From a virus, in the IMG/VR virus record IMGVR_UViG_3300036859_000023, positions 1 through 24,542 of that record: a stretch of 24,542 bases of DNA; one strand, 5' to 3'. The position numbers and the translations under genes are program-made. The notes beneath the pieces were generated by a model. It was not told where the DNA came from, searched no databases, and was given only the letters and a program-made list of their open reading frames with translations. Every line of letters begins with the position of its first letter. Position 1 is the first letter of the stretch. Below, piece after piece: positions 1 to 24,542 of the stretch.

Positions 1-923
1 ATCACACCAGCGAATCGATCAAGTCGCTGGAAGGCTATGACATCCTGTGGGGCGAAGAGGCGCAGTCGCTGAGCCAGCGCAGCCTGGACCTGATTCGGCC
101 GACGATCCGCAAGGACGGGTCTGAGCTGTGGTTCAGCTGGAACCCGCGGCTGGAAACCGACCCGATCGACGTGCTGCTACGCGGCGAGCATCCGCCACCT
201 GACGCTGTTGTCGTCAAGGCGAACTACCGCGACAACCCGTTCCTGCCGGATGTGCTGCGCGCCGAATTGGAGTACGACCAGAAGCGCGACCCAGGCAAGT
301 TCGCCCACGTCTGGCTTGGTGAGTACCTGCGCAACAGCGAGGCGCGCATCTTCAAGAACTGGCGCATTGAAGAGTTCGAGGTGTTGCCGGAGTGGGTTCT
401 TCGCCAGGGCGCGGACTGGGGCTTCTCGGTTGACCCGAGCGTGCTCGTTCAGTGTGCGATCGTCGGCCGCACGCTCTACGTGCCTTATGAGGCGTATCGG
501 GTCGGATGCGAGATCGATCTACTGCCGGACCTGTTCATGACCGTCCCTGATGCCGAGCGCTGGCCCATGGTGGCAGACTCTGCGCGGCCCGAGACGATCA
601 GCTACATGCAGCGGCACGGATTCCCGCGCATTCTGCCGGCGGTCAAGGGTGCCAAAAGCCTGGAAGAGGGTGTCGAGTTCCTCAAGAGTTTTGACATCGT
701 TGTGCATCCGCGCTGCGTTCACACTATCGACGAGTTGACGCTGTACAGTTACAAACTGGACCCGCTGACGCAGAAGGTGCTGCCGGTGTTCGAGGACAAA
801 GACAACCACGTCATCGATGCCCTGCGCTACGCCTGCGAGGGTGCCAGGCGGGCCGGCAAGACCCGCGAGCGCAAGACCATCGACGCGACCGACTCGATGC
901 CGAAGTCATGGCAGGCGACGTAG
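1..923 (+). CDS. terL: Phage terminase large subunit, 5'-truncated by the window edge
   Basis: This is the DNA-packaging motor and headful nuclease of a tailed phage; the reading frame enters from the left edge (codons start at base 3) and stops at TAG 921-923. The fragment begins just before a Walker B-like segment, YDILWGEEA (nt 36-62), with the paired acidic residues of the ATPase. The C-terminal RNase H-like nuclease domain is complete. Its metal-binding aspartates appear to be in GADWGFS (Asp codon 414), VADSARP (Asp codon 576) and DNHVIDALRY (Asp codon 816). The pattern fits the Terminase_3/PBSX-type family (Terminase_3 plus Terminase_3C). The Walker A part and the small subunit would lie upstream of the window. 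In P22-like phages the portal follows directly, but here an HNH-like gene and the scaffold follow instead. Family assignment is by motif recognition. Confidence 0.93.
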   Translation, partial: HTSESIKSLEGYDILWGEEAQSLSQRSLDLIRPTIRKDGSELWFSWNPRLETDPIDVLLRGEHPPPDAVVVKANYRDNPFLPDVLRAELEYDQKRDPGKFAHVWLGEYLRNSEARIFKNWRIEEFEVLPEWVLRQGADWGFSVDPSVLVQCAIVGRTLYVPYEAYRVGCEIDLLPDLFMTVPDAERWPMVADSARPETISYMQRHGFPRILPAVKGAKSLEEGVEFLKSFDIVVHPRCVHTIDELTLYSYKLDPLTQKVLPVFEDKDNHVIDALRYACEGARRAGKTRERKTIDATDSMPKSWQAT

Positions 924-980
924 GCCCATAGGACAACGGCTGCGGTTGTGCTGTACGCGCGTGCAGGCGAAAATAGCGAA

Positions 981-1009
981 GCCCGCGCAGCGCTTCAACA
1001 CTGGCGGGC
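981..1009 (+). other. Hairpin between terminase and HNH-like gene
   Basis: GCCCGC (981-986) and GCGGGC (1004-1009) form a perfect 6-bp inverted repeat around a 17-nt loop, in the 115-bp gap after the terminase stop. No T-run follows, so a factor-independent terminator is not supported. It could structure the leader of the HNH-like gene, or partially end terminase transcription. The role is inferred; only the pairing is seen. Confidence 0.35.
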
Positions 1010-1025
1010 CTCTGACCAATCAGCG

Positions 1026-1031
1026 AAAGGA
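1026..1031 (+). promoter_or_regulatory. Ribosome binding site deciding the HNH-like start
   Basis: AAAGGA lies 7 nt before ATG 1039. It favours this start over the long in-frame upstream extension, which would run into the terminase coding region. Confidence 0.6.
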
Positions 1032-1038
1032 CCGCTTC

Positions 1039-1326
1039 ATGGCTAATGGCAATAGTACTTCGTCGCTCCCACCAGGCACGAAACATGGCGTGACGATGCA
1101 CGTCGACCACATTAGGCCGCGCAGCAAGTTCCCAGAATTGGCATTGGCGCTGGATAACCTTCAAGTCCTGCGCAGCCTATGCAACGAGGCCAAGAGCAAT
1201 CTCGACATGACGGAGTGGCCGGAGATCCCAGAGGCAGCCGCGCTGAAGTCTGCGGCCTATGAGGTGATCCGCGAGGACGAGCGCCGGACATTCAGGTTTC
1301 TCCGTTCTGTCCTGCAAGAAGGCTAG
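1039..1326 (+). CDS. Small HNH-endonuclease-like protein, degenerate zinc site
   Basis: A 95-aa protein starts at ATG 1039 behind the Shine-Dalgarno AAAGGA. Residues around 22-60 read like the core of an HNH nuclease: HVDHIRPRSK, then a DNLQVL segment, then LCNEAK. These correspond to the H..DH..P.S core, the middle Asn and the final N...K of the family. Two usual features are missing. There is no N-terminal CxxC before the core, and the second CxxC is reduced to RSLC, so the structural zinc site seems lost. HNH proteins beside terminases often assist DNA packaging or act as homing nucleases. This one could be a zinc-less active form, a decayed nuclease, or only the C-terminal half of one. 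It sits alone between the terminase and a terminator. Confidence 0.7.
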   Translation: MANGNSTSSLPPGTKHGVTMHVDHIRPRSKFPELALALDNLQVLRSLCNEAKSNLDMTEWPEIPEAAALKSAAYEVIREDERRTFRFLRSVLQEG

Positions 1327-1350
1327 TCCCGCTCCAAGCGCCAACAGATC

Positions 1351-1375
1351 AGCCGGCCGCGCGCCGGCTTTTCTT
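1351..1375 (+). terminator. Rho-independent terminator after the HNH-like gene
   Basis: AGCCGGC (1351-1357) pairs perfectly with GCCGGCT (1363-1369) around a 5-nt CGCGC loop, followed by TTTTCTT (1369-1375). This is a compact GC-rich hairpin with a U-tract, 25 nt after the HNH-like stop. It separates the terminase/HNH unit from the head operon, whose promoter begins just downstream. Confidence 0.85.
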
Positions 1376-1381
1376 GCGTCC

Positions 1382-1410
1382 TTGCGATAGTGAAAAACTA
1401 TCGATACACT
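1382..1410 (+). promoter_or_regulatory. Sigma70-type promoter for the head operon
   Basis: A -35-like TTGCGA (1382-1387) and a -10-like TACACT (1405-1410) are separated by exactly 17 bp, directly after a terminator and upstream of the scaffold gene. Transcription would start near 1417, giving a leader of about 40 nt. The -10 hexamer is identical to that of the promoter at 13537-13565. The spacer is largely an inverted repeat (separate entry), suggesting regulation. Confidence 0.65.
1385..1403. promoter_or_regulatory. Operator-like palindrome inside the head-operon promoter
   Basis: CGATAG (1385-1390) and CTATCG (1398-1403) form a perfect inverted repeat around TGAAAAA. It occupies the -35/-10 spacer and overlaps the end of the -35 hexamer. 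An additional TATCGATA palindrome (1399-1406) reaches into the -10, and a third CGATAG copy lies at 1416-1421. This geometry suits a dimeric repressor or activator, though it could also form a hairpin. No candidate regulator is encoded in the window. Confidence 0.45.
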
Positions 1411-1456
1411 CGCAGCGATAGCGACTTGCGGCGCATCCGCATGCAGATGGGAAACC

Positions 1457-2248
1457 ATGACGACCGAGATCCAAGCGACTGAGGCCGCTCAAGCCTCTGC
1501 AACCGCAACTGCAGCCGAGGCTGAAAAGCTGGCCGCGGGTGAAGCCGTCGACGAGGCGGAGCTGGAAGGTGCGGACTCCGGCGAGGGTGCTGAGCAGCAA
1601 GACAGCAGCAAGGATGAAGCGGAAGACAAGGTACAGGCCGAGGTCGACAAGGCGACGCGGAAAGCCCGCAGGCGCATTGATCGACTGATCGCCGACCGGG
1701 GGGCAGCGCAAGAGCGCGTCGCTCGGCTCGAAGCGGAATTGGCCGAAGCCAAGTCGACGACGGAAGACGGCAAGCCCAAGCCGAAGGTGGAAGACCCGAA
1801 AGCACTGGCCGAGGAAATCGTGCTGGTGCGGGAAACCGCCAAGACGCTGAGCAAGGTCATGAAGGAGGCGACGGCCAAGTTCGGCGCGACCTTCGAGGCC
1901 AAGGTGTCGGAGTTGGTCGAGGAGATCGGGCCGCAACTCGATCCCAAAGGCCGGCCGACGCCGCTCATGGAAGCCGTGCTCGACTCCGATCGCGCCGCCG
2001 AAGTCCTGAACTACCTGGGTGAGAACACCGAGGTAGCCGCTGAGCTCGCTGGGTTGTCACCCGCAAGACTCGGCCGACGCATCAACCAGATCGAAAGCGA
2101 CCTGGCGGCGGCGGCCAAACCCAAACCCAGCGCAGCCGCGAAGCCGCTGAGTCAGGCCAAGCCCTCGGCGGCGCCCACGGTGGACCCCACGAAGCTGACT
2201 GACGCTCAATGGCACGCGCTACGCAAAAAGGCCAAACAAGCGGCCTGA
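1457..2248 (+). CDS. Capsid scaffolding protein, P22 gp8-like
   Basis: A 263-aa, highly charged, helix-forming protein immediately before the coat gene, in the scaffold position of P22-like phages. Residues 1-60 are Ala/Glu/Asp-rich and probably disordered. Residues about 60-100 form a predicted coiled coil (RKARRRIDRLIADRG onwards). Residues about 215-245 are an Ala/Pro/Lys linker. The extreme C-terminus (AQWHALRKKAKQAA) is a short basic amphipathic helix. In P22 the basic C-terminal helix-turn-helix of the scaffold binds coat, and the same logic is inferred here. The protein should guide procapsid assembly and then leave the shell. Sequence identity to P22 gp8 is not evident by eye, so the call rests on position and physical character. 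Confidence 0.8.
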   Translation: MTTEIQATEAAQASATATAAEAEKLAAGEAVDEAELEGADSGEGAEQQDSSKDEAEDKVQAEVDKATRKARRRIDRLIADRGAAQERVARLEAELAEAKSTTEDGKPKPKVEDPKALAEEIVLVRETAKTLSKVMKEATAKFGATFEAKVSELVEEIGPQLDPKGRPTPLMEAVLDSDRAAEVLNYLGENTEVAAELAGLSPARLGRRINQIESDLAAAAKPKPSAAAKPLSQAKPSAAPTVDPTKLTDAQWHALRKKAKQAA

Positions 2249-2251
2249 GGA
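2247..2251 (+). promoter_or_regulatory. Strong ribosome binding site of the coat gene
   Basis: GAGGA overlaps the scaffold TGA stop and lies 6 nt before the coat ATG at 2258. This is one of the better Shine-Dalgarno sites in the window, as expected for the most abundant virion protein, and it couples coat to scaffold translation. Confidence 0.7.
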
Positions 2252-2257
2252 TTCGTC

Positions 2258-3451
2258 ATGACCGTCACCATGCTCACCCACCAGATGATCGCCCGCGAAG
2301 CCGCGGCGATGCTGGATGAGGAAATGCCCTTCAGCACCCGCGTCAATCGCGGTCGCGAAGAGGAATTCGTCAACGCCGTCAACGGCTACAAGAAAGGCGA
2401 CACCGTCTCCATCAAGGTGCCCGGCACCAGCACTGTCTACAACAGCGCCATCTTCGCCGCCGGCGGCACCATCGACGTGTACACCGAAACCCCGGTGTCG
2501 TTGACGCTGGACACGCAGCAGCACACCGGTTTGACCTTCACCGCCAAGGAGCGCGCTCTCGAAATCGGCGACTTCAAGGAGCGCGTCCTGCTCCCCAAGG
2601 TGCGCTCTCTCGCTTCGGTGGTCGAGGCCGATCTGATCCTGCGGGCGCAGAAGTTGACCCCGAACACTGTCGGCACCGCAGGCGTGACCCCGACGACCGC
2701 AAAGACCTTCGGCGCGGCCCGTCAGAAGCTGCAGATGTACCTCGCCCCTCCCGGTGATCGGACGCTGCTGATTTCGACCGAGGCCAATCTGGAAATGGTC
2801 GACGCAAGCAAGGCCCTCTTCAACCCCGCGCCGTCCATCGCAAAGATGTACAGCGAGGGCCACATGATGGGCATGTTCCAGGGTGCGGCGACATTCGAGA
2901 CGGCGAACCTGCAGCCCTACGGCAACGTGGCCGACATCGTGATGACGGTCAACGGCGCGTCCCAGACCGGCGCCACGCTGACGGTTGCGGGCGCTCCGGG
3001 CTCGCCGTTCCTGAACAACGGCATGGTGTTCACGCTGCCCGGTGTCTTCGCCGTGCATCCGCTGACCGGCGTTGCGACCACGACCCTGCAGCAGTTCACC
3101 GTCACCGGCTCGACGGCAACCACCATCACGGTGTCGCCGCCGATCACCACGTCGTTCCCGAACAAGACGGTGTCTGCCAGCCCGACCGACACGGACGCTC
3201 TGACGTTCGTTGGTGCGGCGAGCACGACCTACGTGCGCTCGTTCATGTTCGAGAAGAACGCGTTCACGGTGGCATTCGCGCCGCTGGCTGTCCTGCCGGG
3301 TACCGAGGGCTACACGGCCATGATGAACGGCATGAGCGTTCGCGTGATGTCGGGTGGCAACTTCGACAACGACACGCAATCGACGCGTATGGATGTTTTG
3401 TACGGTATCGCCGGGGTCAGAACCCTGCATGCCTGCAACGTGCTGCAGTGA
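2258..3451 (+). CDS. Major capsid (coat) protein, P22 gp5 family
   Basis: A 397-aa protein, close to the roughly 430 aa of P22 coat. The N-terminus (LTHQMIAREAAAMLDEEM) and the segment GDTVSIKVPGT are typical of the P22 coat family, which has the HK97 fold. Residues about 228-318 (VNGASQTGATLTVAG, then GMVFTLPGVFAVHPLTG, then LQQFTVTG) look like the beta-barrel I-domain inserted into the A-domain of P22-type coats. The C-terminal part (FEKNAFTVAFAPLAV, then MDVLYGIAGV) returns to the HK97 core. It forms the icosahedral shell on the scaffold. It shares the promoter at 1382 with the scaffold, and a terminator follows directly, so coat may be the last gene of an abundant short transcript. Confidence 0.92.
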   Translation: MTVTMLTHQMIAREAAAMLDEEMPFSTRVNRGREEEFVNAVNGYKKGDTVSIKVPGTSTVYNSAIFAAGGTIDVYTETPVSLTLDTQQHTGLTFTAKERALEIGDFKERVLLPKVRSLASVVEADLILRAQKLTPNTVGTAGVTPTTAKTFGAARQKLQMYLAPPGDRTLLISTEANLEMVDASKALFNPAPSIAKMYSEGHMMGMFQGAATFETANLQPYGNVADIVMTVNGASQTGATLTVAGAPGSPFLNNGMVFTLPGVFAVHPLTGVATTTLQQFTVTGSTATTITVSPPITTSFPNKTVSASPTDTDALTFVGAASTTYVRSFMFEKNAFTVAFAPLAVLPGTEGYTAMMNGMSVRVMSGGNFDNDTQSTRMDVLYGIAGVRTLHACNVLQ

Positions 3452-3459
3452 CCCTTCGC

Positions 3460-3484
3460 GCTCCCGCTTCGGCGGGGGCCTTTC
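3460..3484 (+). terminator. Terminator after the coat gene
   Basis: GCTCCCGC (3460-3467) pairs with GCGGGGGC (3472-3479), with one G-U pair, around a TTCG tetraloop, followed by CTTTCT (3480-3485). It lies 9 nt after the coat stop. The short U-tract suggests partial termination, which would make coat and scaffold mRNA more abundant than tail mRNA. Confidence 0.7.
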
Positions 3485-3511
3485 TCAACTCGATGTCGTC
3501 GCGTTGAGAAA
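3481..3511. repeat. 9-bp inverted repeat between coat and the next gene
   Basis: TTTCTCAAC (3481-3489) and GTTGAGAAA (3503-3511) are perfect inverted copies 13 nt apart. The left arm overlaps the U-tract of the coat terminator, so the two structures could compete in RNA. It may instead be a protein-binding site. The function is unknown. Confidence 0.5.
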
Positions 3512-3526
3512 AGCCTACGAGACCAG

Positions 3527-3877
3527 ATGACCTACATCCCTTACCCGCGCAGGCTCTACCTCAACGGCGAGGTTATCGACGGCGACCTGCACGCGACGAA
3601 CTCCGTTGTCGTGCAGGATGAGGCCGGCGAGGCCGCTGCTCGAGCCAACGGCTACCGCAAGGCCTACGAACCCGAGTCAATCAGCGGCAATGGCAGTAGC
3701 TCTGCCCCTGCGGTTTCAGATTCTTTCACGCAGGACCAAGGCGCTGTCGCTGGCGCCTCCGCTGACCCTATCGAAGCGCTCCGTGCTGAAGTCGAAGCGC
3801 TCGGGCTGAAGCCGCACCACAAGGCGGGCGAGAAGAAGCTGCGCGAGATGATCGCGGCGGCGAAGGTGGCGGCGTGA
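3527..3877 (+). CDS. Small head-region protein with C-terminal HeH/LEM-like motif
   Basis: A 116-aa protein between coat and the Ntn-hydrolase. The N-terminal 45 residues (YPRRLYLNGEVIDG, then VVVQDEAGEAAARANGYR) resemble short phage proteins commonly encoded beside coat genes. Residues 52-80 are a Ser/Gly/Ala linker. Residues 81-113 (DPIEALRAEVEALGL, then GEKKLREMIAAA) look like a helix-extended-loop-helix (HeH/LEM or SAP-like) motif, a fold often linked to nucleic-acid or protein binding. It may be a minor head or head-completion protein; that role is inferred from position only. Its TGA overlaps the GTG start of the next gene. No strong Shine-Dalgarno precedes ATG 3527. Confidence 0.7.
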   Translation: MTYIPYPRRLYLNGEVIDGDLHATNSVVVQDEAGEAAARANGYRKAYEPESISGNGSSSAPAVSDSFTQDQGAVAGASADPIEALRAEVEALGLKPHHKAGEKKLREMIAAAKVAA

Positions 3878-4311
3878 CGGTCATCGCCTTCGATGGCATG
3901 ACGCTGGCCGCTGACAAGCGCTGCAGTGGAGGCAGTGCTGTCTTCACCGTGCGGAAGATCGACCGCCTGTCAGATGGTTCGCTCGTCGGCCTGACTGGGG
4001 ACACTGCGTACTGCGCTCAGATGCTCGCATGGCTGCGCGACGGTGAGAAATTAGCCGACTTCCCGGCGACGCAACGCGACCGGGAGAAGTTCGCTGGTGT
4101 GCTTGTCGTGCGGCCGACAGGCGAAGTCTGGAAGTACGAGGACACGCCGCACCCGTACCGCATCGAGGACAGGTTCTACGCCATCGGCAGCGGGCGCGAC
4201 TTCGCGTTGGCCGCGATGATGCTCGGAAAGAGCGCGCGCGAGGCGGTCAAAGTGGCATGCGAGTTCGATGCCTCCTGTGGCAACGGCGTCGACACCCTCA
4301 CGCTGCTATGA
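3874..4311 (+). CDS. HslV/proteasome-type Ntn-hydrolase (threonine peptidase-like)
   Basis: A 145-aa protein starting at GTG 3874, which overlaps the previous stop as GTGA. It matches the HslV/proteasome-beta fold in order. Residue 2 is Thr (MTVIAFDG), where the catalytic N-terminal Thr would be exposed once Met is removed. Asp14 (LAADKR) matches HslV Asp17. Lys28 (RKIDRLSDG) matches HslV Lys33. GLTGDTAYC follows like the HslV segment after that Lys, and YAIGSGRDFALAAM (102-115) matches the conserved AIGSGGNYALAA region. There is no propeptide, as in HslV. Family members are ATP-dependent threonine proteases when paired with an unfoldase such as host HslU. Among head genes it could degrade scaffold or another assembly factor, or act on host proteins. 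The catalytic residues look intact; the substrate is unknown. Confidence 0.85.
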   Translation: MTVIAFDGMTLAADKRCSGGSAVFTVRKIDRLSDGSLVGLTGDTAYCAQMLAWLRDGEKLADFPATQRDREKFAGVLVVRPTGEVWKYEDTPHPYRIEDRFYAIGSGRDFALAAMMLGKSAREAVKVACEFDASCGNGVDTLTLL

Positions 4312-4997
4312 CAACCTCTCTCACCATCATCAAAGACGCGATGGTCGAGATCGGCGCCATCGGCATGGTCGACACGCCGGAGCCCGAAGACTCCGCTCAT
4401 GCACTGCGCCTGCTAAACCGCATGATCGACGCCTTGGGCGTGAGGGGTGTCTACGCCTATCACACCGACTGGATCGTCTACACGCTGCCGGCAGCCACGC
4501 AGACGCGCACGATCGGCTCAGGCGGCAACATCAACACCACGCGCCCAGTGCGGCTGGAGACCGGCAGTTTCACGCGCGTGAGCAGCATCGATCGCGAACT
4601 GAAGATCGCCACGCGCGACCAGTGGGCGATGATCAGCCAGAAGACGCTCGATCGTTCATGGCCCGAGTGGGTGTATTACGAGGCCTCGTCGCCGCTCGGC
4701 ACGCTGCACTTCTGGCCGCAAGGGGCGTGCGACGTGCATCTCGCCATTCAGCAGCGGCTGACGGCGTTTGCCGACCTGTCGACCGACTACACGCTGCCGC
4801 CCGGCATCGAGGACATGCTTACGCTGAGCCTGTCGGAGCGCCTGTGCCGCCCGTTCGGCCGGCCGATCCCGGGGACGCTCGCGCAGGCTGCTGCCAACGC
4901 GCGGCGCGCCGTCAAGACGGCGAACGCGCAAGTTCCTGAGTTGGATATGCCGGTCGGCGCGCGCGTCGGCAGTTACGCCGAATTCCTCGCTGGGTGA
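4308..4997 (+). CDS. Tail accessory factor / DNA stabilisation protein, P22 gp4-like
   Basis: A 229-aa protein starting at ATG 4308, which overlaps the previous stop as ATGA; no separate Shine-Dalgarno is evident, so translation is probably coupled. The N-terminus (TIIKDAMVEIGAIG, then ALRLLNRMIDALG) is the hallmark of the P22 gp4 family of packaged-DNA stabilisation proteins, which bind under the portal and start tail assembly. It is longer than P22 gp4 (166 aa); the extra residues are mainly in the middle and at the C-terminus. The gp10-like tail hub follows at once, matching the 4-10 order of P22. The muramidase activity described for P22 gp4 cannot be judged here. Confidence 0.88.
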   Translation: MTTSLTIIKDAMVEIGAIGMVDTPEPEDSAHALRLLNRMIDALGVRGVYAYHTDWIVYTLPAATQTRTIGSGGNINTTRPVRLETGSFTRVSSIDRELKIATRDQWAMISQKTLDRSWPEWVYYEASSPLGTLHFWPQGACDVHLAIQQRLTAFADLSTDYTLPPGIEDMLTLSLSERLCRPFGRPIPGTLAQAAANARRAVKTANAQVPELDMPVGARVGSYAEFLAG

Positions 4998-5003
4998 ACG
5001 GGC

Positions 5004-6419
5004 ATGCTGGCGTTTGTCGGCCCCTCTTACCAGCTCGATACCGGCACCCGCAAAGCCGGCATCCAGCGCGCTATCGGCCTGTACCTGTCGAAAGCGGAGC
5101 CCGGCAACCAGAAGGCCGAATGGTTCCTGAAGGACCAGCCCGGCCTGACGCTGTTCAAGGCCATTGGCGTCGAGATCCGCGGCATGTTCACGACCGCGGA
5201 CGGTAAGTGCTACGTGGCGGCCGGGAGTGCGGTCTATCGCATGCTGTCGGACGCCACGACAACCAACCTTGGGACGCTGCTGACCAGCACTGGGCCAGTG
5301 GAGTTCGCCGCCAACTCCGATCAGGTCGGGTTTGTCGATGGATCCTATGGCTACGTCATCACGTTGGCGACCGACACATTCGCGCGCATCACTTCGGCCA
5401 ACTTCTACGGCTCGAAGACCATCACAGTGATCGACGGCTACGGCCTTTTCATCCGCCCGGACACGCAGGAGTTCTACATCTCCGACCCGGACGACTTCAC
5501 GGCGCTCGATGCGCTGGCGTTCGCCGCTGCCGAGGGCGCGCCAGACCTCGCCACGGCTATCTTGGCCGACCACCGGCAAGCACGGGTTTTCGGCACCCAC
5601 ACGACCGAGGGCTGGTTCGACAGCGGAGACCCGGACTTTCCGTTCAGCCGCGACCCGTCTTCGTACGCGCAGATCGGCTGCAATTCGCCCTATACCGCTC
5701 GGCTCGTCTCCAACAGCGTGTGCTTCCTCGGCCAGAGCGAAGAGGGTGTTGGCGTGGTTTACATGGCGACCGGCAACACGATCGATCGCATCAGCACGCC
5801 GGCCGTCGAGCAGGCTCTGCAAGTGTCCACCGACCTGACGCTGGCGCGTGCATTCGTATACCTGGACGAGGGGCACCTTTTCTATGTGCTCAACGCGCCA
5901 GGGCTCGCGACAACCTGGGTCTTTGACGTTTCGACCCGCTCGTGGCATGAGAGGGCAGAGCAGGCGGCTAGTGGTGGATACGAGCCGTGGCGTCCGGTGT
6001 GCCACACGGTGGCCTTTGGCTACCACCTCGTCGGCGACGCGGACGGCAACATCTACCGCCTGAATCGCAGCGTCTACACCAACAACGGCGACCCGCTGCC
6101 GCGGCGCCGGATCAGCCCGCACAACGCCGCGCCGAACCTCGAGCGCCAGTTCTTCGGGCCGTTCGAGCTCGACGCGAGCGCGGGTGATGCGCCTTCCGGC
6201 GAGGTTCCTGTGGTGCAGATGCGCTACAGCAACGACGGTGGCAAGACGTGGAAAGTGTGGCGCGAGCGCGAACTGGGTCGCATCGGGGAACACGCCAAGC
6301 GCGTGCGTTGGATCGGCAACGGCAGCGCCTACGACCGCGTTTGGGACGTTCAGTTCAGCGGCGCCGCGCCGTTCTCGATCATCGGGGCTCGTTGTCCGGT
6401 AGGGGGCGGCGATGGGTGA
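5004..6419 (+). CDS. Tail hub / packaged DNA stabilisation protein, P22 gp10-like
   Basis: A 471-aa protein, almost exactly the length of P22 gp10 (472 aa), directly after the gp4-like gene. The N-terminus (FVGPSYQLDTGTRKAGIQR) and the repeated beta-strand blocks, such as MFTTADGKCYVAAG, DQVGFVDGSYGYVIT, YGLFIRPDTQEFYIS and VDGSAYD-like endings, fit a beta-propeller-type hub. NIYRLNR and SNDGGKTWKVWRE near the C-terminus are typical for the family. In P22 this protein joins the gp4 ring to the tail needle and tailspikes. The gene overlaps the next by 8 nt. In P22 the needle gp26 follows gp10, whereas here a tailspike-like protein follows. Confidence 0.88.
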   Translation: MLAFVGPSYQLDTGTRKAGIQRAIGLYLSKAEPGNQKAEWFLKDQPGLTLFKAIGVEIRGMFTTADGKCYVAAGSAVYRMLSDATTTNLGTLLTSTGPVEFAANSDQVGFVDGSYGYVITLATDTFARITSANFYGSKTITVIDGYGLFIRPDTQEFYISDPDDFTALDALAFAAAEGAPDLATAILADHRQARVFGTHTTEGWFDSGDPDFPFSRDPSSYAQIGCNSPYTARLVSNSVCFLGQSEEGVGVVYMATGNTIDRISTPAVEQALQVSTDLTLARAFVYLDEGHLFYVLNAPGLATTWVFDVSTRSWHERAEQAASGGYEPWRPVCHTVAFGYHLVGDADGNIYRLNRSVYTNNGDPLPRRRISPHNAAPNLERQFFGPFELDASAGDAPSGEVPVVQMRYSNDGGKTWKVWRERELGRIGEHAKRVRWIGNGSAYDRVWDVQFSGAAPFSIIGARCPVGGGDG

Positions 6420-8220
6420 CGCACTGAACCTGTTCGATCCGCGGCGCAGCGACTGGACCATTCCAGGCACCAGCAAACTGACGCGCGAGGCGCAGATCTT
6501 CCTGCGTGACTTGTGGTCCCGCACTGGAGGTGCGCTCGCGCCCAGCAACAACGACCTAGCGGCATCGCAGTTCGAGGATGCCGGCATCGAAGAGATCCGG
6601 GCTGACGTGTTCAGGCTGCGCGACGAGTTGGGGCAGATGCCTCCTGCCGTGCCAGTCGTCGAGAAGATCATTCGAGTGGGCAGCGTTGCCGAACTGCGCC
6701 AGATCACGCCGACTCACAAGATGGTCGCGTACCTGGAAGGCTACTACGCTGCAGGAGATGGCGGTGGCAGTGCGCTTGTGTGGATGCCTACCAGCACGAA
6801 CGCTGACAACGGCGGCACCGTGTTCCGGCCGGACAGTGCTCCGGCGAATGGACGGTGGGAGCGCGGCACCGCCGAGGCGAACTTTCGCCAGTTCGGTGTC
6901 ATGTCTCCGACGCCTGCGACCGCCAGAGCGCGGGCCAACGCCGCCATTGCATTCGCGTCGTCGCTGACGAAACGAGTAGTGCGCATTCCGGCCGACACGT
7001 ACACGTTTGACGACACCCTGTCGGCTCTGATCGGCGACAACTGGGCGGTGCTGGGCGACGGCATCAATGTCTCCACCCTCAAATGCACTGCTGACAAGCC
7101 GATTATTCAGATCGACGTTTCAGCATTCAATTCGTTCTTCGGCTTCATCGAAGGCGTGTCGTTCGAGGGTAGCAACTCCGGTGCGGACACGCTCAGCGCC
7201 GGCATCCAGGTCGTCGCCAGCTCATCCAGCGCGACTGGCCTCAAATACTGGACGGTCAACAAGTGCAGCTTTACCGGCGTGCGCCGCGGCATGCACATGC
7301 AGGACACCGGAAAGACATCGTTCGGCGGCTTCGCATCGATCACGTCGCACGGCTACCTGACCTTTATCAACAACGTTGTGACACCGACGCTGCCAGTCGA
7401 GATCGGATTCCATGCTGAAGGCGCCTTTGGTCTGCACTCCACCTTTTCCAACAACGCCTTTCGCGGTAGCGCGGCCGCCATGCGGCTTGGCACCGGCGAG
7501 GCGCTGGACAGCATCGGCGACATCGTAATCACTGGCAACCACTTCTTGAGCGGAGAGATTGGCCTGGACCTGCTCGGTCCGACGACCGCTGGCGCGTATA
7601 ACCAGAACTTCGTCATCACCGGAAACCAGTTCGACAACCTGATGGTGTTCACCGTCAGGGCATCGAACATCAAGAACTTCGACGCGTATCCGAACAACTC
7701 AACTTCCAGTGTCGGAATCTCACTGACCAGTTGCTCGGACTATTCGATCGAGGATCGTGGTGCGATGACATTTCAGGGCGCGACGCGGGCGTTTGAGATT
7801 TACGCGCAGATCGTTCTGAGCGACACCAATGGCACACGAATCGCGCAAGACCTTGCGTTTCGCCGCTCGGTGAACACCGGTTACATGAAGGTGGTCGGCG
7901 GCAACGTCGATGGGGCCGGCGCTGGGGTTTCGCTGTACGGAGGCGCCCACGCGACGTTAGCGAACCAAGCTTTTCAGGACGCATCACGACATCGATGGCG
8001 CTCGCAAGACGGATCGACCGCGTATCTCGACATCGATGGAACGAACGTCGATTGCAACTTGCCGGCAAGACTTCGCAGTTATGCAAAGGCATCGCTTCCA
8101 TCGGCATCGGCAAGCGCGCGCGCGCTTATCTATGTGTCAGACGAGGTGGGCGGCGCGACCGTAGCGTTCAGCGACGGGACGAATTGGCGCCGTGTCCAGG
8201 ACTACGCGGTTGTTTCGTGA
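6412..8220 (+). CDS. Tailspike-like protein with central beta-helix
   Basis: A 602-aa protein whose ATG lies inside the end of the hub gene behind a G-rich Shine-Dalgarno. Residues 1-95 are a helical N-terminal part (LTREAQIFLRDLWSR and further) likely to dock on the tail. EGYYAAGDGGGSALVW (about 104-119) and GTVFRPDS, then GRWER are typical of tailspike head-binding or neck regions. Residues about 165-520 carry the short-strand repeats of a right-handed parallel beta-helix (IPADTYTFDDTL, GVSFEGSNS, ITGNHF, ITGNQF). The C-terminus (IYVSDEVGGATVAFSDG, then NWRRV) is a common phage fibre ending. It probably binds or cleaves a surface glycan; catalytic residues cannot be assigned. It occupies the P22 needle position. 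Confidence 0.85.
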   Translation: MGDALNLFDPRRSDWTIPGTSKLTREAQIFLRDLWSRTGGALAPSNNDLAASQFEDAGIEEIRADVFRLRDELGQMPPAVPVVEKIIRVGSVAELRQITPTHKMVAYLEGYYAAGDGGGSALVWMPTSTNADNGGTVFRPDSAPANGRWERGTAEANFRQFGVMSPTPATARARANAAIAFASSLTKRVVRIPADTYTFDDTLSALIGDNWAVLGDGINVSTLKCTADKPIIQIDVSAFNSFFGFIEGVSFEGSNSGADTLSAGIQVVASSSSATGLKYWTVNKCSFTGVRRGMHMQDTGKTSFGGFASITSHGYLTFINNVVTPTLPVEIGFHAEGAFGLHSTFSNNAFRGSAAAMRLGTGEALDSIGDIVITGNHFLSGEIGLDLLGPTTAGAYNQNFVITGNQFDNLMVFTVRASNIKNFDAYPNNSTSSVGISLTSCSDYSIEDRGAMTFQGATRAFEIYAQIVLSDTNGTRIAQDLAFRRSVNTGYMKVVGGNVDGAGAGVSLYGGAHATLANQAFQDASRHRWRSQDGSTAYLDIDGTNVDCNLPARLRSYAKASLPSASASARALIYVSDEVGGATVAFSDGTNWRRVQDYAVVS

Positions 8221-8348
8221 TGTGGAAGCACTACTGCCACAAAGACCGCTGCTGGATCTCAGTCGGCAAAGGCGAGCGCTGCAACTGGTGCGGCTTGAGC
8301 CAGCCGCTCGCCGTGACAGCACACTCGACCAGAACCCCGCGAGCCTGA
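8220..8348 (+). CDS. 42-aa cysteine-rich zinc-ribbon-like protein
   Basis: A tiny gene starting at ATG 8220, overlapping the tailspike stop as TGATG and ending 3 nt before the next ATG, so it exactly fills the space between two accepted genes. Four cysteines lie at residues 6, 11, 21 and 24, with C-x4-C and CNWCG pairs that could bind zinc, and His4/His7 nearby. The protein is basic and has no membrane segment. I cannot assign a function. Support is the tight coupling and the cysteine spacing; it could still be a fortuitous open frame. Confidence 0.6.
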   Translation: MWKHYCHKDRCWISVGKGERCNWCGLSQPLAVTAHSTRTPRA

Positions 8349-8351
8349 CAA

Positions 8352-8687
8352 ATGACCGTAACATCAAAGCCAATCATCACGTCCAAGTACGCCTCGATCA
8401 CCGAGACATCGGAGTACGAGGCCGATGCTGGCATGCGGACCATTCTGGACAAATTCACCGGCTACAACGGAAGCGCTGCTTCTGTTGTCGTGACGGTGAA
8501 ACTCGTGCCGAAGGCTGCGGCTGCCGGGGCGTCGCACATCGGCGTGAGCAGGGCGATCCAGGCCGGCGAGACCTACACATTCCCGGAGATCGTTGGGCAC
8601 GCGCTCGAGCCTGAGGGGTTCATTAGCGTGATCGCGGCGACGGCCAGCGCGGTCGTGATTCGCGCGAGTGGCAGAGAGATTACCTAG
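8352..8687 (+). CDS. Small virion-type beta protein of unknown role
   Basis: A 111-aa protein starting at ATG 8352. Its pattern (TSEYEADAGMRTILDKFTG, then ASVVVTVKLVP, then IQAGETYTFPEIVGH, then GFISVIAATASAVVIRASG) matches a small all-beta protein often found in podophage and prophage structural modules near tail genes. No enzymatic motif is visible. It lies between the cysteine-rich protein and the cupin; its TAG stop overlaps the GTG of the cupin gene by one base. It may decorate or bind the tail, an inference from context. The family is recognised only loosely. Confidence 0.75.
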   Translation: MTVTSKPIITSKYASITETSEYEADAGMRTILDKFTGYNGSAASVVVTVKLVPKAAAAGASHIGVSRAIQAGETYTFPEIVGHALEPEGFISVIAATASAVVIRASGREIT

Positions 8688-9142
8688 TGAGCATCATTCC
8701 GCTTCCAGAAGGTGGGGCCGCGATCTACCGCGAGGCGCCGACACGCGAGGACATCCAGCGCCTGGAGCGGGTGATCCGCGAGATGCCGCAAGTCGATATC
8801 CCGACGCATCACACCTTCGGCCCAGGCTTCTACGCGCGCACGATCGAAATTCCAGCGGGGGCGACCTTGACCGGGAAGGTGCACGCGACCGAACACATCT
8901 TCATCGTCAGCAAAGGCGAGCTCGCGGTGGCGACGGAAGACGGCACAAGAACCTTGCGCGCACCGGTTCAGATGGTCTGCCGACCTGGGCTGAAGCGCGC
9001 CGGCTACGCGCTGACCGACGTGGTGTGCACGAACATTCACATCACCGAAGAAACCGACCTTGCGCGGCTCGAAGCCGAGTTGATCGAGGCGGAATCGCTT
9101 GAGGCTCCGAAGAAAGACGAGGTGTTGCCATGTCATGGATAG
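8687..9142 (+). CDS. Cupin-fold protein in the tail module
   Basis: A 151-aa protein starting at GTG 8687 behind a GAGAG-type site. The core (residues about 45-120) is a single cupin domain: IPAGATLTGKVHATEHIFIV and the SKGELAVATEDG turn form the first motif, with His66, Glu69 and His70 as candidate metal ligands. RAPVQMVCRPGLKRAGYA and NIHIT (His118) form the second. The C-terminus (LARLEAELIEAESLEA) is a charged helix. Cupins range from sugar-modifying enzymes to pure binding folds. Phage cupin-like proteins near tail genes are known, but no role can be read from the sequence. It overlaps the next gene by 13 nt. Confidence 0.75.
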   Translation: MSIIPLPEGGAAIYREAPTREDIQRLERVIREMPQVDIPTHHTFGPGFYARTIEIPAGATLTGKVHATEHIFIVSKGELAVATEDGTRTLRAPVQMVCRPGLKRAGYALTDVVCTNIHITEETDLARLEAELIEAESLEAPKKDEVLPCHG

Positions 9143-9867
9143 CAGTCGCAACGATCGGCGGGGCTGTCGTCAGCTCGGCCATTTCAGCCGATGCGGCGGG
9201 TGACGCCGCAGATCAACAGTCGGCTGCGGCGGCGAACGACACTGCGCTTCGCCAGCAGCAGTTCAATCAGATCCGCGAGGACCAGCAGCCGTACCGCGAG
9301 GCCGGCTACGGTGCGCTCGGCCGCTTGCAGCAGCTGCTTGGCTTGGGCGGCGACAGGAACGCAGCGGACTACGGTTCGCTCACGCGGCCGTTCACGGGCG
9401 CCGACTTGGAGAGCGAGCCGGGGTATCAGTTCGAGCGCGAGCAGGGAGAGCGCGCCATCCAGCGCGCCGGAAGTGCCGCAGGGCGGCGACTGAGCGGGGC
9501 GCAACTGATGGCACTGCAACGCTACGGCCAAGGGCTGGCGAGCACGCGCTACGACCGCGCATTCGACCGCAACCAAGTGACCGGCAACACGCTGTTCAAC
9601 CGCCTGTCGGGCGTCTCAGGCACGGGACAGACGGCGACCGATCAAGTCGGGCGAGCTGGTGAGCGGTTCGCAGACGCGGCCGGCGGCAACCTGATCGGCG
9701 CGGCCAACGTCGGGGCTGCGAGCCGCGTTGCGCAAGGGAACATTTTCGGCGATGCGATCAACCAGGGAATTTCAATTTGGCAACGTCGCCCGCAGTCAAG
9801 CGGTGGTGTGTCACTTCGCGCCGACGACCGTGGCGACTACTGGAGGTACGGCGATGAGGGCGAGTGA
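9130..9867 (+). CDS. Probable DNA-ejection protein, gp7-like position
   Basis: A 245-aa protein starting at ATG 9130 behind GAGG. Residues 4-24 are a small-residue hydrophobic stretch (IAVATIGGAVVSSAISADAA) that could insert in a membrane. Then come Gln/Ala/Arg-rich helices (LRQQQFNQIREDQQPYREAGY), a Gly-rich middle (GALGRLQQLLGLGG) and a C-terminal half rich in Gly and Ala. This architecture is widespread in the first internal virion or DNA-transfer protein of podophages. It is followed by two more helical, internal-virion-type genes, as with P22 genes 7, 20 and 16. The protein would be carried in the capsid and expelled before the DNA. The call is by architecture and order, not by clear homology to P22 gp7. 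Confidence 0.7.
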   Translation: MSWIAVATIGGAVVSSAISADAAGDAADQQSAAAANDTALRQQQFNQIREDQQPYREAGYGALGRLQQLLGLGGDRNAADYGSLTRPFTGADLESEPGYQFEREQGERAIQRAGSAAGRRLSGAQLMALQRYGQGLASTRYDRAFDRNQVTGNTLFNRLSGVSGTGQTATDQVGRAGERFADAAGGNLIGAANVGAASRVAQGNIFGDAINQGISIWQRRPQSSGGVSLRADDRGDYWRYGDEGE

Positions 9868-9893
9868 GCGAGCATCAAGAAACGAGGTGAACC

Positions 9894-11171
9894 ATGGCGC
9901 AACTTGACACCAGCTTCTATTCGACGGCTCGTCCCAAGAGCGTTGCCGAGTACGACGCCATTGCGGACCAGGCCGAGGCGCGCAAACTCGCTGGCGAGTC
10001 GAACCGGCTGCAGTTGCTGCTTCAGCAGCGCCAGGTGCGCGATGCGCAGCGTGCCGAGGCAGATCAGAACCGCCTGCGCACGCTGCTGCAGGCCGCGCCG
10101 GCCTCGGCGACCGACGAAGACCGCGTGAAGCTGTTGCGCGGCAGCGGATTCCACACGCAGGCTGATGCGCTGGAAAAGGACGCGCTCGACAAGCGGAAAA
10201 CCAGGTCAGGCATCGCCGAAACCGATGCCAAAGCGAAAGGCCTGGCGCTCGAGCAATCGATCAAGGCGCACGAGTTCCACGTCCAGAAGCTCGGCACCGT
10301 CGCAACGCCGCAGGAGGCGCTGGCGTGGGCTCAAGAGGCGAAGAACGCCGGCATCTTCAACGAAGAGCAGTACGCGCGAGGTGTTCAGGCCTTGCAGCAG
10401 GCATCGCAGAGCCCGCAAGCCTTCGCCCAGTGGAAGGCCCTCGCACTCAAGGGCGGCGTGTCGGCGACCGAGCAAGTCAAGGCGGCGTTTGAGGCCGAGA
10501 AGCAGGCCGAATCGGTGCGCCAGTTCGGCGTCACGTCGACCGAGACGGCGCGCGCGCATCGCGCCAGTGAGGGACTCACGGCGCGGGGGCAGAACCTCAC
10601 CGATACGCGAGCGCGTGAAGCAAACGAGGCCGGGAAAATCCCTGCAGGGTATCGCCGCAAAGGCGACGGCTCGCTCGAGCCGATCCCGGGCGGTCCGGCG
10701 GCGCAAGAAACGCGCGATCTGCAGATGGGACGGGACAATGCCGCAGCCGCGACAGACCGCACCATCGGCACGATCGACAGGTTGCTCGAAAGCCCGGGCC
10801 GAAAGGACGCGACCGGGACTTACAACCTCGGGCGGTTCATCCCGGGCACTGCGGCTGCCGACTTCGCGGCAGAACTGGAGACGCTGAAGGCGCAGACGTT
10901 CCTGCCGATGATCGCGCAGATGAAGGGCATGGGTGCGCTGTCGAACGCCGAGGGCGAGAAGCTCAACGCAGCAGTTGGCGCGCTGAACCCGAACATGAGC
11001 GAGAAGGCATTTGCCGATTCGCTCAAGCGCATCAAGTCCGATCTTCAGGCGGGCCGCAAGCGGATGACCGCGGCCGGCGCGCCACCCCAGCCTCCGGGAG
11101 GGGCCGTAGGCGAATGGGGGCCACCTGGCGCGGAAGGCCGCCCGCCGCTCGGCAGTTTTGGGAGCAACTGA
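9894..11171 (+). CDS. Probable DNA-ejection / internal virion protein, gp20-like position
   Basis: A 425-aa protein starting at ATG 9894 behind GAGGTGA. It is mostly alpha-helical and charged. Residues 15-65 form a Gln/Arg/Ala-rich coiled region; residues 100-245 are long helices; residues 248-272 are a Gly/Pro linker. The C-terminal domain at about 285-390 (TIDRLLESPGRKDATGTY, GRFIPGTAAADFAAELETL, MIAQMKGMGALSNAEGEKL) is a recurrent element of podophage ejection proteins. The tail (395-425) is Pro/Gly-rich. It shares a TGATG junction with the next gene. The function as a co-ejected conduit protein is inferred from domain type and position. Confidence 0.75.
   Translation: MAQLDTSFYSTARPKSVAEYDAIADQAEARKLAGESNRLQLLLQQRQVRDAQRAEADQNRLRTLLQAAPASATDEDRVKLLRGSGFHTQADALEKDALDKRKTRSGIAETDAKAKGLALEQSIKAHEFHVQKLGTVATPQEALAWAQEAKNAGIFNEEQYARGVQALQQASQSPQAFAQWKALALKGGVSATEQVKAAFEAEKQAESVRQFGVTSTETARAHRASEGLTARGQNLTDTRAREANEAGKIPAGYRRKGDGSLEPIPGGPAAQETRDLQMGRDNAAAATDRTIGTIDRLLESPGRKDATGTYNLGRFIPGTAAADFAAELETLKAQTFLPMIAQMKGMGALSNAEGEKLNAAVGALNPNMSEKAFADSLKRIKSDLQAGRKRMTAAGAPPQPPGGAVGEWGPPGAEGRPPLGSFGSN
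11160..11164 (+). promoter_or_regulatory. Ribosome binding site deciding the start at 11171
   Basis: GGGAG lies 6 nt before ATG 11171 and just upstream of the previous gene's stop. It favours 11171 over an in-frame ATG at 11114 that would overlap the preceding gene by 58 nt. Confidence 0.6.
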
Positions 11172-13354
11172 TGGCGTTCGATGTCGAAGGCGCGCGCAAA
11201 GCCGGCTACTCCGAAGCGGAGATTGTCGACCACCTCTCGCAGCAGACCAAGTTCGACGCTGGCGCGGCGCGCAAAGCCGGGTATTCAGACGCCGAGATCA
11301 TCCAGCACCTTCGGGCGCCTGTGGCCTCGTTCGCGGCCCAGCCGGAAGTTCCTGAAGGCACGTCGCCGAGCAAACTCAAGGGCAGTTCGGCCGGCGGCGT
11401 TGTCATGGGCTTGCGCGATTCGATCGACGCAGGTGCTCAGTTGCTGGTCCGCGGCGCAAACGCCATCGGCCTCGCACCAGACAGCGAAGTCGCCAAAGTC
11501 GACAAGATCGTGAAGGCGGCAAATGCCGAGTACGACGCCTCGCGCAAACTCGCCGGCCGCGACGGCATCGATATTGCACGGGTCGCTGGCAACATCGCCA
11601 ACCCAGTGAACCGCGTTGTTCCGATGGGCGGCGCAGCAAGCACGGCTAGCGTTGCAGCTCGAGCCGGTGCTCAAGGCACGATTTCCGGCGTCATGCAGCC
11701 GGTGACGAATACCGACGACTTCGCCAGCGAGAAGGGCACGCAGGCCGCTGTCGGCGGGCTGGCCGGCGCGGCCGGCGGAGCGCTCGTCGACAAGCTGGTG
11801 CAGGGTGCCGGTAGTCTATGGGCGCAGATTCGCGCTCGGCCGATGGTGCAGAACATCCTCCAGGGCACGGCCAGCAGGGGCGCGCTGAATCCAGCCGCTG
11901 AGGCCGAAATTCTGCTCAACCAGACTGCCACGCAGCAGGGCATCGACCTGGCGCAGATCCCGAAGTCGATCCTCGATGACGTGCGCGGCAAGGTGCAACT
12001 CGCCATCTCCCAAGGCAAGACGCTTGACGGCCCAGCTCTGCTGCGTCAGGCCACTGGTCGCGCTGTGCTCGGCGACGATGCAGCCCTGCTCACCGGGCAA
12101 GTGACGCGAGACCCGCAGGAGTTCGCGCGTGACATCGACCTTCGCGGCATTGCCGGCGCAGGGAAACCGATCGCCGACCGCTTGAACCTGCAAAACACGC
12201 GCCTGATCGAGATTCTCGGCAAGCAAGGCGCCAAGGGTGCGCCGGATGCCTACGACGCCGGCAAGACGGCAACCGAGGCCTTGCAGAAGCACGACGAGGC
12301 CCTGTCGACCGCAGTGCGCGACGCCTACACCAAGTTCCGCAAGGCCACGGGTTCCTCGGTCGACGTGCCGCTGCAGCCGCTGGCGCAGCGCCTCGGCGAG
12401 GTGGTGGAGCGCTACGGCAACGACAACATTCCGAGCGCTGTCCGCGCGCAACTGAACGCCTACGGGCTCGGGGGGGCCAAGCAAACCAAGGTGTTCGATC
12501 TGCTCGAGGCCGACAAGCTCATCAAGACCATCAACGCCAACTTCGACCCCATGAAGGGGCCGCAGATGGCCGCGCTCGGCGAGCTCCGTTCCGGGCTGAA
12601 CGACGCGATCGAGCTGGCTGTGAAGAACGGCGACGAGGCGGCCGGGCCGAGCGCTGACCTACTCAAGACGGCCTTGAAGACGGCGCGCGAGCGCTTCTCG
12701 CTGCACGAACAACTGCCGGCCCTGGCCGATGCGGTGAAGAACCCGAAGGCGCAAGAAGCGTTCGTGCGCAACTACGTCACCAGCAAGACGGCATCGATTG
12801 ACACGGTGGAGCGGCTGGTCAGCATCCTCGAGCCGAAGGCGCTGGATGGGGTTCGGCGCAACGTGCTTGCCGACATCCTTGAGCGTGCGGCTCCGGGCGC
12901 AGGGCGCGGCAGTGACGCGGCAGTCTTCTCCCAGGCCGGCTACAACCGCGCGCTGGACGCCATCGGGGACCGCAAGCTGCTGGCGCTGTTCGGCGAAGAG
13001 GGTGTGTCCAAACTGCGCCAGATCGGCCAGGTTGCCGAGTGGGTGCAGAAGCAGCCCAAGGGTTCGGCGGTGAACAACAGCAACTCAGGCGCCGCGGTGA
13101 TGAACCTGCTTCAGGGGCTGGCCGGCAAGTCCGAGAACACGCTGCTGAACCGCCTGAGCGGTCTGCCGGGCGTGAACATCGTGCGCGACAGCCTAGCGAA
13201 GACGCTGGACGAGTCGGCGGCGACGAGCGCGTTGCGCGCGAATGTTCGCCCAAGCACGGCCCAACTTACGGAAGAAGAGATAGCAGCGCTGCGCCGATTC
13301 ATGCCGCTCGTGGGCGGCGCGAGCGGCTCGGCGTCGTCTGCGTCCCTCCGTTAG
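11171..13354 (+). CDS. Large DNA-ejection protein, gp16-like position
   Basis: A 727-aa protein. It opens with two copies of a 20-residue motif (F-D-x-x-G-A-R-K-A-G-Y-S-x-A-E-I-x-x-H-L), at residues 3-22 and 28-47, of a type seen at the N-terminus of phage ejection and large structural proteins. Gly/Ala-rich stretches at about 71-100 and 190-216 (VGGLAGAAGGALVDKL) could associate with membranes. The rest is mainly helical, with an extended charged middle and a short Ser/Gly/Ala tail. It is the third and largest of a run of internal-virion-type genes. No lytic transglycosylase or other enzyme motif is apparent. It ends before the 216-bp gap at 13355-13570. Confidence 0.72.
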   Translation: MAFDVEGARKAGYSEAEIVDHLSQQTKFDAGAARKAGYSDAEIIQHLRAPVASFAAQPEVPEGTSPSKLKGSSAGGVVMGLRDSIDAGAQLLVRGANAIGLAPDSEVAKVDKIVKAANAEYDASRKLAGRDGIDIARVAGNIANPVNRVVPMGGAASTASVAARAGAQGTISGVMQPVTNTDDFASEKGTQAAVGGLAGAAGGALVDKLVQGAGSLWAQIRARPMVQNILQGTASRGALNPAAEAEILLNQTATQQGIDLAQIPKSILDDVRGKVQLAISQGKTLDGPALLRQATGRAVLGDDAALLTGQVTRDPQEFARDIDLRGIAGAGKPIADRLNLQNTRLIEILGKQGAKGAPDAYDAGKTATEALQKHDEALSTAVRDAYTKFRKATGSSVDVPLQPLAQRLGEVVERYGNDNIPSAVRAQLNAYGLGGAKQTKVFDLLEADKLIKTINANFDPMKGPQMAALGELRSGLNDAIELAVKNGDEAAGPSADLLKTALKTARERFSLHEQLPALADAVKNPKAQEAFVRNYVTSKTASIDTVERLVSILEPKALDGVRRNVLADILERAAPGAGRGSDAAVFSQAGYNRALDAIGDRKLLALFGEEGVSKLRQIGQVAEWVQKQPKGSAVNNSNSGAAVMNLLQGLAGKSENTLLNRLSGLPGVNIVRDSLAKTLDESAATSALRANVRPSTAQLTEEEIAALRRFMPLVGGASGSASSASLR

Positions 13355-13418
13355 GACCATCCAGGCACCAGATCCGGCGGCGATCAGGACCAGCCGGACG
13401 AGTTCTTCGCTGTTCATA

Positions 13419-13437
13419 GGCCGATTCTATTTCGGCC
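13419..13437. other. Stem-loop in the gap before the second tailspike
   Basis: GGCCGA (13419-13424) and TCGGCC (13432-13437) pair perfectly around TTCTATT. No U-tract follows on either strand, so it is not a canonical terminator. It is the clearest structure in the 216-bp gap apart from the promoter near the right end; otherwise I see nothing in 13355-13536. Confidence 0.35.
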
Positions 13438-13536
13438 GCTGGCCCACGCACCCCCGAAATGGGCGGACTAGGGCCTTGTCATGGCCGCATGCCTTGGTCG
13501 GATCGTACCGCTAGCACAGAACTTGCTGTTGTCCAA

Positions 13537-13565
13537 TTGAAAATATTAATCGCTGCGGCTACACT
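13537..13565 (+). promoter_or_regulatory. Strong sigma70-type promoter, probably giving a leaderless mRNA
   Basis: TTGAAA (13537-13542) and TACACT (13560-13565) are separated by exactly 17 bp in an AT-rich patch of a GC-rich genome. Only 5 nt separate the -10 from ATG 13571, so a normal start 6-8 nt after the -10 falls on the start codon. It would drive the second tailspike, portal and downstream genes. The -10 matches that of the head-operon promoter. Confidence 0.72.
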
Positions 13566-13570
13566 GCGGC

Positions 13571-15355
13571 ATGCCGTCACCGGTCGCAATACCCCGCATT
13601 CGGTTCAACGACGCCGCGGGTGCGCCGCTGGCGCTCGGCTGGCTTGACACCTACGCAGCGGGCGGCACCACGCCGCTGGCGACCTACAGCGAGTCAACCG
13701 GCACGACGCCCAACGCGAACCCGATCCAGCTCGACGCCAACGGCGAGGCGGTGATCTGGCTCGGCGACTCGGGCGCCTACGACTTCCGGCTGCGCAACTC
13801 GGCGCTCGTCGTCCAGCCCGTGCCCGGGCTCGCGGTGCAGAGCATGGCGCGCGTGGCGAGTGCGGCGGGAACCACCACGCTGGCGAGCCTTGCCAGCACG
13901 GCAACCGCGGCAGTCGGTGCGGCTCTGGTGGGATGGCTCGATACGCTGGCCTACGCCGCGAATACCGTGGGCTGGGCACTCAGGAGCCTTGCTGGCGGCA
14001 ACTCCATCCTGCGCTACATCCCGATCGCCGAGTGGCCTGCAATCGCCGCAGGAACCACGACCACGGACCTGACGAGCTACATCGCGTCGGCGCTGACGGC
14101 GAAGAACGACATCTACGTTCCGAGCGGCACGTTCATCGGCGAATGGGACTTGAGCGGCAAGCGTGGCAAGACGATCAGATGTGCGGGTCGCGATGTCACG
14201 ATCCTGAAGAACGTCGATGCCACCCCAGTCTTCACGCTGAACAACACGGCGAGCGATTGCAAGTCGCACCACTTCGAAGGCTTCAAGGTCCAGAACCGCG
14301 ACGAGGCGACGTACCCGACTTGCGATGCCTTCCTGATCAGCGGCAACGCGACGAACGAGAACGACTTCCACACCTTCAAGGAAGTCGATGTTGTCGACAT
14401 GCGATACGGCTGGAATATCTCCAGCCGGATGATCTGGAGCAGTTGGGAAGACTGTCATGCGATGTCGTGCGTGGACGGTTTCCACTGCGACACCACGCAG
14501 AACGTGTCTGTGTTGTCGCTCCGCCAATGCCGGTTCGGGGCAAACACCGGCTACGGGATGTACCTGAACAAGGCTTCAGGCGATCCGTTCTTCGGCTGGA
14601 CGCTGGACAACGTCACCAACGAGAAGAACGCGTTGAACGGCCTGCGCGTCTCGGGTGCGGCATCCGGCATCGCAGGCTTCACGATCATCGGCGGGCACTA
14701 CGAAGAGAACACGACGACGGTAGCGGCCGGCGCGACGGCCCCGCGCAAGGCGAACATCTTCATCGACGCTGCGCAGTGCATCGGGCTGAACATCATTGGC
14801 GTCCCACTGCTTGGAACGCCGCTCGCGACAGCGCTTGACTGGGGCGTGTATATCTCGTCCACGACTTGCAGCGGCTACATCGGCCCGTGCCGCCCAGGAA
14901 CCTTCACGCTCGGCTTCGTCAGCAACACCAGCGGCGTTGTAGTCGTTGCTCCACAGGAGGGCGGCACAACGACGCTCAGCGGTGCGGGGGCGTACACCTT
15001 GGGCCGAGAGTCGTTCACCAGCTTCACCGGGACACTGACTGGCTGCACGACGAGTCCGACAGGAACCATCCAGTACGTGGCTCAACTGCATCAAGTGACG
15101 CTCGATATCCCAATCATCGAGGCGACAAGCAATACCACTGCAGCCACGATTACCGGTATGCCGGCGGCAATCCGTCCGACAGCTACGAAGACATTGCAAT
15201 GCCTGGTCAAGGATAACGGAACCGTTGTGCACGGCCTCGCGCAGATCGACAGCACCGGGACCATCACCCTCCAGAACGGCATTGGTGGTGGCGCGTTCAC
15301 GGGCTCCGGCACGAAGGGCGTTCGAGCCCAGCAGATCACCTACGTGCTGGACTGA
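13571..15355 (+). CDS. Tailspike / tail fibre with head-binding N-domain and beta-helix
   Basis: A 594-aa protein. Residues 1-90 (PRIRFNDAAGAPLALG, then TYAAGGTTPLATYSES, then NPIQLDANGEAVIWLG) form a widespread phage head-binding or attachment domain. Residues about 95-165 are Ala/Thr-rich. Residues about 170-450 look like a pectate-lyase-type right-handed beta-helix (IYVPSGTFIGEWDL, HHFEGFKVQNRDE, DGFHCDTTQNVSV, TIIGGHYEENT). The C-terminal 130 residues are a beta-rich ending. It likely recognises or degrades host surface polysaccharide. The only plausible start is ATG 13571, since an in-frame TAA lies at 13547. There is no Shine-Dalgarno, because the promoter -10 occupies that space. The portal ATG follows its stop by one base. 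Confidence 0.87.
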   Translation: MPSPVAIPRIRFNDAAGAPLALGWLDTYAAGGTTPLATYSESTGTTPNANPIQLDANGEAVIWLGDSGAYDFRLRNSALVVQPVPGLAVQSMARVASAAGTTTLASLASTATAAVGAALVGWLDTLAYAANTVGWALRSLAGGNSILRYIPIAEWPAIAAGTTTTDLTSYIASALTAKNDIYVPSGTFIGEWDLSGKRGKTIRCAGRDVTILKNVDATPVFTLNNTASDCKSHHFEGFKVQNRDEATYPTCDAFLISGNATNENDFHTFKEVDVVDMRYGWNISSRMIWSSWEDCHAMSCVDGFHCDTTQNVSVLSLRQCRFGANTGYGMYLNKASGDPFFGWTLDNVTNEKNALNGLRVSGAASGIAGFTIIGGHYEENTTTVAAGATAPRKANIFIDAAQCIGLNIIGVPLLGTPLATALDWGVYISSTTCSGYIGPCRPGTFTLGFVSNTSGVVVVAPQEGGTTTLSGAGAYTLGRESFTSFTGTLTGCTTSPTGTIQYVAQLHQVTLDIPIIEATSNTTAATITGMPAAIRPTATKTLQCLVKDNGTVVHGLAQIDSTGTITLQNGIGGGAFTGSGTKGVRAQQITYVLD

Positions 15356-15356
15356 G

Positions 15357-17516
15357 ATGAAGCAAGACCGCCTCCAGCGCGCCAAGGAACGATACGCCGA
15401 CGCGTGCGAGGCGATGCACGAGCAGCACGCGCGCATCCGCGAGGACTTGCGCTTCTCGAACCCGGCCAAGCCGGAGCAGTGGACAGATCAGGCAAGAGAG
15501 TTGCGCGGCAACACGCGGCCGATGATGACGTTCAATCATTGCCCGAAGTTCATCCGCCAGGTGGTGAACGACGGTCGGGCTTCTGTTCCTTCGTTCCAGG
15601 TCACGCCGGCAGATTCGTTCGCTCACGCCAAGGCCGCAGAGATCATCAACGGTCGCATTCGACACATCGAGTACGTGAGCAAGGCGCGCGTGGCCTACAC
15701 GACGGCTCTAGGACATGCCGCTGACTGCGGCCTGGGCTGGATTCGTGTCGAGCCGCAAATCCTGAACCCGGAAACGAACCAGCAAGAGCCTCGAATCATG
15801 CGGGTGCATGACCCGCTCTCGTGTGTGCTCGACGTGGATTCGACAGAGCCGGATGGGTGCGATGCCGAGTGGGGGTTCGTGCTGTCGCCGATGAGCCGCG
15901 CGAAGTTCAAGCGCCAATGGCCGAAGGCGATGCCGTCGCAGGGTTGGACGGACGAATTTCGCCTGTGGACCTACGGCGATACGGTGCTCGTGGCCGACTA
16001 CTACGAGATCGTCCGCAAGAAGACGAACAAGATTCTGATCCGAACGCCGGATGGTGAGACGGTTTCGCTGACCGAAGACGAGTATTGGGAAGTCGCGAAG
16101 GCCATCGGCATCAATCCCGAAGTCGTCAGCCAATTCACGATGGAAGATAAGACCGTCATCGGCTCGAAGATGACAGGCGCTGAGGAACTCGAGGAAACCG
16201 AATTCCCATCGTCCTATATCCCGCTGGTGCCTGTGATCGGCGATGAAACGTGGGTGGATGGCAAGCGCTATCTGTGCGGCCTGACCCGTCAACTAATGGA
16301 CGGTCAGCGCATGCACAACGCCGAGATGTCGTCGTACACCGAGAGCATCCTCGCGCAGCCGAAAGCGCCGTTTGCCGTGCCGATGCGCGCCATTGAAGGC
16401 CATGAAGCGGCGTGGAAGAAGCTCAACACCGGCAACCCGGCCTTTTTGCCGTACAACGACACGGACGAAGATGGTCCCGTTGCGGCGCCGACTCGCCTGA
16501 GCCCGCCGCAGATTCCATCTGCCTTTGCAAATGGCGCCATGATGGCGATCGGCGAAATGGAAGGCTCGGTTGGCATGTACAAGGCCAGCTTCGGCCAGCA
16601 GTCCAACGCCGTCAGCGGCAGAGCCAAGCAGGCCGACCGCCGAGAGAGCGACACCGGAACCTTTCACTATCACGACAACCTCGCTCGAGCGGTCGAGCAG
16701 ATGGGCCGCATCGTGGTGGACATGGACCGGCGGCTCACGGACACCGCGCGCAGCGTGCGCACGATGAGCGAAGACGGCACCGCCGGCATGGTGCGCTATG
16801 ACCCGCAGATGGCAGGTGCCGTGCAGATGAAGGGCCGCACGCAGGAAGTGCAGGCGATCAATCCGCGCATCGGCACATACGACCTACGCGTGAAGGTCGG
16901 GCCGTCTTTCCTCACACAGAACGAAGAGACGGCCACCGAGCTCGGCGAGATGTTCCAGGGCGCTCCGCAGTTGCTGCCGGTTCTCGGCCCGACCTGGGTG
17001 CGCCTGAAGGGCATCCCTGGTGCCGAGAAGATCGCCAAGTTGCTGGTCTCGATGGCGCCCCCCGAGGTGCAGAAGATCGAAGCGGAAGGTGACGAAGAGA
17101 CGCCGATCCCGCCGCAGGCAAAGGCCGCCATCGAGCAGCTGGAAACGCAAGTGCAGGAACTCGCGCAGGCGCTCGAAGCTGCCGCGGCAGAAGCCGAGAA
17201 GACCGGCATCGAGGCAAGCAAGGCGAAGACCGAGAGCGACAAGGCCGAGGCCGAGATGCTCACACGCGGCTACGAGGCTGTGACGGAGCGCATCAAGGTG
17301 CTCGCTCCTGGCCTTGCACCGGAGCAGATTTTCGCGCTCGCTCAGATGACGTTCGGGCAAGGCATGGCGGTTCCGCCTGTCAGCGATGAGCCGCCCATCA
17401 CAGGCATTGAGCCGCCACAAGTTCCCATGGACCAATCCGGTCCCGCCATGGACGCGGGCGAATTCGCGCAGCCAACCCAAACCCTCGAACCACTAGAGAC
17501 CGGAGAACTCCCATGA
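15357..17516 (+). CDS. Portal protein, P22 gp1 family
   Basis: A 719-aa protein, nearly the length of P22 portal (725 aa). The N-terminus (RAKERYADACEAMHEQHARI, then REDLRFSNP, then RPMMTFNHCPKFIRQVVND) is the signature of the P22 portal family, followed by YTTALGHAADCGLGWIRV and the portal core. Residues about 585-645 (AIEQLETQVQELAQALEAA and on) form a long coiled coil corresponding to the C-terminal barrel that projects into the P22 capsid. The last 45 residues are Pro/Glu-rich. The dodecameric portal is the DNA entry and exit channel. Start 15357 is chosen because it follows the tailspike TGA directly; an in-frame upstream extension would overlap the tailspike. The portal is far from terminase and coat, an unusual order for this family. 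Confidence 0.92.
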   Translation: MKQDRLQRAKERYADACEAMHEQHARIREDLRFSNPAKPEQWTDQARELRGNTRPMMTFNHCPKFIRQVVNDGRASVPSFQVTPADSFAHAKAAEIINGRIRHIEYVSKARVAYTTALGHAADCGLGWIRVEPQILNPETNQQEPRIMRVHDPLSCVLDVDSTEPDGCDAEWGFVLSPMSRAKFKRQWPKAMPSQGWTDEFRLWTYGDTVLVADYYEIVRKKTNKILIRTPDGETVSLTEDEYWEVAKAIGINPEVVSQFTMEDKTVIGSKMTGAEELEETEFPSSYIPLVPVIGDETWVDGKRYLCGLTRQLMDGQRMHNAEMSSYTESILAQPKAPFAVPMRAIEGHEAAWKKLNTGNPAFLPYNDTDEDGPVAAPTRLSPPQIPSAFANGAMMAIGEMEGSVGMYKASFGQQSNAVSGRAKQADRRESDTGTFHYHDNLARAVEQMGRIVVDMDRRLTDTARSVRTMSEDGTAGMVRYDPQMAGAVQMKGRTQEVQAINPRIGTYDLRVKVGPSFLTQNEETATELGEMFQGAPQLLPVLGPTWVRLKGIPGAEKIAKLLVSMAPPEVQKIEAEGDEETPIPPQAKAAIEQLETQVQELAQALEAAAAEAEKTGIEASKAKTESDKAEAEMLTRGYEAVTERIKVLAPGLAPEQIFALAQMTFGQGMAVPPVSDEPPITGIEPPQVPMDQSGPAMDAGEFAQPTQTLEPLETGELP

Positions 17517-18007
17517 TCACCAGAGAACCCATCGCCGCTGGCGAGCTCGCCACCCGCACCGGCCGTCAAGGCGTCGTCTATGTCGATGACGCAACCGGCA
17601 TGGCCTACGTGTGGGACGGCACGAACAGCAAGTTTCAGCCGCTGAACGATCGGGCGAAACACCGCACGGGTGCCGCCGTTTCCGGCACCGGCACCATCAC
17701 TGCAGCGCAACTCGTCACCGGCGCGCTCGTGTTCAGCGGCGGCGCCGGCTCGCTGACCCTGCCGACCGGAACGCTACTCGGCGCTGCTCTCGGCGCGGCG
17801 GCCGGCACCGTCTTCGACTTCACCGTCACCAACGTGGCCGGCAGCGGCATTTGCACGATTGTCGCGAGCACGAACATCGTCGCCGGCCCGGCCGTCATCA
17901 CGGGCGGCGCAACCCTGACCGTGGCCAACAGCGCGACCCAAGGCATTGGCCTCTTCCGCATCGTCTTCTTCAGCGCGACGGCTGCGGTGCTGTTCCGCAT
18001 CGGCTAA
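17513..18007 (+). CDS. Small beta-rich structural-type protein after portal
   Basis: A 164-aa protein whose ATG overlaps the portal stop as ATGA. Residues 1-48 (REPIAAGELATRTGRQGVVY, then MAYVWDGTNSKFQPL) resemble short phage collar or fibre-attachment segments. Residues about 55-164 are Gly/Ala/Thr/Val-rich beta strands (LTLPTGTLLGAALGAAAGTV, NVAGSGICTIVAS, GLFRIVFFS), like phage decoration domains. No signal peptide is visible, unlike the next four genes. It may be a virion decoration or neck protein; this is inference from composition and coupling to the portal. Confidence 0.65.
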   Translation: MITREPIAAGELATRTGRQGVVYVDDATGMAYVWDGTNSKFQPLNDRAKHRTGAAVSGTGTITAAQLVTGALVFSGGAGSLTLPTGTLLGAALGAAAGTVFDFTVTNVAGSGICTIVASTNIVAGPAVITGGATLTVANSATQGIGLFRIVFFSATAAVLFRIG

Positions 18008-18016
18008 AGCAAGGCC

Positions 18017-18025
18017 AAAAGGTGA
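18017..18025 (+). promoter_or_regulatory. Ribosome binding site deciding the start at 18031
   Basis: AAAAGGTGA ends 5 nt before ATG 18031. This start places a typical Sec signal peptide at the very N-terminus, so the long in-frame upstream extension across the preceding gene can be dismissed. Confidence 0.7.
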
Positions 18026-18030
18026 TCCAA

Positions 18031-20118
18031 ATGAAGAAGTTCCTCCAAGCAGTCGGCGTTTGGGTCGCCTTGGCGTTCGCGTGCTCGCTTGCGTCAGCGC
18101 AGACCACATCGAAGAACATCACGGCGATCAACTCGACGCCGACTGCGACGTGTTCGGCGAACTCTTGCGTTGTCTTCGACATGCTTGGCAAGGGCGCCGC
18201 AGCGGTCCAAGTGACCGGCACCTACACGGCATCGGGTGGCCTGTCTGCACAGGTAACGGCGGACGGGACAACGTGGGTCACGCTCGGCGCGACCACGACA
18301 TTCAAGCGTCTATCCACAGGCGTGACCACGGCGACCATCACGTCAGGCCAGCAGGACGTGTACCAACTGTCATCGGACTGCACGGGCGCCTTTGCCTGCC
18401 GGATCACGGCACTAGGCGCGGTCACAGGAACGGCCACGATCACGCCGGTTACGTCGATTGCATCGATCGGCGGCGGGAGTGGCGCTGCGGCCGGCCTGAC
18501 CGATGCAGAGCTCCGCGCGACTCCTGTCCCCGTGAGTGGCACGGTGACGGCTGCCGGTGTGGCACAAGGTTCAACCACCTCCGGCCAGACTGGGGGATTG
18601 ACGCAGTGCGCGGTGACGACGGCCGCCCCGACCTACACCACCGGTCAGACCAGCCCCGTCAGTTGCGACACGAGCGGCAATGTGCGGATCACGGGTGCCG
18701 GCGGTGGTGGCACCTCTTCGACGTTCGGCGCTGCTGTTCCGAGCGCTGGCACGGCTGCTGGTCTGAGCGACGGCACCAACATGGTGTTGCCGCGGGCATT
18801 TGACGCCGACTCAGGCGCTGGCACGCAAACTGTCGCTGGCGTCAGCCTGCGCAAGGCTGCTTCCGGCGGTTCCGTCGAGGCTGGCACCTCGAGCGATCCG
18901 CTGCGCACCGATCCCACTGGCACGACCGCGCAGCCGGCGACCCAGTCCGGCGTCTGGACAGCCCGTGTGCAGGACGGCTCCGGCAACGCGATCACGAGCG
19001 CTGCACGCGGAGCCGAGCGGGCCGTGTCGGTGCAGATCGTCGACGGCAGCGGCGCGCAGGTCACATCATTCGGCGGCAGCGGCGGCACCGCCTCGAACTT
19101 TGGCAGCGCGGTGCCAGCCACAGGAACCGCGGCCGGCGTGAGTGATGGCACCAACATGGTTGCCCCGCGATCGTTCGATGCCGACAGCGGCGCTGGCACG
19201 CAAAATGTGCTCGGCATCAGCTTGCGCAAGGCCGCCAGCGGCGGCAGCGTGGAAGCCGGCACATCGACCGACCCGCTGCGCACCGACCCGACTGGCACCA
19301 CGACGCAGCCGGTGAGCGGCACGGTGAGCATCACGGCCAACAGCGCGGTCAACGTCGCGCAGATGAACGGCGTCGCCACGTCCATGGGCGCCGGCGTCAA
19401 CGGCACCGGTGTGCAGCGCGTCACCATCGCCACGGACGACGCCATGAGCACGGCGATCGTCGGCGTGGCGCACGACGCGGCCGGCGGAACCGTCAACCCG
19501 GCGCTGGTAGGTTGCTACGCGAGCGCTGCGGCACCGACCGACGTGAGCGCCGATACGGATGCTACGCGGGCCTGGTGCCTGCGCAATGGCTCGCGCGCGG
19601 TCACGCCCACCTATGCCGGTGTGCTGCCGTCCACCGGCAACGGCACGGCCGGCACCGGCACGCCGCGCGGCGCGCTCGCGAGCGACAACAGCGCCATTGC
19701 CAACTGGGGTCACGGCGCCGTGGGTTCAGCCGTCCCGAGCAACGCCACGTTCATGGGCGGGCGCACCGGCGCGAACACGCACCCGGTCCCGGTGCCAGAC
19801 ACCACGGCGAAGATCGATGTTTCGACGGCGACCACTGTCGAGATCGTGGCGCTGAGCGCGAGCCAGAAGATCTGGGTCGGCGCGTTCTCGCTCCTTGCTG
19901 GCGGCACCGGCAACATCAAGTTCGTCTACGGCACAGGCACGAACTGCGCCACCGGCATCACAGACTTGACTGGCAACTACAACCTGACGGCGCAGAACGG
20001 CGTGGCCCAAGGCAGCGGCCTGGGCGCCGTACTGGTGGTGCCATCCGGCAATGCTTTGTGCGTGACCACGAGTGCGGCCGTGCAGATGAGCGGCCATGTG
20101 ACCTACACGAAGTTCTGA
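18031..20118 (+). CDS. Large exported repeat protein with virion-like domains
   Basis: A 695-aa protein. Residues 1-24 (MKKFLQAVGVWVALAFACSL, then ASAQTT) are a classical Sec signal peptide with an Ala-Ser-Ala cleavage site. The mature part starts with a beta domain (AVQVTGTYTASGGLSAQVTA, then DGTTWVTLG) of the kind found in phage minor structural proteins. Short SGTVT linkers follow, then two copies of a 75-residue unit (228-302 and 353-427; 62 of 75 residues identical), and a C-terminal beta domain at about 570-695 (VEIVALSASQKIWVGAFSL, then NALCVTTSAAVQMSGHVTY) also common in phage proteins. Composition is Gly/Thr/Ala/Ser-rich with few charges, as in adhesins. Export plus phage-type domains is a contradiction worth noting: a periplasmic protein cannot easily join a virion assembled in the cytoplasm. 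Confidence 0.8.
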   Translation: MKKFLQAVGVWVALAFACSLASAQTTSKNITAINSTPTATCSANSCVVFDMLGKGAAAVQVTGTYTASGGLSAQVTADGTTWVTLGATTTFKRLSTGVTTATITSGQQDVYQLSSDCTGAFACRITALGAVTGTATITPVTSIASIGGGSGAAAGLTDAELRATPVPVSGTVTAAGVAQGSTTSGQTGGLTQCAVTTAAPTYTTGQTSPVSCDTSGNVRITGAGGGGTSSTFGAAVPSAGTAAGLSDGTNMVLPRAFDADSGAGTQTVAGVSLRKAASGGSVEAGTSSDPLRTDPTGTTAQPATQSGVWTARVQDGSGNAITSAARGAERAVSVQIVDGSGAQVTSFGGSGGTASNFGSAVPATGTAAGVSDGTNMVAPRSFDADSGAGTQNVLGISLRKAASGGSVEAGTSTDPLRTDPTGTTTQPVSGTVSITANSAVNVAQMNGVATSMGAGVNGTGVQRVTIATDDAMSTAIVGVAHDAAGGTVNPALVGCYASAAAPTDVSADTDATRAWCLRNGSRAVTPTYAGVLPSTGNGTAGTGTPRGALASDNSAIANWGHGAVGSAVPSNATFMGGRTGANTHPVPVPDTTAKIDVSTATTVEIVALSASQKIWVGAFSLLAGGTGNIKFVYGTGTNCATGITDLTGNYNLTAQNGVAQGSGLGAVLVVPSGNALCVTTSAAVQMSGHVTYTKF
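18712..18936 (+). repeat. 75-codon repeat unit, copy 1
   Basis: It encodes residues 228-302 of the exported repeat protein, beginning TSSTFGAAVP and containing SDGTNMV, FDADSGAGTQ, SLRKAASGGSVEAGTS and DPLRTDPTGTT. It aligns without gaps to copy 2, starting 375 nt downstream, at 62 of 75 residues by my count. Confidence 0.85.
19087..19311 (+). repeat. 75-codon repeat unit, copy 2
   Basis: It encodes residues 353-427 of the exported repeat protein, beginning TASNFGSAVP. Many synonymous sites differ from copy 1, including serine codons switched between TCN and AGC, while the protein is conserved. That implies an old duplication kept under protein-level constraint rather than a recent DNA repeat. 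Confidence 0.85.
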
Positions 20119-20122
20119 CGCC

Positions 20123-20965
20123 ATGCGCCGCATCACTGCATACCTGCTCGCGCTGCTGCTGGCGTTCAGCAGCAGCGTCACGCACAGCGGCTCGCTGACG
20201 CTCATTGGCGCCGGCAGGGCGGCAGCCGCTGCCGGCGGCGCTGGCGGTGCGCTTACGGTGCAGGCTGTCGGCACCGTTGCGAGTGCCACAGGCGGCAGCG
20301 GCTCGACGGCACTCGCGGTCACCGTACCAGCGAGCGCGGCATCCGGTGAGCGCCTCGTCTGTTTCGGCGCAATCAGGTCGTCGGTTGACACGGCGCCGAC
20401 GATGCCGGGTGGCTGGACCCTGATCGGCAGCGTGTCGGGCGGTGGCGGTTCCTGGGGCAACGGGACCGGACCGTCGCGGGTATTCGCCTTCAGCAAGACA
20501 TCAGACGGCACCGAAGGCGGAAGCAGCGTCGATCTCACCAACGACCGCGGCACCGACAGCAATGCAAAGACTTGGGCTGTCATTGTCCGCGTCAGTAAGA
20601 CCAATTCGAACTGGGTTGCCGAGGCGCAAGTCAACGGCGAGGACACAACCGGTGGCACCGCGTATAGCGCAGCAGGCGGCTCACTTGAGCAACTGCAGAA
20701 CGACTTGGTTTGGACGGTGACCGGCTGGAACATCGATGAAATTGCGAGCCCGGACACAGAGACCCTCACATCGTCTGGCGTGACATATGGGACGCTGACT
20801 CAGCGCGCCCAAGCATCTGGATTCACGGGCAACCAGGGCGGCTTCAATCTCTATTCGCGGCCAGTGACCACGGGCGCGACCTCTGCGCCGACGTTCGCAT
20901 TCACCTTCACGGGCGCGACGCCGACCGGCGTGACGATGTTCGTGCGTATGCGGGACTCGACATGA
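20123..20965 (+). CDS. Exported beta-sandwich-like protein
   Basis: A 280-aa protein. The N-terminus (MRRITAYLLALLLAFSSSV) is a Sec-type signal with Arg2/Arg3 and a strong hydrophobic core; the cleavage site near residues 20-24 is less clear than in its neighbours. The mature chain (ALTVQAVGTVASATGGSG, then ALAVTVPASAASGERLVC, then PGGWTLIGSV) matches a beta-sandwich pattern seen in phage and bacterial surface proteins: alternating Ser/Thr strands, a GERL segment leading to a P-GGW-L turn. The C-terminus (APTFAFTFTGATPTGVTM) is also beta. No catalytic motif is seen. It lies 4 nt after the large repeat protein and overlaps the next gene as ATGA. Confidence 0.75.
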   Translation: MRRITAYLLALLLAFSSSVTHSGSLTLIGAGRAAAAAGGAGGALTVQAVGTVASATGGSGSTALAVTVPASAASGERLVCFGAIRSSVDTAPTMPGGWTLIGSVSGGGGSWGNGTGPSRVFAFSKTSDGTEGGSSVDLTNDRGTDSNAKTWAVIVRVSKTNSNWVAEAQVNGEDTTGGTAYSAAGGSLEQLQNDLVWTVTGWNIDEIASPDTETLTSSGVTYGTLTQRAQASGFTGNQGGFNLYSRPVTTGATSAPTFAFTFTGATPTGVTMFVRMRDST

Positions 20966-21351
20966 CGCAGCGCCTGCGCCTGTTCCTGCTGGCGCTGGCG
21001 CTCGCGTTCAGCGGGTTCGCACCTGACGCGAGCGCTGGCAGGCTCGTCAGCCGTGGATCATCTGGCGGCGAGTCGTTCCCGGACATCACGGCGCCCGGTG
21101 GCGCAACCTCGTTCGCCGTCACTTGGAACGCGGAACCCGGCGCTGACGGGTACTTGGTCTATTTCGCGACCGCGACCCAGACGTTCCCTGACTTCAGCCT
21201 GTACACCTATCGCTACAAGGTGACCGGCGGCGCCACCGTCACCAAGACCGTGAGCAGCATCGCGTCGAACACGTACTACGTGCGGGTAGCTGCCTACATC
21301 GGAACGACCGTGCGCGAGTTGTCGCACGAAATCGTGAAGGTATCGTCATGA
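20962..21351 (+). CDS. Exported fibronectin type III-like single-domain protein
   Basis: A 129-aa protein. Residues 1-25 (MTQRLRLFLLALALAFSGF, then APDASAG) are a Sec signal peptide with a D-A-S-A cleavage region. The mature part (residues about 44-128) is one fibronectin type III-like domain: FAVTWNAEPGADGYLVYFAT is the canonical W..A.gAdgY.vy strand pair, and TYYVRVAAYIGTTVRELS corresponds to the Y.vrV.Ay F-G region. Such domains serve as spacers or binding modules in extracellular and virion proteins. A stand-alone exported copy suggests a surface-binding factor or a partner of the neighbouring exported proteins. It is joined to both neighbours by ATGA overlaps. Confidence 0.8.
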   Translation: MTQRLRLFLLALALAFSGFAPDASAGRLVSRGSSGGESFPDITAPGGATSFAVTWNAEPGADGYLVYFATATQTFPDFSLYTYRYKVTGGATVTKTVSSIASNTYYVRVAAYIGTTVRELSHEIVKVSS

Positions 21352-23054
21352 AGAAACTGCTCGCGCTCATTCCGCTGCTCCTTGCACTTCTGGGCTTCGC
21401 GTCTGACGCGAGCGCGCAGACCACGCGCAACTACTGCAAGTGCGACACCGGCGCGCAGGGCGGCTGTGTTGCCACGTCACCGACGTTTCCAGCCGAAGCA
21501 ACGGTCGAAAACGCAGTGGCAGGCGACCAATTCCTGTTTTGCGAAGGCGGGTTCTGGCAACAAGCGGGCTCGTTCAGCGGGCTCATCAGTGTCACGGCCT
21601 GCCGGCCGTTATGTACGTCCCGCATTGTGTTCGGCAAGTACACGGCGGGCTGGGGTGGCGGTGGCGTGAAGCCGAAGTTCCGTTGCACGGGCGCGTCCTG
21701 CTTCGTCTTCCGCTTCGGGAGTTTCGCCGAGACCACCCTCGACGGTGGCTACACGGTCCAAGACCTAGACCTTGGTGGCAACGATACCGGCGGCAGTGGC
21801 GTATTCATCGACGGCAACATCCAATACATCACGGTCCAGCGCGTCGACTTCTCCAAGTTCGCAGAGGTTGCCGTCGATTTGCAGGAGTCGCCGCCCGCCG
21901 ACACATCAAAGCGCATCTACTTCATCGAGGTTCTCGACAGCACATTCACTGACAGCGGTGGCTTGGCCTGTATCGGCGGCAGCGCCGAAGACCTTCTAGT
22001 CTCTGGCAACACGTTTTACCGCTGTGGCGGCTGCCCTGGCACATGCCATACCCTGTACCTCGGCGGCGAGGGTAAGCGGATGGTGTTGGTGGGCAACACG
22101 ATGTCGGCGGCTGGCGGCTATGGCACTGGCAATCAAGTGTGCAGGTCCGGCAACATCTCGATTCGCGGCAAGCACGATCAAATCCGCGTTGAGAACAACA
22201 CGATCGACAATTCTGCAGCCGAGCCGACATCCACCTGTGGCGGCATCCAGATCAAGCCCGCCTATTGCTTCGAGTGCTCCGGCGACACGACCAACGCCGC
22301 GATTTGGGACATCGAATATCTGCGGCGCACGATCGTGCGCGGCAATACAGTCATAGACACGTACATCACGCCGATTGAGGTTGGCGCGGCGCGGTACGTC
22401 GTCGTCGAGAACAATGTCGTCGTGCGCACGCGCGCGCACTCGAATCCGTCATTCGAGTACCCGAGTGCGGCGGTGCAGACGAATCCGCCGCGCACCTACG
22501 CTGACGAGACCGACATTGGCGGCACGTTCAGGAACAACACCTGTTTCATGGCCGCGGCCGGTGATGGCGCTACCTGCTTCAACTTCGACGGCGCGGCCGG
22601 GCACGGAACCGGGGTGACGGTCGCTAACAACGTGGCCTACGCGAGCGGCCCGTTCACCGGCACGCAAAGCTGCTTCCGGCATGGCGCTCTGAGCAGCTAC
22701 ACGGCCTGGAACAACAACACCTGCTACGGCATGGACCGCTGGAGCAGTACCGCATCCAGCGGTGGCGGGTATGCCGACCATGCTGCCGCGCACGCCGCCG
22801 GCTTTGATACATGGAGCGCAGCTGGTGGCCTCGCTGACAACGATCCTCTGCTGACCACGCCGACGAGCGGCAACAGTTGGGACGCAAGCATTTCCAGCGA
22901 TTCGAGCCCAGCGCACAACAACGGCAGCAACACCTACAAGGCCCGCTTTGACAAGTTGGGCTGCCTTCGTGACTCGACGCCATCGATCGGCGCGTTTGAG
23001 CGCGGTGGCACACCGTGCACGACAACGACGCGCTCGCCGCAGTGGGTGCGGTGA
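21348..23054 (+). CDS. Exported cysteine-rich right-handed beta-helix protein
   Basis: A 568-aa protein. Residues 1-24 (MKKLLALIPLLLALLGF, then ASDASAQ) are a clear Sec signal peptide. The mature protein is a right-handed parallel beta-helix, shown by recurring rung motifs: VSGNTFYR, LVGNTMSA, VENNTIDN, VRGNTVID, VENNVVVR, FRNNTCFM, VANNVAYA and WNNNTCYG. The C-terminus DSTPSIGAFE is the closing signature of many secreted bacterial beta-helix proteins. About 22 cysteines are present (CKC, CRPLC, CGGCPGTC, CFEC among them), far more than in the tailspike at 6412, implying disulfides formed in the periplasm. It could be a polysaccharide lyase, depolymerase or adhesin; no catalytic triad can be assigned by eye. 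The stop overlaps the next ATG as TGATG. Confidence 0.85.
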   Translation: MKKLLALIPLLLALLGFASDASAQTTRNYCKCDTGAQGGCVATSPTFPAEATVENAVAGDQFLFCEGGFWQQAGSFSGLISVTACRPLCTSRIVFGKYTAGWGGGGVKPKFRCTGASCFVFRFGSFAETTLDGGYTVQDLDLGGNDTGGSGVFIDGNIQYITVQRVDFSKFAEVAVDLQESPPADTSKRIYFIEVLDSTFTDSGGLACIGGSAEDLLVSGNTFYRCGGCPGTCHTLYLGGEGKRMVLVGNTMSAAGGYGTGNQVCRSGNISIRGKHDQIRVENNTIDNSAAEPTSTCGGIQIKPAYCFECSGDTTNAAIWDIEYLRRTIVRGNTVIDTYITPIEVGAARYVVVENNVVVRTRAHSNPSFEYPSAAVQTNPPRTYADETDIGGTFRNNTCFMAAAGDGATCFNFDGAAGHGTGVTVANNVAYASGPFTGTQSCFRHGALSSYTAWNNNTCYGMDRWSSTASSGGGYADHAAAHAAGFDTWSAAGGLADNDPLLTTPTSGNSWDASISSDSSPAHNNGSNTYKARFDKLGCLRDSTPSIGAFERGGTPCTTTTRSPQWVR

Positions 23055-23407
23055 TGGAACCAGCAGCGTGGACCGCGCTCACGGATGGCTGTACGTGCGA
23101 TGAGCTGCACGCCGTCACTACCGCCTACCAGGTCGCTGCGGGCCATGGCTTCGTGAGTCAAACGGCATCACCCAAGGAGGCAGCCGCGACCCTCGTGCGC
23201 TGTGAGGCCCGCATTGCGGTCAAGAAGTGCCGCGACAAGGGGCTGACTCCTTTCCAACTCGAAGCCGTGGCGATCGAGGCCGTGCTTGACCTGATCGCCC
23301 GTTCCATTCGCCAGCAAAACAAGAAGGACCAACCAATGAGCACCAGCAACAACCAACTGCCCACCGGCGCTGCGGCGACGACGGGCGTCTGCGCGAGGGA
23401 GCGATGA
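23054..23407 (+). CDS. Unknown protein opening the lysis cassette
   Basis: A 117-aa protein starting at ATG 23054 (TGATG junction), preferred over an in-frame GTG 39 nt upstream inside the previous gene. Residues 1-90 are helical (ARIAVKKCRDKGLTPFQLEA, then VAIEAVLDLIARSIRQQN) with cysteines at 13, 15, 50 and 59. Residues 92-117 are a polar, probably disordered tail. There is no signal peptide or membrane segment. It overlaps the holin as ATGA. Position suggests a lysis regulator or simply a co-expressed late protein; I do not recognise the family. Confidence 0.65.
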   Translation: MEPAAWTALTDGCTCDELHAVTTAYQVAAGHGFVSQTASPKEAAATLVRCEARIAVKKCRDKGLTPFQLEAVAIEAVLDLIARSIRQQNKKDQPMSTSNNQLPTGAAATTGVCARER

Positions 23408-23595
23408 ACGAAGAAACCAGGACCGCCGCGCTCAAGGTAGGCGCCGCCGTGGCAGGCGCTGGCGCTTCTTGGACCCTGAGCGACTTCGCCGCTCTCGTGG
23501 CGATCATCTCCGGCGCGTTGGCGGGCCTGTACGCGCTGCTGCAGATGTACGTGCTGTGGCGCGACAAGATCAAGCAGCAAAACGACGCGCCATGA
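23404..23595 (+). CDS. Holin
   Basis: A 63-aa membrane protein directly upstream of the endolysin, with a strong site (GAGGGAG) before ATG 23404. Residues 28-52 (FAALVAIISGALAGLYALLQ and following) are a strong transmembrane helix. Residues 9-22 (ALKVGAAVAGAGAS) are a weaker Gly/Ala-rich hydrophobic stretch, so one or two spans are possible. The C-terminus (WRDKIKQQNDAP) is polar with basic residues, fitting a cytoplasmic tail. This size and topology suit small phage holins that permeabilise the inner membrane and time lysis. The stop overlaps the endolysin ATG as ATGA. Confidence 0.8.
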   Translation: MNEETRTAALKVGAAVAGAGASWTLSDFAALVAIISGALAGLYALLQMYVLWRDKIKQQNDAP

Positions 23596-24209
23596 ACCGC
23601 ATCACCGAAGTGCGGTGGCTCGAGGTTCTGACGTTCTGCGGAGTTGCCGCGCGCACCGCGCTTGAGTGGGCGCCCATCTTCGAGCGCCACGTCCAGCCGG
23701 AGCATTTTTCGCAGGGCACGCGCGAGATCGATGACTTCGTGGGCCAGATGCTGCACGAGACGCTACGGCTCGAGCACCTCGAAGAGAACCTGAACTACAG
23801 CGCCAAGCGGCTGACCGAGGTGTGGCCGGGCAGGTTCCCAACGATCGAGGATGCCGAGCCCTACGCGAACAACCCGGAAGCGCTTGCCGAGAAGTGCTAC
23901 GGCGGGCGCATGGGCAACAACGATCCTGGGGACGGGTACGACTACCGCGGGCGTGGTGTTCCCATGGTGACCGGCAAAGACAACTACACGCTGCTCGAGC
24001 AGTTGCTCGGCTTGCCGCTGGTGGCGTACCCGGATCTTCTGTGCGATCCGGACACGGCGCTGCGCTGCGGCGTCGCTTGGTGGGAGAAGAAGGTGCCAGA
24101 CAGCGCGATCGACAGCCTTGAGCGCGTGACGCGCGCTGTTCAGGGCGCACAGCTCGGCCTGAAAGACCGCCGCGATTTGACCGGCAAGGCGAAAGAGGCG
24201 CTGGCGTGA
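23592..24209 (+). CDS. GH19-family endolysin (chitinase-like muramidase)
   Basis: A 205-aa protein starting at ATG 23592. The GH19 signature is clear: MLHETLRLEHLEENLNYSAK, with candidate catalytic Glu56 (HE) and Glu65 nine residues later, the same spacing as in known phage GH19 endolysins. NNPEALAEKCYGGRMGN, then GDGYDYRGRG and TGKDNY follow. A VPM triplet stands where many relatives have a hydrophobic-Gln pair (GRGLIQ type). It cleaves the glycan backbone of peptidoglycan. There is no signal peptide, so release depends on the holin. The first 40 residues precede the usual core. It overlaps the next gene as GTGA. No separate Rz/Rz1 pair is visible before the window ends. Confidence 0.92.
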   Translation: MNRITEVRWLEVLTFCGVAARTALEWAPIFERHVQPEHFSQGTREIDDFVGQMLHETLRLEHLEENLNYSAKRLTEVWPGRFPTIEDAEPYANNPEALAEKCYGGRMGNNDPGDGYDYRGRGVPMVTGKDNYTLLEQLLGLPLVAYPDLLCDPDTALRCGVAWWEKKVPDSAIDSLERVTRAVQGAQLGLKDRRDLTGKAKEALA

Positions 24210-24400
24210 CGCAGGGCGACGGCTTTGACAGGGTGTACGGGACAGGCTCGCCGAGTTCGAAGCCGCTTGGCCCAGCCAAGCCGATCGAGCGCGCCGACGA
24301 TGACGAAGGCTGGCACCCATGCGCCGATCCGCGCTTTGAGGTGAACAAACACGGGCGCTTGCGCACACGCGTTGACCATAACGGGAGACCAATGCCATGA
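24206..24400 (+). CDS. Small hypothetical protein after the endolysin
   Basis: A 64-aa protein starting at GTG 24206, overlapping the endolysin stop as GTGA and the next gene as ATGA. It is polar with a Pro/Ser/Gly-rich first half (YGTGSPSSKPLGPAKP) and a C-terminal stretch (WHPCADPRFEVNKHGRLRTR) that looks like a small folded motif. It has no hydrophobic segment, so it is not a spanin. The function is unknown. Support comes from the precise double overlap. Confidence 0.6.
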   Translation: MTQGDGFDRVYGTGSPSSKPLGPAKPIERADDDEGWHPCADPRFEVNKHGRLRTRVDHNGRPMP

Positions 24401-24542
24401 GAGTTCAATTCGACGGCGAGCCGCACCTTCGTCCCACTGGCATAGACCAGCAATGGGTTCTCGATGCGCCGTGGTCGGTGAAGGTGTGGCGCAACGACGA
24501 GGCCGACGCCGAAGTCATCACCGTACCGGCTAACTTCGTCAC
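24397..24542 (+). CDS. DUF1353-like phage protein, truncated by the window edge
   Basis: The first 48 codons of a gene starting at ATG 24397 behind GGGAG. The visible part (MRVQFDGEPHLRPTG, then WVLDAPWSVKVWRND, then VITVPANFVT) matches the start of the DUF1353 family, whose hallmark is a VPAGFVTD-type strand. DUF1353 proteins are common near lysis and tail genes of phages; their function is unsettled. The remainder lies outside the window. Confidence 0.65.
   Translation, partial: MRVQFDGEPHLRPTGIDQQWVLDAPWSVKVWRNDEADAEVITVPANFV

Follow-up and report, generated by a model that had tools for sequence, protein, structure and literature searches.

A recurrent late phage gene cassette predicted to encode Sec-exported, adhesin-like proteins

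Introduction

Virion proteins of tailed phages assemble in the cytoplasm and normally lack Sec signals. The window analyzed here, a viral record of 24,542 bases with about 25 genes, contains four adjoining genes, A to D, that each appear to begin with a signal peptide. We asked whether these proteins are truly exported, whether the arrangement is found in other phages, and what exported proteins of this kind could do for a phage. A first-pass annotation of the sequence had proposed a dedicated secreted module, made in infection or lysogeny, for which it knew no described system; as possible products it named free depolymerases and adhesins that might clear or coat the host surface, prevent superinfection, or join virions once lysis has occurred.

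Results

By profile matches, the window encodes a terminase, a scaffold protein, a P22-type coat protein, head closure and ejection proteins, and a P22-like portal, and on this gene content we regard it as a fragment of a podovirus-like phage (Table 1). After the portal gene come a 164-aa gene, genes A to D, a gene of 117 aa, and the genes for a holin-like protein and an endolysin. Throughout this part of the window, starting with the portal gene, genes overlap or are separated by gaps of no more than 23 nt; the A-B gap is 4 nt, and B-C and C-D each overlap by 4 nt as ATGA, exactly as the coordinates, frames, and spacing had first been read. No promoter-like site was found between the portal and lysis genes. 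Because A to D are packed between these genes with no such site, we consider late expression likelier than expression in lysogeny.

Table 1. Features of the window, with the basis for each assignment
Feature	Position	Strand	Remarks
Large protein, tailspike position	6412..8220	+	No signal; tailspike is our reading
Short tail-fiber family protein	8687..9142	+	phrog_12032, E 1.6e-36; no signal
Second tailspike-like protein	13571..15355	+	No signal; weak beta-helix
P22-like portal protein	15357..17516	+	PF16510, E 2.8e-138; no signal
164-aa protein between portal and A	17513..18007	+	No signal, no family match
Gene A, 695 aa	18031..20118	+	Signal, N-terminal domain, two repeats, C-terminal AC domain
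Signal peptide of A	18031..18099	+	Score 9.05; 10/2000 shuffles reach score
Repeat copy 1 of A, about residues 227-300	18709..18930	+	Self-match at offset 125 aa
Repeat copy 2 of A, about residues 352-425	19084..19305	+	Self-match at offset 125 aa
AC domain of A, ~105 aa	19792..20118	+	63-sequence alignment; AlphaFold2 pLDDT 88.6
Gene B, 280 aa	20123..20965	+	Signal about 20123-20188, weak cleavage site; fold not recognized
Gene C, 129 aa	20962..21351	+	Signal 20962-21036 (PDASA before G); weak FN3-like mature part
Gene D, 568 aa	21348..23054	+	Signal 21348-21416 (SDASA before Q); weak right-handed beta-helix match, 22 Cys
Holin-like protein	23404..23595	+	phrog_1350, E 0.002
Endolysin	23592..24209	+	phrog_181, E 1.1e-49

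Signal peptides were called with our own scorer of n-, h-, and c-regions, on which eight textbook signal peptides score 7.5-10.2 and 33 of 2,130 spurious minus-strand ORFs (1.5%) are false positives. The gene caller was likewise home-made and makes start errors; one false case was spotted and dropped. A, C, and D scored 9.0-9.8 and clearly carry all the marks of Sec/SPI substrates, namely a basic n-region, a hydrophobic core of 8-15 residues, and an A-x-A-like site. In each of the three, the N-terminus ends in the A-S-A site that had been noted on first inspection: MKKFLQAVGVWVALAFACSLASA followed by Q in A, MTQRLRLFLLALALAFSGFAPDASA followed by G in C, and MKKLLALIPLLLALLGFASDASA followed by Q in D. 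B was the weakest at 7.8, its N-terminus (MRRITAYLLALLLAFSSSVTHSGS) having the hydrophobic core and charge of a signal peptide without a clear cleavage site. When each N-terminus was shuffled 2,000 times, the real score was matched by 10 shuffles for A, 287 for B, none for C, and one for D. Viral contigs and phage records yielded almost no relatives of B, C, and D; the sole relative of B, L008:4294-4583, which lies beside an A homologue, has a canonical site, MKRITAHLLPLLLAFASTIAPA followed by Q. The reading of all four N-termini as Sec-like thus stands, strongly for A, C, and D and with a weak site for B. For the remaining ~21 genes, the scorer found no signal at the called start, and the chance of four signal genes among 25 being adjacent is 0.0017. 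The gene at 8352 scored poorly and was flagged only when read from an internal ATG. A lipobox (Cys at +1) was sought in A to D and not found.

The mature parts of these proteins were then compared with known families. A is the repeat protein of the first-pass annotation, with two repeats 125 aa apart and an N-terminal domain that holds Cys41/46 and Cys117/123. Its AC domain was modeled with AlphaFold2 as a beta-sandwich (pLDDT 88.6) and matched no family in Pfam or PHROGs. Among the 63 AC domains aligned, some of them as little as ~30% identical, only G47, T48, G49, C52, T54, and C90 are invariant; both cysteines, which in A are Cys639 (19945-19947) and Cys677 (20059-20061), are kept in 63 of 63. 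Against the PDB, the model gave no match at E<=0.001, and weak matches to Ena pilin and to lectins were set aside. It did match small phage proteins, most of them uncharacterized but a few named as virion proteins, as well as the C-terminal tips of fiber proteins of the collagen-repeat and Mtd-like types. The adhesin- or virion-like folds proposed for C and D were recovered in weak form, as an FN3 match in mature C (E 0.012, below the curated cut-off) and a right-handed beta-helix in D (PF13229, E 3e-5, just short of the curated cut-off); the tail of D weakly matched choice-of-anchor-Q. A beta-sandwich suggested for B was not confirmed, the single-sequence structure model of B (pLDDT 41.5) being too poor for use. 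In profile searches, A, B, and C matched no catalytic family, D matched no named enzyme family, and there was no fiber or tailspike family match for A to D in Pfam, PHROGs, or NCBIfam. The mature parts look adhesin- or fiber-like, and the idea that the four genes form a module is supported.

To place the module in a wider context, we searched for it in other phages. In tblastn with A, the last ~100 residues matched two Synechococcus phages and a Manatee Spring podovirus, and the aligned AC domain as a query recovered 80 viral and 11 genome loci (90+ loci). The signal statistics rest on 78 distinct AC loci, a set that includes related sequences. Among AC genes with a visible start, 65 of 74 carried a signal, and at least two of the nine missed by the scorer (L056 and L064) look signaled on inspection. 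Neighboring genes were signaled at 48% of +1, 33% of +2, and 26% of -1 positions, against a background of 13 of 249 (5%) among genes more than six places from the AC gene, and signaled genes formed runs of up to six at AC loci. As controls, 80 P22-like portal loci without AC had 6 of 739 genes flagged, never two or more in a row, and 12 annotated relatives had 2 of 234, which lie next to each other in Acetobacter phage phiAX1, where a GH66-type enzyme is signaled. The cassette is therefore an accessory common to unrelated phages and not a trait of the lineage to which the window belongs. One candidate for a cassette-bearing portal relative, L110, was rejected when inspection showed scaffold and coat proteins whose starts had been called wrongly.

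The four-gene composition itself is not conserved; what recurs is an AC protein with one to five exported neighbors. The complete Manatee Spring podovirus has an unbroken run of four signaled ORFs after the portal, whose products are an A homologue, a small protein, a lectin of ConA-like type, and a beta-helix protein. The record's annotation omits the small exported ORF and, for the beta-helix protein, which is annotated as an endopolygalacturonase, misses the true start. In the Synechococcus phages, both the AC protein and the product of the next gene (786 aa) are signaled; in phage Yong-M4-211 of Synechococcus PCC 7002, the AC protein is encoded at 34782-35198 of OM868079. Novosphingobium FSW06-99 has the AC layout twice, directly after endolysin and holin; one Synechococcus phage with an AC cassette carries an integrase gene; and in Acidobacteriota chromosomes a small AC cluster stands alone. 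These last three cases favor lysogenic conversion, in which A to D would be host-surface morons expressed from a prophage. We consider that improbable for the window, as the tight late-gene packing, the lack of a promoter-like site from portal to lysis genes, and the adjacency to holin and endolysin all speak against it.

When 143 exported neighbors and comparison proteins were compared all-against-all, most were singletons, B, C, and D included. Judged from these sequences, the layout recurs while its companions change fast. The families recognized among exported neighbors were beta-helix proteins, arabinofuranosidase, apiosidase, polysaccharide lyase 14, and Ig-type domains, with one neighbor each matching Peptidase_S74 and the GP4 fiber I family; most match nothing, and two large-family Pfam scans of the long exported neighbors returned mostly no family. 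A PF23140 search of 12 AC genomes gave no match, in a setting where the control likewise matched nowhere.

We then turned to cysteine content, as exported proteins with disulfide bonds are known for having an even number of cysteines. The number was even in 49 of 50 mature AC proteins, in 70 of 82 signaled neighbors, and in 180 of 296 unsignaled genes. Counting one protein per sequence family, with at least four cysteines, it was even in 45 of 53 signaled neighbors compared with 49 of 84 (58%) unsignaled ones. Of 33 proteins with an odd number in the signal, 31 had an even number in the mature part. A follows this pattern, with 11 cysteines of which one lies within the signal and 10 remain after cleavage, and D has 22; B and C, with one and no cysteine, are uninformative on parity. 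At the level of the family, the invariant pair and the parity offer indirect evidence consistent with cleavage and an oxidizing compartment, and A and D conform to it.

Taken with the signal peptides, the even mature cysteine number and the invariant cysteine pair make it very probable that A to D are exported and cleaved. The opposite reading, that the hydrophobic N-termini belong to ordinary virion proteins or follow from wrongly chosen starts, draws on the fact that start choice can mislead the scorer, as with the falsely flagged L110 coat protein. The 1.5% false-positive rate, the invariant pair, and the parity restored on signal removal make it highly improbable, as does the recurrence of Ala at -1 with Gln at +1 across unrelated proteins.

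Discussion

We give roughly even chances to the reading that A to D form an accessory, mobile late cassette of Sec-exported, mostly disulfide-stabilized adhesin- or fiber-like proteins that are released free at lysis and act on envelope glycans. The proteins would be made late, cross the inner membrane via the host Sec system, and fold and accumulate in the periplasm with the help of the host disulfide machinery. With the cell opened by holin, endolysin, and spanin, they would be set free as proteins, and could bind or degrade envelope or capsule glycans on the dying cell and its neighbors, so that progeny are not trapped on debris or find the path to the next host cleared. The cassette moves between unrelated phages with the AC knob as its common element, its companions varying fast. 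The carbohydrate-active domains among exported neighbors count in favor of free effectors. On the other side, we note that fiber-like folds and a position by tail-fiber and lysis genes fit virion appendages as well, as we note the weak cleavage site of B, the lack of parity information for B and C, and the absence of a catalytic family from A to C and of a named enzyme family from D.

The main rival of free release is that the proteins join virions once the cell has lysed. On that account, A to D would be appendages exported for the sake of their disulfides and added to finished virions late, not before lysis, as fibers or decorations. The likeness of the AC beta-sandwich to small phage proteins, some of them named virion proteins, and to the C-termini of collagen-repeat and Mtd-like fibers agrees with it, as do the Peptidase_S74 and GP4 fiber I matches and a position typical of tail-fiber genes; in extracts, particles of T4 and P22 can take up their fibers and tailspikes. 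Against it, the phage already encodes unsignaled tailspike-like and short-fiber proteins, for which reason A to D need not be receptor-binding proteins. Moreover, the element common to unrelated phages is the C-terminal AC domain and not a lineage-specific N-terminal virion anchor, and a motif scan placed S74-like sequence only in an unsignaled gene. We therefore hold appendages to be possible, if unlikely. A two-compartment assembly, in which such appendages leave the cytoplasm, form their disulfides in the periplasm, and are fitted to virions only at lysis to give a particle with Sec-processed proteins, is an unlikely outcome in our view.

The cassette resembles several known systems in part. 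Tail fibers and tailspikes of the P22 gp9 type and beta-helix depolymerases share the beta-helix (a weak match in D), repeats, adhesin-like tips, and late-region position; unlike A to D, which are all signaled and of which A and D are cysteine-rich, they assemble in the cytoplasm without Sec signals. The T5 protein Llp and similar receptor-blocking lipoproteins are host-exported phage proteins that act at the envelope, as is predicted for A to D, but A to D lack a lipobox, are encoded by several genes, and are much larger. Spanins (Rz/Rz1) are also exported late proteins adjoining lysis genes, whereas A to D lack spanin features and are far larger and adhesin-like. Phage phiAX1 (LC644973) has two consecutive signaled late genes, one annotated as a cycloisomaltooligosaccharide glucanotransferase, and a P22-like portal; its pair, however, has no AC domain and is not called exported by its authors. 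Closest in layout is the Manatee Spring podovirus ctLwi270 (MW202554), with its four consecutive signaled genes after the portal and the AC protein first, although its companions are not homologous in sequence to B to D and its record does not mention the cassette.

Our limited search of open-access literature on phage signal peptides, secretion, and virion proteomics found no such cassette described, in agreement with the first-pass annotation, and none of the papers searched held virion proteomics covering these proteins. Single exported phage proteins are already known, and we rate the cassette as a kind of phage-encoded exported, envelope-acting proteins that is not categorically new. Beyond the earlier reading, the analysis adds the recurrence of the AC domain and sequence evidence for real export and cleavage. 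Within that limited search, we found no description of a recurring late cassette in which several genes encode large, exported proteins of adhesin-like character, marked by an unnamed disulfide-locked domain and present in unrelated phages of diderm hosts. If the proteins are free, they would represent a class of phage extracellular effector let out at each lysis; if they are bound to virions, the rule that particles of tailed phages form in the cytoplasm only would be broken.

Signalled genes around A and AC

Between the portal gene and A, one of four adjoining window genes with predicted Sec signal peptides, lies a gene whose product has neither a signal nor a family match and resembles a virion decoration protein rich in beta structure. 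Besides AC, the ~105-aa C-terminal domain of A, a second signalled family (141-235 aa) recurs, adjoining AC genes in 14 loci at positions -1 to -3.

Coordinates of the window gene and of signalled genes in comparison loci
Feature	Locus	Position
164-aa protein, between portal and A	Window	17513-18007
Second signalled family, example	L010	6682-7248
Second signalled family, example	L014	1452-2033
Predicted exported three-gene cassette, Novosphingobium sp. FSW06-99	L092	7179-11742
Other copy	L190	1090-3325
Consecutive signalled pair, Acetobacter phage phiAX1	L103	14437-17331
Unannotated signalled ORF, podovirus MW202554	L002	12797-13384
Signalled beta-helix gene, MW202554	L002	14172-15770

Endolysin-like and holin-like genes directly precede both Novosphingobium cassette copies. 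The signal of the phiAX1 glucanotransferase was missed in annotation because its start was placed 35 codons too late (15511 versus 15406 here); that of the MW202554 beta-helix gene is hidden by an annotated start at 14211.

A conserved five-gene cluster that includes an AC gene was observed in Acidobacteriota MAGs (L086-L089, L091, and also L191-L196), with listed sizes of 96 aa, 126-157 aa, ~192 aa, 158-182 aa (the AC gene, which is signalled), and 112 aa. Judged by eye, its neighbors are chromosomal (e.g., purC-like, DUF1501-like, and IS3-like), with no obvious terminase or portal nearby. Within one order, 6 of 257 genomes carried a strong stand-alone AC match. The cluster may be a domesticated phage-derived unit.
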